Assembly (NCBI GenBank): GCA_031276035.1
Contig: JAISNV010000034.1
Coordinates: forward strand, 124,001 to 188,000
Source of the DNA: Bacteroidales bacterium
Lineage (GTDB): Bacteria > Bacteroidota > Bacteroidia > Bacteroidales > BM520
Direction of reading: 5' to 3'
Length of the DNA: 64,000 nucleotides
The translations under genes and the position numbers were made by a program. Numbering within the stretch: position 1 is the stretch's first letter; every line of letters begins with the position of its first letter. Below are positions 1 to 64,000 of the stretch, in pieces. The notes under the pieces were generated by a model. It was not told the DNA's origin. It saw only the letters and a list, made by a program, of their open reading frames with translations, and made no database searches.

Positions 1-1477
1 CTAATCCTATATTACCCCAAGTTCCGTCTGCCATTAAAACGTGAAGAGATTTACTGCTTACACAATTAGTTACCCATAAATTATTTTTGTTATCAAATTT
101 TACTCCGCCAACACGCACTGCTGCGGGATTTTGTAAAACAGTAGGAGCCTCTAAAGGACTATTATTACCATTATATACATTAACAACCTCATTATTTAGA
201 ATTTCAACAAGACCTGTCCCATAGCTCGCTAAAAAATAATGATTCTCGTTTCTAGGGTCAACAGCTAAATCCACAATATCAGAATGATTATTAAGAGCAG
301 GAATAGTAGACCTGCTGATGGTTGTCCACTCATTTGAATTGAAAATGCTGAAAGTAGGTTGTCTATATAAAGGTACCCATGAAGCATTGATGGCTCCGGA
401 AAGGGCAAATATTTTATTGTTATGTGAAACAAGATTAAATATACTGGCAACCTTCGGGCCGGAAGGAATAATTGAAACACCATCCCATCCTTCATAATAA
501 TATACTAATCCGGAATTGATGTCTGCAACCCAAAAAGTTCCATTGTTATCTATAATAGTTTGATTTGGACGAGGAGTAACTTTTCCGTCATATTGCCAAG
601 AGGTTAATAGTCTATTAAAAGATGTATCATATGTAGCAGATGAGGAGTAATAATTTAGAATTAATTTGTTTTGGAAAACATCCATATTATATATGGTTAA
701 TGAACTTTCGTAAAAATAATCCCATCCGTTTCCATTATTATATAATAAAGTATCTGTCCCGTAAACTCCATTAGAAACATTTATTAATAAGCAATTTGCA
801 AACGTTTCAATATGATTGACAGATTTATTTGATGTAGGATAATCTATAATATGTTCCCAATTATCATAATAAGACAAATTAATACTGGGATCGTTTTTTG
901 CCCAAAAAATACCATCTTCCGAAGAAGCAACAAAAAGACTTTCTTTTTCCCAGTATGTGAAATCGCGTACATCCATATATTGTCCGTTTTCACCGATAAA
1001 ATATGTATCAGCAATTTCATATTTATCTACATCAACAACAACGATACCGAAACCACAACTTAAATATGCGTATTTGTCATGAAAATAAATATTATTTATA
1101 GTTTTCTTTCCGATAATATTACTTCTATAAATATCGGAAATATTGATTGTTCGGCCATTTTTTATTATGTCAATATTAGAATTGCTGTATGCAATAAAAA
1201 GTAAATCATAAGTGTGATTATATTTAATACAAGAAATTCCAACATCCGATAAACTATTAATTTTAGAAAAAATATTTATGACACCGTTTTCGGTATTATA
1301 AGAAAAGATTCCATATTGTGACGCGGCATAAATAAGTCCTTTTTCATCTGCAGCAACAGATATTAAATTATTATAAGGAAAATGGCTCCGCCAATCGCCG
1401 ATACTAAAATCTTCATCTTGACTGAAAACAAAGACACAATTTAAAAGCAATAAAGCTGACAGTAAAAATTTTTTCAT
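1..1477 (-). CDS. porZ: T9SS surface protein PorZ, N-terminal part (runs off left edge)
   Basis: The frame is open from an ATG at 1477 to the window edge, giving about 492 residues without a stop. It begins with a signal peptide (MKKFLLSALLLL through VFSQ, about 20 residues). The mature start has the PorZ-like phrase IGDWRSHFPYNN, followed by repeated beta-propeller blades such as GLIYAASQYGIFSY, YAYLSCGFGIVVVDV and RVGGVKFDNKNNLWVTN. In Porphyromonas, PorZ is part of the surface attachment complex of the type IX secretion system and delivers anionic LPS to the sortase PorU. The known protein is about 780 residues, so roughly a third, including the C-terminal domain, lies outside. It is followed on the same strand only by the window edge and preceded by folB. 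Assignment rests on motif memory and propeller pattern. The alternative is another two-component-regulator-type propeller protein. Confidence 0.85.
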   Translation of the reverse strand, partial: MKKFLLSALLLLNCVFVFSQDEDFSIGDWRSHFPYNNLISVAADEKGLIYAASQYGIFSYNTENGVINIFSKINSLSDVGISCIKYNHTYDLLFIAYSNSNIDIIKNGRTINISDIYRSNIIGKKTINNIYFHDKYAYLSCGFGIVVVDVDKYEIADTYFIGENGQYMDVRDFTYWEKESLFVASSEDGIFWAKNDPSINLSYYDNWEHIIDYPTSNKSVNHIETFANCLLINVSNGVYGTDTLLYNNGNGWDYFYESSLTIYNMDVFQNKLILNYYSSSATYDTSFNRLLTSWQYDGKVTPRPNQTIIDNNGTFWVADINSGLVYYYEGWDGVSIIPSGPKVASIFNLVSHNNKIFALSGAINASWVPLYRQPTFSIFNSNEWTTISRSTIPALNNHSDIVDLAVDPRNENHYFLASYGTGLVEILNNEVVNVYNGNNSPLEAPTVLQNPAAVRVGGVKFDNKNNLWVTNCVSSKSLHVLMADGTWGNIGL

Positions 1478-1542
1478 TGGTTTATTATGTGATTATTAAT
1501 TATAACTCTAAAAGATCTGAAAATATTATTGAATCAGGTAAA

Positions 1543-1902
1543 TTATTTGTAAGACAACATAATTGAGGCAGAATGAATTTCTCCGGAAATAGGGGGTGAT
1601 AATTTTTGAATAGTAATAGTAGAATTATTTAATTGAGGAAAATGATAATGAATAGTATTTAATATCTTTCTTCCTAAATGTTCAATAAGATTTACAGGAG
1701 TGGAAAATTCTTGCACAATTATATCATATACAGTAGAATAGTCTATAGTATCATGAATATAATCACTCTTTTCGGCTTTTGCTGTATTTAAAGATAAAGA
1801 GATGTCAATTAGATATTTTGATCCGATTTTTTTTTCCTCTGGTAAACAACCATGATATCCCCATAATTGAATGCCGTTTAATGAAATAGTACTATTTGCC
1901 AT
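1543..1902 (-). CDS. folB: dihydroneopterin aldolase
   Basis: FolB converts 7,8-dihydroneopterin to 6-hydroxymethyl-dihydropterin in cytosolic folate synthesis. The 119-residue product has the usual family length and hallmarks: an N-terminal strand with GIQLWGYHGCLPEE (substrate-site Tyr/His region), TIDYSTVYDI in the middle, an IEHLGRKI helix, and a C-terminal TITIQKLSPPI containing the conserved lysine. The frame stays open up to 1947, but I start at the ATG at 1902. A TAnnTTTG -7 box lies at 1933-1926 on this strand, so a start at 1947 would lie upstream of the promoter. It is divergent from trkH and upstream of porZ on the same strand, 65 bases away. No other folate gene is in the window. 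Confidence 0.93.
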   Translation of the reverse strand: MANSTISLNGIQLWGYHGCLPEEKKIGSKYLIDISLSLNTAKAEKSDYIHDTIDYSTVYDIIVQEFSTPVNLIEHLGRKILNTIHYHFPQLNNSTITIQKLSPPISGEIHSASIMLSYK

Positions 1903-1925
1903 ATTGGTAATATTATTATAATTTG

Positions 1926-1933
1926 CAAAAATA
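1926..1933 (-). promoter_or_regulatory. -7 box of the folB promoter
   Basis: Read on the - strand the sequence is TATTTTTG, an exact match to the Bacteroidota -7 consensus TAnnTTTG, 23 bases upstream of the folB ATG. No convincing -33 TTG was found at normal spacing, so this is a consensus match in a good position rather than a full promoter. Confidence 0.5.
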
Positions 1934-1964
1934 CTTTTTTTATACAAAAAATAAAAATTTTATG

Positions 1965-1972
1965 TATGTTTG
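1965..1972 (+). promoter_or_regulatory. -7 box of the trkH promoter
   Basis: TATGTTTG matches TAnnTTTG exactly, 38 bases before the trkH ATG chosen here. The upstream alternative ATG at 1966 falls inside this box, which argues for the later start. The -33 element is not clear. Confidence 0.5.
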
Positions 1973-2010
1973 CCATTTCGGAAAATTTAGCCGGAAGGTT
2001 TTTTATCAGA

Positions 2011-3516
2011 ATGAAAATAAGACAATTAAACTTTCGTTTTGTAGCTAAAATAATCAGTTATCTGATTATTCTGGAAGGAATTTTTATGGCCGTATCTTTA
2101 ATATTCTCTTTTGTTTACGGCTCCCGAAAAATTGGATGGAATACTTTATTCATAAAAGAATATGACGCTCTTGCAATAATATTATCATCATTAATTACAT
2201 TTTTATTCGGCCTAACACTTTTAATTAAATTTAAAAAAGCTAATGTACATCAAATAGGAAAAAGAGAGGCATACTTGACGGTTGTCTTATGTTGGCTTAC
2301 ACTTTCTCTTTTCGGAACATTACCATATATTTTTACAGGAATTTTACCTTCATTTACCGATGCTTTTTTTGAATCCATGTCGGGTTTCACAGGAACAGGT
2401 TTTACTATTATTAATGATGTGGAAGCTTTACCTAAAGGAATAGTTTTATGGAGAGGATTTACTAATTGGCTCGGCGGTATGGGAATAGTATTAATGACTT
2501 TGGCTTTTATTCCGACTGTGGGTGGAAAAGGCGGATTACTTTTTGCTGCCGAAACGTCAAGTGACGTACACGATAAAGTACATCCAAGAATAGCTGTTAC
2601 GGCAAAACGTTTATGGTTGATTTATTTCGGATTGACTATTACTTGCTCCTTATTACTGATTTTAGGTAAAATGAGTGTATTGGATTCTGTTTGCACGGCT
2701 TTAGGTACTGTCTCTACAGGAGGTTTCTCCAATCTGAACGCAAGTCTTACATATCAAACTCCTTATGTGCATTACGTGGTAATAGTTTTTATGATAGTTT
2801 CCGCAACAAACTTTAATCTTCATTACTTGTTTTTAAGATTTCAATGGAAGAAGGTTTTCAGAAATGAAGAGTTCAGAGTATATTTAATAATGATTTGTGT
2901 CTGCACCTTTATTATGGCAATTGTTTTATTTTTTAATAAAAGTTGTAATTATAACTCAGAGGTAGCTTTTCGACAATCATTGTTCCATGTAACATCAATG
3001 ATTACAACAACCGGTTATGCAATTTCGGATTTTTCTATTTGGCCGGCCAATACATGGATAATTTTATTTTTGCTTACTTTTATGGGAGGTTGTGCGGGTT
3101 CTACATCCGGAGGTATAAAAATTTACAGGCATGTAATAATGTTTAAAAACTGCAAGATGGAACTCAGAAGATTAATTCATCCGCAGGCAATTATTCCGGC
3201 CAGATACAACGGTAATATAGTTTCTCAGAATACGATCAATAATATTTTGGTATTTTTCTATTTCTTTATTTTTATTTCATTTGCCTCCAGTGTTTTGATA
3301 TGTTTGACGGGAGTTGATTTTAAATCGTCAATGAGTTTAACAGTCAGTTGTCTCGGTAATACAGGTTGTGGCGTAGGCTCTCTTGCAGGTCCCGGCAGTA
3401 ATCTCAGTGAAGTAAATGGTTTTATCAAGTGGCTCATGTCTTTTCTTATGATTATCGGACGTCTTGAGATTTTTACAGTTTTCGTAATATTAAGTAAATC
3501 TTTTTGGAAAAAATAA
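2011..3516 (+). CDS. trkH: TrkH-family potassium uptake channel subunit
   Basis: This is an inner-membrane potassium (or sodium) translocating subunit of the Trk/Ktr type. The 501-residue product is strongly hydrophobic with many membrane spans. It shows the four family P-loops, each with the selectivity-filter glycine: SGFTGTGF near 124-131, TVSTGGF near 233-239, TTTGYAISDF near 332-341, and LGNTGCGVGSL near 448-458. The frame extends upstream to 1966, but that ATG sits in the promoter and would add an atypical polar tail, so 2011 is preferred. TrkH normally works with the cytosolic NAD-binding gate TrkA. No trkA is adjacent, so the partner must be encoded elsewhere. The stop is 5 bases before the next gene, suggesting cotranscription. 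Confidence 0.93.
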   Translation: MKIRQLNFRFVAKIISYLIILEGIFMAVSLIFSFVYGSRKIGWNTLFIKEYDALAIILSSLITFLFGLTLLIKFKKANVHQIGKREAYLTVVLCWLTLSLFGTLPYIFTGILPSFTDAFFESMSGFTGTGFTIINDVEALPKGIVLWRGFTNWLGGMGIVLMTLAFIPTVGGKGGLLFAAETSSDVHDKVHPRIAVTAKRLWLIYFGLTITCSLLLILGKMSVLDSVCTALGTVSTGGFSNLNASLTYQTPYVHYVVIVFMIVSATNFNLHYLFLRFQWKKVFRNEEFRVYLIMICVCTFIMAIVLFFNKSCNYNSEVAFRQSLFHVTSMITTTGYAISDFSIWPANTWIILFLLTFMGGCAGSTSGGIKIYRHVIMFKNCKMELRRLIHPQAIIPARYNGNIVSQNTINNILVFFYFFIFISFASSVLICLTGVDFKSSMSLTVSCLGNTGCGVGSLAGPGSNLSEVNGFIKWLMSFLMIIGRLEIFTVFVILSKSFWKK

Positions 3517-3521
3517 ATGAT

Positions 3522-4457
3522 ATGTCGGAATGGCTTATAATTGTTAATCCTAATTCGGGAAAAAGAAAAGGCGAAAAAGATTGGTCGCTAATTTCTAAAA
3601 AGTTGGTTGATAAAGGATTTTATTTCAGAGCCATTTTCACTCAACATAAAAATCATGCGATTCAACTTACTAAAACATACATAAAAAAGGGTTTTAGAAA
3701 GTTTATAGTTGTTGGTGGCGACGGCACTCTTAATGAAGTGGTAAACGGAATAATGACGCAAAATATTTGTAAATCGACAGATGTTATTATCGGTATAATT
3801 CCCGTAGGTACCGGAAACGATTGGTGTAAAACTTATGGTATTGAACACGATTATGATAGCGCAATTGATGTAATAAGTAAAGAAAATATTTTGTTACAGG
3901 ATGTTGGAAAAGTAAATTATTATGAAGATAATCTCTTTGTAAATAGATTTATTGTAAATTCGGCCGGAGTAGGTTTTGAAGCCCTTGTAGTAAAAGCAAC
4001 AAACCAGCAAAAAGAAGCGGGTAAAAGAAATCCTGTTTTATATTTATATAATGTATTGAAATATTTTTCTTCATATAATGGAAGAAAAGTAATTTTGGAT
4101 ATTGACGGAAGAGTTGAGAAAAAAGATCTTTATCTCTGTAGCATCGGTATTTGTAAGTATAAGGGAAACGGGATGAAACTTCTTCCTTATGCAATTCCCG
4201 ATGACGGACTTTTTGATGTAACTCTTATCAATAATGCACCGATAAGAAAACTAATGAAATATATTTTCAAAATTATTAAAGGTGAAATGGACCAGGTAAA
4301 ATTTGCGGAAACTCTTAGATGTAAAAAGATTTCTGTAAATTCCGATTCCGAAAAATTAATTATGGAAGTTGATGGAGAATCTCTCGGTAATAATCCGTAT
4401 TCTTTCGAAATAATTCCTTTGGCTATAAATGTTATAATAAATAATAAATCTTGGTAA
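3522..4457 (+). CDS. diacylglycerol/lipid kinase family protein (DagK/YegS type)
   Basis: This is a soluble ATP-dependent lipid kinase of the DAGK catalytic family, probably phosphorylating diacylglycerol or a related lipid at the membrane. The 311-residue protein has the family signatures in order: NPNSG at 9-13, GGDGTLNEVVNG from 65, and GTGND at 96-100. The C-terminal beta-sandwich half ends with a MEVDGE motif. A TTG at 3504 in frame would overlap trkH, but the ATG at 3522 gives the canonical N-terminus MSEWLIIVNPNSG. It probably shares a transcript with trkH. Exact lipid substrate cannot be read from sequence. Sphingosine-kinase-like members share the same motifs. Confidence 0.88.
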   Translation: MSEWLIIVNPNSGKRKGEKDWSLISKKLVDKGFYFRAIFTQHKNHAIQLTKTYIKKGFRKFIVVGGDGTLNEVVNGIMTQNICKSTDVIIGIIPVGTGNDWCKTYGIEHDYDSAIDVISKENILLQDVGKVNYYEDNLFVNRFIVNSAGVGFEALVVKATNQQKEAGKRNPVLYLYNVLKYFSSYNGRKVILDIDGRVEKKDLYLCSIGICKYKGNGMKLLPYAIPDDGLFDVTLINNAPIRKLMKYIFKIIKGEMDQVKFAETLRCKKISVNSDSEKLIMEVDGESLGNNPYSFEIIPLAINVIINNKSW

Positions 4458-4463
4458 TTTTTT

Positions 4464-4471
4464 TATCTTTG
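4464..4471 (+). promoter_or_regulatory. -7 box upstream of ftsX
   Basis: TATCTTTG followed by CA is an exact TAnnTTTG match, 15 bases before the ftsX ATG and just after the lipid-kinase stop. It suggests a separate promoter for the ftsX-DUF3098-uppP-truB run with a very short leader. No good -33 element is visible. Confidence 0.5.
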
Positions 4472-4486
4472 CAAAAATAATTTTTA

Positions 4487-5359
4487 ATGAATCAGGAAGA
4501 AAAATTTAATAAACGTCGATTAAGATCTTCTTATGCAAATGTTGTTATAAGTATCAGCTTAATGTTGTATCTATGCGGCGTTTTGATGTTTTTTGTTTTC
4601 AATACCAATAAAATTATTGATAGATTAAGAGAAAGTATAGGAATTACTGTTATTTTGAAAGATAATATTAAAGATTCCGACCTCCATGTTTTTATCAAAC
4701 AGTTATATTTGAAACCTTATGCAAAGCATATTACTTACACGTCCAAAGAAGATGCCGCGCAAGAAATGGCTGAAGATTTAGGCGAAAGTTTTGTGGATTT
4801 TATAGGATATAATCCGTTACCTTCCAGTTTCGAATTGCAGGTTTTTTCGGAATATTCCAATAGCGACAGCCTTTCCGTTATTCATAACGAACTTATCAAA
4901 GAAAAATTTATTGATTCTGTTTCTGCTCAATATGATATGATCGATAACCTTAATAAAACAAAAACAAGGCTGAGCGCTCTTCTCTTGTTTCTCATGGCTA
5001 TTCTTCTTCTCATAATCATAATTATCATCAATAATACAATTAAACTGTCGATTTATTCAAACCGACACTTAATAAAAACAATGCAAATGATAGGGGCAAC
5101 CTGTTCTTTTATAAGACGGCCATATCTTTCCCGAAGTATTGTACAAGGAATGATAGGGGCAACAATAAGTGTTATACTTATGTCTGTCACAATCTTTCTT
5201 CTCGCAAGATATTATCCTGATCTTGAAGTGTTGTTAAGCATTTCTCAATTAATATTGATTATCTTGGCTACTTATATCTTCGGAATTTGTGTTTCGTTCT
5301 TCACATCCCTTTTTGCCGTTAATAAATATTTGAATATCAGAACAAAAATATTATATTAA
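4487..5359 (+). CDS. ftsX: cell division protein FtsX
   Basis: FtsX is the permease-like partner of the ATPase FtsE and controls septal peptidoglycan hydrolases. The 290-residue product has the typical layout: a short basic cytosolic N-terminus, a first membrane span about 19-41, an extracytoplasmic domain about 45-165 that includes GITVILKDNI and SKEDAAQEMAEDLGE, then three membrane spans in the C-terminal half. The juxtamembrane segment NTIKLSIYSNRHLIKTMQMIGA is characteristic of FtsX. ftsE is not adjacent, which is common in Bacteroidota. It is followed after 151 bases by the DUF3098 gene, a pairing commonly seen in this phylum. Confidence 0.92.
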   Translation: MNQEEKFNKRRLRSSYANVVISISLMLYLCGVLMFFVFNTNKIIDRLRESIGITVILKDNIKDSDLHVFIKQLYLKPYAKHITYTSKEDAAQEMAEDLGESFVDFIGYNPLPSSFELQVFSEYSNSDSLSVIHNELIKEKFIDSVSAQYDMIDNLNKTKTRLSALLLFLMAILLLIIIIIINNTIKLSIYSNRHLIKTMQMIGATCSFIRRPYLSRSIVQGMIGATISVILMSVTIFLLARYYPDLEVLLSISQLILIILATYIFGICVSFFTSLFAVNKYLNIRTKILY

Positions 5360-5510
5360 AATGAAATCAACATGGAGAACTCACCTAAACTAATAGAAAA
5401 ATCTGTGTGGTTTTATAATACGTATTGAAGTTTATAGTAATCACGTGTTTGTTACACTTGGTTTATTTGAACGAATCAATTTGACATCAATGAATTAAAC
5501 ATATTTTTAT

Positions 5511-5786
5511 ATGAAAAAACCAAAAGAAACTAAGAAAGAAATAACTCAAGAACCCGAAAAAAAGGTTATTTTTCAAAAGATGAATTATATATTATTTTTT
5601 GTCGGATTAGCAGTAATAATATTAGGATTTCTTCTTATGATTGGGGGCGGTTCGGACAATCCTGATGTTTTTAATGAAAAAATGTTCGGCTTTCAGCGGT
5701 TAACACTCGCACCAATATTATTAATACTGGGTTTTGCAATTGAATTTTTTGCAATATTTTATAAACCGAAAAAGAAAAATAATTAA
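5511..5786 (+). CDS. DUF3098 small membrane protein
   Basis: This 91-residue protein has a charged, lysine-rich N-terminus, then two membrane spans about residues 27-45 and 66-84, separated by a conserved-looking loop with GGGSDNPDVFNEKMFGFQR. The loop and size match the DUF3098 family found after ftsX in Bacteroidota. Its function is unknown, and the neighbourhood suggests a role with FtsX or in envelope growth. Its stop codon overlaps the uppP start by one base (TAATG), indicating translational coupling. The 151 bases before it contain no recognisable gene. Confidence 0.8.
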   Translation: MKKPKETKKEITQEPEKKVIFQKMNYILFFVGLAVIILGFLLMIGGGSDNPDVFNEKMFGFQRLTLAPILLILGFAIEFFAIFYKPKKKNN

Positions 5787-6568
5787 TGACCTGGTTTGAA
5801 GCACTAATTTTAGGTCTTATTCAAGGTCTTACGGAATTTTTGCCTGTCAGTAGCTCAGGTCATCTTGAACTTGCAAAGGCAGTTTTCGGTATCGAAACAG
5901 AAGGCGGGCTAATGTTTACGGTGGTTGTACATGCTGCTACGGTTTTAAGTACATTGATTGTTTTTAGAAAAGATATTGCCGATTTGTTTATCGGCTTTTT
6001 TTCGAAAGGACATATAGAAGAAAAAAACTATGTGTTTAAATTGCTTATTTCTATGATACCCGTTGGGTTGGTAGCTCTCTTTTTTAAAGATGAAATATCA
6101 AGCTTATTTAATGGAAATATTGTATTTGTAGGTAGTATGCTCATAATTACGGCATTGCTTTTAACATTAAGTTATTTTAAACGACACGGCACAAGAAGTA
6201 TAGGTTGGCTCGACTCAATAATTATAGGCTTGGCTCAAGCGGTTGCGGTACTCCCGGGAATATCCCGCTCTGGAGCGACAATTGCAACGGGAATGATTAT
6301 CGGTAACAAACCTTCCGAACTTGCAAAATTTTCATTTCTTATGGTTATAATACCAATCCTTGGTGAAACTTTTCTTGATATTATCAGCGGCGACCTTTTG
6401 GCAAGTTCAATAGGAATTATACCTCTTGTAATAGGTTTTGTCTCTGCATTTTTATCAGGATTTTTCGCGTGTAAAGTAATGATTAATATAGTAAAGAAAG
6501 GTAAACTTATTTGGTTTGCCGTGTATTGCCTTATCATTGGCTTGATTGCAATTTTTATAGGAATATAA
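5786..6568 (+). CDS. uppP: undecaprenyl-diphosphate phosphatase
   Basis: UppP (BacA) recycles undecaprenyl diphosphate to the monophosphate carrier lipid used for peptidoglycan and surface glycans. The 260-residue integral membrane protein carries both family motifs. GLTEFLPVSSSGHLEL at 14-29 contains the catalytic glutamate and serine/histidine cluster, and GISRSGATIATG begins at 158 with the essential arginine at 161. It overlaps the DUF3098 stop by one base and lies 4 bases before truB, so these genes are clearly one transcript. Length and hydrophobic profile fit the family. Confidence 0.96.
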   Translation: MTWFEALILGLIQGLTEFLPVSSSGHLELAKAVFGIETEGGLMFTVVVHAATVLSTLIVFRKDIADLFIGFFSKGHIEEKNYVFKLLISMIPVGLVALFFKDEISSLFNGNIVFVGSMLIITALLLTLSYFKRHGTRSIGWLDSIIIGLAQAVAVLPGISRSGATIATGMIIGNKPSELAKFSFLMVIIPILGETFLDIISGDLLASSIGIIPLVIGFVSAFLSGFFACKVMINIVKKGKLIWFAVYCLIIGLIAIFIGI

Positions 6569-6572
6569 TTAA

Positions 6573-7280
6573 ATGAGTTATAATTTTTTAGAAGGCGAAA
6601 CGCTTTTATTCGATAAACCTTACGGTTGGACTTCCTTTGATGTGGTTAACAAAGTAAAGGTTTTTCTTAAATACTATTGTCATAATCCGAAAATAAAAGT
6701 AGGTCATGCGGGAACTTTAGATCCGCTTGCAACGGGCCTGGTAATTGTTTGTACCGGGAAAAAAACAAAGGAAATAGATTTGATTCAGGCTTACGAGAAA
6801 GATTATGAAGGAATTATTATAATCGGAGCAACGCGCCCTTCGTTTGATAAAGAAACAGAAATAGATCAAACATTTGATTATTCACATATTACAGAACAAG
6901 ATATCTATAGTACGGCTGAAAAATTTATCGGAAAACAACAACAAATTCCTCCGATATATTCTGCTGTTAAAATAAATGGTGTTAGAGCTTACGAACATGC
7001 CAGAAAGAAAAATTTTGAAATAGAAAAAAAAATACAAGCCAAAGATATAGAGATATTTGATTTTGAAATAACAAAAATAAACTTACCTAAAGTGCATTTC
7101 AAAATAAAATGTAGTAAAGGTACATATATCAGGGCAATTGCAAGAGATTTCGGAAATATTCTCGCTTGCGGCGCTTATCTCGAAGAATTACGTCGTACGG
7201 CAATAGGAAATTTCCGGGTTGAAGATGCTATGGATGTAGAATCATTTCGAGAAATAATTCTATCAAATACAGATAGTTAG
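6573..7280 (+). CDS. truB: tRNA pseudouridine(55) synthase
   Basis: TruB makes pseudouridine at position 55 in the T-loop of tRNAs. The 235-residue protein has LLFDKPYGWTSFDVV near the N-terminus and the catalytic motif GHAGTLDPLATG with the nucleophilic aspartate at residue 50. A later KCSKGTYIRAIARDFG motif is the TruB tRNA-binding signature. It is shorter than the roughly 310-residue E. coli enzyme because it lacks a clear C-terminal PUA-like domain, as I recall for other Bacteroidota TruB proteins. It sits 4 bases after uppP. Confidence 0.95.
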   Translation: MSYNFLEGETLLFDKPYGWTSFDVVNKVKVFLKYYCHNPKIKVGHAGTLDPLATGLVIVCTGKKTKEIDLIQAYEKDYEGIIIIGATRPSFDKETEIDQTFDYSHITEQDIYSTAEKFIGKQQQIPPIYSAVKINGVRAYEHARKKNFEIEKKIQAKDIEIFDFEITKINLPKVHFKIKCSKGTYIRAIARDFGNILACGAYLEELRRTAIGNFRVEDAMDVESFREIILSNTDS

Positions 7281-7290
7281 AAAAAAAGAC

Positions 7291-7321
7291 TTGACAAAAC
7301 TTTCGTTTTATATTATCTTTG
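7291..7321 (+). promoter_or_regulatory. Bacteroidota-type promoter for queA
   Basis: This is one of the two best promoters in the window. TTG at 7291-7293 is followed by a 20-base spacer and TATCTTTG at 7314-7321, matching the -33/-7 consensus TTG and TAnnTTTG. The queA ATG is 94 bases downstream of the -7 box, leaving a moderately long leader with no obvious strong hairpin. Confidence 0.7.
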
Positions 7322-7414
7322 CAAGCTTCGTTTGATTATACAAATGTGCAAAGAATAAATCTTAAATTTGTATATATCTAAAATAATTAAAAAACGATTA
7401 AAATAATATTTCGA

Positions 7415-8470
7415 ATGAAATTATCTCAATTTAAATTTAATCTTCCCGACGAACTGATTGCTTTAGAACCTTCTACTTATAGAGATGAAGCAAGATTAAT
7501 GGTCGTCGATAGGAAAGCAAAAACTATTGAACACAAAATGTTTAAGGATATCCTTAAACATTTTGAAGATGGAGATCTTATGATTTTAAATAACTCCAAG
7601 GTTTTTCCCGCCTTGCTCTACGGTGAAAAAGAAAAAACGGGAGCAAGAATAAAAGTTTTGCTGCTTAGAGAATTAAACAAAGAAACTCGCTTGTGGGATG
7701 TTATTGTTGACCCTGCTAGAAAAATTCGTATCGGAAATAAATTATATTTCGGAGATAATGATGAATTAGTTGCGGAAGTTATTGATAATACAACCTCACG
7801 AGGAAGAACAATTCGTTTCTTGTTCGAAATGCCTTATGAACAGTTTAAAAGTATTATATACCAATATGGAAATACTCCGTTACCCGATCTTTTGCAAAAG
7901 AAAAGGGATATTAAGGAAGAAGATGAAGAATGGTTTCAAACCGTTTATGCTAAAAATGTAGGCTCTGTTGCCGCTCCTTTTGCAGGATTGCATTTTTCGA
8001 GAGAACTTCTAAAGCGTTTGGAAATTATTGGAGTTGATTTTGCTGAGGTTACTTTACATACAGGTCTCGGTAATTTCAGAAGTATTGATGTGGAAGATCT
8101 TACAAAACATAAAACGGATTCTGAAGAAATGGTTGTTGATGAAACTGTTGTACAGAAAGTTAATAGAGCTAAAGATGAAAAAAGAAATATTTGTGCTGTA
8201 GGAACAACATCAATGAAAGCTTTAGAAACGGCAACAACGCTTTCGGGAAAAATAAAAGCATATAGCGGGTGGACTAATAAATTTATTTTTCCGCCGTATG
8301 ATTTCACTGTTGCAAACAGAATGATTACCAATTTCCATATGCCGATGTCTCCAATGTTAATGATGACTGCTGCTTTTGGCGGCTATGACCTTATTATGGA
8401 GGCTTATAAAATAGCTATTGAAGAGAAATATAAATTTTTTGCATACGGAGATGCAATGTTTATTAAATAA
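7415..8470 (+). CDS. queA: S-adenosylmethionine:tRNA ribosyltransferase-isomerase
   Basis: QueA transfers the ribosyl part of S-adenosylmethionine to preQ1 in tRNA, forming epoxyqueuosine. The 351-residue protein begins [19 protein letters not shown], typical of the family. It contains [24 protein letters not shown], the characteristic [10 protein letters not shown] near 218-228, and [10 protein letters not shown]. All of these match QueA. It has its own promoter and is followed by ahcY 32 bases later. No other queuosine gene is nearby. The start is the first ATG after the promoter and gives the standard N-terminus. Confidence 0.95.
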
Positions 8471-8502
8471 GAACGTTAAATATAAAGTAATAAAAATAAA
8501 AT

Positions 8503-9900
8503 ATGGTAGATTATAAAATTAAAGATATAAATCTTGCGGATAGCGGCAGAAAAGCAATTGAAATGGCTGAAAAAGAAATGCCTGGATTGATGGCATTGAG
8601 AAAAGAATATTCAACTTCAAAACCATTGCGCGGCGCAAGAATAATGGGCTCGCTACACATGACAATTGAAACTGCAGTCTTAATTGAAACACTTAAAGAA
8701 CTCGGAGCCGATTTAAGATGGGCGAGTTGTAATATTTTTTCGACGCAAGATCATGCTGCTGCAGCAATTGCAAAAGCCGGCATCCCTGTATTTGCTTGGA
8801 AAGGTGAAACTTTGGAAGAATATTGGAAATGTACATTAGAAGCATTATCTTTTCCTGATGGTAAAGGTCCGAACATTATCGTTGATGATGGCGGTGATGC
8901 TACACTATTAATACATTGGGGATATAAACTCGAAGAAGATAAAGGTAAGTTTGCAGAAAATAATCTTAATAAAGAAGAAAAAATTATTGTTTCTCTATTA
9001 AAAGAAACATATAAAAACAATCCGACGAAATGGCATGATTTAGTGAAAGAAATGAAGGGTGTTTCCGAAGAAACAACTACCGGCGTTCATAGATTATATA
9101 AAATGTTTGAAGAAAAAACCTTGCTTTTCCCGGCTATTAATGTTAATGATTCCGTTACAAAATCAAAGTTCGATAATTTGTATGGCTGCCGCGAATCCCT
9201 TGCGGATGGTATTAAAAGAGCTACGGATGTTATGATTGCGGGAAAAGTTGTAGTTGTTCTTGGCTATGGCGATGTAGGTAAAGGTTGCGCAAAATCTATG
9301 AGATCTTACGGTGCAAGAGTAATTATTACGGAAATAGATCCTATTTGTGCTTTACAAGCATCGATGGAAGGCTTTGAAGTTACTACTGTTGAAGAAGCGG
9401 TTAAAGAAGGAAATATATTTGTAACTGCTACGGGAAACAAAGATGTTATCACTTTCGAAACAATGTCTAAAATGAAAGATCAGGCTATTGTTTGTAATAT
9501 TGGTCATTTTGACAACGAAATACAAGTTGACGCGTTGGAAAATGCTTCTGATGTTAAAAGAATCAATATTAAACCTCAAGTTGATAAATATACTTTTGCA
9601 GACGGACATTCAATATATTTGCTGGCTGAAGGCAGATTGGTAAATTTAGGTTGCGCTACCGGACATCCCTCTTTCGTTATGAGCAATTCATTTACAAATC
9701 AAACTTTGGCACAAATAGAATTATGGACGAAGCCTCATGAACTTGGTGTTTATCGTTTACCCAAAATTCTTGATGAAGAAGTTGCAAGATTACACATAGG
9801 GCAGCTTGGCGTTAAACTTACAAAACTAACCAAGGAGCAAGCAGATTATATTGGCGTTCCTGTTAACGGTCCATATAAACCTGAACATTATAAATATTAA
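8503..9900 (+). CDS. ahcY: adenosylhomocysteinase (S-adenosylhomocysteine hydrolase)
   Basis: AhcY hydrolyses S-adenosylhomocysteine to adenosine and homocysteine, using bound NAD. The 465-residue product is full length. It shows [20 protein letters not shown] in the substrate domain, [19 protein letters not shown] with the catalytic lysine region, the NAD-binding [10 protein letters not shown] with the following DP-containing strand, and the canonical C-terminus PYKPEHYKY, whose lysine and tyrosine close the neighbouring subunit's NAD site. It lies 32 bases after queA, which also consumes S-adenosylmethionine, and 3 bases before the next small gene. Confidence 0.97.
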
Positions 9901-9903
9901 AAC

Positions 9904-10380
9904 ATGCAGTCGAACATGCAGTCGAAATTAAAAATAGTTGCAATAATTTGTTTTTTGATATTTTCATTTAGTAAATGTATTACTTATAATGTAAATTTTC
10001 CCTTTGTTTCCTTTGAAAGAACATATGATTTGTATTTGTCTTCAAATGCAGATCTATATTCGATGAGCGGTTCAATTATTGATACAACTGTTGGAGCGGG
10101 ATATAAGGGAATCATAGTATTTCGTAGAGCCTCTGATGGTTATCCCGATGATTTTATTTGTTTTGATAGAGCCTGTACTAGTGATGGATGCAACTATTAT
10201 AATAAAATTGAATTAGGCCGTTTTGATATTTTTGCAAAATGCCCTGTTTGTGGTACTCAATATGATTTATTAAGTTACGGATGGCCAACAACCTCTAATG
10301 CAGAGGGAAATAAAAGCAATCCGTTACAACAATATAGTACATATTTTAGTGGAAGACATGTAGTAGTTGAAAATAAATAA
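9904..10380 (+). CDS. exported Rieske-like protein with an all-cysteine metal motif
   Basis: This 158-residue protein starts with a hydrophobic export signal (about residues 9-24) followed by a cysteine at 25. The -1 residue is lysine, so lipidation is uncertain. The mature part resembles the Rieske fold family of small Bacteroidota proteins: YKGIIVFRRASDG, then C91-x4-C96, a 16-residue gap, and CPVCG at C113-x2-C116, followed by QYDLLSYG. Classical Rieske proteins use C-x-H and C-x2-H, whereas here cysteines replace the histidines, so a structural zinc or other site is more likely than a 2Fe-2S Rieske cluster. This is inference. The first 24 bases are a near-perfect duplication of a 12-base unit containing the ATG, so translation could begin at residue 1 or 5. 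It is 3 bases after ahcY. Confidence 0.65.
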   Translation: MQSNMQSKLKIVAIICFLIFSFSKCITYNVNFPFVSFERTYDLYLSSNADLYSMSGSIIDTTVGAGYKGIIVFRRASDGYPDDFICFDRACTSDGCNYYNKIELGRFDIFAKCPVCGTQYDLLSYGWPTTSNAEGNKSNPLQQYSTYFSGRHVVVENK

Positions 10381-10383
10381 GTT

Positions 10384-10809
10384 ATGGAAGAATGGATTTA
10401 TTTGGCTTTAGGCTTTGCTTGGATAGTTTTATCGGCAGTATTAAGTAATAAAAAGAAGAATTCGGATAAAGCTTCTACAACAAATAATAAAGAAATAACA
10501 AAATCTTTTAAAGAAGAAATAAAAAGTGTTTTTAGTGATTCGGAAGATATTTTTTATAAACCGGAATTTTTAGAAGAAAAAAACATCAATAAAACTACCC
10601 CCTCAAGGACAAAAATTGCACCTCAAACAGAGAAATTATCCTCTCCAAATGTTAAAATTTTGCCTTCGGAAAAAATTTTAACAAAAAAAATACAAAATGA
10701 AATTTCTCAAAATTCATTTGATAATCAAAATGTTGAAGAAGATAATCATTTTAATTTGAGGCAAGCAATAATTTTTTCCGAAATTTTACGCACTCCATAT
10801 ATAGATTAA
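10384..10809 (+). CDS. small single-span membrane protein, function unknown
   Basis: The 141-residue product begins with one membrane span (about residues 5-20), followed by a lysine-rich stretch and a long polar, low-complexity region. It ends with a conserved-looking helix FNLRQAIIFSEILRTPYID. That C-terminal pattern recurs, to my recollection, in short Bacteroidota membrane proteins of unknown role. It starts 3 bases after the Rieske-like gene and probably belongs to the same transcript as queA and ahcY. I cannot assign a function. Confidence 0.6.
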   Translation: MEEWIYLALGFAWIVLSAVLSNKKKNSDKASTTNNKEITKSFKEEIKSVFSDSEDIFYKPEFLEEKNINKTTPSRTKIAPQTEKLSSPNVKILPSEKILTKKIQNEISQNSFDNQNVEEDNHFNLRQAIIFSEILRTPYID

Positions 10810-10823
10810 TTTTAAAAATTAGT

Positions 10824-10831
10824 TAAATTTG
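10824..10831 (+). promoter_or_regulatory. -7 box upstream of the TonB receptor operon
   Basis: TAAATTTG followed by CAGG matches TAnnTTTG exactly, in the 101-base gap before the TonB-dependent receptor. A -33 TTG is not visible at normal spacing. The leader after it would be about 73 bases. Confidence 0.45.
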
Positions 10832-10910
10832 CAGGCAATAGTGTTTTCGATAAAACACTCGTGTGAATTATGTAATTTTTGAAAAATAAATAATAATAAA
10901 ACTATATGGT

Positions 10911-13900
10911 ATGTTAAAAAGATTACTTTTTTCAGTAGGATTTTCACTTGCTTTTAGTATCGGGCTATTTGCTCAATTTGGTACTTTGCAAGGTGTTATC
11001 AAAGACAAAACAACAAACGAACCAATACCTTTAGCTAATGTTGTAGCCCAAGTTAGTGGTCTTCAAAAAGGCGGTGCTGCTACCGATTTTGACGGGTTAT
11101 TTTCCATTAAACCTCTCGAAGCCGGTACTTATGATGTTGTTGTTTCTGCAATTGGCTATCATAAATTTACTATGACGAATGTTCGGGTTATTGCGGACAG
11201 AATTGAAATTCTTCGCGATATTCAACTTACACCGGAAACAGTAGATATCGGTGTCTTTGAAGTTGTTGAATATGAAGTTCCTCTTATCCAAAAGGATAAA
11301 ACTACAGTGGGAGGAACAATGACTTCTGAGGAAATCGATAAAATGCCCGAAAAATCAATTGCTGCTGTTGCAACAACAGTTGGAGGGGTATTCTCTCGTG
11401 ACGGTGAAGTTGGTAGTATTCGTGGTCAACGTTCGGAAGGTACGGTTTATTACATTGACGGTATTAGGGTTACAGGCTCTACTTCATTACCTCAATCTGC
11501 CTATGACCAAATTTCCGTTATTCTCGGTGGTGTTCCTGCACAGTATGGTGACGTAACTGGTGGTGTTGTTTCTATTACAACAAAAGGCCCAAGTCGTGAC
11601 TTTAGTATGGGTGTTGAATATCAAACTTCGGGTTTTGGAGAAAAGAAAGGTTTGGATGCTTATGGATACAATAGAGTTGGGATCAACTTAACAGGTCCGC
11701 TAATCAAAAGTAAAAACCCAAATGATCCTTCCTCAATTTTAGGTTATTTTTTATCTGCTGAAGCAACATATCAGTTTGACGGTGCACGTAAAATGAATGG
11801 TATTTGGACTGCAACTGATGAATATCTTGATTATTTGTTGACTAACCCGTTAAGGGTTAATGATGCAGGTACAGGAACTTGGACTAATGCAAGTTTTGTT
11901 ACCGAAGATGATCTTTATTTTAGAAAATCTACTGTAAATACACCTGCAATAAATGTTGCTGCTTCCGGAAAAATAGATATTAAAACAACTCAGAATATGA
12001 ACTTATCTATCGGGGGTAATTATAGTTATTATAACTATAGAGGTTATAATTATGCTTCAAGTATGTTTAACCATTTTAATAACTCTCAAAATATAGGCCA
12101 AACCTGGCGTGTGTACGGTCGTTTATATCATAAATTTAATACGGGAGAAGATGCAGTTCTTCAAAACGTATTCTATACTTTACAATTCGATTATACACGA
12201 GTTACAGCTGTTTCTCAGGATGCAACACATAAAGACAATTTGTTTGATTACGGTTATATAGGCCAATACCAAAGAAGTAGATACAAACAATATGCTGAAA
12301 ATTCAACTATAACAGTTAATGTTGATGGAGAAGACAAAACTTTATCAGGAGTAAGAGTTTTTACTGGTTATGTTGACTCTTTAGTTACATTTAATAGAGG
12401 TGAGGCAAATCCGTATTTAGCTAATTATATGGATCAATATTACAGTTTATTTACAAATTCTACAGGACATTATTCAAATATTGATGAAATTATATCTGGC
12501 GGAGGCTTCCTTAACGGAACAGGTCCATCATCTATTTACTCTTTATTTACTGCACCAGGTACACTTCAAAGCAATTATTCCGAAACATTTAATCAACAAT
12601 ATGGGATTTCTTTCAGATTAAATGCAGACATCAAAAAGCATGCTTTGCAATTAGGAGTTCAATATGAACAAAGAATAAACTCATCTTATGGTGTTAATGC
12701 TCAGAATTTATGGCAATATATGCGCCAGTATGCAAACACTCATATTTCAGAGTTAGACCTTGAAAATCCTATTTTATTATATGACGGTGACGTGTTTTTG
12801 GGACAAGTAGATTATAATTATATTTATAATGCAAATGCACAATATAAAATAGATAAAAGCTTAAGGAGTTTATTAGGTCTAAGTGTTGATGGTACTGAAT
12901 GGATAGATACAGATTCTTATGACCCTATTAATAATACTATTAATTATTACGATAATAGCGGTAATTATATTACAGGAAACTTGAATGGTGATTTAAGCAT
13001 TGATATGTTTTCTGCCGATGAACTTTTAGATAATGGACTGGTTACTTATCGCGGCTATGATGCATATGGCAATAGAATAAAAGGAACTCATTCTGTAGAT
13101 GATTTTTTAACAAAAAAAGATGACTCTGAAGAATACTATACCAGACCGATTGGAGCTTCAAGACCTAATTACCTGGCATTTTATCTTCAAGATGTATTCT
13201 CTTTCAGAGACCTTATATTTAATATTGGTGTTCGTGTAGACAGATATGACGCTAACCAATCAGTATTAAAAGATCCGTATCTCCTTTTTGATGCATATAC
13301 TGTAGCAGATTTAAAAGCAAATAATACTCAATTCGGAATTCCTGATAATATGGGAGATGATTATGTTGTATATGTTGATAACATGAATGATGTAAACGAA
13401 ATAATGGGTTATCGTTACGGAAATACTTGGTATGATGCCAATGGTATTTATATTACCGACCCGGAAACGGTATTAAATGCGGGTAATGGTATTTCACCGT
13501 ATTTAAAAGATCCGTCTAATACATCAACTATTGAAGGAAAAATGTTTACAGACTATAAACCACAATGGAATGTAATGCCTAGAATATCTTTCTCCTTCCC
13601 AATATCTGATGAGGCTCTTTTCTTTGCTCACTACGACATTCTAACACAAAGACCGACATCTTATGCAACTTTAGATATTTCTGACTATTATTATATGCCT
13701 AGTAAAGGTTCGGGTACTACACCAATTAATAACCCTAACTTAAAACCTGAAACTACAATAGAATATGAAATAGGTTTCCAACAAAGATTAACTCAATCTT
13801 CTGCTTTAATTATTTCGGCTTTCTATCGTGAATTGCGTGATCAAATACAAATATACCGTTATACGGGTGCTTATCCAAGAACATATTATTCTTTCGAAAA

Positions 13901-14648
13901 TCTTGATTTTGGTACTATTAAAGGGTTAACGGTTTCTTATGACCTTAGAAGAACAAAAAATATCAGAATTAAAGCTTCTTATACCTTACAATTTGCTAAT
14001 GGTACCGGTTCTGATCCAACAGCAACCCAATCTATTGTAACATCAGGTCAACCTAATTTACGTACTTTAACCCCAACTAACGATGACCAAAGACATAGAA
14101 TTACATTAAATGTTGATTATCGTTTTGGCGAAGGAAAAAGATACAATGGTCCTAAAACGGTTAGAACTAATAAAAAAGGAGAAGAAAAAACTATTAATTG
14201 GTTACAAAATACAGGTGTGAATATCGTTTTCCAAGGTGGAACAGGTACTCCTTTTACAAAAGCTAAATATTCTTACTCTTTGGTTGACGGTAGCAGAATT
14301 ATTGACGGTTCAATTAACGGTTCTCGTATGCCTGCTTTCTTTAGATGTGATTTGCGCCTCGATAGAGACTTTAACATCACTTCTAAAAAAGATGCTAAAA
14401 CACAACATTATTTGAATGTTTATTTACAAGTATTAAATGTGTTTAATTCAGCTAATGTTCTCAGCGTATATTCATATACAGGTAATGCAGACAGTGATGG
14501 ATATTTGAGTGATCCTCAATTCCAATCTCTTATACAACAACAATTAAACGAAGCATCTTATAGATTACTTTACTCAATTAGGGCTAATGATCCAAGTAAC
14601 TATTCTGGTCCAAGAGTTATCAGATTAGGTGTAAGCTATAATTTTTAA
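10911..14648 (+). CDS. TonB-dependent outer-membrane receptor with carboxypeptidase-regulatory-like domain
   Basis: The 1245-residue protein has a signal peptide ending near residue 21 (SIGLFAQ). A CarboxypepD-regulatory-like domain follows (GTLQGVIKDKTTNEPIPLAN to about residue 105), then a plug with the TonB-receptor phrase SIRGQRSEGTVYYIDGIRV near 165-185. The rest is a very long beta-barrel ending in the outer-membrane signature RLGVSYNF with terminal phenylalanine. Such receptors import large substrates or act as secretion-linked platforms. No SusD partner follows. Instead the next genes are a giant T9SS-like cargo and a PorV/PorQ-like barrel, so a SusCD glycan uptake role is unlikely. 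The substrate is unknown. The start is the ATG after the promoter, and the preceding TATGGT holds no in-frame alternative of interest. Confidence 0.88.
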   Translation: MLKRLLFSVGFSLAFSIGLFAQFGTLQGVIKDKTTNEPIPLANVVAQVSGLQKGGAATDFDGLFSIKPLEAGTYDVVVSAIGYHKFTMTNVRVIADRIEILRDIQLTPETVDIGVFEVVEYEVPLIQKDKTTVGGTMTSEEIDKMPEKSIAAVATTVGGVFSRDGEVGSIRGQRSEGTVYYIDGIRVTGSTSLPQSAYDQISVILGGVPAQYGDVTGGVVSITTKGPSRDFSMGVEYQTSGFGEKKGLDAYGYNRVGINLTGPLIKSKNPNDPSSILGYFLSAEATYQFDGARKMNGIWTATDEYLDYLLTNPLRVNDAGTGTWTNASFVTEDDLYFRKSTVNTPAINVAASGKIDIKTTQNMNLSIGGNYSYYNYRGYNYASSMFNHFNNSQNIGQTWRVYGRLYHKFNTGEDAVLQNVFYTLQFDYTRVTAVSQDATHKDNLFDYGYIGQYQRSRYKQYAENSTITVNVDGEDKTLSGVRVFTGYVDSLVTFNRGEANPYLANYMDQYYSLFTNSTGHYSNIDEIISGGGFLNGTGPSSIYSLFTAPGTLQSNYSETFNQQYGISFRLNADIKKHALQLGVQYEQRINSSYGVNAQNLWQYMRQYANTHISELDLENPILLYDGDVFLGQVDYNYIYNANAQYKIDKSLRSLLGLSVDGTEWIDTDSYDPINNTINYYDNSGNYITGNLNGDLSIDMFSADELLDNGLVTYRGYDAYGNRIKGTHSVDDFLTKKDDSEEYYTRPIGASRPNYLAFYLQDVFSFRDLIFNIGVRVDRYDANQSVLKDPYLLFDAYTVADLKANNTQFGIPDNMGDDYVVYVDNMNDVNEIMGYRYGNTWYDANGIYITDPETVLNAGNGISPYLKDPSNTSTIEGKMFTDYKPQWNVMPRISFSFPISDEALFFAHYDILTQRPTSYATLDISDYYYMPSKGSGTTPINNPNLKPETTIEYEIGFQQRLTQSSALIISAFYRELRDQIQIYRYTGAYPRTYYSFENLDFGTIKGLTVSYDLRRTKNIRIKASYTLQFANGTGSDPTATQSIVTSGQPNLRTLTPTNDDQRHRITLNVDYRFGEGKRYNGPKTVRTNKKGEEKTINWLQNTGVNIVFQGGTGTPFTKAKYSYSLVDGSRIIDGSINGSRMPAFFRCDLRLDRDFNITSKKDAKTQHYLNVYLQVLNVFNSANVLSVYSYTGNADSDGYLSDPQFQSLIQQQLNEASYRLLYSIRANDPSNYSGPRVIRLGVSYNF

Positions 14649-14666
14649 CGATTAATTATTCTTGAA

Positions 14667-17600
14667 ATGAAAAATTATATAACTATGAAAAATATATTAA
14701 GTTTATTATTATCAATTGTTTTGTGCTTTTGCCTGACTTTTGAGGCTTTTGCTGAGAAAGAGAGAGGATCCGGCGCAAAATCATCTGCTCAAATTAAATC
14801 TAATTCGGCGGGTTGTGCTCCTGGTGCCGGCTATAAAATGTTACAAGTTAATAATGTAAGTTGTCGTATAAATACAGGTGGTGATATGTGGTGGAATTTT
14901 GAAACTGCTATGTATGAAATCCCAAAAGGTTCTAATAAAACCAGTATGTTTGCTGCCGGGTTATGGATTGGTGGTGTTGATGACAATGAGCAATTAAAAC
15001 TTGCTGCAATCCGATTCAGACAAGGACCGAGATCTCTTAGATTCCCTGGTGGTAATGACTATTGGCCGGGTCCGTTATCAACCGATAATAAAGCCGATAT
15101 TAGTGCAAGTATGTGTTTGGAATATGATAAGTTATTCTCTATGTCACGTGACATGGTTAATGAATTTCTTTCTAACTGTGATCCCGAAACAGGAATTTAT
15201 GATCCTTCTATTGATCCTGAATATTCTATTCCTGCCGATATTACAAATTGGCCGGCTCATGGAGATGTTACAGAACCAAATTTCCACAGTTTTTATTTGG
15301 CTCCATTTTTTGATAATGATGGAGATGGTGTTTATAATCCACTTATGGGAGATTATCCATATTACGATTTAAATAATGATTTATGTCCTACAAATTATGC
15401 AGGAGATCCGAATTATAAACCTGAAGTAACTATGGAAGAAAGATTAGGTCATGGAGGACTTTCTAATACTAATCAAATATTTAATAGTGTTCTTGTCGAT
15501 CAAGTTATTAAAGGTGATGAAACTCTTTGGTGGGTGTTTAATGATAAGGGTAATATTCATAGCGAAACTTTCGGTCAACCTATCGGTTTCGAAATTAGAG
15601 CTCAAGCCTTTGGCTTTTCTTCTAATGACGAAATTAATAATATGACCTTCTATAGCTATGAGATTATTAACCGCTCAACTTATACATTAAATGAAACTTA
15701 TTTCAGTCAATGGGTTGATACGGACTTAGGATATGCAAAAGATGACTATGTAGGTTGTGACGTACTAAGAGGTCTTGGTTATGCTTATAACGGAAAAGAT
15801 GTTGATGGTTCCGGACAATATAATGCATACGGAAGTCAACCTCCCGCAATTGGTGTCGATTTTTTCCAAGGTCCTTATTTAGATCCCGATGGTTATGATA
15901 ATCCGGGATTTTATGGAGACAGACTTTTAGGTCCTTCATATAATCTTACTAATACTGCAAACGCAAATTTAAATTGTAATATAGTTTCACAAGACGGTTT
16001 TCTTATAGATTTTACTTACGGAGAATCTTCCGAACATAGTGGTAGATTCTTGGTAAATTCTGCAGCTATTAATGGTATCAATTTCGGTAATGGTATCGTT
16101 GATGATGAACGTTATGGTATGCGCAGATTTGTTTACCATAATAATGCTGATGGTTATATGGGAGATCCGGATATGGCTATTGACTATTATAACTTCTTAA
16201 GAGGTATCTGGAAAGATAATACCAAAATGAAATATGGGGGTAATGCTCACTCTAGCTCTGGTGCAGAAGATATTGAAACAGATTTTATGTTTCCGGGAGA
16301 CTCCGATCCTTGTTTATGGGGAACAAAAGGTATTCCTCCTGCTAATGTTTATTGGACAGAACAAACCGCTGGTAACCAACCTGAAGATAGAAGGTTTATG
16401 CAATCTGCAGGTCCTTTTACACTTAAACCGGGTCAGGTTAACTATATTACTGTCGGTATTCCTTGGGCAAGGGCTACATCGGGCGGTCCATGGGCTTCTG
16501 TTGAGTTGTTAAGAAAAGTTGATGATAAATGTCAAGCTTTATTTGATAATTGCTTCGCTGTTACTAATGGTCCTAATGCTCCTGATTTAACTATTCGCGA
16601 ACTTGAAAACTCTCTTGTGTTCTATTTAACTAATAGGAGAACCAATGACTCAGGTAATAACTTTGGTGAAAGTTATATTGAAGTTGACCCGTATCTTGCT
16701 ACACTTCCTCCTTATGAAGAATATGATTCGACAGGTAATGTTATTTCAACAATATATATGGATTCGGCTTATAGATTTGAAGGATATATAGTTTATCAAC
16801 TAATAGATGCCGAAGCTTCTATTGCTGATATTGGAGATCAATCTAAAATTAGAGAAGTGTTCCAATGCGATATTAAGAATAGTGTAACTAAGCTTGTTAA
16901 TTATGATTATGATTCTTACTTAGACGCTAATGTTCCTACGGCGAAAGTTAATGGTTCTAACGAAGGTATTACCCATTCTTTTGTTCTTACAAAAGATGCT
17001 TTTACTGAAGGTACATTAGTTAATCATAAAAGTTATTATTTTACTGTTGTTGCTTACGGTTACAATGAATATATGAAATATTCAGATCAAGCTGATCAAT
17101 GGATAAGTGGAGTATGTGGTATAGACGGACAAAAGACTCCGTTCCTTTCGGGAAGAAAGAATATTAAAACTTATGAAGCCATACCTCATATACCTATTGG
17201 CGGTGTTAGAGCAAATTCAACCTATGGAGAACAACCGGCTATTACCCGTGTTCAAGGCCGTGGTAATGGAGGTTTTGTTCTTATGATTGAAGATAGCTCA
17301 ATAGATGAAATTTTATCTAAAGATCCAATCAAGTATGAATTAGATGAAAATAATCAGCTATCTGTTTCTACATTATTTTTCCCGCCAAGTGATTACATTG
17401 ATAGAATTTCTCATCTAACAAACTTAGGTGATGAAGATTATCCTATTGCTTATGACTTAAACTATAAGAAAAATTATGCTCCTCTCGCTATTAAAGTAAT
17501 TGATCCGTTAAATGTTATTCCTGGAGAATTCGAATTAAGATTTGAAGAGATGGAATATGTTGTATTAAATAATGTTAGTGGAGACACAAGAGGCGCGGAT

Positions 17601-19277
17601 ACTGCCGGAAAATGGGTTAACGGTTGGGTATTAACAGACCTGAAATCGGGACAATCTTATAGATCAGACACAACTACAGTATTCCAGAACGAACAATTGT
17701 TTTTTGATTTCGGACTATCCATAATGTTAGAACAAACCTATTATTCCAGACCTTATGATGTAGGCGTATTTATGGACGGAACTGAGCAAAAGAAGACAAG
17801 ATCAATATTGGCTCCAAACAATGGTTTATTATTCTCTGAAATTGTATATGCTGATAGTTTAAAAAAATGGTTAACAGGGATTCAAGACTTTGATGAAAGC
17901 GGTCCTTATAACTGGATTCGCTCCGGTGAAAGTGTTGATTCTGGAAATCCTTCTGATAATGACTGGAACTTGTCTATAAGTGGAGGTACACCAAGTGGTA
18001 CGGCTTATGACCCTCAAGGTATTTATGAGAATGTTGCCGGTAAATGGTGGGCTCCTTATTATCTTGCTAGTCACAAAGACCAACATGTTGTTGCTCCAGC
18101 TTATACCCCTGCTTCTAAAAGCACTTTTAATAGCACATCTTTGTATAGTGTTGATATAGTATTCACTTCTGATAAATCAAAATGGACAAGATGTCCTGTT
18201 GTGGAAATGTGTCCTGATAAAACATTATCGGAAGGAAATCAAGATAAATATTTTGTAAGAAAATCTTTATCAGTTGATAAAGACGGTAATAAAGCTGACC
18301 CAAGTAAAGGAAGTGTTTTTAACGATCCTGAATCACCAAATTATATTAGTGCAACCGGTATGGGTTGGTTCCCTGGTTATGCTATTAATGTTGAAACAGG
18401 GGAAAGATTAAATATGATGTTTGGTGAAGATTCATGGTTGGTTGGTGAAAATGGTAGAGACATGAAGTGGAATCCAACTCCAAATATTGTTCTTAATATG
18501 TACTATCCGCCTGAATATTATACTAATCCGCCATCATCGGCATTGCTCTTTGGAGGAAAACATTATATCTATGTTTTTGGTGCTAACAAAAAAACCAGAA
18601 CCGGTACAGGTATGGAAATATTTGATAGCCCTGCATATGATGCTGGTACCTGGGCTCACTTCAACTTGAGCAGTACAAATTTCCCAACAGATAGACTTAA
18701 TGCTGTTTATGGAAACGTTATGTGGGTTGGTATTCCTCTAATTTCAAGTCAATATTACTCTGAAGATCAAGCATACCTTGATAATCAGGCTACTGTTAGA
18801 ATTCGTATCAACAGACCTTATGAAAGATATTTTTCCGGAACTAATATAATAGACACTATTATGGTTCCAAGTAAATCAAATAATTATTTCTATCCTACTT
18901 ATAGATTCTCTACAGGTGATATTGCAGCGGAAACAGATGTTCAAGCACTAAAAGAATCAGAACTTGAGATTATAAGAGTTGTTCCTAATCCATATTACGG
19001 TTTATCTGATTATGATGCTAACCAATTGGAAAATAATATTAAGATTATTAATCTACCGCATACTTGTACAATAACAATCTACAATGCCGGCGGTCAATTC
19101 ATTCGCCAATTCACTAAATCTAGTGAACAAACATATCAAGTTTGGGATTTGAAAAACTCTAAAAACATTCCAATTGCAAGTGGTATGTATCTCATCCATG
19201 TTAATGCTCCGGGTATCGGAGAGAGAACTGTTAAATGGTTTGGTCAATTACGTCCTGTAGACTTAAATACCTTCTAA
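14667..19277 (+). CDS. very large exported protein with T9SS-like C-terminal sorting domain
   Basis: The 1536-residue protein has a signal peptide (ATG at 14667, or in frame at 14685, cleaved near AFA). Its body is rich in aromatic and acidic beta-strand segments and includes a calcium-loop-like DNDGDGVYNP. I recognise no enzymatic domain. The last 85 residues resemble the type IX secretion C-terminal domain: VVPNPYYG, then CTITIYNAGGQFIRQF, VWDLKNSKNIPIASGMYLI, and a final strand GERTVKWFGQL. This predicts export through the outer membrane and surface attachment or release. It lies 18 bases after the TonB receptor and 32 bases before a PorV/PorQ-like gene, which fits a cargo with a dedicated shuttle. 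Function is unknown. Confidence 0.75.
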   Translation: MKNYITMKNILSLLLSIVLCFCLTFEAFAEKERGSGAKSSAQIKSNSAGCAPGAGYKMLQVNNVSCRINTGGDMWWNFETAMYEIPKGSNKTSMFAAGLWIGGVDDNEQLKLAAIRFRQGPRSLRFPGGNDYWPGPLSTDNKADISASMCLEYDKLFSMSRDMVNEFLSNCDPETGIYDPSIDPEYSIPADITNWPAHGDVTEPNFHSFYLAPFFDNDGDGVYNPLMGDYPYYDLNNDLCPTNYAGDPNYKPEVTMEERLGHGGLSNTNQIFNSVLVDQVIKGDETLWWVFNDKGNIHSETFGQPIGFEIRAQAFGFSSNDEINNMTFYSYEIINRSTYTLNETYFSQWVDTDLGYAKDDYVGCDVLRGLGYAYNGKDVDGSGQYNAYGSQPPAIGVDFFQGPYLDPDGYDNPGFYGDRLLGPSYNLTNTANANLNCNIVSQDGFLIDFTYGESSEHSGRFLVNSAAINGINFGNGIVDDERYGMRRFVYHNNADGYMGDPDMAIDYYNFLRGIWKDNTKMKYGGNAHSSSGAEDIETDFMFPGDSDPCLWGTKGIPPANVYWTEQTAGNQPEDRRFMQSAGPFTLKPGQVNYITVGIPWARATSGGPWASVELLRKVDDKCQALFDNCFAVTNGPNAPDLTIRELENSLVFYLTNRRTNDSGNNFGESYIEVDPYLATLPPYEEYDSTGNVISTIYMDSAYRFEGYIVYQLIDAEASIADIGDQSKIREVFQCDIKNSVTKLVNYDYDSYLDANVPTAKVNGSNEGITHSFVLTKDAFTEGTLVNHKSYYFTVVAYGYNEYMKYSDQADQWISGVCGIDGQKTPFLSGRKNIKTYEAIPHIPIGGVRANSTYGEQPAITRVQGRGNGGFVLMIEDSSIDEILSKDPIKYELDENNQLSVSTLFFPPSDYIDRISHLTNLGDEDYPIAYDLNYKKNYAPLAIKVIDPLNVIPGEFELRFEEMEYVVLNNVSGDTRGADTAGKWVNGWVLTDLKSGQSYRSDTTTVFQNEQLFFDFGLSIMLEQTYYSRPYDVGVFMDGTEQKKTRSILAPNNGLLFSEIVYADSLKKWLTGIQDFDESGPYNWIRSGESVDSGNPSDNDWNLSISGGTPSGTAYDPQGIYENVAGKWWAPYYLASHKDQHVVAPAYTPASKSTFNSTSLYSVDIVFTSDKSKWTRCPVVEMCPDKTLSEGNQDKYFVRKSLSVDKDGNKADPSKGSVFNDPESPNYISATGMGWFPGYAINVETGERLNMMFGEDSWLVGENGRDMKWNPTPNIVLNMYYPPEYYTNPPSSALLFGGKHYIYVFGANKKTRTGTGMEIFDSPAYDAGTWAHFNLSSTNFPTDRLNAVYGNVMWVGIPLISSQYYSEDQAYLDNQATVRIRINRPYERYFSGTNIIDTIMVPSKSNNYFYPTYRFSTGDIAAETDVQALKESELEIIRVVPNPYYGLSDYDANQLENNIKIINLPHTCTITIYNAGGQFIRQFTKSSEQTYQVWDLKNSKNIPIASGMYLIHVNAPGIGERTVKWFGQLRPVDLNTF

Positions 19278-19309
19278 TATCATAATGTTTATAATATTAA
19301 AAACTATAA

Positions 19310-20365
19310 ATGATGAAAAAATTATATAGAAAATATTTATCAGCTTTCATTGCAATCATGTTAATCAGTCCTGCCATGCTTTTTGCTGGAAATAAGGACC
19401 GTACCGGGGAAGCTGGCGCATCCGAAATATTAATTAACCCTTGGGGAGCAAGCTCCGGATGGGGTAACTGTAATACTGCTTCGGTACGCGGTATTGAAGG
19501 TACTTTTATGAATATTGCAGGAACAGCCTTTACAAAAGGTACGGATGTAAAATTCTCTTATACCTTTTATGTAGGTCAAATTAACTTATTAACTGCGGGG
19601 CTCAGCCAGCAAGTTGGTAAAACAGGCGTTCTCAGTATATATATATCTAATATGGCTTTCGGAGAAATTCCAATCATACATGCAGATGACCCTGATTTAC
19701 CAAAAGGAGTTTATTCTCCAAATTCTTTAAATATTGGTCTTGCTTATGCTAAAGTCTTCTCCAATAGTATTTATGGAGGTATTCAAGTTAAACTTATTAA
19801 CCAAAGCTTATATAACTTATCTGCTACCGGAGTTGCTTTTGACGTCGGTATACAATATGTTACAGGTAAAAAAGATAATTTGAAATTCGGTATTACTCTT
19901 AAAAATTGGGGCCCTAACATGAAATTTTCCGGTGACGGACAATCCATTCGTGTTAATGTTTCCGGTAAAGGTGAAAACCAGTTTACTCTTCAAATCAGAT
20001 CGGCAACTTATGAATTACCTTCTCAATTGTTGATAGGACTGTCTTACGACTTTATTACAGAAACCGAATATAGATTTACTCTCGCAGGTACATTTATTTC
20101 TAATGCATTTGCAAAAGATCAAATAGCTCTCGGTTTAGAAATATCTCTTAAAGAATATCTCATCCTTCGTGGCGGATATACTTATGAACAAGGTATTTTT
20201 AACTTCGATACAAGAACAACATTGTTCTCAGGTCCAAGTTGCGGTCTAACGGTTAATATTCCTGTTAATAAACAAACTCGTAACGGCTTTGGCTTAGACT
20301 ATAGTTACAGGTTTACTAATCCTTTCGGAGGCGTACATACAGTTGGCGTAACAGTCGATTTTTAG
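19310..20365 (+). CDS. PorV/PorQ-family outer-membrane barrel
   Basis: The 351-residue product has a signal peptide ending near AGNKD and then the family's opening pattern GEAGASEILINPWGASSGWGN. Repeated amphipathic strands follow, and the protein ends in GVHTVGVTVDF, a barrel C-terminus with phenylalanine. PorV and PorQ are FadL-like barrels of the type IX secretion system. PorV carries cargo from the translocon to the attachment complex. The position directly after a giant T9SS-like cargo suggests a dedicated shuttle rather than the housekeeping PorV, but that is inference. Translation may start at 19310 or at the next codon 19313. A strong terminator follows. Confidence 0.8.
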   Translation: MMKKLYRKYLSAFIAIMLISPAMLFAGNKDRTGEAGASEILINPWGASSGWGNCNTASVRGIEGTFMNIAGTAFTKGTDVKFSYTFYVGQINLLTAGLSQQVGKTGVLSIYISNMAFGEIPIIHADDPDLPKGVYSPNSLNIGLAYAKVFSNSIYGGIQVKLINQSLYNLSATGVAFDVGIQYVTGKKDNLKFGITLKNWGPNMKFSGDGQSIRVNVSGKGENQFTLQIRSATYELPSQLLIGLSYDFITETEYRFTLAGTFISNAFAKDQIALGLEISLKEYLILRGGYTYEQGIFNFDTRTTLFSGPSCGLTVNIPVNKQTRNGFGLDYSYRFTNPFGGVHTVGVTVDF

Positions 20366-20390
20366 TAATTAAATTTACATATTAATTCCT

Positions 20391-20432
20391 TGAAAGAACC
20401 CTTAAATCAAGGGTTCTTTCATTTTATTATTT
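20391..20432 (+). terminator. rho-independent terminator after the PorV/PorQ-like gene
   Basis: GAAAGAACCCTT at 20392-20403 pairs perfectly with AAGGGTTCTTTC at 20409-20420 across a 5-base loop, with one more A-T pair outside. A T-rich run follows. It closes the TonB receptor, cargo and shuttle operon and isolates greA. Confidence 0.85.
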
Positions 20433-20454
20433 AACCACCAAAAAAATATATATT

Positions 20455-20928
20455 ATGGCAGAAGTGAAATATTTTACAGCTGAAGGTCTGAAAAGATTAA
20501 AAGACGAATTACAGTATCTTATTTCTGTTGAAAGACCTGAAATATCACGTAGAATTGCAGAAGCTCGCGATAAAGGTGATCTCTCCGAAAATTCGGAATA
20601 TGATTCTGCTAAGGATGCTCAAGGTATGCTTGAGATTAAAATTGCCCAAATGCAAGAAACCCTTGGTATGGCTCAAATTATCGATGAAAGTAAATTGGAT
20701 GGAGATAAAGTCCTTATCCTTAGTAAAGTTACTATTAAAAACCTTACTACACTTAAAGTAATGGAATATACTATAGTTCCTGAAAACGAAGCCAATATGA
20801 AAGAAATGAAAATCTCAGTAGCCTCTCCTATTGCTAAGGGGCTTCTCGGAAAATGTATTGGCGAAATTGTAGAAATTAATGTTCCCGTAGGCTTAATCAA
20901 ATTTGAAATTATTAATATCTGTAGATAA
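20455..20928 (+). CDS. greA: transcription elongation factor GreA
   Basis: GreA rescues backtracked RNA polymerase by stimulating transcript cleavage. The 157-residue protein has the standard length. It has an N-terminal coiled coil with TAEGLKRLKDELQYL and the hairpin-tip motif GDLSENSEYDSAKDAQG, whose acidic residues enter the polymerase secondary channel. A C-terminal FKBP-like domain includes SPIAKGLLGKCIGE. It is preceded by a terminator and followed 2 bases later by a HIT-family gene. Confidence 0.96.
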   Translation: MAEVKYFTAEGLKRLKDELQYLISVERPEISRRIAEARDKGDLSENSEYDSAKDAQGMLEIKIAQMQETLGMAQIIDESKLDGDKVLILSKVTIKNLTTLKVMEYTIVPENEANMKEMKISVASPIAKGLLGKCIGEIVEINVPVGLIKFEIINICR

Positions 20929-20930
20929 TT

Positions 20931-21323
20931 ATGGCTTCAATATTCTCAAAAATAATAACGGGCGATATCCCAAGCTATAAAATAGCTGAAAATGAATATT
21001 GCTACGCTTTCTTAGATATAAATCCTCTTACGGAAGGTCATACTCTGGTTGTACCTAAAAAGGAAATTGATTATTTATTTGATGTTGAGGATCCTTTGTA
21101 TGCTGAGCTATTTTTATTCTCTAAAAAAATAGCAAAAGCTCTTAAGGAAGTTTTTAAATGCGAAAGGGTTGGAATGGCAGTTCTCGGCTTTGATGTTAAT
21201 CATGCACATATTCATCTTGTGCCGATGAATAAACTTTCCGATCTTGATTTTTCTAAGGAAAAATTAAAATTAAATTCGGAACAATTTCAAGAAATAGCAA
21301 CAAAAATAATTAATACTCTGTAG
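20931..21323 (+). CDS. HIT-family nucleotide-binding protein
   Basis: HIT proteins hydrolyse or transfer nucleotides from phosphoramidates and dinucleotides. The 130-residue product begins ASIFSKIITGDIPSYKIAENE, reaches LVVPKKEIDYLFD, and contains the active-site triad HAHIHLVPM near residues 89-97. It lies 2 bases after greA, an arrangement I recall as common in Bacteroidota. Its stop codon lies inside the shared terminator hairpin with the convergent purF. Confidence 0.93.
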   Translation: MASIFSKIITGDIPSYKIAENEYCYAFLDINPLTEGHTLVVPKKEIDYLFDVEDPLYAELFLFSKKIAKALKEVFKCERVGMAVLGFDVNHAHIHLVPMNKLSDLDFSKEKLKLNSEQFQEIATKIINTL

Positions 21324-21348
21324 AGGAGCAAAAAAAGCTCCTCTACAG
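21318..21348. terminator. bidirectional terminator between HIT gene and purF
   Basis: CTGTAGAGGAGC at 21318-21329 pairs perfectly with GCTCCTCTACAG at 21337-21348 around a loop of seven A residues. It lies exactly between two convergent genes and includes the HIT stop codon. The AT-rich flanks let it act in both directions, though no long T run follows on the + strand. Confidence 0.8.
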
Positions 21349-21350
21349 AA

Positions 21351-23261
21351 TTAATATGCTCTCATATTTTTTCCTTGATAATAATTTACAAAAGCAAGAT
21401 TCGACACCCTGTTACCTCCGGGCGTAGGAAAATTACCGGTAAAATACCAATCACCGTGGTTATTTGGGCATGCTTTGTGTAAACTCTCAATGGATTGAAA
21501 TACTACAGTAACTTTTGCGTTGCAATCTTTAGGCTTGACAATCTGACTTATTTTTGCGGAAATTTCCTCGGTCGTAAACGGTTCGTAAATCTGTTTTACG
21601 TAATTAGTTTCCATTAAACTATTATTTTCTTTAGCCCTTATAATATCATTGTAAACTTTTTCAATAATATATTGCATGTTGCGCTCTTTTAATAAAGATA
21701 TTGCAGCATTAAAGGCAACAAAATCAGATAATTTAGCCATATCTATACCGTAACAATCGGGATATCTTATTTGTGGAGCGGAAGAACCTATTATTATATG
21801 TTTAGGACCAAGTCTGTCTAATATTTTAATAATACTTTGCCTTAGAGTCGTTCCCCTTACAATGGAATCGTCCACAATTACTAAGTTATCAATGTCTTCT
21901 TTTACAATACCGTAAGTAGTATCATAAACGTGGGCAACAAGATCGTCGCGTTCGGAATCTTCGGTAATAAAAGTTCGCAACTTAATATCTTTTACTGCAA
22001 CTTTTTCAAAACGGGGATGAAAATCTAAAATCTCTTTCAATTTTTCAGTACAAATCTCTCTTCCTTCGGCACAAATCTGTTCATACTTCAAATTATCGCA
22101 ATACGAATTTAACTCATCCATTAATCCGTAATAAGCGTCTACAGCCGTATTAGGAATATAAGAAAATATTGTGTTTTTAATGTCGTAATCAATCTTTTCC
22201 AGTAAAGTCTTACTCAGATACTTTCCTAATAACTTCCTTTCTCTATAAATATCTTTATCCGTCCCGCGGGAGAAATAAATTCTTTCAAATGAACAAGGAG
22301 AAGGATTCACTGCTTCCTTTTCAACAAAATAATCAATAATAACATTTCCGTTATACTTAACAATTAAAGTTTGTCCCGGGAGCAATTCATGAATATCCTC
22401 TACTTTAACATTAAAAGTAGTTTGAATTACCGGTCTCTCTGATGCTGCAACAACAACCTCATCATCAATATAATAATAAGCAGGTCTGATACCGGCGGGA
22501 TCTCTTAGAATGAAAGAATCACCGTGGCCGAACATTCCTCCGATAACATAACCGCCGTCCCATTTCTTTGTTGAACGCTGTAATATAGACAGAATATCAA
22601 TATTTTCAATAATTAATTTAGTGGCATCAAATTTATTAATACCGTCTTTTTTAAATTGTCTATATAATTTTTCGTTTTCATCATCCAAAAAATGCCCGAT
22701 TTTTTCAAGAATAGTAACGGTATCCGATGTTCTTTGAGGATATTGACCTATTTCTTCCAAATGAGAAAACAACTCAGGAATGTTTGTTAAATTGAAATTA
22801 CCGGCTAACACGAGATTTCTCGTTTTCCAGTTATTCTTTCTCATCACAGGATGAAGGTTATGTATATCGTTTTTGCCGTAAGTCCCGTAACGTAAATGTC
22901 CCAAATAAGTTTCACCTACGAAAGGTAAAACTTCCTTTAAAATAGTTGTATCTTCTAGATTTTTATTAGAATTTTCCTGTAAAGCATTATTAAGCTGAGA
23001 AAAAACTCTCTTAAACAAATCCTTAATAGGAGCCTGGTCATTAGAACGTAATCTGTCAATATATTGAATGCCAGGAGGTAAATCGAATTTAATACAAGCC
23101 AAACCAGCCCCATCTTGTCCGCGATTGTGTTGCTTTTCCATTAATAGATGCATCTTGTTAAGAGCATAAAAATAAGTTCCGTACTTATTCTTATAATAAT
23201 CAATAGGTTTTAATAACCGAATAAATGCAATACCACATTCATGTTTAATAGGTTCACTCAT
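21351..23261 (-). CDS. purF: amidophosphoribosyltransferase (large Bacteroidota form)
   Basis: The enzyme makes phosphoribosylamine from PRPP and glutamine, the first step of purine synthesis. The 636-residue protein has a class II glutamine amidotransferase domain with the nucleophile candidate Cys9 in KHECGIAF, NRGQDGAGLA and LGHLRYGTYG. The phosphoribosyltransferase domain contains VIVDDSIVRGTTLRQSI, the PRPP-binding loop. Typical PurF is about 470-500 residues, and this one has extra segments. I recall a roughly 630-residue PurF-like form in Bacteroidota. Whether it is the only PurF of the cell cannot be told here. The frame extends to 23309, but the ATG at 23261 puts the cysteine close to the N-terminus, as required for propeptide removal. 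Confidence 0.88.
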   Translation of the reverse strand: MSEPIKHECGIAFIRLLKPIDYYKNKYGTYFYALNKMHLLMEKQHNRGQDGAGLACIKFDLPPGIQYIDRLRSNDQAPIKDLFKRVFSQLNNALQENSNKNLEDTTILKEVLPFVGETYLGHLRYGTYGKNDIHNLHPVMRKNNWKTRNLVLAGNFNLTNIPELFSHLEEIGQYPQRTSDTVTILEKIGHFLDDENEKLYRQFKKDGINKFDATKLIIENIDILSILQRSTKKWDGGYVIGGMFGHGDSFILRDPAGIRPAYYYIDDEVVVAASERPVIQTTFNVKVEDIHELLPGQTLIVKYNGNVIIDYFVEKEAVNPSPCSFERIYFSRGTDKDIYRERKLLGKYLSKTLLEKIDYDIKNTIFSYIPNTAVDAYYGLMDELNSYCDNLKYEQICAEGREICTEKLKEILDFHPRFEKVAVKDIKLRTFITEDSERDDLVAHVYDTTYGIVKEDIDNLVIVDDSIVRGTTLRQSIIKILDRLGPKHIIIGSSAPQIRYPDCYGIDMAKLSDFVAFNAAISLLKERNMQYIIEKVYNDIIRAKENNSLMETNYVKQIYEPFTTEEISAKISQIVKPKDCNAKVTVVFQSIESLHKACPNNHGDWYFTGNFPTPGGNRVSNLAFVNYYQGKNMRAY

Positions 23262-23474
23262 TTTGTGTCTGGTTAAAAATATTTTGCGAAAGTATAAAAA
23301 AAAATCCAATCTCTAAAATAATCATAAAAAAGACTAAATCAGCAATATAACTTCATTTTTGTGAATAAAAAGTTGTATTATTGCACTTTAATTTTTAATC
23401 TTGAAATAAAAATTAACATTACTTCAAGAAGTTCTATATCTAGAAATTAGAAGTGAAATTGAAAAACTAAATTT

Positions 23475-24356
23475 ATGCAGTTGATAGCCGTATATGGTAA
23501 AGAAATTTTAAATGAGAATCTGGGTTTTTTACAAAAAATTGTAGATAGAGTAGAAGCCGAAGGCTATCAGTTAACTTTTTTTTCAGATTTTTATAAAAAA
23601 ATCTCTGCTTCCATTACCTTTAAAAATGAAGTAAAGACATTTACATCTAATGTTGATCTGAATTCCGGTGTAAAATTTTTATTTTCAATTGGTGGCGACG
23701 GAACAATGCTCGAATCTGCAAGAATAACAAAAAATCTGAATATTCCGGTTTTAGGTTTTAACCTCGGAAGAATGGGGTTTCTTTCCATCGTTAAGCAAAA
23801 CAATATTGATGATGTTTTAGATGAATTATTTAACAATAAATATATTGTTGAAGAAAGAACTTTAGTTAAGTTGGAAGATGAAAATAATTGCTTTAATGGC
23901 AATAATTTCGCTTTAAACGAAGTCTGTTTTTTGCGAAAGAACCCGTATTCATTATTAACTATAAAAGTTTGGATTAATGATATTTTTTTAAATAGATATT
24001 GGTCAGACGGACTTATTGTCGCAACACCTACAGGTTCAACTGCTTATTCTTTAAGTTGCGGCGGACCAATCCTTGACCCAAAAGTCGATAGCTTTGTACT
24101 AAGCCCCATCGCATCACACAATTTAACTGTTAGTCCGATCGTTATTCCTGATGATAGTATTATTAAGGTGTGTGTTGAATGCCGCGATCCGGAATTTTGC
24201 GTAAATGTTGATTATGTATCCAAAATCTTTAAAAGCGGTAGCGAGTTTATTGTGAAAAAAAACGATTTCAGATTTAAACTTATTCAACCTTTCAGCATAA
24301 ACTTCTTTAATACAATTAGAGATAAATTAAATTGGGGAATTGATGTCAGAAATTAA
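23475..24356 (+). CDS. nadK: NAD kinase
   Basis: NadK phosphorylates NAD to NADP. The 293-residue protein carries the GGDGT motif at 73-77 with LESAR after it, NLGRMGFLS, and the second signature TPTGSTAYSLSCGGPI followed by SPIASHNL. Length and order match the bacterial family. Its stop lies upstream of the porG start chosen here (24388), and a promoter box for porG follows the stop. It is divergent from purF. The 160-base gap before it holds a weak -7-like TATTATTG at 23376-23383 with one mismatch. Confidence 0.95.
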   Translation: MQLIAVYGKEILNENLGFLQKIVDRVEAEGYQLTFFSDFYKKISASITFKNEVKTFTSNVDLNSGVKFLFSIGGDGTMLESARITKNLNIPVLGFNLGRMGFLSIVKQNNIDDVLDELFNNKYIVEERTLVKLEDENNCFNGNNFALNEVCFLRKNPYSLLTIKVWINDIFLNRYWSDGLIVATPTGSTAYSLSCGGPILDPKVDSFVLSPIASHNLTVSPIVIPDDSIIKVCVECRDPEFCVNVDYVSKIFKSGSEFIVKKNDFRFKLIQPFSINFFNTIRDKLNWGIDVRN

Positions 24357-24365
24357 AAAAGATTG

Positions 24366-24373
24366 TACTTTTG
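24366..24373 (+). promoter_or_regulatory. -7 box of the porG-uppS-bamA promoter
   Basis: TACTTTTG matches TAnnTTTG exactly, 15 bases before the porG ATG and just after the nadK stop. A TTG 23 bases further upstream (24340-24342) is wider than usual spacing, so the -33 call is weak. The frame of porG remains open upstream to 24340, and this box supports starting at 24388 instead. Confidence 0.5.
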
Positions 24374-24387
24374 TGGCTTGTAAAAAA

Positions 24388-25149
24388 ATGAAGATAAACA
24401 AACTGATATTAATATTCTTGCTGTTGGTTACCGCTTTTTCTTGTTTCGGACAAAGGATGGAAGTAGGAGTCAATGGCGGTGCAAGCTATTATCTCGGTGA
24501 TATTAACCCCGGAAAACACTTTATTGAATCGGATTATACTTTCGGACTTTATTATAGATATAATTTTACCAAAAGAATTTCATTGAAAGTCTCAGGTAAT
24601 TATTTAAGACTACATAGTGCAGATGAAAAAACCAAAGAAGACTTAATTAGAAATGCATGGTTTAAGTCCGATATGATTGATATTAGTTTACTTGGTGAAA
24701 TTAATTTTCTTCCTTTCTTTATTGGTGCAAAGCAGCATATATGGACTCCGTATCTTACAGGTGGGTTCAGCATTGGGCTCCCGATGAATATTGAAGGAGG
24801 TTTCTTAAATGATGAGTTTACCTTTAATAATGAAGGTTTATATAGCGAAAGAGAATCTGTCGGACAAAAAAATTCAATTATACCGAATTTGGTTATAGGA
24901 TTCGGTATTAAAGTCTCTTTATCAAAAAAAGTAGGAATTCATGTAGAATGGGTTATGCACAAAACATTTGTAGATTGGATTGATGGAATTTACTATTATG
25001 ACAATTATGATTTTTTCGACAGAAATAATATTTTATATGTATGTAATACTACCAATACGGATTGGTATTCAATGTTTCAACTAGGATTATCTTATAAATT
25101 TGAAATGCCGAAAAAGAAAAAATGTTTAGAACATTTGAATAATTTCTGA
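24388..25149 (+). CDS. porG: T9SS outer-membrane protein PorG (DUF6089-like barrel)
   Basis: The 253-residue product has a signal peptide ending at CFGQ, followed by an opening strand EVGVNGGASYYLGDINPG that is typical of the PorG/DUF6089 group. It continues as an eight-stranded-type barrel with GLYYRYNFTKRISLK, GGFSIGLPMN and LGLSYKF near the end. In Porphyromonas, PorG is an outer-membrane component interacting with the PorK/PorN ring of type IX secretion. It precedes uppS, bamA and ompH there, the same order seen here. The ATG at 24388 gives a proper signal peptide. Earlier ATGs at 24340 and 24343 would add a polar tail. Its stop overlaps the uppS start by one base. Confidence 0.82.
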   Translation: MKINKLILIFLLLVTAFSCFGQRMEVGVNGGASYYLGDINPGKHFIESDYTFGLYYRYNFTKRISLKVSGNYLRLHSADEKTKEDLIRNAWFKSDMIDISLLGEINFLPFFIGAKQHIWTPYLTGGFSIGLPMNIEGGFLNDEFTFNNEGLYSERESVGQKNSIIPNLVIGFGIKVSLSKKVGIHVEWVMHKTFVDWIDGIYYYDNYDFFDRNNILYVCNTTNTDWYSMFQLGLSYKFEMPKKKKCLEHLNNF

Positions 25150-25886
25150 TGATGAAAGAAAAATCTTTACCAAAACATATCGCTATTATAATGGATGGCA
25201 ACGGCAGATGGGCAACGGCACAGGGCAAAGATCGTAGTTACGGTCACTATAAAGGAGCCGATTCCGTTGACGAAGCTATCCAAGCTTGCATGTCTAAAGA
25301 TATCCCTTATCTTACTTTATACGCTTTCTCTAAAGAAAACAACAATAGACCTAAAGGCGAAGTTGATGGTCTTATGAAACTGGCAATTGATGCGGTTAAT
25401 GATAATATTGAACGCTTGAAAGAAAATGAAATCAGAGTCAGAATTATCGGTGACCTAAACAAAATGTTACCCGAAGTTGTTGAAAAATATAAATGGTGCA
25501 TGGAGGAAACTAAAAATTATAGCAAGCTTACTTTAATTCTTGCGTATAATTATTCTTCCCGCGACGAGATCACACGCGCTACTCAAAAAATAGCTCAAGA
25601 TATAATCGAAAATAAAATCTCTGTTAATGATATTAACGAAGAATTAATATCAAACTATTTAGATACAAAAGATTTCCCGGATCCGGATATGATTGTTCGT
25701 ACCGGTGGGGAAAAACGACTTAGCAATTTCTTGCTCTGGCAGGCTTCTTACGCCGAATTATTCGTTACGGATATCCTTTGGCCGGATTTTAAAAAAGAAG
25801 ATCTGATTAGTGCAATAGACGATTATATGAATAGAGAAAGAAGATTCGGTTTAGTGATTAATAAAAATGATGAAAATGAAAAATAG
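25149..25886 (+). CDS. uppS: isoprenyl transferase (undecaprenyl diphosphate synthase)
   Basis: UppS makes the C55 carrier lipid for peptidoglycan and surface glycans. The 245-residue protein has the family motif HIAIIMDGNGRWA with catalytic aspartate 16, then GHYKGADSVDEA, TLYAFSKENNNRP, and the C-terminal DPDMIVRTGGEKRLSNFLLW and YAELFVTDILWPDF. All are canonical. Translation can start at 25149 or 25152, since the sequence is ATGATG overlapping the porG TGA. Its last 20 bases overlap bamA, so the three genes are translationally coupled. Confidence 0.96.
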   Translation: MMKEKSLPKHIAIIMDGNGRWATAQGKDRSYGHYKGADSVDEAIQACMSKDIPYLTLYAFSKENNNRPKGEVDGLMKLAIDAVNDNIERLKENEIRVRIIGDLNKMLPEVVEKYKWCMEETKNYSKLTLILAYNYSSRDEITRATQKIAQDIIENKISVNDINEELISNYLDTKDFPDPDMIVRTGGEKRLSNFLLWQASYAELFVTDILWPDFKKEDLISAIDDYMNRERRFGLVINKNDENEK

Positions 25887-28494
25887 GCTACTTTTAATAT
25901 TGTTCTTTGCTGTTTTGATAAGTACCGAATTATATTCGCAAGTCACTTTCTCAAGCGAATTGGATAATATAAATTACAACAGGCCAAAAGAATATACTAT
26001 TGGTGGAATCTCCGTATCCGGTGTTAAATACCTTGATGAAAATGTGCTGAAAATGATTTCCGGACTTAGAGTAGGAGACAAAATTACCGTTCCCGGAGAT
26101 CAGATTTCAAACGCAATTAAAAATTTGTGGAAACAAAATTTGTTCGCAGATATTTCTATTACTGCTACATCTATTGTTGATGATCAAATTTTCTTGAATA
26201 TCTACATGGAAGAAAAACCAAGACTTTCCAAGTTTGCTTTCAAAGGAATAAGTAAATCCGATGCCGATAACCTGCGTGATGAAATGAAGATTGTGAGAGG
26301 CGATGTGGTTAATGATAATATGTTGATGAAAGTTAATAATACAATTTCTTCATATTATTCCAAAAAGGGTTTTTATAATGTTAATGTTGATATCCTTCAA
26401 GAAAAAGATACTGCCGAAATTAACAGCCTTATACTTACTTTCGTTGTCGATAAAAATAATAAAGTTAGAATCAGTAATATAAACATATCCGGAAATGATT
26501 TTCTTGATGATTCACAGGTTAAAATGACATTAAAGGAAACCAAACAAAAAGGTAGTTTTACCGCTTTATCATATATTGATACGCTTTTTATTTCGACGGT
26601 AAAGAAATCTATTACTTTCGACTACGGTGAAATATTATATAATATAGGGAAATATGCAGTCCAAAATACTAATATTCGTTTATTTAAAAGTTCGAAATTC
26701 GTTGAGGATAAATGGGAAGAAGATAAATTACGTTTAATCGAAAAATATAATTCGCAAGGATTTAGAGATTTTAAAATATTGAGAGACTCCGTATATTTTT
26801 CCGAAGATAGACAAAGCCTTGTTTTGGACATAGATGTATCTGAAGGACAAAGATATTACTTTAGAAATATTACCTGGGTTGGAAATACTAAATATACCGC
26901 TGATGAACTTAATTCTGTTCTGAAAATTAAAAAAGGCGACGTATATAATAAGAAAGAACTTGATGCTAATCTGAATTTTAACTTGACGGGAATGGATGTT
27001 AGTTCTTTGTATATGGACGACGGATATCTTTTCTTTAGAGTTAACCCAATGGAAGTTCTTGTGGAAAACGATTCTATTGATATTGTTATCCAAATTGTTG
27101 AAGGTAATCAAGCTAATATCAATAAAGTTAAACTTTATGGAAACTCCAAAACCAATGATTTTGTTGCTATGCGTGAGATACGTACTCGTCCGGGTGATTT
27201 GTTCAGCCGCTCAAATATCATACGCTCGCAAAGAGAATTAGCAAGCTTGGGATATTTCAATGCCGAAACAATTACTCCCGATGTTCAGCAAAATCCGATG
27301 GACGGAACCGTTGATGTTATTTATACAGTTGAAGAAACTTCTTCCGACCAACTTGAACTTTCTTTAGGATGGGGTTACAGTAGACTTATCGGTACTATCG
27401 GTGTTAAGTTCTCCAACTTCTCTTTAAGAAATATATTTAAAAAAGAAGCCTGGCGACCGGTTCCTGTCGGTGACGGACAATCTTTATCCTTTAGATTTCA
27501 AACTTACGGAAAACAATATATTAATTTAAGCGCATCATTTACCGAACCATGGCTCGGAAGGAAAAAACCTAATGCGTTTAGTACTACTTACTATTATTCC
27601 CGCTATACTAACGGGCTCGCTAAAACAAAAGAAGGTTTTGGCTCTTTCCAGCAACATGCCGTGATTTTAGGTTTAGGAAAAAGATTACAATGGCCGGATG
27701 ATTTCTTTACTTTGTATCAATCAATTTCACTAATACATTATAATATTAATAATATGGATGTGTTTGATAACGGAATGACTGACGGGTTCTTTTATAATTT
27801 TTCATACGGAATAACCCTTTCGAGAAATTCTACCGACCAACCGTATTATCCTCGCAGAGGTTCCGATATTTCTTTGAGTTTGAAACTAACTCCGCCGTAT
27901 TCTCTTTTCTCGCAAAAAACATCAAGCGATTATGAGGCAATGGATGCTGCCGACAGATATAAATGGATTGAATATCACAAATGGGATTTCAGAGCTGCTT
28001 ATTATCAAAAATTAATAGGAGATTTAGTTTTGATGGTAAGGCTTAGATACGGTTTCCTCGGTAGCTATAACAGCGAACTTGGAATTACTCCATTTGAAAG
28101 ATATTATCTCGGTGGTGACGGACTTTCCGGTGCATATAATTATGACGGACGCGAACTTATCGGCTTTAGAGGTTATTCAAGCGAAAGTTTAAGTCCTAAT
28201 TCCGGCGGTACGGTTTATAATAAAAATACACTTGAATTAAGATATCCTATTTCCCTGAATCCTAATGCAACCATCTATGCTTTATTATTCTTGGAATCAG
28301 GTAATTCATGGGCTTCAATTAAAAACTTCAGTCCGTTCGATACCTATCGTTCTGCAGGAGTTGGCGTACGTGTATTTATGCCGATGTTCGGCTTATTAGG
28401 TCTTGACTGGGGTTACGGATTTGATCCGGTTCCCGGAAATTCGAGCGCAGGCGGAAGTCAATTCCATTTCTCAATTAACGGATCTATTGATTAA
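25867..28494 (+). CDS. bamA: outer-membrane protein assembly factor BamA
   Basis: BamA inserts beta-barrel proteins into the outer membrane. The 875-residue product has a signal peptide ending near YSQ, then about five POTRA repeats (roughly 40-480), recognisable by phrases such as ISVSGVKYLDENVL, KFAFKGISKSDADN and VRISNINISGNDFLDD. A 16-strand barrel follows, with the loop-6 motif FRGY at 767-770. The protein ends QFHFSINGSID, extending slightly beyond the usual terminal aromatic residue. Several ATGs at the 5' end (25867, 25870, 25876) are possible starts. The 238 bases after it contain no gene or clear terminator that I can recognise. Confidence 0.95.
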   Translation: MMKMKNRLLLILFFAVLISTELYSQVTFSSELDNINYNRPKEYTIGGISVSGVKYLDENVLKMISGLRVGDKITVPGDQISNAIKNLWKQNLFADISITATSIVDDQIFLNIYMEEKPRLSKFAFKGISKSDADNLRDEMKIVRGDVVNDNMLMKVNNTISSYYSKKGFYNVNVDILQEKDTAEINSLILTFVVDKNNKVRISNINISGNDFLDDSQVKMTLKETKQKGSFTALSYIDTLFISTVKKSITFDYGEILYNIGKYAVQNTNIRLFKSSKFVEDKWEEDKLRLIEKYNSQGFRDFKILRDSVYFSEDRQSLVLDIDVSEGQRYYFRNITWVGNTKYTADELNSVLKIKKGDVYNKKELDANLNFNLTGMDVSSLYMDDGYLFFRVNPMEVLVENDSIDIVIQIVEGNQANINKVKLYGNSKTNDFVAMREIRTRPGDLFSRSNIIRSQRELASLGYFNAETITPDVQQNPMDGTVDVIYTVEETSSDQLELSLGWGYSRLIGTIGVKFSNFSLRNIFKKEAWRPVPVGDGQSLSFRFQTYGKQYINLSASFTEPWLGRKKPNAFSTTYYYSRYTNGLAKTKEGFGSFQQHAVILGLGKRLQWPDDFFTLYQSISLIHYNINNMDVFDNGMTDGFFYNFSYGITLSRNSTDQPYYPRRGSDISLSLKLTPPYSLFSQKTSSDYEAMDAADRYKWIEYHKWDFRAAYYQKLIGDLVLMVRLRYGFLGSYNSELGITPFERYYLGGDGLSGAYNYDGRELIGFRGYSSESLSPNSGGTVYNKNTLELRYPISLNPNATIYALLFLESGNSWASIKNFSPFDTYRSAGVGVRVFMPMFGLLGLDWGYGFDPVPGNSSAGGSQFHFSINGSID

Positions 28495-28732
28495 TTGGTA
28501 ATTAAAATTGATAAATTGGCACAATGATTGATAAATAATATAGCTATCTGAATATTTGAAATTTATTAAACAAACAATTATGTAAAGATTCCGGGATCTA
28601 TCTATTTGAATATGAAAACATGTAACATCGAACTTTCATGAAATATTTTACAGTATTTAAAATAGCAATGTTGAACATCGGGATTCAGAATCAAAACTAA
28701 AAAAGAGTATTAACAATTAAAATTATTTTTAT

Positions 28733-29245
28733 ATGAAACGTTATTTTTTAGTAATAGTATTAGCAATTTTTAGTATGAGCCTTAGCGCTCAGAAATTTGC
28801 TTATGTAGATACGGATTATATCTTATCTAAAATTCCGGAATTTAATGATGCACAAGCCCAATTGGACGATATGGCTAATTTATGGCAAAAAGAAATCGAA
28901 GCTAAATTTTCAGAAGTCGATAAAATGTACAAAGACTATCAGGCTAACAGAGTTTTATATCCTGAAGAAATGAGACAAAAAAAAGAAAATGAAATCTTAG
29001 CCAAAGAAAAACAGATTAAAGAATTTCAGCAATCTAAATTCGGTACCGAAGGCGAACTTTATAAAAAGCGCCAGGAATTGATAAAGCCGATTCAAGAAAG
29101 AGTTTATAATGCTATTCAAGATGTTGCCGAGAAAAACAATTATGCAATAATATTTAATAAAGCCGACGGAGTTACTATGATTTATACTAGTGCAAAGTAT
29201 GATATTAGTGATGATATCTTGGATAATTTAGGATATTCATATTAA
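28733..29245 (+). CDS. periplasmic chaperone Skp/OmpH, first copy
   Basis: Skp/OmpH proteins carry unfolded outer-membrane proteins across the periplasm to BamA. The 170-residue product has a signal peptide cleaved near LSAQ. FAYVDTDYILSKIPEF follows (the family start), then two long charged helices forming tentacles (about 40-125), and a C-terminal strand with NNYAIIFNKADG. It comes after bamA, as is usual, but across a 238-base gap, so it may have its own promoter, although I found no good -7 box. A second copy lies 95 bases downstream. Confidence 0.92.
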   Translation: MKRYFLVIVLAIFSMSLSAQKFAYVDTDYILSKIPEFNDAQAQLDDMANLWQKEIEAKFSEVDKMYKDYQANRVLYPEEMRQKKENEILAKEKQIKEFQQSKFGTEGELYKKRQELIKPIQERVYNAIQDVAEKNNYAIIFNKADGVTMIYTSAKYDISDDILDNLGYSY

Positions 29246-29257
29246 AATTAAAAATTA

Positions 29258-29287
29258 TTGTTGTTTTATAAAATTTGTTTACCTTTG
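29258..29287 (+). promoter_or_regulatory. Bacteroidota-type promoter for the second skp gene
   Basis: TTG at 29258-29260, a 19-base spacer and TACCTTTG at 29280-29287 match the -33/-7 consensus closely. It lies between the two skp genes, 53 bases before the second ATG, so the second copy can be expressed independently. Confidence 0.65.
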
Positions 29288-29340
29288 TACACTGAAATTT
29301 TATAAAAATTTGAGAAATAAAAATTATAATTAAAATAAAA

Positions 29341-29853
29341 ATGAGAAAAGTATTAATCCTCGCAGCAGCCTTAATTTGCTGCTTTTCTACAGTAGATTTG
29401 CAAGCTCAAAAAGCAAACAAATTCGGTCATGTTGATTTTGCCGCATTATTCGAATTAATGCCCGAACAAGAAAAAATCAGAAAAGATTATGAAGAATTCT
29501 ATAAGACAATTGAAGGACAATTAATTGCTATGCAACAAGAACTTCAATCAAAATATACTGCTTATCAACAAAGTCAAGCGAGTATGTCTGATATTATTAG
29601 AGAAACTAAGGAAAGAGAAATTGTAGATTTACAAACTCGTATTGAAGAATTTCAAGTTTCCGGTCAAAAAAGATTAGCTGATAAAGAAACCGAGCTTATG
29701 CAGCCCTTGATTGACAAAGCTAAAAAGGCTGTTGAAGATGTTGCTAAAGAAAACGGATATACTTATATATTTAATAGTACGGAAGGCTTATTACTTTATG
29801 CAGAGCCGTCTGATAATGTTATGAACTTAGTTAAAAAGAAATTAGGTCTTTAA
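29341..29853 (+). CDS. periplasmic chaperone Skp/OmpH, second copy
   Basis: This 170-residue paralogue has a signal peptide ending near LQAQ, then KFGHVDFAALFELMPEQEKI and a long glutamine- and glutamate-rich coiled coil (about 45-125). The closing segment AKENGYTYIFNSTEGLLLYA is the family's C-terminal strand. It differs clearly from the upstream copy in the helices, so the two may have different clients. Tandem ompH genes after bamA also occur in Porphyromonas, as I recall. It has its own promoter and is followed by a terminator hairpin. Confidence 0.92.
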   Translation: MRKVLILAAALICCFSTVDLQAQKANKFGHVDFAALFELMPEQEKIRKDYEEFYKTIEGQLIAMQQELQSKYTAYQQSQASMSDIIRETKEREIVDLQTRIEEFQVSGQKRLADKETELMQPLIDKAKKAVEDVAKENGYTYIFNSTEGLLLYAEPSDNVMNLVKKKLGL

Positions 29854-29889
29854 TATAGAGAAATAGATAAGATTATCAAATAAATACAG

Positions 29890-29927
29890 AGGCACTGAGT
29901 AGTAAAAACTTAGTGCCTTTATGCTTT
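29890..29927 (+). terminator. rho-independent terminator after skp
   Basis: AGGCACTGAGT at 29890-29900 pairs with ACTTAGTGCCT at 29908-29918, giving 11 pairs including one G-T wobble around a 7-base loop. TTTATGCTTT follows. It separates the envelope-biogenesis genes from korAB. Confidence 0.8.
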
Positions 29928-29956
29928 ACGGTATAAATTATTTTAATTTTAAAATC

Positions 29957-31810
29957 ATGACAGAGAAAAAAAGTAAGGTAATAGAATTAGAAGAAGTAGT
30001 TGTAAAATTTGCCGGTGATTCCGGTGACGGAATGCAACTGGCCGGATCATTATTTGCAGATAACACAGCAACTGTTGGTAATGATTTCGCAACTTTTCCA
30101 GATTATCCTGCTGAAATCAGAGCACCTCATAATACAATATCGGGTGTTTCAGGTTTCCAAATTCATTTCGGATCTAAACTTGTTATTTCTTCTGGCGATA
30201 TCGCCGATGTATTAGTTGCAATGAATCCTGCTTCATTGAAAGCTAATCTCAATAATGTAAAGTACGGTGGTACAATAGTTGTAGATGCCGATACCTTTGT
30301 AGGAGATGGTATCACAAAAGCAGGCTATACCAATAGTCCGCTTGATGACGGCTCATTGAAAGACTATCATCTTATTGCCGCACCAATCACCAGCCTTACT
30401 CGTGAAGCTCAAAAAGAGCTTGGCTGTGATAACAAAACAGCTGATAAATGTAGAAACGTCTTTGCTTTAGGTATAATTTATTATCTATTTAACAGAGAAT
30501 TAGAATCTACTTTTAAATACTTTGAAACAAAGTTTGCCAAAAATCAAACTATTGTTGAAGCAAATAAAAAAGTCCTTGCAGCAGGTTATAACTACGCAGA
30601 AAATGTTGATGCAAACAAAACAACTTTTATAGTAGATAAATATCCTTTGAAAAAAGGTAAATATCGCTATATTACAGGTAATAGTGCAACAGCTTGGGGT
30701 ATGATAGCCGCTGCTGAAAAAGCCGGACTCGAACTTTATCTCGGATCCTATCCTATTACTCCTGCTACTGAAATTCTTATTGAACTTGAAAATAGAAGAG
30801 ATCTCGGGGTTAAAGCTTATCAGGCTGAAGACGAAATAGCGGGTATATGCTCTGCTATCGGTGCTGCCTTTGCAGGTGCTCTCGCCATAACAACTACCAG
30901 CGGTCCCGGACTTTCTTTAAAAAGTGAAGCTATAGGACTTGCCGTTATGACCGAATTACCGATCGTTATTGTTGATGTTCAACGCGGAGGCCCTTCTACA
31001 GGTTTACCTACAAAAACGGAACAATCCGATTTGTTACAAGCTCTTTATGGTAGAAATGGTGAAGGACAGGTTGTCGTTATCGCTGCTTCATCTCCCGGTA
31101 ACTGTTTTAACTTTGCTTTCGAAGCAGCTAAAATAGCTCTTGAACATATGACTCCGGTTATACTTCTTACCGACGGATATATTGCTAACGGTTCTGAAGT
31201 TATACCTGTTCCTAAACTTGCTGATCTTCCAAAAATTACTCCGCGCCTCGCTAAAGCTAATGACCCTAATTATGCTCCATACCGTAGAGATGAAAAAACT
31301 CTTGCAAGACAATGGGCTATTCCGGGAACTGAAGGTTTAAGACATAGAATAGGCGGATTGGAAAAAGAAAATATAACGGGAAATGTTTCTCATAATCCCG
31401 AAAATCACCAACTTATGGCTACTCTCCGTGATGAAAAAGTACAAAGAGTGGCTGATGTTATTGGTGATCAAAAAATTATCGGTGACCAAGAAGGTGATTT
31501 GTTGATAGTTGGATGGGGTGGTACTTATGGTGCTCTTAAAAATTCCCTTGATAGCGTTAAGAAAAAATATCCTGCAAAAAAAATTGGTCTGGCTCACTTT
31601 AACTATATTAATCCACTTCCGAAAAATACGGAAGATGTATTCAAAAAGTTTAAAAAGATTGTTGTATGCGAACTTAATTTCGGGCAATTTGCTAAATATC
31701 TTAAAATTAATTTGCCGCAGTTTAAATATGAACAATATAATAAATTGAAAGGTTTACCTTTCTTTGTCTCTGAACTTGTTGATGCTTACTCAAAATTATT
31801 AGAAGAATAG
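29957..31810 (+). CDS. korA: 2-oxoacid:ferredoxin oxidoreductase, fused gamma-alpha subunit
   Basis: KorAB oxidises 2-oxoglutarate (or a related 2-oxoacid) to the acyl-CoA while reducing ferredoxin, an oxygen-sensitive reaction typical of anaerobes. The 617-residue subunit begins with the gamma domain motif FAGDSGDGMQLAG. The alpha domain (from about 210) contains GNSATAWGMIAAAEKAG, YQAEDEIAGICSAIGAAFAG, TTTSGPGLSLKSEAIGLAV and QRGGPSTGLPTKTEQSDL. The frame begins at 29921, but the ATG at 29957 gives the standard N-terminus MTEKKSKV. It is 2 bases before korB. The exact 2-oxoacid is inferred from the family. 2-oxoglutarate is most likely. Confidence 0.93.
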   Translation: MTEKKSKVIELEEVVVKFAGDSGDGMQLAGSLFADNTATVGNDFATFPDYPAEIRAPHNTISGVSGFQIHFGSKLVISSGDIADVLVAMNPASLKANLNNVKYGGTIVVDADTFVGDGITKAGYTNSPLDDGSLKDYHLIAAPITSLTREAQKELGCDNKTADKCRNVFALGIIYYLFNRELESTFKYFETKFAKNQTIVEANKKVLAAGYNYAENVDANKTTFIVDKYPLKKGKYRYITGNSATAWGMIAAAEKAGLELYLGSYPITPATEILIELENRRDLGVKAYQAEDEIAGICSAIGAAFAGALAITTTSGPGLSLKSEAIGLAVMTELPIVIVDVQRGGPSTGLPTKTEQSDLLQALYGRNGEGQVVVIAASSPGNCFNFAFEAAKIALEHMTPVILLTDGYIANGSEVIPVPKLADLPKITPRLAKANDPNYAPYRRDEKTLARQWAIPGTEGLRHRIGGLEKENITGNVSHNPENHQLMATLRDEKVQRVADVIGDQKIIGDQEGDLLIVGWGGTYGALKNSLDSVKKKYPAKKIGLAHFNYINPLPKNTEDVFKKFKKIVVCELNFGQFAKYLKINLPQFKYEQYNKLKGLPFFVSELVDAYSKLLEE

Positions 31811-31812
31811 TC

Positions 31813-32835
31813 ATGGAAAATATATTAAAGCTTACAAAAGAAGATTTTATTAGTGATCAAATGGTAAAATGGTGTCCGGGATGCGGAGACCACGCTATTT
31901 TGACTTCCTTGGAAAAAATAATGCCGCAACTTGGTAAAAAGAAAGAAGATATTTTAATAATATCAGGTATCGGTTGTTCATCAAGAAGTCCTTATTATAT
32001 TAATACGTACGGATTCCATGGTATTCACGGTAGAGCTCTTCCTATTGCTTCCGGTGCTAAAATAGCAAATCCGAATCTTAGCGTATGGGTTACTACGGGT
32101 GATGGAGACTGCCTTGCAATTGGCGGAAACCACTTCATACATACTATAAGACGTAATATGGATATAAAAATAGTTCTTTTCAATAATGAGATCTATGGAC
32201 TAACTAAAGGCCAATATTCCCCGACAACTCCTTTGGGAAAAGTTACTAAAACTTCTCCTATGGGCACTATAGAAGAACCGTTTAATCCGGGAGAACTTGT
32301 TATTGGTGCCGGAGGAACATTCTTTGCCCGTTCTATGGATATGAACCTCAAAACCCAGGAAGAAATTTTATTGGCAGCATCACAACATAGAGGTACTGCC
32401 GTTACCGAAATATTGCAAAATTGCGTGATATTCAATAATGGAGCCCATGCTTACATTAATGACAGAGAACATAGAGCCGATAGATTGATTCATCTCCAAC
32501 ACGGAAAACCTATGATTTTTGGTAAAGAAATGAATAAAGGCATTCGTTTAAGCCCAAATTCATATCAGTTGGAAGTAGTTAATATAGGTGAAAACGACAT
32601 CACTGTTGATGACCTCCTTGTTCATGATATTCATCAGGAAGATAGAGGTGTTCATATGATGTTGGCACGTATGAAAGCTCCGGATTTTCCTGTTGCCGTT
32701 GGCGTTATTAGATCTGTAATTAGACCGATTTATAGTGATTTACTTATAGAACAAATTGTACGAGCTAAAAACTCTTCAACTATAACTAATGCCGATGAAT
32801 TAATGCAATCAGGTAATACCTGGAATGTAGAATAA
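31813..32835 (+). CDS. korB: 2-oxoacid:ferredoxin oxidoreductase, beta subunit
   Basis: This is the thiamine-diphosphate-binding partner of KorA. The 340-residue protein has WCPGCGDHAI near 18-27 and GIGCSSRSPYYINTYGFHGI, with cysteines expected to bind a 4Fe-4S cluster. The TPP motif GDGDCLAIGGNHF ends at LFNNEIYGLTKGQYSPT. All are hallmarks of KorB-type proteins. The TPP site and cluster ligands appear intact. The 3' side carries an unusual branched inverted repeat (separate entry) instead of a simple U-tailed terminator. Confidence 0.94.
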   Translation: MENILKLTKEDFISDQMVKWCPGCGDHAILTSLEKIMPQLGKKKEDILIISGIGCSSRSPYYINTYGFHGIHGRALPIASGAKIANPNLSVWVTTGDGDCLAIGGNHFIHTIRRNMDIKIVLFNNEIYGLTKGQYSPTTPLGKVTKTSPMGTIEEPFNPGELVIGAGGTFFARSMDMNLKTQEEILLAASQHRGTAVTEILQNCVIFNNGAHAYINDREHRADRLIHLQHGKPMIFGKEMNKGIRLSPNSYQLEVVNIGENDITVDDLLVHDIHQEDRGVHMMLARMKAPDFPVAVGVIRSVIRPIYSDLLIEQIVRAKNSSTITNADELMQSGNTWNVE

Positions 32836-32879
32836 TGTGTGGAAAGGTTTGAAAGTGCAGATGTGTTAAATAAATGATA

Positions 32880-32931
32880 TTGTCATCTCTAACAAAGAGA
32901 GAGATTTTAAGAGTTAAAATCTTAATGACAA
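32880..32931 (+). repeat. nested inverted repeats downstream of korB
   Basis: An outer pair TTGTCAT (32880-32886) and ATGACAA (32925-32931) encloses two further hairpins: CTCT/AGAG near 32887-32899, and a perfect GATTTTAA (32903-32910) with TTAAAATC (32914-32921) around GAG. Together they could fold into a three-way junction in the korB 3' region. No T-run follows, so it is not a standard terminator. The 239 bases from korB to the next start hold no gene that I can see. Confidence 0.45.
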
Positions 32932-33074
32932 CTGAATTTAATAATTAATAAAATCTTGATATATAGACAAACAAAGTTATAAATTTTGTGATTCTTCTGT
33001 ATATGAATTGTTTTGTAATTGATAGAAGTGCAATATCAAAACATAAATTTTAAACTTTGAACCAAAAAACAATT

Positions 33075-33857
33075 ATGAGAAAATTTTTACTTATAACATG
33101 TTGTTTATTATCGTTTAGCTTATCTGCACAGAATAAATATAATGCCTTATCCTTTAACGTCGGATTATCTCAACAAAACTTACTTAATAAGTTTAATAGT
33201 CCCATAACATATTCGGGATTTGGTATCGGCGGAAGTCTCGGTTATATAAATACTGATTATGACAAAGTACATCACGAAGTCAGATTGTCCTTTTCCGTAT
33301 CAAACTTAAAACCTGTGTATATTGATCCGGCTTCGTACAACCCGAATGTTTATGTTTCTTCAATAAATGCCGAACTTAAGTATCGTTATGCTCAAAAAGT
33401 TTATAATTTCTCAAACGGAATTAAACTTTATGCCGGCGGAAATGCGATGATAGATTTCGGGTTACGAAATAATAGTGTTATGGGTAACGGAAGCACGGAT
33501 ATTAACCTTTCATTACTTTCTTTGGGTATATCCGGCGGAATGTACTATAAGATAAATCAGAGAATGAATCTGCTCTGGTTTATTGATATTCCGATAATTT
33601 CATATATATATTGCACTCATTATTTAGGAGGAGTTTTTGTAGATGAAAAAATTGAATTTAAACTCGCTTCTTTTGGCTCATATCAAAAGCTTGCTTCTGA
33701 TTTATGTTATGAGTATTATTTGAAAAATGGAAATGCTTTCCGTGCTACCTATGCTTTTTCGGTTATTAATAATTCTAACAACCAAAAGCTTACCATCGGA
33801 AACCATACTTTATTTCTCGGATTCTTGTTTAATCTCTCTAAACCACGGAAATCATGA
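33075..33857 (+). CDS. outer-membrane beta-barrel protein, function unknown
   Basis: The 260-residue product has a signal peptide cleaved near LSAQ and then alternating amphipathic strands with glycine turns (GFGIGGSLGYINTDYD, GGNAMIDFGLRNNSV, LGISGGMYYKINQRMN). It ends HTLFLGFLFNLSKPRKS. The overall look is a porin-like small barrel of the generic Bacteroidota kind, without a recognisable specific family. The start at 33075 is preferred to a TTG at 33057 because it begins the signal peptide. It overlaps the following S41 lipoprotein by 4 bases (ATGA), so the two are coupled and may act together at the outer membrane. Confidence 0.65.
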   Translation: MRKFLLITCCLLSFSLSAQNKYNALSFNVGLSQQNLLNKFNSPITYSGFGIGGSLGYINTDYDKVHHEVRLSFSVSNLKPVYIDPASYNPNVYVSSINAELKYRYAQKVYNFSNGIKLYAGGNAMIDFGLRNNSVMGNGSTDINLSLLSLGISGGMYYKINQRMNLLWFIDIPIISYIYCTHYLGGVFVDEKIEFKLASFGSYQKLASDLCYEYYLKNGNAFRATYAFSVINNSNNQKLTIGNHTLFLGFLFNLSKPRKS

Positions 33858-34894
33858 AGAAAATATTTATATTGATAATAACTGTTTTTTCGTGTATAAT
33901 AACTTCTTGCGATATGTTATTTATGACCAATGAAGCAAGTAATGATGCGGTGGACAATTTCGAGTCTATGTGGAAACAACTTGATGAAAAATATTCTTTT
34001 TTCGAATATAAAAATATTGATTGGGATTCGGTTTATAATGTTTATAAACCGATGGTTCTTTCTGATATGGATGAACAGGATCTTTTTGATATTCTTTCGA
34101 AAATGATGAACGCTTTATACGACGGACATTCAAATATTTTTGCTCCTTTCGATTATTCTAGAAATTGGAGTTGGTTTCTTGATTATCCGCCTAATTTTGA
34201 TCAAAATATTTTAGAAAGAAACTATCTCGGAAATGATTATTCCGTCACAGGACCTTTTAAACACAAAAGACTAGAAGGCAATATAGGATATATTTATTAT
34301 TCAAGCTTCTCCGGTTCATTAATTACACAAGAACAATGGGATTACCTTGTTAGAGAATATGTTAATACTAATGCAATAATCTTTGATATTAGAAATAATG
34401 GCGGAGGATATATGGCTAATGTGCAGTTTATTGCCTCTCAATTAATTAATGAAACCTGTACATATGGTTATTATAAAGTAAAAAATGGTCCTGAGCATGA
34501 TAGTTTTAGTGATAGAATAGACCTTACCGTTACTCCTGCAAACAAAAATAAAGATCATGAAGGCTGGCAAAGACCGTTGGCTAATAAAGATTTTTATCTT
34601 CTTACAAACAGGCATTGCTATAGTGCGGCTAACTTTTTCGCAACGTTTATGAAACAACGTCCTAATACGGTTATTATCGGTGATAATACTGGCGGTGGCG
34701 GCGGATTACCGATGGATTACCAATTGCCGAACGGATGGAATTACAGGTTTTCCTCAACAATTACTTACACTAATGATGGTTTTAATATCGAACACGGTAT
34801 TGAACCTGATATAAAAATGGATATGTCTCAGGAAGATATTGCTCAGGGTAAAGATTCTTTTATCGAAAAAGCTTTATCAATTATTGGAGATTAA
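33854..34894 (+). CDS. S41-family (tricorn-type) peptidase lipoprotein
   Basis: The 346-residue protein starts with a lipoprotein signal (lipobox ITSC with Cys19) and then a helical N-terminal domain MWKQLDEKYSFFEY, typical of Bacteroidota S41 lipoproteins. The peptidase domain has FDIRNNGGGYMANVQFIA and HCYSAANFFATFMKQ with the likely catalytic serine. IIGDNTGGGGGLP and GIEPDIKMDM follow. There is no clear PDZ domain, unlike the second S41 gene at 35469. A role in trimming or turnover of periplasmic or surface proteins is inferred. It shares four bases with the upstream barrel gene. Confidence 0.85.
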   Translation: MKKIFILIITVFSCIITSCDMLFMTNEASNDAVDNFESMWKQLDEKYSFFEYKNIDWDSVYNVYKPMVLSDMDEQDLFDILSKMMNALYDGHSNIFAPFDYSRNWSWFLDYPPNFDQNILERNYLGNDYSVTGPFKHKRLEGNIGYIYYSSFSGSLITQEQWDYLVREYVNTNAIIFDIRNNGGGYMANVQFIASQLINETCTYGYYKVKNGPEHDSFSDRIDLTVTPANKNKDHEGWQRPLANKDFYLLTNRHCYSAANFFATFMKQRPNTVIIGDNTGGGGGLPMDYQLPNGWNYRFSSTITYTNDGFNIEHGIEPDIKMDMSQEDIAQGKDSFIEKALSIIGD

Positions 34895-34900
34895 TAGAAA

Positions 34901-35467
34901 ATGGATAAATATTTAATCGTCGGACTTGGAAACCCGGGTGTGGAATATGAAAATACCCGCCATAATATTGGTTGGATAATACTTGATGCACTTTGTAAAG
35001 ATCTTGATACTCCTTTCAAATCGGAAAGATATGCGTTAACAAATACTCTTCGTTATAAAGGAAGAATGTTAAAACTTATTAAGCCGACAACATTTATGAA
35101 TCTTAGCGGAAAAGCAGTGCGCTATTGGCTTGATAAAGAAAATATTTCAATTGAAAACTTATTGGTTATCTCCGATGATATCGACTTGGATTTGGGGGTT
35201 CTGAGATTAAAAACAAAAGGTAGCGGAGGCTCTCATAACGGATTAAATAATATTATTGAAATTCTTGGTACGAATAATTTCAGTAGATTGCGCTTTGGAA
35301 TTGGTCATGACTATCCTCAAGGTTATCAAGTAGATTATGTATTAGGAAAATTTAACCACGAGGAAACGGAATTTCTAAAAGAAAAAATTAACTTTGCTGT
35401 TTCTGCTGTCAGAAGTTTTGTCACTGCAGGTGCAAGTTTTACAATGACTCATTATAATAACAAATAA
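34901..35467 (+). CDS. pth: peptidyl-tRNA hydrolase
   Basis: Pth releases tRNA from stalled peptidyl-tRNA. The 188-residue protein is full length. It starts KYLIVGLGNPGVEYENTRHNIG with the catalytic histidine region, contains KPTTFMNLSGKAV and the second signature SDDIDLDLGVLRLK, then KGSGGSHNGLNNI. It lies 6 bases after the S41 lipoprotein and 1 base before ctpA. Confidence 0.97.
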   Translation: MDKYLIVGLGNPGVEYENTRHNIGWIILDALCKDLDTPFKSERYALTNTLRYKGRMLKLIKPTTFMNLSGKAVRYWLDKENISIENLLVISDDIDLDLGVLRLKTKGSGGSHNGLNNIIEILGTNNFSRLRFGIGHDYPQGYQVDYVLGKFNHEETEFLKEKINFAVSAVRSFVTAGASFTMTHYNNK

Positions 35468-35468
35468 T

Positions 35469-37082
35469 ATGTCGCAAAAAACAAAATCGTATATTCCTCT
35501 TATAATAGCAATAGCTTTATGTATAGGGTATATTCTATGCTTGTTTATCAACAATGCTCCTTTAAGAAACGCGCATTTTATTTATAAAAACAATAATCGT
35601 GAGATTGATAAATTCGAAAGAATAAAATATCTGATCGAAAATAAATATGTAGATGAGGTAGATATTAATCATCTTGAAGAAATAGCTATCGTAAGTATGC
35701 TCGACAGCCTTGACCCGCATTCGACCTACATAAGCGCCGAAGATCTTCGCGCCAGCCAGGAATCAATAAAAGGTAACTTTGAAGGAATTGGAGTTCAGTT
35801 CAGAATAGAAAGCGATACTGTTTTTATTGTTAATACCATTCCTAACGGGCCGTCGGAAAAGATGGGAATTCAAGCGGGCGACCGCATAATTACTGTTAAC
35901 GACAGCCTTATTGCCGGTGTTGGAATTACCAATGCTAAAGTTATGAAACTGCTGAAAGGACCTAAGGGAACTTCTGTTCGGGTTGGCATTCACAGAAGGA
36001 ATGTTGATGAGTTGCTTCATTTCGAAATAATTAGAAATGTTATAGACAGCAAGAGTGTTGATGTTGCTTATATGATTGATAATAGTTTGGGCTATGTTAG
36101 AGTTTCGTCTTTTAGTTTAAAAACAGGAGATGAGCTGCATGCTGCTTTGAAAAGACTTAAAAACCAAGGAATGACGGAGTTAATTCTTGATCTGAGAGGT
36201 AATGGCGGCGGCGCTTTAAGAAGTGCTGTTGAAGTTTCTTCGGAGTTTTTTGAAAGAAAAACTTTAATTGTTTATACTGAAGGTACTCATAGCCCGCGAA
36301 ATAACCTCTACAGTTTTGGTGGAGGACAATTTATTAATGACAAGTTGGTGGTTCTTGTTGATGAATCTTCTGCTTCCGCAAGTGAAATTGTTGCGGGCGC
36401 TATTCAAGATCACGATAGGGGAACTATTGTCGGCAGAAGAACCTTCGGAAAAGGTTTAGTTCAAGAACATATTGAACTGCCGGATCAGTCGGCTATACAT
36501 CTTACAGTTTCACGATATTATACTCCAAGCGGAAGAAGTATTCAAAGATCTTATTCCGGCGGTAAAGACGAATATTATGCGGATTTTCTGGATAGATATA
36601 TTTCGGGAGAATTAATTTCTGCCGATAGTATTCATTCTTTTGATACTACACAAAAATACTTTACATCTTCAGGTAGAGTAGTTTACGGCGGCGGCGGTAT
36701 CAATCCGGATGTTTTCGTACCTATTACTAATTTGAAAGATAAAGAATTTTATTATCAATTGATAAATAAATCTATAATCTTCAGATTTGCCTTCGATTAT
36801 ACAGATAAACACAGGAAAGAACTTATTGATAAATATATTGATCCGCAAGGCTTTATTAAAGAGTTTAATGTTACTGAAAAAATGCTTTTCGAACTTCTTT
36901 CTGAGTCTGAAAAGAAAAATATTACTTTCGACAAACAAGGTTATGATGCGGCAAAAAATGAAATAAAAATTTTGATTAAAGCCTACATCGGAAGAAATTT
37001 ATTTGATGATGAAGCGTTTTATCCTATTTACAATCAGATGGATAATGATGTGATTGAATCGATAAAGGTCGTTAAAGAATAA
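35469..37082 (+). CDS. C-terminal processing protease (CtpA/Prc type, S41A)
   Basis: This is a periplasmic serine protease that clips C-termini. The 537-residue protein has an N-terminal membrane anchor (about 9-28) and a helical segment LDSLDPHSTYISAEDL. A PDZ domain follows near 90-170 (GNFEGIGVQF, GIQAGDRIITVND), then the S41 core. The catalytic dyad is predicted as Ser303 in ESSASASEIVAGA and Lys328 in RRTFGKG, 25 residues apart as in known CtpA enzymes. GGGINPDVFVP marks the end of the core, and a helical C-terminal extension of about 110 residues follows. It starts 1 base after pth. The next 166 bases hold nothing recognisable. Confidence 0.9.
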   Translation: MSQKTKSYIPLIIAIALCIGYILCLFINNAPLRNAHFIYKNNNREIDKFERIKYLIENKYVDEVDINHLEEIAIVSMLDSLDPHSTYISAEDLRASQESIKGNFEGIGVQFRIESDTVFIVNTIPNGPSEKMGIQAGDRIITVNDSLIAGVGITNAKVMKLLKGPKGTSVRVGIHRRNVDELLHFEIIRNVIDSKSVDVAYMIDNSLGYVRVSSFSLKTGDELHAALKRLKNQGMTELILDLRGNGGGALRSAVEVSSEFFERKTLIVYTEGTHSPRNNLYSFGGGQFINDKLVVLVDESSASASEIVAGAIQDHDRGTIVGRRTFGKGLVQEHIELPDQSAIHLTVSRYYTPSGRSIQRSYSGGKDEYYADFLDRYISGELISADSIHSFDTTQKYFTSSGRVVYGGGGINPDVFVPITNLKDKEFYYQLINKSIIFRFAFDYTDKHRKELIDKYIDPQGFIKEFNVTEKMLFELLSESEKKNITFDKQGYDAAKNEIKILIKAYIGRNLFDDEAFYPIYNQMDNDVIESIKVVKE

Positions 37083-37248
37083 AAAAATCTAAAATATTCA
37101 GCAACAAATTAATAAATCATTATCAATTGCCTATTTTCATAAATTGATATTATAATATAAACCATCATTCCAATAGGAAAATATAAATAAATCATATAGT
37201 TGTATATAAACGAATAGCTTAAGAATCAATAAACAAAAATATTTACTT

Positions 37249-37707
37249 ATGAAAAAATTATTAAAAATATTGCCGACGCTTTTTATTGTAATTTTAATTT
37301 CTTCTTGTACCAGCCAAGAGGATATTGAGAATTTTATCGGTAATTATGAAGGTAGTTACCATGGTTATCAACGCTTAACATTTGGGTATTCTTATGAGCA
37401 GGAAGATTTTTCTGGTGAAGAAACCTTTTCTATTATTTATAATGACGACGAGTCTGGAGTACTTTTATTGATGGACGATCAGGTTATACCCGGAAAAGTG
37501 CGAAATAAAAAAGTAAAATTTGAAACATATACCATAACAACAGTAAATGAAGAAAATAATAAAGCAAATACGAACTATACAATGGAAGCTAAGCTAAAGA
37601 ACGGTGAGTTGCGTTATGGTACAATAATTGAAGGAACTGCTGTTGTCGGCAATTCTATATTGCCTATTGACGGTTTTATTGAAGGAAAGGCTAAGAAAGT
37701 TAATTAA
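37249..37707 (+). CDS. small lipoprotein, function unknown
   Basis: The 152-residue product begins with a lipoprotein signal (ILISSC, lipid-attachment Cys20). The mature part looks like a small beta-barrel or lipocalin-like sandwich: FIGNYEGSYHGYQRL, FSIIYNDDESGVLLLMDD, TYTITTVNEE, TIIEGTAVVGNSILPIDGFI. Such sequences are frequent in Bacteroidota outer membranes, but I cannot name a specific family. It is a monocistronic-looking gene between ctpA and the polysaccharide locus leader. Confidence 0.6.
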   Translation: MKKLLKILPTLFIVILISSCTSQEDIENFIGNYEGSYHGYQRLTFGYSYEQEDFSGEETFSIIYNDDESGVLLLMDDQVIPGKVRNKKVKFETYTITTVNEENNKANTNYTMEAKLKNGELRYGTIIEGTAVVGNSILPIDGFIEGKAKKVN

Positions 37708-37946
37708 ACGGTAAAGGGTTATAAATGAAATAATAATATGTTATTTGTTATGTTTTATTAATAAACCGATTATCTAAAGTTAATTTATGTATAGAGTAAT
37801 ATATCAAATTATGTAAAAATTCTTTAATTCTCTATACAATAATGGTATAGCTGAAAAATAAATTTTCATTGACTAAGTTGCTATAAATGAATTGGATTTT
37901 TTTAAAAGTCTTTTCTTTAAATTCTTTAATTTTTGTAAAATATTTA
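37708..37946. other. AT-rich intergenic stretch before the polysaccharide locus
   Basis: No gene is supported here. The stretch is very AT-rich with many stops in all frames. It contains an 8-base inverted repeat, GTATAGAG at 37789-37796 and CTCTATAC at 37830-37837, separated by 33 bases and without a T-run. It leads into the promoter box at 37947-37954. Confidence 0.5.
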
Positions 37947-37954
37947 TATCTTTG
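37947..37954 (+). promoter_or_regulatory. -7 box of the polysaccharide-locus promoter
   Basis: TATCTTTG followed by CAG matches TAnnTTTG exactly. A TTTG at 37932-37935 is too close (11 bases) to be a normal -33 element, so recognition may need an activator or an extended element. Transcription would start near 37961 and give a leader of about 220 bases before upxY. Confidence 0.6.
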
Positions 37955-37960
37955 CAGCGT

Positions 37961-38179
37961 TTATGGTACTTATTCTGAGATAGAAAAAGCGCTTAGTGCC
38001 GGAGCGTTTTAGTAAACCAACGTAAGCGGCTAAACATGGCTGTAGATCAGGCGGTTACACTCGCGGTGATAACTTGGAGGTATGCGTTATCAAGTATTTA
38101 TTATTCAAATTAAAAAAATAATAGATTTGAAAAAAATTCCTTCAAAAAATGAATTATAAATAATTAGTGTGAAATCTCT
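37961..38179 (+). ncRNA. candidate structured leader RNA of the upxY polysaccharide operon
   Basis: Bases about 37954-38095 are visibly richer in G and C than the surroundings and hold no reading frame. Four elements can pair alternately: A GTAAACC (38012-38018), B GGTTACAC (38053-38060), C GTGATAAC (38066-38073), D GTTATCA (38086-38092). A:B plus C:D is exclusive with B:C, an attenuator-like layout. Upstream, AAAAGCGCT (37985-37993) pairs with AGCGTTTT (38003-38010), and its loop segment AGTGCC (37995-38000) can pair with GGTACT (37965-37970), a possible pseudoknot. The segment at 38039-38058 resembles the JUMPstart/ops element. The structure is by eye only. A role in UpxY-dependent antitermination is inferred from position. 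Confidence 0.5.
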
Positions 38180-38719
38180 ATGATTAGACAAGATAGAAAA
38201 GCTTGGTATACATTGAAAGTTACTTATTGTAGAGAAATGAAACTTAAAAAAATATTAGACGAAAACAACATAGAGAACTTTATTCCGTTACAAAATAAAT
38301 TAATAGTTAAAAATAATAAAAAACAAAGACAACTAATTCCTGCTATTCATAATCTAATTTTTGTTAATGCAACAAAATCAGATATTGATGATTTAAAACA
38401 ACAACTTGCAACTACTATCCCTATTAAATACTTTTTCGATAAAAATACCAATAATCCTATGATTATTCCGTCTTTTCAAATGAACAGTTTTATAAAATTA
38501 TCCAGGACTTATGATGACGGATTAATTTATATGAATGCTTCAAAAGTCGTATTTAAAAAGGGTGAAAAGGTTAGAATTATAGATGGTCCCTTCAAAGGTA
38601 TTGAGGGGCAATATATGCGTGTTCAAAATGATAGACGAGTGGTTATTGCTATTGAGGGTATAATGGCTGTTGCAACGGCTTTTGTTCATCCATCACAAGT
38701 ACAACGACTTGATGACTGA
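38180..38719 (+). CDS. UpxY-family NusG-like transcription antiterminator
   Basis: UpxY proteins are specialised NusG paralogues that let RNA polymerase read through long capsule operons. In Bacteroides each acts on its own locus through the leader. The 179-residue product has the NGN domain (KAWYTLKVTYCREMKLKKIL, IPAIHNLIFVNATKSDIDDL, about 1-110) and a KOW domain (GEKVRIIDGPFKGIEG, about 128-175). The insert ITNNPMIIPS-like phrase (TNNPMIIPSFQMNSF) before KOW is typical of UpxY. It is the first gene of the polysaccharide locus, behind a 219-base structured leader. The ATG at 38180 gives the family N-terminus. Confidence 0.88.
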   Translation: MIRQDRKAWYTLKVTYCREMKLKKILDENNIENFIPLQNKLIVKNNKKQRQLIPAIHNLIFVNATKSDIDDLKQQLATTIPIKYFFDKNTNNPMIIPSFQMNSFIKLSRTYDDGLIYMNASKVVFKKGEKVRIIDGPFKGIEGQYMRVQNDRRVVIAIEGIMAVATAFVHPSQVQRLDD

Positions 38720-38783
38720 TTTTATAATTCGGAACTCGTTAATACGTTTCTTATTTAAAAGAAGTAATTTGTAAAGAAATCTA

Positions 38784-40709
38784 ATGAGAGAAAAAATACT
38801 ACTTAACAAATTTTTACAAAGAGTAACATCAAGTTATATAAGCTATTGGGTAATATTGCTTATAGATGTTTTATTATCAACAATATGTACAGTTCTGTCT
38901 TATGCATTAATAAGATATTACCTTAAAACAAATTTATTCGAACTTCATAATGATCTTTTCGTTATTGTTGTGTTCTCTTTTATAGCGAGTCTCATATCTT
39001 CTTTAATTCTAATGACTTATAAGAGAACAATAAGACATCTCAGAGCAAAAGATTATATTAGAATAACCGGCCTTGCTCTATTGAAAATAGTTTTCGGGTT
39101 ACTCTTAGTTTTGGCGTTTATTAATATAGATTCGGTAAATTGGGACTATTTTTTCCTTTTTATTCTTGTCGATTTTCTTCTGACTCTGGCAGCAATCTTC
39201 GGTGTTAGAATGATAATGGTTGTAACTTACGAGCTTTTGATGAGTTTTACACGTGATAAGTGCGAAAATATTCTTATTTACGGCATTGATGAAAAAAGCG
39301 TTTCTTTAGAAATGCGTTTAAGAAATAGTAAACATTATTTTGTTTGTGGATTTTTCATATATGGCCATAATTATAAATCTTATAAAATCAGCGGAAAATC
39401 AGTATATAATTTTAAAACGGAACAAGATTTTATAAATATTATTAATAAAAAACATATTAAGGCGATAATATTTGCTAAACACAATGATGTTCAAACAGAA
39501 AATGAAAGACTTATAGGATATTGTGAAAAGCATAGTATTAAAACTTTGATAACTCCTAATATTAGTGATGATATTTCCGGAAGAGTTAATATTAGAAAAG
39601 TTAAAATAGAGGATTTATTAGGACGAGATGAAATTGATTTGGATATGGATCATCTGAAAAAAAATTTTAATGATAAAGTAATATTTGTTACAGGTGCTGC
39701 CGGAAGTATTGGCAGTGAAATCTGCCGCCAACTTTCAAAATTGGAAATTAAACAATTGATACTTTTTGATATTGCGGAAACACCGCTTCATAATATCCGT
39801 ATTGAGCTTGAAACAAAGTTTCCGAAAGCTAACATTACTTGTATAATAGGAGATATTAGAGTTAAGGAACGCCTCGAAATGGTATTCAAAAAATATTTAC
39901 CCGAAATAGTCATTCATGCAGCTGCATATAAACATGTTCCGTTAATGGAAGAAAATCCCTGTGAAGCTGTCCTCGTGAATGTTGTTGGTACAAAAAATGT
40001 TGCCGATATGGCTGTAAAATTCGGAGTGAAAAAAATGATTGTGGTTTCTACAGATAAAGCTGTAAATCCTACAAATATAATGGGAGCAACAAAACGCCTT
40101 GCCGAAATATACGTGCAAAGTTTAGGCAGCGCCATAGAACAAAATACTATTGAGAGTTGTACCTCTTTTGTTACTACACGCTTCGGCAATGTTCTTGGTA
40201 GTAACGGTTCTGTAATTCCGCATTTTAGAAAACAAATCGAAAATGGTGGCCCTGTTACAGTAACTCATCCTGATATTATAAGATATTTTATGACTATTCC
40301 CGAAGCTTGTCGTTTAGTTCTTGAAGCAGCCATTATGAACGAAACAAACAAAATATTCGCTTTTGAAATGGGTGACCAAGTAAAAATAATTGATCTTGCT
40401 AAACGTATGATAATGCTTTCAGGATTAGTTCCAAACGAAGATATTAAAATTGAATTTATTGGTTTACGGCCGGGTGAAAAATTATATGAAGAGGTGCTTA
40501 ATAATGAAGAAGATACAATTCCAACAGAACATAAAAAAATCAAAATTGCAAACGTTCGTAAATATAAATTCAAGGAAATAATAAATGATTTCGAAAAGAT
40601 AGAAAGTCTTTCTCGTAAAATAGAAATAGACGAAACCGTACGATTAATGAAAATGATGGTACCGGAGTATAAATCACAAAATTCTGAGTTTACGAAATTT
40701 GATAATTAG
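38784..40709 (+). CDS. membrane-bound nucleotide-sugar 4,6-dehydratase (FlaA1/WbpM/CapD type)
   Basis: The 641-residue protein has four membrane spans in the first 150 residues and a CoA-binding-like middle domain. A C-terminal short-chain dehydrogenase domain carries GAAGSIGSE from residue 304. The domain includes AAYKHVPLMEENP, STDKAVNPTNIMGATKRLAE (catalytic region) and RFGNVLGSNGSVIPHF. Family members are UDP-GlcNAc 4,6-dehydratases that feed pathways to QuiNAc, FucNAc or diaminosugars, often for the first sugar put on the lipid carrier. It lies 64 bases after upxY. Its product may be the precursor of the initiating sugar. The initiating phosphosugar transferase itself is not in the window. 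Confidence 0.88.
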   Translation: MREKILLNKFLQRVTSSYISYWVILLIDVLLSTICTVLSYALIRYYLKTNLFELHNDLFVIVVFSFIASLISSLILMTYKRTIRHLRAKDYIRITGLALLKIVFGLLLVLAFINIDSVNWDYFFLFILVDFLLTLAAIFGVRMIMVVTYELLMSFTRDKCENILIYGIDEKSVSLEMRLRNSKHYFVCGFFIYGHNYKSYKISGKSVYNFKTEQDFINIINKKHIKAIIFAKHNDVQTENERLIGYCEKHSIKTLITPNISDDISGRVNIRKVKIEDLLGRDEIDLDMDHLKKNFNDKVIFVTGAAGSIGSEICRQLSKLEIKQLILFDIAETPLHNIRIELETKFPKANITCIIGDIRVKERLEMVFKKYLPEIVIHAAAYKHVPLMEENPCEAVLVNVVGTKNVADMAVKFGVKKMIVVSTDKAVNPTNIMGATKRLAEIYVQSLGSAIEQNTIESCTSFVTTRFGNVLGSNGSVIPHFRKQIENGGPVTVTHPDIIRYFMTIPEACRLVLEAAIMNETNKIFAFEMGDQVKIIDLAKRMIMLSGLVPNEDIKIEFIGLRPGEKLYEEVLNNEEDTIPTEHKKIKIANVRKYKFKEIINDFEKIESLSRKIEIDETVRLMKMMVPEYKSQNSEFTKFDN

Positions 40710-40714
40710 AATTT

Positions 40715-42019
40715 ATGAAAATCATTGTGATTGGAACCGGATATGTAGGGCTTGTTACCGGAACTTGTTTTTCGGAAATGGGTATAGATGTTGTTTGTGT
40801 GGATGTAGATAACGAGAAGATAAACCTTCTTAAACAGGGTGTTGTTCCTATATATGAACCCGGTTTGGAAGATATGATCAAAAGAAATTGTGAAGCAGGC
40901 AGATTACATTTTACAACCGATCTGGTTTCTGTTATAAATGATGTTGATGTTATCTTTAGTGCTGTTGGAACTCCACCGGATGAAGACGGTAGTGCAGACT
41001 TGCGATACGTTTTAGATGTAGCCGAAACAATAGGTAAAAACATGACAAAATACGTTTTGCTGGTTACTAAAAGCACTGTACCCGTTGGTACCTCACAAAA
41101 AGTTAAAGCAAAAATTAAGGAAGAACTCGATAAAAGAAAGATTGATATTCCTTTTGATGTAGCTTCTAACCCGGAATTTCTTAAGGAAGGGTCTGCCGTT
41201 GCCGATTTTATGCGTCCGGATAGAATTGTCGTCGGTATTGAAAGTGAAAAAGCAAAGGACATAATGGATAAACTTTACAAACCATTTACAATCAATAATT
41301 ACCGTACGATATTTACTGATATTCCTTCCGCTGAAATGATAAAATATGCTGCAAATGCAATGCTTGCAACACGTATTTCCTTTATGAACGATATAGCAAA
41401 TCTTTGCGAGTTGGTAGGTGCAGATGTCAATATGGTGCGTCGCGGCATAGGGTCAGATACTCGTATTGGAAATAAATTCCTATATCCGGGTTGTGGATAT
41501 GGTGGCTCTTGTTTTCCTAAAGATATTAAAGCTCTTATCAAAACCGCCGAAGAATCGGGATACGAAATGAGAGTTCTTAAGGCTGTAGAGGAAGTTAATA
41601 ATGATCAAAAAAGAATTCTCTTTAAAAAGTTAAATAAACATTACAAAAATATTAAGGGTAAAACCATTGCAATATGGGGGTTATCTTTTAAACCCGAAAC
41701 CGATGATATGCGAGAGGCTACTTCTTTAGTTTTAATAGATGAATTGTTGGCAGCCGGCGCTAAAGTTAAAGTTTTTGATCCTGTTGCTATGGAAGAAGCT
41801 AAAAGACGTCTCGGCAATAAAATAATTTATTGCGAGGATATGTATCAAACAGCCAAAAACTCTGATGCCTTAATACTTGTTACTGAGTGGAAAACATTCA
41901 GAATACCAAATTGGCATAAACTCAAAACATTAATGAATAATCCCTTAATAATTGACGGTAGAAATATCTATGATAAACGAGAGTTGATGGAGATAGGGTT
42001 TGAGTATGAAGGAATTTAG
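40715..42019 (+). CDS. ugd: UDP-glucose 6-dehydrogenase
   Basis: Ugd oxidises UDP-glucose twice to UDP-glucuronate. The 434-residue protein begins with the NAD motif GTGYVGLVTGTCFSEMG, has VGTPPDEDGSADL, STVPVGTSQKV, and the active-site loop YPGCGYGGSCFPKD with catalytic Cys266. IWGLSFKPETDDMREA marks the C-terminal UDP-binding domain. Length and motifs are canonical. It lies 5 bases after the membrane dehydratase gene. The presence of uronic acid in the glycan is inferred. Confidence 0.95.
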   Translation: MKIIVIGTGYVGLVTGTCFSEMGIDVVCVDVDNEKINLLKQGVVPIYEPGLEDMIKRNCEAGRLHFTTDLVSVINDVDVIFSAVGTPPDEDGSADLRYVLDVAETIGKNMTKYVLLVTKSTVPVGTSQKVKAKIKEELDKRKIDIPFDVASNPEFLKEGSAVADFMRPDRIVVGIESEKAKDIMDKLYKPFTINNYRTIFTDIPSAEMIKYAANAMLATRISFMNDIANLCELVGADVNMVRRGIGSDTRIGNKFLYPGCGYGGSCFPKDIKALIKTAEESGYEMRVLKAVEEVNNDQKRILFKKLNKHYKNIKGKTIAIWGLSFKPETDDMREATSLVLIDELLAAGAKVKVFDPVAMEEAKRRLGNKIIYCEDMYQTAKNSDALILVTEWKTFRIPNWHKLKTLMNNPLIIDGRNIYDKRELMEIGFEYEGI

Positions 42020-42065
42020 TTAATAATGTTTGGGTTATTGATTTCTAACTTGAAATTTTAAACTA

Positions 42066-43382
42066 ATGAAAATAGCAATTATAGGACTTGGCTATGTAGG
42101 CTTGCCGCTTGCAATTGAATTCGGCAAGAAATATAATGTCATTGGTTTTGATATCAATAAAAATAGAGTTGAAGAACTTCAAAAGGGAGAAGACCATACC
42201 GGCGAAGCCGATACGACAGAATTAAGAGAGGTTTTAAATTCTGATTTCAAATCCCTAAATTTACTAAATGAAACTTCCGAAAATGCTGTGAATGGAAGTT
42301 TGACGTTTACTGCAGAAGAACAAGATATTAAGGATTGTGATATATATATTGTTACCGTTCCTACTCCTATTGATAAACACAATGTGCCTGATTTACAACC
42401 TTTGATTAAAGCTTCGGAAATGATAGGAAGAGTTATTTCCGGCGGAAATGTTGTAATATACGAATCAACTACTTATCCGGGGTGTACTGAAGAAGATTGC
42501 GTTCCGGTGATTGAAAAAACTTCCGGATTGAAATTTAATAAGGATTTCTTTGTCGGATATAGTCCTGAGAGAATTAATCCCGGCGATAAAGAAAAGAAAC
42601 TCACTAATATTGTGAAAGTTGTATCCGGTTCAACACCAATTATTGCCGATTTTGTTGAAAATCTTTATTCTTCGATAATTACTGCCGGTACTTACAAGGC
42701 TTCTTCCATAAAGGTTGCGGAAGCATCAAAAATAGTAGAAAACGTACAACGCGATGTTAATATTTCATTTGTTAATGAGCTCGCGCTTATATTTGATAGA
42801 ATGGGAATAGATACAAATGAAGTTATAGATGCGGCATCAACTAAATGGAATTTTGTAAAATATACGCCCGGACTTGTAGGCGGACATTGTATTAGTGTTG
42901 ACCCGTATTATTTGGCAAGTAAAGCGGAGAAATTGGGCTATCTTCCTAAAGTAATTCTTTCCGGAAGAGAGGTTAATAACAGCATTGCCCCTTTTATTGC
43001 TCATAAAGTGCTTAAACTTATGATGCAAAAGAATAATACTCTTGAAAATGCTAATATATTGATACTTGGAGTAACTTTTAAAGAAAACTGTCCCGATATT
43101 CGTAACACTAAAGTCGTAGATATTTACAAAGAACTTATAGCCTTCGGTGTAAATGTTGATGTCTGTGATCCATTCGTTTGCGAAGAAGAAATTAAACAAG
43201 AATACAATATAGATATTATCAAGCAGATAGATAAAAACAAAAAATATGCTGCTGTCATTCTGGCGGTGGCACACCAAGAATTTTTATATAACTTCGATTT
43301 CGAAAGTTTCCACAAATCAGGTACAATTATTTTTGATGTAAAGGGAAAAGTGGATAGAAGGTGGGTTGACGGAAGATTATAA
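42066..43382 (+). CDS. tviB: nucleotide-sugar dehydrogenase, WbpO/TviB type (UDP-N-acetylhexosamine to uronate)
   Basis: The 438-residue enzyme belongs to the UDP-GlcNAc/GalNAc 6-dehydrogenase branch. It has IGLGYVGLPLAIEFGKKY and FDINKNRVEELQKGEDHTGE at the N-terminus, VPTPIDKHNVPDL, the active-site phrase GGHCISVDPYYLA with catalytic Cys275, and LGVTFKENCPDIRNTKV. The N-terminal phrases distinguish it from Ugd upstream. It would supply an N-acetylhexosaminuronic acid. It is 46 bases after ugd. The 132 bases after it hold no gene. Confidence 0.85.
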   Translation: MKIAIIGLGYVGLPLAIEFGKKYNVIGFDINKNRVEELQKGEDHTGEADTTELREVLNSDFKSLNLLNETSENAVNGSLTFTAEEQDIKDCDIYIVTVPTPIDKHNVPDLQPLIKASEMIGRVISGGNVVIYESTTYPGCTEEDCVPVIEKTSGLKFNKDFFVGYSPERINPGDKEKKLTNIVKVVSGSTPIIADFVENLYSSIITAGTYKASSIKVAEASKIVENVQRDVNISFVNELALIFDRMGIDTNEVIDAASTKWNFVKYTPGLVGGHCISVDPYYLASKAEKLGYLPKVILSGREVNNSIAPFIAHKVLKLMMQKNNTLENANILILGVTFKENCPDIRNTKVVDIYKELIAFGVNVDVCDPFVCEEEIKQEYNIDIIKQIDKNKKYAAVILAVAHQEFLYNFDFESFHKSGTIIFDVKGKVDRRWVDGRL

Positions 43383-43514
43383 TTGGTTGATAATTAAGAT
43401 ATTTTAAAATAAACAAATTGTAAGATAATCGCTATAAATGAATAATTAAATTGACTATAAATCATATATTACGGACAATCAATTTTCATTAAGATATCTA
43501 ATAAATAAATTTAA

Positions 43515-44825
43515 ATGATGCAGCAAAATAAGAAAGTTTACGTAGGAATGAGTGCCGATATTATTCATCCGGGACATTTAAACATTATTAAAGAAGCATC
43601 TAAATTGGGCCGAGTTATAGTTGGTGTTTTAACTGATGAAGCTATTGCAAGTTATAAAAGATTGCCGTATCTGAATTTTGACCAACGTTCTTTGATTGTT
43701 GAAAATATTAAGGGAGTTGATGAGGTTGTTGCTCAAACAACTTTAGACTACGTTCCTAACTTGGAATTAATAAAACCCGATTTTGTTGTACACGGCGACG
43801 ATTGGAAAGAAGGTATTCAAAAAGAAACTCGTCAACGTGTTATTGATACGATTTCAAAATGGGGAGGAAAAGTTATAGATGTGCCTTATACAAAAGGGAT
43901 TTCTTCTACACAAATTAACTCTAAATTGAAGGAAATAGGCACAACTCCGGAAATTAGACTTAAAAGATTAAGGCGCTTAATAGCTGCCAAACCGATTGTT
44001 AGAGTTTGTGAGTCGCATAGCGGACTAACAGGATTGATAATTGAGAATACTTCTGTTGAAGTTAACGGAATAAACAAGGAATTTGATGCTATGTGGGCAA
44101 GTAGCTTAACCGATTCTACATCAAAAGGTAAACCCGATATTGAAGCGGTAGATCTAACTACTCGCTTACATGATTTGAATGATGCTCTTGAATGTACAAC
44201 TAAACCTGTTATTTTTGATGGTGATACGGGAGGCAAGATAGAACACTTCGTTTTTACAGTTAGAACACTCGAACGTTTAGGTATATCTGCCGTAATCATA
44301 GAAGATAAAATAGGCTTGAAAAAGAATTCATTGTTTGGTACGGATGCTGTCCAAACACAAGATTCTATAGAAGGTTTCTCGGAAAAAATACGGGCAGGTA
44401 AAAAAGCTCAAGTTACGGATGATTTTATGATTATTGCCAGAATAGAAAGTTTTATTGCAGGAAAAAATTTGCAGGATGCTCTGGAAAGAGCCAAAGCTTA
44501 TGTTGAAGCCGGTGCCGACGGAATCATGATTCATAGTAAAAATAAATCGGGAGAAGATATTAAAGAATTTTGCATTGCTTTCAGACAAGAAAATAAATCT
44601 ACTCCGATAATTGTTGTCCCTACAACCTTTAACCGCATTACCGAAACCGAACTTGCTTCTTGGGGAGTAAATATTGTGATTTATGCAAATCATTTATTGA
44701 GAAGTGCTTATCCCGCAATGCTTAATACGGCTAAATCTATTTTGTTGAATGAACGCTCTTATGAAGCAAATGAATATTGTATGCCGATTAATGAAATATT
44801 AGAATTAATACCGGGCTCTAAATAA
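43515..44825 (+). CDS. phosphoenolpyruvate mutase fused to a cytidylyltransferase-like domain
   Basis: PEP mutase makes the carbon-phosphorus bond by converting phosphoenolpyruvate to phosphonopyruvate. The 436-residue protein has an N-terminal nucleotidyltransferase domain (about 1-140) with the HPGH nucleotide-binding motif at 18-21 and ISSTQI near its end. A PEP mutase domain (about 150-436) follows, with [12 protein letters not shown], the signature [10 protein letters not shown] from 263, and the tail [13 protein letters not shown]. Such fusions are known from glycan-linked phosphonate clusters, where the extra domain is thought to activate the phosphonate as a CMP derivative. It starts at 43515 or 43518. 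Next genes are ppd and a reductase, completing a pathway. Confidence 0.9.
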
Positions 44826-44826
44826 A

Positions 44827-45954
44827 ATGTCTCCAAAATATTTTATAGAAACATTAAGAAACAATAATATTGATTTTTTTGCAGGTGTGCCGGATTCTTT
44901 GTTAAAATCAATTTGTGCATATATTCAAGATAATACTCCTGCAGAAAATAATATTATTACTGCAAATGAAGGAGCTGCAATAGGATTAGGAGCAGGATAT
45001 TATCTGGCTACAGGTAAAATTCCTGTGATATATATGCAAAACTCGGGACTTGGAAATATTGTTAATCCTTTAACATCTTTAATAGATAAGGAAGTTTATA
45101 ATATTCCCATGTTATTGTTAATAGGATGGAGAGGCGAACCGGGCGTTAAAGATGAACCGCAACATATAAAACAGGGAAGAATAACAATTCCTCTGTTAGA
45201 TACTTTGGAAATTAAAAATGAAATATTAACTAAAGATGATGATGCCTTTCCGGAACAATTATCACGAGTGCTTTCATACATCAATTTAACAAAAGAAGCT
45301 TACGCTCTTATCGTTCAAAAAGATACTTTTGAGAATTATTCGCTTAGAGAAAAAGTAAAAAGTATTGATTATACGATGAATCGTGAAAATGCAATCAGTA
45401 TTATTCTTGATAATATAAATGATAATGATGTTGTTGTTTCAACAACAGGAATGACTTCACGCGAGCTGTTTGAACAACGGGAAAAAAGAAATCAAGGACA
45501 CGATAAAGATTTTCTGACTGTAGGTTCTATGGGGCATGCCTCGCAAATTGCCTTAGGTATCGCAATTAGTAAAAAATATAAAAAAATATATTGTTTCGAT
45601 GGAGACGGAGCTGCATTAATGCATATGGGGTCTTTACCTGTTATAGGTTCATTAGCTCCGCAAAATTACATTCATATTCTTTTTAACAACGGAGCTCATG
45701 ATTCGGTAGGTGGTCAGCCGACAGTCGGATTTACCACTGATTTTTGTAAAATAGTTTTATCAAGCGGATATAAAAAAGCTTATTCCGTTGAAACAGAAGA
45801 TAGTCTTAAAAGTACTTTGAATGAAATAAGAAATCTTCAAGGACCTATTTTTATTGAAATTAAAGTACAGAAAGGTGCAAGAAAAGATTTAGGCAGGCCT
45901 ACAAGAACGCCTTTACAAAATAAAGAAGCCTTGATGAAATTCTTAAACGAATAA
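44827..45954 (+). CDS. ppd: phosphonopyruvate decarboxylase
   Basis: Ppd drives the unfavourable mutase reaction by decarboxylating phosphonopyruvate to phosphonoacetaldehyde, using thiamine diphosphate. The 375-residue protein begins YFIETLRNNNIDFFAGVPDS, includes the catalytic-glutamate segment TANEGAAIGLGAGYYLATGK, QNSGLGNIVNPLTSL and GWRGEPGVKDEPQH, and the TPP-binding GDGAALMHMGSL with NNGAHDSVGGQPTVG. Length and motifs fit Ppd closely. It starts 1 base after the PEP mutase stop and 1 base before the reductase, so the three are one unit. Confidence 0.94.
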   Translation: MSPKYFIETLRNNNIDFFAGVPDSLLKSICAYIQDNTPAENNIITANEGAAIGLGAGYYLATGKIPVIYMQNSGLGNIVNPLTSLIDKEVYNIPMLLLIGWRGEPGVKDEPQHIKQGRITIPLLDTLEIKNEILTKDDDAFPEQLSRVLSYINLTKEAYALIVQKDTFENYSLREKVKSIDYTMNRENAISIILDNINDNDVVVSTTGMTSRELFEQREKRNQGHDKDFLTVGSMGHASQIALGIAISKKYKKIYCFDGDGAALMHMGSLPVIGSLAPQNYIHILFNNGAHDSVGGQPTVGFTTDFCKIVLSSGYKKAYSVETEDSLKSTLNEIRNLQGPIFIEIKVQKGARKDLGRPTRTPLQNKEALMKFLNE

Positions 45955-45955
45955 A

Positions 45956-47074
45956 ATGCCGGAAAAACAAATATCATATATCGGAAGCAAATCAATATTT
46001 AAGCTTACAAGTTTATTGCAAAATAAGGGATATAAAAATGTTTTTCTTGTCAGAGCTAAAAAATCATTTGAACTGAGTGGTGCAAAATCTCTTTTTGATG
46101 ATTTAACAGACAAATTGAATTTAAATATCATAGAGTTTTTTGATTTTTCAGAAAACCCGAAAGTAGAGGATTTGAAAATCGGCCTATCTTTACTTTCTGA
46201 AAAGAATATTGATTTGATAATAGCTGTTGGCGGCGGAAGTGTTATTGATATGGCGAAGTTAATACGTTTCTTTTATTCTTATTCGGGAGATTTTACGGGA
46301 AGAGATTTTCAAAAAGAAAAAAATATTATTCCTCTGGTAGCAATTCCTACAACAGCCGGTACAGGTAGCGAAGCAACTCATTTTGCCGTATTATATAAAG
46401 ATAAAGTAAAATATTCAGTTGCACATAAAGATATTTTACCTGATTATGCAATTATCTATCCGCCTCTTACATATTCAACGCCGAAAAATCTAACCGCAAC
46501 TACAGGTTTTGATGCGCTGGCACAGGCAATTGAGGCGTATTGGAATGTGAATGCAACAGATGAATCCGATGAATATGCAGTAAAAGCCATTAAATTGTTA
46601 TGGCAAAATCTTCCCGAAGTTGTAAATAATCCGACAGACAGAATCAGAAATAAAGTTTCGGAAGGAGCTTATTGGGCTGGCAAGGCTATTAATATTACAA
46701 AAACTACAGCTCCGCATGCATTATCTTATGCATTTACTTCTTATTATAATATTCCTCACGGAAATGCAGTTGCATTAACATTTCCTTTCTTTATGAAATA
46801 TAATTTGATTATTCCGCAAGATGAATATTGCGGTGTAATATCTTTGGAAAAATATAATTTAAAAATGAAGTATTTAATGAATTTATTGGAGATTAAATCT
46901 GAAGATGAAATTTATGATAAATTCAATGATTATATAACGAAACTACAATTATCTACAGATTCACATAAAAATGTTAATATTGATATTATTATCAATAACG
47001 TTAATATTGAACGTGCAAATAATAACCCTCGGAAAATAACACGGCATTCCTTAAAGAACTTGTTGGTTTGCTGA
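45956..47074 (+). CDS. phosphonoacetaldehyde reductase (iron-dependent alcohol dehydrogenase family)
   Basis: The 372-residue enzyme belongs to the group III iron-dependent alcohol dehydrogenases. It contains the cofactor motif GGGSVIDMAKLIRF, then IPTTAGTGSEATHFAVL and the metal-binding HALSYAFTSYYNIPHGNAVAL. Coming directly after PEP mutase and Ppd, it most likely reduces phosphonoacetaldehyde to 2-hydroxyethylphosphonate, as PhpC-type enzymes do. No 2-aminoethylphosphonate transaminase sits beside it. The functional call is by context. The fold call is firm. It starts 1 base after ppd. Confidence 0.82.
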   Translation: MPEKQISYIGSKSIFKLTSLLQNKGYKNVFLVRAKKSFELSGAKSLFDDLTDKLNLNIIEFFDFSENPKVEDLKIGLSLLSEKNIDLIIAVGGGSVIDMAKLIRFFYSYSGDFTGRDFQKEKNIIPLVAIPTTAGTGSEATHFAVLYKDKVKYSVAHKDILPDYAIIYPPLTYSTPKNLTATTGFDALAQAIEAYWNVNATDESDEYAVKAIKLLWQNLPEVVNNPTDRIRNKVSEGAYWAGKAINITKTTAPHALSYAFTSYYNIPHGNAVALTFPFFMKYNLIIPQDEYCGVISLEKYNLKMKYLMNLLEIKSEDEIYDKFNDYITKLQLSTDSHKNVNIDIIINNVNIERANNNPRKITRHSLKNLLVC

Positions 47075-47140
47075 AAGTTAAAAACAGAGCGCTTAAAATT
47101 AATAAACCATTATCAATTAAATAAAATCGGAACTTAATAT

Positions 47141-48025
47141 ATGAAAGGAATTGTATTGGCAGGAGGTTCGGGAACAAGATTGTTTCCGATAACCAAGGGA
47201 GTTAGTAAGCAAATGTTGCCGGTTTATGATAAACCAATGATTTATTATCCTATTTCCGTATTAATGCTCGCTGGAATTAGAGAAATATTGATAATATCAA
47301 CACCGCAGGATTTGCCGTGTTTCCAAAGATTATTGGGAAACGGTTCCGACTATGGCGTTCATTTTGAATATGCCGAACAACCATCTCCCGACGGATTGGC
47401 TCAAGCTTTTATTATTGGTGAAAAATTTATTGGAAACGATAGTGTCTGTTTGGTGCTTGGGGATAATATTTTCTACGGGCAAGGATTTAGGAAAATGTTA
47501 ACTGAAGCAGTAGCCGATGTTAAAGAAAACAACAAAGCTACCGTGTTCGGATATTGGGTTAGCGACCCCGAAAGATACGGTGTTGCGGAGTTTGATAAAG
47601 AAGGCAATGTCTTAAGTATAGAAGAAAAACCTGCAAATCCGAAAAGTAATTATGCGGTAGTAGGATTATATTTCTATCCTAATAAAGTAATTGAAATAGC
47701 AAAAACAATAAAACCTTCTGCACGTGGCGAACTCGAAATAACAACGGTAAACCAGACTTTTCTGAAGGAAAACGCTTTAAAAGTAAAAGTCTTCGGCAGA
47801 GGTTTTGCCTGGTTGGATACCGGAACACATGACTCTTTGAGCGAAGCTTCGAATTTTATAGAAGTGATAGAAAAACGTCAGGGACTTAAGATAGCTTGTT
47901 TGGAAGAAATAGCTTATAATAGCGGCTGGATTAACAAAGAGAAAATGATTGAATTGGCTAAGCCTATGGAGAAAAATCAATACGGACAGTATTTGTTGAA
48001 AGTAGTGGAATCTGTAAAAAAATAA
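47141..48025 (+). CDS. rfbA: glucose-1-phosphate thymidylyltransferase
   Basis: RfbA makes dTDP-glucose for dTDP-sugar synthesis. The 294-residue protein has the N-terminal [33 protein letters not shown], the substrate-site phrase [15 protein letters not shown], and [12 protein letters not shown]. All are canonical. No rfbB, rfbC or rfbD follows in the window, so the dTDP-glucose either feeds genes elsewhere or the set lies beyond the right edge. The following legB is not an RfbB. The start at 47141 is 66 bases after the reductase. Confidence 0.94.
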
Positions 48026-48100
48026 ATTGTTTGTGATAAAATGGATATTTGTGAAAAGAAAATATTCATTTAGAACTAAAAAATTTTGATAAAAGAGTAT

Positions 48101-49078
48101 ATGAATAATGTATTAGTAACGGGAGCAGACGGATTTATCGGGTCTCATTTAACAGAAATGTTGTTGAATGAAGGATATAATGTAAAAGCATTGTCTTATT
48201 ACAATTCGTTTAATTATTGGGGATGGCTGGATGATATTAAGCATCCTAATTTAGAAGTAATTACAGGAGATGTTAGAGATTCACATTTTTGCAAACATAT
48301 TACGCGGGGAGTTGATGTCATCTATCATCTTGCTGCATTAATTGCTATTCCGTACTCATATATTGCTCCCGAAAGCTATGTTGATACTAATGTTAAGGGA
48401 ACTTTAAATATTTGTCAGGCAGCTAAAGAAAATAATGTAAAAAGAATTTTGGTAACATCAACATCAGAAGTATATGGAACGGCTAAATATATTCCGATAG
48501 ATGAAAATCATCCTAAACAGCCGCAATCTCCGTATTCTGCTTCCAAGATTGGCGCCGATGCAATGGCTTTAAGCTATTATAACGCTTTCGGTTTACCTGT
48601 AACCGTTGTTCGACCTTTTAACACATACGGACCAAGACAGTCTGCAAGAGCAATAATTCCAACCATTATTACACAAATCGCAAATGGTAAGAAAGAAATT
48701 AAACTGGGTGATATGACTCCAACCCGTGATTTTAATTATGTTAAGGATACTTGCCGCGGTTTTATTGAATTATCGAAATGTAATGCTGCTATCGGACAAG
48801 AAGTGAACATTGCAAGTAATTATGAAATTTCAATGAGAGAAACCTTGGATATAATTGCTGAAATTATGAACTCAGATGTAAAATTTGTTGAAGATACTCA
48901 GAGATTAAGACCGAAAAACTCGGAGGTATTTCGTTTATGGGGCGATAATACTAAAATTAAGGAACTAACGGGTTTTACAATGGAATATCCTATTGAAAAA
49001 GGTTTAAAAGAAACAATAGACTGGTTTTGTAATGATGAAAATCTAAAAAAATATAAAGCAGATATTTATAATGTATAA
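48101..49078 (+). CDS. legB: nucleotide-sugar 4,6-dehydratase LegB (legionaminic acid pathway)
   Basis: LegB is a short-chain dehydrogenase that makes the 4-keto-6-deoxy intermediate from GDP- or UDP-GlcNAc, the entry to legionaminic acid. The 325-residue product has GADGFIGSH for NAD, TSTSEVYGTAKYIPIDENHP, the catalytic YSASKIGAD, and RPFNTYGPRQSARAIIP, all close to LegB. The TSEVYGTA phrase separates it from RfbB. A TTG at 48086 in frame is possible, but the ATG at 48101 gives the standard N-terminus MNNVLVTGADG. Its end overlaps legC by 8 bases, and legC through legF follow in order. Confidence 0.88.
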   Translation: MNNVLVTGADGFIGSHLTEMLLNEGYNVKALSYYNSFNYWGWLDDIKHPNLEVITGDVRDSHFCKHITRGVDVIYHLAALIAIPYSYIAPESYVDTNVKGTLNICQAAKENNVKRILVTSTSEVYGTAKYIPIDENHPKQPQSPYSASKIGADAMALSYYNAFGLPVTVVRPFNTYGPRQSARAIIPTIITQIANGKKEIKLGDMTPTRDFNYVKDTCRGFIELSKCNAAIGQEVNIASNYEISMRETLDIIAEIMNSDVKFVEDTQRLRPKNSEVFRLWGDNTKIKELTGFTMEYPIEKGLKETIDWFCNDENLKKYKADIYNV

Positions 49079-50213
49079 AGAAATTGTAGATTTTATCCGC
49101 GAATTATATAATAATGAAGATTTTGTTCCTCTTCATTCACCGGTTTTTATGGGTAAGGAAAAGGAATATTTAACGGAATGTATCGACACAACATATGTAT
49201 CAAGTGTTGGAAAATTTGTCGATCGTTTCGAAAAAATGATTGAAGAATATACAGGAACTGCAAAAGCTGTAGTTTGTGTGAATGGTACCAACGCATTACA
49301 TTTAGCTTTAATTTTATCCGGAGTTGAACGTGATGATGAAATTATTACCCAATCACTTACATTTGTTGCTACATGTAATGCAATATCATATACTGGAGCT
49401 TATCCTGTTTTCTTAGATATTGATACGGATACTTTGGGATTATCACCGGTTGCAATGAAGAATTGGTTGATAAATAATGCTGAAATAAAAGATAATGTTT
49501 GTTATAACAAGAATACAGGAAGATGTATTAAAGCCTGTGTGCCGATGCATACTTTCGGACATCCCGTTCATTTGGATGAACTGTTGGATGTGTGTAATGA
49601 ATATCATCTCGACCTAATTGAAGATTCTGCAGAAAGTTTAGGCAGCTTTTACAAAGGAAAACACACGGGTACTTTTGGGAAAATTGGTATTCTTAGCTTT
49701 AACGGAAATAAAACTATAACAACAGGTGGCGGTGGAATGCTATTATTTAATGATATTTCTACCGGACAACATGCAAAGCACCTGACAACCCAGGCAAAGT
49801 TACCCCATAAATGGGAATTTATTCATGATACTGTTGGATATAACTATAGAATGCCTAATATTAATGCAGCCCTTGGGTGTGCTCAAATGGAAAACATAGA
49901 ACTGTACTTGAATAACAAAAGAGATACAGCCGAAAAATATAAAGATTATTTTTCAAGATTTTCAGATATTGATTTTTTTGCTGAACCCGAAAACTGTAAA
50001 TCGAATTATTGGTTAAACTCAATAATAATGAGCGATAAAAAAGCTCGAAACGGGTTCTTACAATATACGAATGATAATAATATAATGACTCGTCCCGCAT
50101 GGCAGTTGATGAATAAATTGCCGATGTTCGACAAATGTCAAAGAGATGATTTGAAAAATACGTATTGGTTTGAAGAAAGAATTGTAAATATACCAAGCAG
50201 TGTTAGATTATAA
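49071..50213 (+). CDS. legC: PLP-dependent aminotransferase LegC
   Basis: LegC adds the 4-amino group to the keto sugar made by LegB. The 380-residue protein belongs to the DegT/DnrJ/EryC1 family. It has FVPLHSPVFMGKEKEYLTEC at the N-terminus (LegC-like), VNGTNALHLAL, IEDSAESLGSFYKGKHTGTF, and SFNGNKTITTGGGGML with the PLP lysine at 214. YNYRMPNINAALG follows. It overlaps legB by 8 bases and legH by 14 bases, indicating tight coupling. Confidence 0.9.
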   Translation: MYKEIVDFIRELYNNEDFVPLHSPVFMGKEKEYLTECIDTTYVSSVGKFVDRFEKMIEEYTGTAKAVVCVNGTNALHLALILSGVERDDEIITQSLTFVATCNAISYTGAYPVFLDIDTDTLGLSPVAMKNWLINNAEIKDNVCYNKNTGRCIKACVPMHTFGHPVHLDELLDVCNEYHLDLIEDSAESLGSFYKGKHTGTFGKIGILSFNGNKTITTGGGGMLLFNDISTGQHAKHLTTQAKLPHKWEFIHDTVGYNYRMPNINAALGCAQMENIELYLNNKRDTAEKYKDYFSRFSDIDFFAEPENCKSNYWLNSIIMSDKKARNGFLQYTNDNNIMTRPAWQLMNKLPMFDKCQRDDLKNTYWFEERIVNIPSSVRL

Positions 50214-50838
50214 AAAAATAATTCTTGTAGGTGGCGGAGGTCACTGCAAATCGGTAATTGATGTTATTGAAAACACAGATTATTCGATTCTCGGTGTTCT
50301 GGATATGCCGGATAAAATAGGTTCGGATGTATTGGGATATCCGATTATCGGTAGTGATGAAGATATTTCAATATATTTTGATAAAGCTCTATTTCTTGTT
50401 ACTCTCGGACAAATAAATAACCCTGAGCCGAGAAAAATGTTGCATTGTAAAATTACTGAAGCAGGAGGAAAATTTGCGACTATAATATCTCCTACAGCAT
50501 ACGTTTCCAAGCATGCTGAAATAGGAGAGGGAACTGTGGTTTTGCATAAAGCCGTTGTTAATGCCGGAGTTTTAATAGGTAAAGGCTGTATTATTAATAC
50601 TTGTGCCAATATTGATCATGATTCCGTTGTTGGAGATTATTCACATATATCAACAGGAGTAATGGTAAACGGTAATTGCAGAATTGGAAAAGAAGTTTTT
50701 ATAGGAAGTCAAAGCACTGTTGCTAACAATATTTCGATTGTTGATAACACAGTTGTTAGCGCCGGTGTATTTATTGCAAAAAATATTGTTTCATCTGGAA
50801 CTTATGTTTCCGAATCGAAAATCAGAAAGATCAGATAA
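50200..50838 (+). CDS. legH: sugar N-acetyltransferase LegH (NeuD/PglD-like)
   Basis: The 212-residue enzyme has an N-terminal Rossmann-like domain (IILVGGGGHCKSVIDVIEN) and a C-terminal left-handed beta-helix of hexapeptide repeats (VLHKAVVNAGVLIGKG, NTCANIDHDSVVGDYSHIS, GNCRIGKEVFIGSQST). This layout matches NeuD, PglD and LegH, which acetylate the 4-amino group using acetyl-CoA. The only plausible start is a GTG at 50200, inside the end of legC, since no ATG lies near the family N-terminus. That coupling suits an operon. Assignment as LegH rather than NeuD follows from neighbours. Confidence 0.83.
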   Translation: MLDYKKIILVGGGGHCKSVIDVIENTDYSILGVLDMPDKIGSDVLGYPIIGSDEDISIYFDKALFLVTLGQINNPEPRKMLHCKITEAGGKFATIISPTAYVSKHAEIGEGTVVLHKAVVNAGVLIGKGCIINTCANIDHDSVVGDYSHISTGVMVNGNCRIGKEVFIGSQSTVANNISIVDNTVVSAGVFIAKNIVSSGTYVSESKIRKIR

Positions 50839-50841
50839 ACG

Positions 50842-51846
50842 ATGAATAAAACAATAATAATAGCTGAGGCAGGAGTAAATCATAACGGTTCCATTGATAT
50901 GGCAAAACAATTGATTTCCATAGCAGCTGAAGCCGGAGTTGATTATGTGAAATTTCAAACATTTAAAGCTGATAATCTTGTTTCCGAAAATGCAGTAAAA
51001 GCAGATTATCAAACACGTACGACAGATAAAAATGAATCTCAGCTTGAGATGTTAAAAAAGCTTCAACTTAGTCAGGAACAGCATTATGAACTTATAGAAT
51101 ATTGTAAATCTAAAAATACAAAATTTTTATCTACCGCTTTTGATCTTGATAGCATTGAGTTTCTTTCCGCCCTCAATCTGGGACTTTGGAAAATACCTTC
51201 GGGAGAAATTACCAATTATCCGTATTTAAAAACTATTGCAGAAAAAAACGAACCGGTATTAATGTCGACAGGTATGTCGAGTTTGGATGATATTGAACAG
51301 GCAATAAATGTATTAGTCGATAACGGACTTAGTCGCGAGAAAATTACCGTGTTACACTGTAATACCGAATATCCTACTCCTATGGAAGATGTTAATCTCT
51401 TGGCTATGAATACTATAAAAAACATTTTCAATGTAAAAATCGGGTACTCCGACCATACAGAAGGTATTGAAATACCGATTGCAGCCGTAGCTTTGGGAGC
51501 AACTGTTATTGAAAAGCATATAACACTTGATAGGAATCTTCCGGGACCCGATCATAAAGCATCTATTGAACCCGACGAACTAAAAGCGATGGTAAAAGCT
51601 ATCCGTAATATTGAAAAAGCTTTGGGTAGCCCCGATAAAGTGGTGTCTTCGTCAGAAGAAAAAAATATTACAGTAGCCAGAAAAAGTATAGTTGCAAAAA
51701 GAAATATAGCAAAGGGAGAAAAATTCACAGGAGATAATATAACTACCAAACGTCCCGGTAGCGGAATATCTCCAATGCGCTGGAATGAAGTTTTAGGAAT
51801 GACTGCGATAAAAGATTTTCAAAAAGACGACCTGATAGAATTATGA
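50842..51846 (+). CDS. legI: legionaminic acid synthase LegI (NeuB family)
   Basis: LegI condenses the 6-deoxy-diacetamido-mannose-type sugar with phosphoenolpyruvate to give N,N'-diacetyllegionaminate. The 334-residue protein has the NeuB opening IIAEAGVNHNGSIDMAKQLI, VDYVKFQTFKADNLV, KIPSGEITNYPYL, HCNTEYPTP and GYSDHTEGIEIPIAAVALGA. It ends with a C-terminal SAF-like domain (about 275-334, VAKRNIAKGEKFTGDNI). Sialic acid synthase is the alternative, but LegB and LegC point to legionaminate. It overlaps legG by 4 bases. Confidence 0.9.
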   Translation: MNKTIIIAEAGVNHNGSIDMAKQLISIAAEAGVDYVKFQTFKADNLVSENAVKADYQTRTTDKNESQLEMLKKLQLSQEQHYELIEYCKSKNTKFLSTAFDLDSIEFLSALNLGLWKIPSGEITNYPYLKTIAEKNEPVLMSTGMSSLDDIEQAINVLVDNGLSREKITVLHCNTEYPTPMEDVNLLAMNTIKNIFNVKIGYSDHTEGIEIPIAAVALGATVIEKHITLDRNLPGPDHKASIEPDELKAMVKAIRNIEKALGSPDKVVSSSEEKNITVARKSIVAKRNIAKGEKFTGDNITTKRPGSGISPMRWNEVLGMTAIKDFQKDDLIEL

Positions 51847-52997
51847 GAAAAATATGCGTTGTTACCGGTAGCAGAGCTGAATACGGCTTGTTATCACGAT
51901 TAATGAAATTAATTAAAGATGATCCCGAACTTAATTTGCAGATTATTGCTACAAATATGCACCTTTCACCGGAGTTTGGGTTGACATATAAAGAGATTGA
52001 AAAAGACGGATTTGTAATCGATAAAAAAGTTGAAATGCTTTTATCATCTGATTCCAGTAATGCAACTGTAAAATCGGTTGGACTGGCGATGATAGGATTT
52101 GCTGATGCTTATGAAGATCTTAAACCCGACTTAATTGTTGTTTTAGGTGATCGTTTTGAAATATTGGCTGCTGTTTCGGCAGCTTTGTTTTTTAAAATAC
52201 CTGTTGTACACCTGCATGGAGGAGAAATAACCGAAGGTGCTTACGACGATGCTATTCGTCATGCCATTACTAAAATGGCTCATTTACACTTTACTTCTAC
52301 CGAGAGCTATCGGCAGCGTGTAATTCAAATGGGCGAAAAACCTGAGAATGTTTATTACGTAGGAGCTATTGGTTGCGATAACATCCGGCACATGCCTCTG
52401 ATAAGCAAAGATGAACTGGAAGAATCATTAAATTTTAAATTAGACAGAAATACAATTTTAGTAACGTTTCATCCGGTTACAATGGAAAGTAATACGGCGG
52501 AAAAGCAGTTTGGAGAACTGATTTCTGCTCTGGATAAAATCAAAGATATACGAGTTATTTTCACCATGCCGAATTCGGATACGGATGGGCGAGTGATAAT
52601 GGATATGATAAAACAATATGTAGAGAGAAATAAAGATAAGGCTATATGGTTTCACTCGCTTGGCGTACAACGTTATTTATCCGTATTACAATATATTGGA
52701 GCACTTGTGGGTAATTCTTCAAGTGGAATTATTGAAGCTCCCAGTTTTCATATTCCGACAGTCAATATTGGGAATAGACAAAAGGGGCGGATTTTTGCAG
52801 AAAGTGTATTGCATTGTGAATCCGAGACTGATAGTATCGTACGGAAATTAGAAAAAGCATTACAACCCGATTACAGAGAATCACTACAGACTGTTGAAAA
52901 TCCGTATGATGTACCCGGTACGGCAGAAAAAATCCTGACAATTATTAAACAACATAAAATTGATAGTGCTGTAAAACAATTTTATGATCTAAACTGA
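51843..52997 (+). CDS. legG: hydrolysing UDP-sugar 2-epimerase LegG (NeuC family)
   Basis: LegG removes the nucleotide and inverts C2 to release the free mannose-configured sugar used by LegI. The 384-residue product begins KICVVTGSRAEYGLLSRLM and contains LIVVLGDRFEILAAVSAALF, HLHGGEITEGAYDDAIRHAI, and the nucleotide-site phrase GNSSSGIIEAPSF followed by TVNIGNRQKGR. All are NeuC-family features. It overlaps legI (ATGA) and precedes ptmE by 5 bases. Confidence 0.9.
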   Translation: MRKICVVTGSRAEYGLLSRLMKLIKDDPELNLQIIATNMHLSPEFGLTYKEIEKDGFVIDKKVEMLLSSDSSNATVKSVGLAMIGFADAYEDLKPDLIVVLGDRFEILAAVSAALFFKIPVVHLHGGEITEGAYDDAIRHAITKMAHLHFTSTESYRQRVIQMGEKPENVYYVGAIGCDNIRHMPLISKDELEESLNFKLDRNTILVTFHPVTMESNTAEKQFGELISALDKIKDIRVIFTMPNSDTDGRVIMDMIKQYVERNKDKAIWFHSLGVQRYLSVLQYIGALVGNSSSGIIEAPSFHIPTVNIGNRQKGRIFAESVLHCESETDSIVRKLEKALQPDYRESLQTVENPYDVPGTAEKILTIIKQHKIDSAVKQFYDLN

Positions 52998-53002
52998 TTG
53001 AC

Positions 53003-54043
53003 ATGAATGATTTTTCAAAATATACAATTAATAAAACGGCCACGATTAAAGATGCCTTATTCAAACTGGATACTTTGTCAAGTGATGTGTTGACATTGTT
53101 CGTTATGGATGGAACGCGTTTGGTTGGAACATTAACAGACGGAGATATTCGCAGAGCATTAATACGCGATGTATCGTTAACGGACTCGGTTGAACATGTA
53201 ATGAATGTTGATTATGAGTTTATTTGCTCTAAAGAGAAGAATATGAAAAATCTTCGTAAGATACGTGCAAAAGGGATACAACTTTTACCTTGCATAAATG
53301 ATAAGAAGGAATTATTACGGGTTTATAATCTTAAAGAAATAAAATCAATATTACCGATAGATGCGGTAATAATGGCGGGAGGTAAAGGAGAACGTTTACG
53401 TCCGTTAACCGAAATAACTCCCAAACCGCTATTGAAAGTCGGAGATAAGGCTATTATTGATTACAATGTAGATAGTCTTATAAGTTACGGCGTTGAGGAT
53501 ATTCATATTACTGTAAATTATCTGGCAGATCAGATAGAACAGCATTTCAAGGAAAAGATTAACGGAGTACAGGTTTCATGTGTAAGAGAAAAAACATATT
53601 TAGGTACAATAGCCTCAGTAAAACTTATTTCTTCCTTAAAGAATGATGAGATATTGGTGATGAATTCGGATTTGTTCACTAATATTGATTTTGAAGACTT
53701 TTACAGACATTTCATAGAAAAGGATGCGGATATGTCGGTTGCAGCGATACCTTATTCAATAAATATTCCATACGGCATTTTTAATTTGGAAGGTAGAAAT
53801 ATTAAAGGTATAAATGAAAAACCTACTTATAACTATTATGCTAATGCGGGTATCTATCTGATTAAAAAGAAATTACTGGATCTCATTCCGGAAGATACTT
53901 TCTTTGATGCTACGGATTTTATAGAGATGCTTGTTGCTGAGAATAAAACAGTTATTCGTTATCCCTTAGTAGGTTACTGGGTTGATATCGGAAAACATGA
54001 AGATTATAAAAAAGTACAAGAATTTGTCAGACATATTAAATAA
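53003..54043 (+). CDS. ptmE: CBS-domain nucleotidyltransferase PtmE (GlcN-1-P guanylyltransferase type)
   Basis: The 346-residue protein has two CBS motifs in the first 115 residues (LTDGDIRRALIRDVSLTDSV) and then a sugar-1-phosphate nucleotidyltransferase domain starting AVIMAGGKGERLRPLTEITP. In Campylobacter the same architecture is PtmE, which makes GDP-glucosamine for the GDP branch of legionaminic acid synthesis. Its presence here suggests that LegB uses a GDP-linked substrate. That is inference. It sits between legG and legF with gaps of 5 and 6 bases. Confidence 0.85.
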   Translation: MNDFSKYTINKTATIKDALFKLDTLSSDVLTLFVMDGTRLVGTLTDGDIRRALIRDVSLTDSVEHVMNVDYEFICSKEKNMKNLRKIRAKGIQLLPCINDKKELLRVYNLKEIKSILPIDAVIMAGGKGERLRPLTEITPKPLLKVGDKAIIDYNVDSLISYGVEDIHITVNYLADQIEQHFKEKINGVQVSCVREKTYLGTIASVKLISSLKNDEILVMNSDLFTNIDFEDFYRHFIEKDADMSVAAIPYSINIPYGIFNLEGRNIKGINEKPTYNYYANAGIYLIKKKLLDLIPEDTFFDATDFIEMLVAENKTVIRYPLVGYWVDIGKHEDYKKVQEFVRHIK

Positions 54044-54049
54044 TCAAAA

Positions 54050-54772
54050 ATGAATATATTAATAACTATTTGTGCCAGAGGAGGTTCAAAAGGTATTCCG
54101 GGTAAAAATATAAAAGAGCTTAATGGAAAACCCTTAATAGCATATACCATTGATCTTGCTAAACAAATCCAAAATTTCATTCCGAACGTAGATATAGCTT
54201 TATCTACCGATTCTGATGAAATTATGAGTGTTGCAGAAAGATACGGTTTGCCGAGTAAGTATAAACGCCCCGATAATCTGGCAGACGATTTTGTAGGTAA
54301 AATTGCCGTAATAGCCGATGTTTTAAGATTTTCTGAAAAAGAAAAGTCCGTTATTTATGATTATGTGTTAGATCTGGATGTTACATCACCTTTACGTAAT
54401 ATTGACGATATACTGAAAGCATTCGAATTGATCCGTAATGATCCTGAAGCCATGAATATTTTTTCCGTTAGCGAAGCAGCCAGAAATCCATATTTTAATA
54501 TGGTAGAACAACAGGCCAACGGATATTTTTCACAGGTAAAGAAAAAAGAAACTGCCTTTTTTACCCGCCAGTCTTCTCCTAAAGTGTACGACATAAACGG
54601 ATCTTTTTATATTTATCGTCATGCTTTTTTTGAAAAAGGTTATCAAGAAGCTATTACCGATAAAACAATGATTTATATTATGCCTCATATTTGTTTTGAT
54701 TTGGATCATCCGATAGATTATGATAAGATGTCTTATCTTATGGAAAATAATAAATTGGATTTTTCCTTATAA
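54050..54772 (+). CDS. legF: CMP-legionaminic acid synthetase LegF (NeuA family)
   Basis: LegF activates the nonulosonic acid as its CMP derivative for transfer. The 240-residue protein has the NeuA opening ITICARGGSKGIPGKNIKEL and KPLIAYTIDLAK, then YDYVLDLDVTSPLRN with metal-binding acidic residues, and FFTRQSSPKVYDINGSFYIY. It completes a seven-gene set starting at legB. A CMP-linked product requires a transferase. A candidate lies at 61815. Confidence 0.9.
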   Translation: MNILITICARGGSKGIPGKNIKELNGKPLIAYTIDLAKQIQNFIPNVDIALSTDSDEIMSVAERYGLPSKYKRPDNLADDFVGKIAVIADVLRFSEKEKSVIYDYVLDLDVTSPLRNIDDILKAFELIRNDPEAMNIFSVSEAARNPYFNMVEQQANGYFSQVKKKETAFFTRQSSPKVYDINGSFYIYRHAFFEKGYQEAITDKTMIYIMPHICFDLDHPIDYDKMSYLMENNKLDFSL

Positions 54773-55023
54773 AGCACAAATATATTGATGTATGTTGTAG
54801 AAATTAGGTTTTATGAGTACAATTTATTTATACTATAATATATTGAAACAAAGCAAGTTCTTATAAATAAAATAAGACGTACTACGGCTATTATTTGCCG
54901 GTTGAAAGAAAAGCGACTGATTTTGAAAAGAAATTATTCTACAATAGCTGAATTATAGTAGGATTAGTGCTGAAAGTGTCGCAGAAATTATCTTAGAAAA
55001 AAATTATCATAATTGTTTGAGTA
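54773..55023. other. intergenic gap between the legionaminic acid set and the polymerase gene
   Basis: This 251-base stretch is the longest gap inside the locus after upxY. I see no gene, terminator or promoter box of good quality. A 17-codon frame starts at the ATG near 54813, and a frame without a start near 54840-54954 encodes a basic peptide ending STIAEL, which could be a remnant of a lost gene, but it resembles nothing I know. Confidence 0.4.
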
Positions 55024-56235
55024 GTGAAAAAAAGTAAAGTATCCAAAATATTTTTTTTATTAGTAACTTTTTCCTTCATCTATTTTTTGGCCAGTGGCTT
55101 GGAAGAACTGTTTTATGGAAGGCTATCTCAACATTATTCAGGTATCACATATTCCATTTCGGCAATTTCTTCATTAATGCCGTTGGTACTGATTGTCCCC
55201 TATTTATTTAATAATAATAGAATCATATTGAATGCCAGATCAAAAATGGTAAAGATTTTTATTCTTTTTCCATTTTTGATATTCATTTCTTTTGTTTTTA
55301 CTTCAAATGGGTTTACACTTTCTTCTATACAACAAGCTATAAGATTGTGTATTCCGTATTTATATTTTTTATTTTACTATACTGCCATAACTAAAAATCC
55401 GGAATGGAAAGATATAATGATTAACATAACAGCGTTAAGTTCTATTGTCATTTCTATTATATCTATACGGATGAATTTCTTTTTAATTTCTTTAGGAGAT
55501 GTGGGCTCTGCTATGGGATATTTCTCCTTATTGATGTTGCCGTATATTTTATTGTGTAATAAAAAGATAATTAAGTATGCGGCTATCGCGTTTTTACTAG
55601 TGGCAATTTTTTCATCTTCGAAACGAGGTGGAATTTTATCATTTTTCTTTGCTTTTGCGGTATATTTCTTTATAAGATATTTTCTTATCGAAAAGAAAAA
55701 TAAAATTTTAAAAACGGTCTATATTTCTTTCGTTTTTGTTGCCTTAATTGGAGTATTTTACTGGTTTGTAAACAGACAAAACAGTGATATAATAGAAAGA
55801 ATTGAAAATATTGAAAATGATCAGGGATCCGGAAGAGTTGTTATATGGGAAAATGTTTTGGAATTGATGGGAGAGTCAACCTTAAGGGAATGGTTAATCG
55901 GACATGGTATATTTTCTACAGCAAAATATACTAGCGGAAATTTTTCTGCCCATAACGATTTTCTGCAACTCTTATTTGATAATGGAATTTTTGTCTTTTT
56001 ACTACTTATAGGAATGCATATTTCCTTAATAAAAAAGCTCTTTTATTTAATTAGAATAAAATCTGTTTATGCCGCTTCTTTCGGCGGCATATATGTATGT
56101 TGTTTGTTTTTATCTATGATCAGCCATGTTGTAATTTACCCTTGGTTCCCTCTTTTAACCGCGTATTGGGGTATAGTTTACGGACTGAGAAAAGATGAAT
56201 TGGTAAAAACATCTTCTATTGAAAGAAAAAATTAA
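55024..56235 (+). CDS. O-antigen polymerase/ligase-like membrane protein (Wzy type)
   Basis: The 403-residue protein is almost entirely hydrophobic with about ten to twelve membrane spans. In the second half it has the family signature SSKRGGILSFF followed by a large loop with GSGRVVIWENVLELM and GHGIFSTAKY, then AHNDFLQLLFDNGIF, which matches the O-antigen ligase/Wzy superfamily motif. It would polymerise repeat units in the periplasm. It begins with GTG at 55024 (MKKSKVSKIFFLL). Polymerase versus ligase cannot be decided from sequence. The adjacent flippase favours polymerase. Confidence 0.78.
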   Translation: MKKSKVSKIFFLLVTFSFIYFLASGLEELFYGRLSQHYSGITYSISAISSLMPLVLIVPYLFNNNRIILNARSKMVKIFILFPFLIFISFVFTSNGFTLSSIQQAIRLCIPYLYFLFYYTAITKNPEWKDIMINITALSSIVISIISIRMNFFLISLGDVGSAMGYFSLLMLPYILLCNKKIIKYAAIAFLLVAIFSSSKRGGILSFFFAFAVYFFIRYFLIEKKNKILKTVYISFVFVALIGVFYWFVNRQNSDIIERIENIENDQGSGRVVIWENVLELMGESTLREWLIGHGIFSTAKYTSGNFSAHNDFLQLLFDNGIFVFLLLIGMHISLIKKLFYLIRIKSVYAASFGGIYVCCLFLSMISHVVIYPWFPLLTAYWGIVYGLRKDELVKTSSIERKN

Positions 56236-56236
56236 T

Positions 56237-57760
56237 ATGTCTCAATTTTCTCCTAACCGAATTATAAACAACACATTTGTCTTAAGCATACGATTGATTA
56301 TATCTATGTTTATTGCATTTTACACTACACGTGTAGTTTTAAATTCGTTAGGAATTACAGATTACGGGATCTACAACGTTGTAGGAGGATTTGTAACGAT
56401 GTTCACATTTTTGACAGGTCCTTTAAAAACCGCAACTCAACGGTTTCTTAATTTTGAAATGGGGAAAAGTAATAATACCGGAGTTCGGCGGGTTTTTAAC
56501 ACATCGCTATTCTTATATATTATAACTTCTATTATTTTAATCATTATTCTGGAAACTATAGGATATTATATATTTACCGAAACCTTGAATATTCCTGAAA
56601 ATAGAATGACAGCCGCTAAATGGGTATTCCATTTTACTGTATTTTCTTCTTTCTTTATACTAATTGCTATTCCTTTTGAAGCAATGCTTAATGCTCATGA
56701 AAAAATGAATATTATTGCGGGATTAGAATTATTCGGAAGTATATCGCGGTTGGTGGTAGCTTATGTTATAGTATATGTAGCATGTGATAATCTCATTATA
56801 TATTCTTTTTTGCTTGCTATTATTCCGGTAATCATATTTCTATTTTTATTATTCTATTGTAAGCGAAAATATCCGGAAGTAAAGTATTTAAAAGTTAATG
56901 ACAGAAAATTAATTAAGGAAATCGGTTTCTTCACGGGCTGGAATCTTTTTGGTGCTGTCGGCGGATCTCTACAACAATATGGAACAAATGTACTGCTGAA
57001 TATTTTTTTCGGAACAGCCATAAATGCAGCTTATGGAGTATCAAGGCAAGTCAGTAACGCATTAGCAGGGTTTTCCTCAAATTTTATAAGAGCTGTAAGT
57101 CCGCAAATAACCCAATCATATTCATCAGGAGAAACAGATTACTGTTATAAATTAATATTCTCTTCATCAAAATATTCATTTTTTCTTTTGCTGACATTAA
57201 TATTACCTTGCATGATAGAAATGCCGCGTATACTTGATATCTGGCTGAAAGAAATACCTCCTCATACAATACTTTTTTGCCGGCTGATATTGATCGAAGC
57301 TCTGATTAATTCGCTGTCTCAACCTTTAATGATTGCTGCACAGGCAACCGGAAAAATAAAGTTATATCAATCTGTAGTCGGAGGACTGATTATTCTGAAC
57401 TTTCCTCTCTCATATATAGCTCTTACTATGGGTGCTAATGAGTATAGCGTTCTTATTATTGCAATTATAATAAGCATAGCTTGTTTTGTTGCCCGTCTTC
57501 TTATTCTAAAAAAAATAATGGATTTCCCGGTTAAAAGCTTTTTTAATTTTGTTATACAAAAAGCTTTACTTGTTTTAATAATAGCTCCGATTATTCCCCT
57601 TCTATTTTATCATTTTACAACTCAATTCCCTTTTAAAATACTTTTTACTTTTATTATTTCAGTATTGAGTTGCGTTATTATCATATATTTTCTAGGAATC
57701 AATAAATCCGAAAAAAGATATTTAACTGAATTAATTAAAAAAGTATTATGCAAACGATAA
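56237..57760 (+). CDS. polysaccharide flippase (Wzx type, MATE/MOP superfamily)
   Basis: The 507-residue protein has about twelve to fourteen membrane spans. Its beginning NRIINNTFVLSIRLIISMFIAF and TRVVLNSLGITDYGIYNVVGG are typical of Bacteroidota Wzx-like oligosaccharide transporters. It should flip lipid-linked repeat units. A TTG at 56219 is in frame, but the ATG at 56237, 1 base after the polymerase stop, starts cleanly. It overlaps the nitroreductase gene by 13 bases. Confidence 0.85.
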   Translation: MSQFSPNRIINNTFVLSIRLIISMFIAFYTTRVVLNSLGITDYGIYNVVGGFVTMFTFLTGPLKTATQRFLNFEMGKSNNTGVRRVFNTSLFLYIITSIILIIILETIGYYIFTETLNIPENRMTAAKWVFHFTVFSSFFILIAIPFEAMLNAHEKMNIIAGLELFGSISRLVVAYVIVYVACDNLIIYSFLLAIIPVIIFLFLLFYCKRKYPEVKYLKVNDRKLIKEIGFFTGWNLFGAVGGSLQQYGTNVLLNIFFGTAINAAYGVSRQVSNALAGFSSNFIRAVSPQITQSYSSGETDYCYKLIFSSSKYSFFLLLTLILPCMIEMPRILDIWLKEIPPHTILFCRLILIEALINSLSQPLMIAAQATGKIKLYQSVVGGLIILNFPLSYIALTMGANEYSVLIIAIIISIACFVARLLILKKIMDFPVKSFFNFVIQKALLVLIIAPIIPLLFYHFTTQFPFKILFTFIISVLSCVIIIYFLGINKSEKRYLTELIKKVLCKR

Positions 57761-58758
57761 TCAGAAAATTATTACCCGCAGGATTACGAAAATTTCTAAG
57801 GAAGATTAATAACAAAATCACTGCAAAAAAATATTATAATTATGATCTGAAAAGATATTTAAAATATTCTTCTCTTAACAATAATACCGACGATCCTGAA
57901 AAACTGATCCGTTCCATAATGCTGTCATATCATATAATAGAAAAGGGACTGACAATGCCCGAGACTAAATTAGGATTTGGGAAGGATGTTGTTAAAATAT
58001 TAACAAACAATGTACAGGATTATATTGCTAAATATGGTAGCAACAATATTCAACTAATACATGCACAAGGCGTTTTGAACGAGTATATACATTTTCATAT
58101 AAATAACAACTATACTCCGGATAAAGACCTGTCGGAACAAATATCAAAAATAAATATTTTAATTGGAAATGAATACCGTACAAATCAGAGAGTTATAAGT
58201 AATCAGGAATATTTCAATAAACTGGATATGCCTTTTCCCGATTTCTCTCAAAGCAGGCATTCAATAAGAAATTTTACTTCGGAAAACATTGATACTGATC
58301 TTATAATCAAATCTATTGATTTGGCGAGGAATACACCAACCGCCTGTAATCGTCAACCTGCCAAAGTACATATTTACGAAGACAAAGAAAGAATAAAGAA
58401 AATCTTGGATTTGCAAGGAGGTTCCAGAGGATTTTCACATTTGGTTAATGTCTTACTTATTATATCGGTAAAATTGGATGGTTTCGGAACATTGAGAGAA
58501 AGAAATGCTCCATATATCGACGGAGGTTTTTTCTCAATGAATTTATTATATGCACTTCATTACCATAAAATAGGAGTGTGTACATTAAATTGCAGTAATA
58601 CTCCCGACAAAGATAAACTATTAAGAGAGCTATCGGAAATACCGGATAACGAAGAATTCGTAGTAATGTTAGCTTGCGGAAATGTTCCCGACTCTTTTAA
58701 AATTGCTTCTTCACCGCGTAATAACTTAACAGACTATTATTCATTCCATAAAATATAA
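57748..58758 (+). CDS. nitroreductase-family flavoprotein of the polysaccharide locus
   Basis: The 336-residue protein has a polar, basic N-terminal half (about 1-160) not found in ordinary nitroreductases. It is followed by a FMN-dependent nitroreductase domain with SRHSIRNFTSENID near 168, ARNTPTACNRQPAKVHIY, and IDGGFFSMNLLYALHYHKIGV. Similar genes occur in polysaccharide loci together with pyruvyl transferases, but the substrate is not known to me. It overlaps wzx by 13 bases and starts a tightly packed group with the glycosyltransferase 2 bases later. Enzyme fold is firm, role unknown. Confidence 0.8.
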   Translation: MQTIIRKLLPAGLRKFLRKINNKITAKKYYNYDLKRYLKYSSLNNNTDDPEKLIRSIMLSYHIIEKGLTMPETKLGFGKDVVKILTNNVQDYIAKYGSNNIQLIHAQGVLNEYIHFHINNNYTPDKDLSEQISKINILIGNEYRTNQRVISNQEYFNKLDMPFPDFSQSRHSIRNFTSENIDTDLIIKSIDLARNTPTACNRQPAKVHIYEDKERIKKILDLQGGSRGFSHLVNVLLIISVKLDGFGTLRERNAPYIDGGFFSMNLLYALHYHKIGVCTLNCSNTPDKDKLLRELSEIPDNEEFVVMLACGNVPDSFKIASSPRNNLTDYYSFHKI

Positions 58759-58760
58759 TA

Positions 58761-59993
58761 ATGAAAGTTTTATATCTGGGCCCCAGCATCTATCTACCTA
58801 AACATGCATCGTTTAAGGACTGTTCGTCGGGATTTGATATGATGGTTTATGATATAATCGAAAATATATCCAATGATCCGGATAATAATGTAATTGTATT
58901 AACTTTAAAACTCACTGAAGAATTTGAACACAAAAAAATAACTTTCCTATCCCATACTAAAAAAGATATTATACGAAATATAAAATTTAAAAATGTAATT
59001 GAAGCCGTAAAGTCTTTTTTTATATTTAAACAACCATTTTCAGAAAGAGTAAAAACCGCCGTTTATCATTTAAATATAGGATATATAGAAAAGGTAATAA
59101 AATTACAGAAACCGGATATTATTCATATACACGGTATTACAAAAGATGCTATATCACAATTTAATACCTGCTTAAAAACGGGTGTACCTTTTATAGTAAC
59201 TTTGCATGGATTGATAGGCTTAAGCGATACAATAAAAATACCTGATTTTTATAAAAAACTTGAATATAAATTATTAAAAAAAGCCGCACAGAATAATGTG
59301 CCGGTTACCGTTATAAGTCAGGGAATGATAAATAGAATTTCCGAAAAATATAATTTAAGCACAGATAATATTCATCTGATCTCGAACGGAGTAAAAATAA
59401 ACAAGGTAGATAAAACAAACACAATAGATATAAAAAAAGAATACAATATTAATGATTCTAAAAAGATAATTTTATGTATCGGCAGTGTAACCGAAAACAA
59501 AAACCAACTGCAAATTGTAGATGCGGTAGAATTATTACCGGATGAGATCAAAAATAAATTTCTGATATTAATTATAGGATCAGACATGTTGGATGGAGCA
59601 TTAGAAAAAAGAATTTCGGAGAAAAAGCTTGATGATTACATAAAATACGCCGGTTTCATAGAAAAAAATATGATATGGAATTATTATGAGCAAGGAGATT
59701 ATGTTTTATTGGCAAGTAAAAATGAGGGCTTTGGACTTTCAATAGCAGAAGGGTTTTTTCATGGTTTACCTACTATCACTTTTTCGGATTTGGATGCTAT
59801 TCCGGATTTGTATAATGAAAAAGTAATGATGTTAGCGTATGATCGAACAACAGAAAGCCTAACAAATGCTATTAATCAAGCAATCAGCAAAAACTGGGAT
59901 AAAGAATATATTAAACAATATGCCTGCAAATTTTCTTATAATAATATGATTCGGAAATACCAACAATTATATGATTTATTAGTAAATAAATAA
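58761..59993 (+). CDS. glycosyltransferase family 4 protein
   Basis: The 410-residue protein has the GT-B layout. The N-terminal domain includes IIHIHGITKDAISQF and PFIVTLHGLIGLSD. The C-terminal domain includes ILCIGSVTENKNQLQIVDAVELL and the E-x7-E motif in LASKNEGFGLSIAEGFF, diagnostic of GT4 retaining enzymes. It would add one sugar to the repeat unit on the cytosolic face. Donor and acceptor cannot be read. It is the clearest ordinary glycosyltransferase in the window. Confidence 0.9.
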   Translation: MKVLYLGPSIYLPKHASFKDCSSGFDMMVYDIIENISNDPDNNVIVLTLKLTEEFEHKKITFLSHTKKDIIRNIKFKNVIEAVKSFFIFKQPFSERVKTAVYHLNIGYIEKVIKLQKPDIIHIHGITKDAISQFNTCLKTGVPFIVTLHGLIGLSDTIKIPDFYKKLEYKLLKKAAQNNVPVTVISQGMINRISEKYNLSTDNIHLISNGVKINKVDKTNTIDIKKEYNINDSKKIILCIGSVTENKNQLQIVDAVELLPDEIKNKFLILIIGSDMLDGALEKRISEKKLDDYIKYAGFIEKNMIWNYYEQGDYVLLASKNEGFGLSIAEGFFHGLPTITFSDLDAIPDLYNEKVMMLAYDRTTESLTNAINQAISKNWDKEYIKQYACKFSYNNMIRKYQQLYDLLVNK

Positions 59994-60004
59994 CATTATT
60001 ATCT

Positions 60005-60676
60005 ATGAAATCAATTTTATCTTGTTCATTTTTAAAAACGGTTTATTTCAATTTTAAAATGTTACCCTTTAATCAGGCAATTAAATTTCCTTTTATTATA
60101 GGAAGGAAAACGCATTTTATCTCGTTGAAGGGCAATATTAAATTATTAAATCAAAAGTTATCTTCCGGCATTATTAAAATTGGTTTATCTAAAAGTGTAT
60201 TATATGGAAAGCGGGAAACTGTCGATTTACATATAGACGGTACACTTGTTATTGATGGTTATGGAGAAATATTAAGAGGTTCGCGTATTTTTATCGGGGA
60301 AAATGGAAAATTATCTTTAATGAATGGATATTTTCATTTTAATGGAATTAGAATAATGTGTGCCAACGATATTCAAATAAATTGTCCGATTAGTGTCGGA
60401 CAAAACACTCTTATTACTGATTCTGATTTTCATTATACAATTGATACGTTAACCGGAAAAAGAAACGTAGAAATAACCAAGCCTGTAATAATAGGTTCAC
60501 ACAATTGGATATCGATGGACGTTACTATTCTTAAAGGAACAGAAACTCCAAATTATTGCATTATTGGCGCTAAAAGTTTACTTAATAAAAAATATAATAT
60601 TGAGGAAAATTGTTTAATTGCTGGTGTTCCGGCTCAGTTAAAACTAAAAAACATTAGAAGAGATTTTAATACATAA
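60005..60676 (+). CDS. left-handed beta-helix acyltransferase (WcaF/LacA-like)
   Basis: The 223-residue protein has an N-terminal part of about 90 residues and then hexapeptide-repeat strands (IFIGENGKLSLMNGYF, PISVGQNTLITDSDFHYT, IIGSHNWISMDVTILKGT, CLIAGVPAQLKLKN). It is typical of sugar O-acetyltransferases in capsule clusters. The histidine in DSDFHYT sits where the catalytic histidine is usually found. It likely acetylates a sugar of the repeat. Acceptor unknown. Confidence 0.85.
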   Translation: MKSILSCSFLKTVYFNFKMLPFNQAIKFPFIIGRKTHFISLKGNIKLLNQKLSSGIIKIGLSKSVLYGKRETVDLHIDGTLVIDGYGEILRGSRIFIGENGKLSLMNGYFHFNGIRIMCANDIQINCPISVGQNTLITDSDFHYTIDTLTGKRNVEITKPVIIGSHNWISMDVTILKGTETPNYCIIGAKSLLNKKYNIEENCLIAGVPAQLKLKNIRRDFNT

Positions 60677-60679
60677 AAC

Positions 60680-61822
60680 ATGAAAAAAATCGGAATACTT
60701 ACTTTTCAACGGGCACATAATTTAGGGGCGATGCTTCAGGCTTTTGCTCTCCAGCAGCAAATACTGGATTCGGGATATGAATGTGAACTTATCGACTATA
60801 GGAATATAGGAACTCCCGAATATTATGCCCGGTTATACAAAAAGAAAAATCCGAATATAATAAAATATTTTCTTTACCGTTTATTGCGCACATCTTTCTA
60901 TCATAAATACCATAAAAAATTCAGGAATTTTCAAAAAGATAATCTTAAATATTCAAATTATTATTTTGAAGACAAAAATGTTCTGATAAAAAATAAAGTA
61001 GATGAAAATTATGATACGATAATCGTAGGAAGTGATCAGGTTTGGAATCTGGATCTTACTGATAATGATTTTTCTTATTTCCTTGACTTTTTTAATGATA
61101 ATTCAAAGAAAGTTTCATATGCCGCCAGTTTGGGAAAAATAACTTATGAAGAGGATATTTTAAAAGAAATAGTATCTCTTATCAATAATTTTTCCATGGT
61201 TTCAGTACGCGAAACAGAAGGTGCTGCATTATTGAAAACATTAACAGATAAAGAAATTAAAACGGTTTTGGATCCCACATTGCTATACCCAAAAACATAT
61301 TGGCTTAAAAAGGCAGCCGTTCCTAAAATAAAAGAAGAATTTATTTTCTGCTATGTAATAGGAACAGTACCTCAGAAAGCTATGGAATTATGCAGGTATT
61401 TATCTGATGTGTTCGGAATAAAAATAATAATAGGAGGTAATAATAGCTTCAGAAGAAAAAAAGAAGGAAATATCAAATATCTAAACTCATTGTCACCTTT
61501 CGAATTTGTAGGTTACATAGCAAATGCCAAAGTTGTTATTACCAGTTCCTTTCACGGAACAGCTTTTGCCATAAACCTTAATAAAGATTTTTATTCTATT
61601 CCCGTTAACTTTAATGACCCTAAATTATCAAGAAATTCCAGAATAACCAGCTTATTAAATTTAGCCGGATTGCAGAACAGATTTTTTAATAACGAAACCT
61701 CTTTACCTAAAATCGAAGAAATTTCTATTGATTACGAGGATGCAAATAAAAAAATGGAATTTGAACGCAAACAATCAATTGATTTTCTAAATAACGTCTT
61801 GAATTTCCGGAAACATGAGTAA
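60680..61822 (+). CDS. polysaccharide pyruvyl transferase family protein
   Basis: The 380-residue product starts KIGILTFQRAHNLGAMLQAFALQQ and contains NYDTIIVGSDQVWNLDL-like residues, SYAASLGKITY, VSVRETEGAALLKTL and ITSSFHGTAFAINLNKDFYSIP. These phrases match the polysaccharide pyruvyl transferase superfamily (WcaK/CsaB fold), which adds a pyruvate ketal from phosphoenolpyruvate to a sugar. Some family members may have other functions. It overlaps the next gene by 8 bases. Confidence 0.87.
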   Translation: MKKIGILTFQRAHNLGAMLQAFALQQQILDSGYECELIDYRNIGTPEYYARLYKKKNPNIIKYFLYRLLRTSFYHKYHKKFRNFQKDNLKYSNYYFEDKNVLIKNKVDENYDTIIVGSDQVWNLDLTDNDFSYFLDFFNDNSKKVSYAASLGKITYEEDILKEIVSLINNFSMVSVRETEGAALLKTLTDKEIKTVLDPTLLYPKTYWLKKAAVPKIKEEFIFCYVIGTVPQKAMELCRYLSDVFGIKIIIGGNNSFRRKKEGNIKYLNSLSPFEFVGYIANAKVVITSSFHGTAFAINLNKDFYSIPVNFNDPKLSRNSRITSLLNLAGLQNRFFNNETSLPKIEEISIDYEDANKKMEFERKQSIDFLNNVLNFRKHE

Positions 61823-62978
61823 ATTGATTAATATACTTGGTCAATATCAAGCCAAATTATTTACCTTAAACATTATTGCAAAAAACAGGAAAGATAATTT
61901 TGCTGTGCAGAAAGAATTTCTGGATAGTCTGAAAGAACCTAAAGACGACCTTGAAAGAATGATTTTAAAAAATCGTATCCAACTACGTCATACTTCTTTT
62001 ATCAAAGTTTTTTTTAATATTATCTCTTATATAATATTACCTTTCTTTTTACTTTATGTTTCTTTAAGGAGGAAACCTAAGAAAATTGAAAAAACCGATA
62101 TTTTATATTTAGATTGTGTAAATTTAAATGAAGTAAAACCGGTTGCGCTTGAAGAAGAGTTTCCTGATTATAAAATTATTTCTTACAACCATAATTTTTT
62201 ATTATTAAGGAGCGACCTGAAAATTATTTTTAAAGCTATCTTCAAATACAAATGTCCGGGTTGGCTGCTATTGCGATTCACAATGAAGCTATCATTTTAC
62301 CGTTATTTAATCGAAAAATATCATCCTAAAAGTATTGCTATCACAAATGAATTATCGCCGACATCAACCGGTCTGACTTTTTTCTGTGAGCAAAATAATG
62401 TTGAACATATAAATTTCATGCACGGTGAAAAATTTTATTCTCTGGAAGAATCATTTGTACATTTCCATCGTTTTTATGTTTTTGATGAACATTATAAAAA
62501 TAACTTTTTATCGTTGAAAGCTTCGGATAACACTTTGTTTATTATTCATACTCCTCCTAATTTTATTATTAATACGGATAGATACAGAAAAGAAGATAAT
62601 ATGACCGATTTCACTTATTATCTTTCCGGTTATAGTGAGGAAGAATTTATCGGAATCAGTAATATTATAGAAAAATTACAAAAAAGCGGTTATACCATAA
62701 AAATAAGACCTCATCCGCGTTTCAACAATTATAAACTTATGAATAAGTTTATTCCTGAGGAAATTATTGAAGACCCGAATACAATATCCATTGAAGAATC
62801 AATTTCGTCTTGCAGGCATGGAATGTCTGTATATTCCAGCGTTTTATACAAATGCGTTATAAATAATATACCTATTGTTATCGATGATATAAACTATAAA
62901 GAAGAGTTTGAATCGCTTAAAGATAAAAAGTATATTATTTTTTCTAAACCCTTTCAATTATTATCAGATATTATTTAG
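61815..62978 (+). CDS. GT-B-like protein with HP and SS motifs, candidate nonulosonate transferase
   Basis: The 387-residue protein has a hydrophobic segment near 58-80 and no match I can name with certainty. Its C-terminal half has a GT-B look: YLSGYSEEEFIGISNIIEKL, then KIRPHPRF with His300-Pro301, and YSSVLYK with Ser341-Ser342. In bacterial sialyltransferases of several GT families an HP motif and a later S-S/T motif bind CMP-sialic acid. Here they occur with similar order. A mid-protein HGEKFYSLEE could be the acceptor side. Because the locus makes CMP-legionaminic acid and shows no other candidate, this gene is a plausible legionaminate transferase. This is inference. A capsule-related GT-B enzyme of another donor is the alternative. 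Confidence 0.5.
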   Translation: MSKLINILGQYQAKLFTLNIIAKNRKDNFAVQKEFLDSLKEPKDDLERMILKNRIQLRHTSFIKVFFNIISYIILPFFLLYVSLRRKPKKIEKTDILYLDCVNLNEVKPVALEEEFPDYKIISYNHNFLLLRSDLKIIFKAIFKYKCPGWLLLRFTMKLSFYRYLIEKYHPKSIAITNELSPTSTGLTFFCEQNNVEHINFMHGEKFYSLEESFVHFHRFYVFDEHYKNNFLSLKASDNTLFIIHTPPNFIINTDRYRKEDNMTDFTYYLSGYSEEEFIGISNIIEKLQKSGYTIKIRPHPRFNNYKLMNKFIPEEIIEDPNTISIEESISSCRHGMSVYSSVLYKCVINNIPIVIDDINYKEEFESLKDKKYIIFSKPFQLLSDII

Positions 62979-63001
62979 TATCTAAAATCAATCCAATTAA
63001 T

Positions 63002-64000
63002 ATGTTCAAAAATAAAATATTACTTATCACAGGCGGCACCGGCTCATTCGGGAACGCAGTTCTTAATCGCTTTCTTGATACAAACATAAAAGAGATCCGG
63101 ATATTTTCGCGCGATGAAAAGAAACAAGACGATATGCGCCATGCCATACAGAATCCGAAAGTAAAATTCTACATTGGTAATGTGCGTGATAAACGTAGTG
63201 TCGATAATGCGATGCGTGGAGTAGATTATATTTTTCATGCGGCAGCTTTAAAACAAGTTCCTTCCTGTGAATTTTTCCCTATAGAAGCAGTAAATACAAA
63301 TGTGTTGGGAACACAAAATGTATTGGACTCTGCTGTAGAATTCGGAGTAAAAAATGTGGTAGTATTATCAACAGACAAAGCTGCTTACCCGATTAATGCA
63401 ATGGGTATAAGTAAGGCTATGATGGAAAAAGTTGCTATTGCAAAAGCCCGTTCCTTGGGAGATAACCCGACAACAACTATTTGTTGTACGCGATACGGAA
63501 ATGTAATGGCAAGCAGAGGCTCCGTTATTCCATTGTTTATTGATCAAATTAAGGCAGGTAAAGATTTAACTATTACAGATCCTAATATGACACGCTTTAT
63601 GATGACATTGAACGATGCGGTAGACTTGGTTTTATATGCTTTTGAGCACGGAAACAGCGGGGATCTTTTTATACAGAAAGCTCCTGCCGCAACAATAGAT
63701 ACACTTGCAAATGCAATACTTGAGCTATATAAGTCATCTTCAAAAATAAAAATTATTGGTACACGTCACGGAGAAAAACTATACGAGTCGCTTGTTACAA
63801 GAGAAGAAATGGCGAAAGCTGAGGATATGGGAAAATATTATAGAATACCCTGTGATTCAAGAGACTTAAATTATGATAAGTATTTTATTGAAGGAAAAGA
63901 AGAAATTTCCGAATTTGAAGATTATCATTCTCATAACACAAAGCGTTTGTCTATGGAAGAAATGAAAGAGCTGCTTTTAAAGTTAGATATTATTCACAAA
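63002..64000 (+). CDS. fnlA: UDP-GlcNAc 4,6-dehydratase/5-epimerase (FnlA/CapE type), right end missing
   Basis: The frame is open for 333 codons to the window edge. A full protein is about 345 residues, so only a short tail is missing. It begins with the NAD motif TGGTGSFGNAVL, contains FSRDEKKQDDMRHAI, AAALKQVPSCEFFP, the catalytic region STDKAAYPINAMGISKAMMEKV, and RYGNVMASRGSVIPLF. The KQVPSCEF and RHGEKLYE phrases match the FnlA/CapE group, first enzyme of UDP-N-acetyl-L-fucosamine synthesis. It differs from the membrane dehydratase at 38784 by lacking membrane spans. fnlB and fnlC are expected just beyond the edge. Confidence 0.88.
   Translation, partial: MFKNKILLITGGTGSFGNAVLNRFLDTNIKEIRIFSRDEKKQDDMRHAIQNPKVKFYIGNVRDKRSVDNAMRGVDYIFHAAALKQVPSCEFFPIEAVNTNVLGTQNVLDSAVEFGVKNVVVLSTDKAAYPINAMGISKAMMEKVAIAKARSLGDNPTTTICCTRYGNVMASRGSVIPLFIDQIKAGKDLTITDPNMTRFMMTLNDAVDLVLYAFEHGNSGDLFIQKAPAATIDTLANAILELYKSSSKIKIIGTRHGEKLYESLVTREEMAKAEDMGKYYRIPCDSRDLNYDKYFIEGKEEISEFEDYHSHNTKRLSMEEMKELLLKLDIIHK

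Follow-up and report, generated by a model that had tools for sequence, protein, structure and literature searches.

The leader that precedes upxY in the window (the whole 64,000-nucleotide stretch of Bacteroidales DNA analysed here) is, judging from its sequence, a diverged variant of an element that lies upstream of upxY in other Bacteroidales, and we consider that it probably serves as a loading and pause site for UpxY, made up of an RNA hairpin (hairpin B) and non-template DNA, rather than as a switch between mutually exclusive hairpins. The original prediction had named two roles for it, an RNA switch or a recruitment site controlling read-through of the glycan locus; homologous leaders, covarying hairpins and copies of the element at loci without upxY make recruitment and read-through the most likely role, and the switch is not borne out. 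The leader is framed by the following features:

37947–37954, plus strand: Bacteroidota-type −7 promoter element TAnnTTTG (TATCTTTG), assigned from its sequence and a parallel in leader L015.
38180–38719, plus strand: upxY, encoding a NusG-type antiterminator of 179 amino acids (NF033644, PF02357).
38784–62978, plus strand: presumed target operon of about 24 kb of surface-glycan genes, assigned from ORFs and gene families.

The window UpxY matches the antiterm_UpxY model NF033644 at 168 bits (cut-off 100) as well as PF02357; its gene stands immediately 3′ of the leader, and the long glycan operon follows on the same strand. The host, a 2.69-Mb Bacteroidales genome, carries one UpxY and one housekeeping NusG, with no second UpxY seen, and a search of viral contigs for UpxY gave none. 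The gene directly 3′ of upxY encodes a dehydratase, not UpxZ, and a PF06603 (UpxZ) search of the host genome returned 0 matches, a search to which control genomes were equally silent; UpxYs without an UpxZ are known in B. fragilis, and such UpxYs may work like RfaH (PMC7593976). Further along, the window encodes a fusion of PEP mutase with a cytidylyltransferase-like domain (43515–44825; TIGR02320, 407 bits), followed as far as 47074 by ORFs resembling phosphonopyruvate decarboxylase and alcohol dehydrogenase, and this region (43515–47074) may place phosphonate on the glycan of the locus. Similarly, ORFs at 50842–54772 that read as NeuB, NeuC and a CMP-sugar synthetase suggest a nonulosonic acid in the same glycan.

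Transcription probably starts at about 37960. Leader L015 carries an identical TATTTATATCTTTG about 21 nt 5′ of its CTGTAATAG, the spacing in the window being 20 nt, whilst no clear −33 box was found 5′ of the window leader, where a sigma-70 scan was uninformative. From the −7 box to the upxY start codon there are about 220 bases; the leader itself comprises 219 and is, as had been claimed, non-coding and comparatively GC-rich, its G+C being higher in the first 130 bases. A reading as an intrinsic terminator was rejected when a scan of the window leader found neither a terminator nor a terminator helix. Inverted repeats that would mark an invertible promoter were not clearly seen there either, Rfam 15 models returned no relevant family for the window or for other upxY leaders, and searches of the leader DNA against a plasmid collection and same-genus genomes gave short AT-rich matches only.

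The element to which this leader belongs emerges from about 100 UpxY loci, which came from searching the whole order and from scanning 84,980 named genomes. Most Bacteroides leaders in this set carry CUCCUGCGAUAGGGG or similar, which forms hairpin A (the CUGNGAUAG hairpin) with a UGNGAUA loop, and, 79–99 nt later, hairpin B, ACCGG-loop-CCGGU, and then GUCCCCAAAGAAUAUCC; the motif 3′ of hairpin B in upxY leaders reads GUGUCCCCRAGGAAUG. Similar parts occur at a spacing of about 53 nt in some Muribaculaceae leaders, and no such element stands directly upstream of many further upxY genes from the scan, such as those of rumen Prevotellaceae and Muribaculaceae bins. In sets of 18, 20 and 24 leaders, 91% of alignment cells keep the pairs of the two hairpins, with 6–8 pairs changed on both sides, and none of 500 shuffles matches these leaders in percentage paired or in covariation score. 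The five basal pairs of hairpin B hold in 98–99% of cells, the stem of hairpin A shows compensatory C-G / U-A changes among relatives, and the GUGUCCCC box after hairpin B is nearly invariant among the aligned leaders. In two leaders (L010 and L009) we also observed an inverted repeat, AATCTCTGGTATA ... TATACCAGAGATT, about 100–130 nt apart, between the element and upxY.

Comparison of whole leaders places the window leader within this group. The closest homologous leader, L010, comes from a genome (G391) whose UpxY is 52% identical to that of the window, and the two leaders share 66% identity (z = 5.7; 0 of 1000 shuffles as good), with z = 3.6 for L009. The mean similarity over the six nearest leaders is reached by none of 1000 shuffles, the similarity coming mostly from one family (f60), and the two halves of the leader each stand out when tested separately (5′ half, 0 of 2000 shuffles; 3′ half, p = 0.0025). 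A two-sequence profile of L009 and L010 gives its best match in the 64 kb at 37966–38010 (E = 0.036, as against 1.2 for the runner-up). We call the window leader diverged because covariance models R1 and R2, built without it, do not find it as a whole, because its GUGUCCCC box has been replaced, and because it resembles no single Bacteroides leader to a significant degree. Seven genomes of the window's genus or family held no comparable upxY with a leader, so the nearest homologous leaders are those of other families. Two same-family genomes (L121, L122) carry a different UpxY-like gene between MFS-transporter-like and C1-type peptidase-like genes, which has no such leader and is therefore unusable as a close homologue. 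In two same-genus genomes (L123 and L124, 1261–2526) we noted a 421-residue protein that combines a NusG/UpxY-like domain with a long extension at its C terminus, its gene being followed in L124 by a polysaccharide-export-like gene.

Within the window leader, the following parts correspond to this anatomy:

37969–37989, plus strand: hairpin A, CUU.A.UUC-[UGAGAUA]-GAA.A.AAG, placed by a position-weight matrix, model R2 and compensatory changes.
37998–38030, plus strand: helix C, GCCG (37998–38001) with CGGC (38027–38030), followed by UAAACA (38031–38036).
38046–38070, plus strand: hairpin B, AUCA.G-GCG-GUUACACU-CGC-GG.UGAU, placed by alignment to the covarying hairpin B and by folding.
38071–38085, plus strand: post-hairpin motif AACTTGGAGGTATGC, counterpart of GTCCCCRAGGAATGC, placed by alignments A3 and A9 and pairwise with L010.

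Hairpin A of the window is a homologue of the CUGNGAUAG hairpin conserved in other upxY leaders. Its position-weight matrix finds the best site of the leader at 37972, and there are 8 sites of such score in 128 kb over both strands, so that about 0.006 would be expected by chance in 100 nt; it is also the best match of model R2 within the leader (E = 0.062). Given no positions, MAFFT aligns window 37973–37985 to hairpin A and 38046–38070 to hairpin B, which lie 93 nt apart, as against 79–99 in Bacteroides-type leaders. At the top of hairpin B, GCG:CGC replaces the AAA:UUU of L010, a compensatory exchange. The hairpin is a modest one (−6.5 kcal/mol; basal register AUC:GGU or AUCA:UGAU), and it dominates the calculated ensemble at about 0.8 with only the RNA up to 38073 free. 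Helix C is short and has few sequences behind it: at the corresponding positions of L010, GCUG pairs with CAGC, so that a single pair has changed in a compensatory way, and the helix is not kept in the L009 alignment; a YAAACA segment resembling the one on its 3′ side is present in L149 and L135. Of the post-hairpin motif, the core GAGGTATG (38077–38084) is kept, whereas the CCCC box is lost, and GUGAUAACUUG stands where the GUGUCCCC box would be.

Copies of the element also occur away from upxY. When 393 genomes were searched with model R2, the element turned up (at about 1501–1608 in L136, L139 and L142) 5′ of a gene for a WecA-like transferase in three Barnesiella-type genomes, with an export gene visible beside the transferase in L139 and L142 and no upxY in the fetched flanks of any of the three. 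These genomes do have an upxY elsewhere, without such a leader; in the one that is a single contig (G296), upxY lies at 1,850,958 and the element at 88,984. Another genome, G243, holds two copies (L135, 306–432; L149, 814–939) before genes for an AAA ATPase and a Wzx-like flippase, and UpxY was not found in this genome, which is 65% complete. Matches of R2 inside genes are weak, most below 33 bits, and look like noise. This distribution supports the idea that the element is a site of action usable in trans, at which a remote UpxY would act where no upxY is adjacent. Could such elements be portable, two-part loading signals, a UGNGAUA hairpin and, about 90 nt on, a pause hairpin with a non-template motif, placed far from upxY and creating RfaH-like regulons in trans? 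We raise this tentatively, as a possibility that falls somewhat short of an even chance, together with the corollary that the window would hold a re-specified version without the CCCC box, matched to its own UpxY.

How might such a leader work? UpxY prevents premature termination within the 5′ leader of its own operon (PMC7819879, PMC7315117), and PMC12691694 cites contacts between UpxY and upstream duplex DNA. We posit that RNA polymerase, starting at about 37960, would first make hairpin A, of putative function, and helix C, and would then pause just 3′ of hairpin B (38046–38070), at about 38083, a position at which the RNA would be free up to 38073, leaving GAGGTATG (38077–38084) exposed as non-template DNA in the paused complex. 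UpxY made from the same operon would bind the paused polymerase there and travel with it, so that transcription would pass the leader and the glycan locus of more than 24 kb with no early stop; both premature termination in the window leader and recruitment of UpxY to it are thus predicted parts of the scheme. Saba et al. in 2024 reportedly described UpxY as recognising a paused polymerase via non-template and upstream DNA, with nascent hairpins assisting; their abstract reportedly mentions hairpins that first pause the polymerase and then let it escape, and their study may already contain part of the leader anatomy presented here.

Such an escape step is the best-placed of the alternatives, and it refines the loading-site reading rather than opposing it, so that our confidences in the two overlap. 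Hairpin B would hold the polymerase for UpxY, after which a further hairpin would take over its 3′ arm and end the pause:

38067–38092, plus strand: the 3:4 hairpin of the original prediction, 7 perfect pairs, overlapping the 3′ arm of hairpin B and not conserved in L010.

Besides that abstract, the order of folding is consistent with such an exchange, hairpin B being favoured with RNA up to 38073 free and nearly gone beyond 38090. However, the 38067–38092 hairpin reaches at most 0.01 in the calculated ensemble and, as said, L010 does not conserve it, and we regard this added step as unlikely, if worth keeping in mind.

Less probable again is a reading of the leader as an ordinary 5′ UTR that resembles the element by accident, with UpxY acting elsewhere. 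The failure of the covariance models to find the whole element would fit this, as would the loss of the CCCC box, but the shuffle tests and the rank of the profile match speak against it, and the structure has been kept through compensatory changes; we thus hold it to be rather improbable.

The mutually exclusive switch itself fares worse still. It was to choose between stop and read-through by pairing four segments either as 1:2 plus 3:4 or as 2:3, the whole accompanied by a pseudoknot, and the complementarities are indeed in the sequence: segments 1–4 can pair as described, with 7 of 7 pairs in 3:4 (38067–38073 with 38086–38092, UGAUAAC/GUUAUCA, −5.0 kcal/mol alone), 7 pairs plus one bulge in 2:3 and 6 pairs plus one bulge in 1:2. 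The overlap of 3:4 with the 3′ arm of hairpin B also makes some competition possible. Yet helix triples usable as 1:2, 2:3 and 3:4 exist in all 200 of 200 dinucleotide shuffles (158 in the leader against a shuffle mean of 193), shuffled versions of the leader fold just as well (z = −0.77 over 219 nt, −0.36 over 150 nt), and the helices contribute little to the ensemble, with maxima of 0.26 for 2:3 and 0.41 for 1:2 beside the 0.01 of 3:4; the proposal is therefore at chance level. When leaders are aligned and checked for covariation, it is hairpins A and B that covary, whilst L010 has lost most of the 1:2, 2:3 and 3:4 pairs (4 of 6, 4 of 7 and 6 of 7 broken, respectively), and the leader has no terminator helix for a stop. 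We consider such a switch very unlikely. A long single structure, in which the 5′ end pairs with 38093–38099, was dropped since the folding of the leader is no better than that of shuffles. The remaining hairpin of the original prediction is as follows:

37986–38010, plus strand: 9-bp hairpin (37986–37994 with 38002–38010), −9.2 kcal/mol alone.

It shares bases with the outer stem of hairpin A, and relatives do not keep it: of its 9 pairs, 2 are broken in L010 and 3 in L009. The pseudoknot claimed for it does have its 6-nt complement, and 5 of the 6 pairs are kept in L010, though only 3 of 6 in L009; in both leaders the same stretch can instead form or lengthen the outer stem of hairpin A. Finally, translational attenuation by a leader peptide is scarcely credible: a 25-codon ORF, MAVDQAVTLAVITWRYALSSIYYSN (38036–38113), does cross hairpin B and the motif, but it is without a regulatory run of codons, and the reading was dropped because no ORF exists at the corresponding place in the related leaders L010, L009, L149, L135 and L015.

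The loading-site reading can be set beside known systems. RfaH, which acts at ops in Proteobacteria, is a NusG paralogue that joins a paused polymerase near the start of a long surface-glycan operon (PMC7593976, PMC12691694), as is proposed here for UpxY; however, it belongs to another family of NusG paralogues, and in the window the motif is preceded by a conserved nascent RNA hairpin. LoaP with the dfn leader hairpin in Bacillus similarly pairs a NusG paralogue with a leader RNA hairpin needed for antitermination (PMC12691694), whereas the window UpxY scores 42.6 bits on the LoaP model, far under its cut-off of 125. Nearest are the UpxY leaders of Bacteroides capsular loci (for example in B. 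fragilis, B. salyersiae and B. nordii; L042–L063, L088 and L098), which likewise stand directly 5′ of upxY in a glycan operon and share with the window a hairpin A with a UGNGAUA loop, a hairpin B about 90 nt on and a motif rich in A and G with AATG or AATA at its end. Unlike them, the window has no GUGUCCCC box, no upxZ directly after upxY and no clear invertible-promoter repeats, and its genome has a single upxY. Our results offer a conserved and testable anatomy for UpxY-target leaders outside the well-studied genus Bacteroides and suggest that UpxY can act on remote loci in some Bacteroidales; and the loss of the CCCC box, should the UpxY of the window carry corresponding changes, would amount to a natural experiment on the origin of locus specificity.
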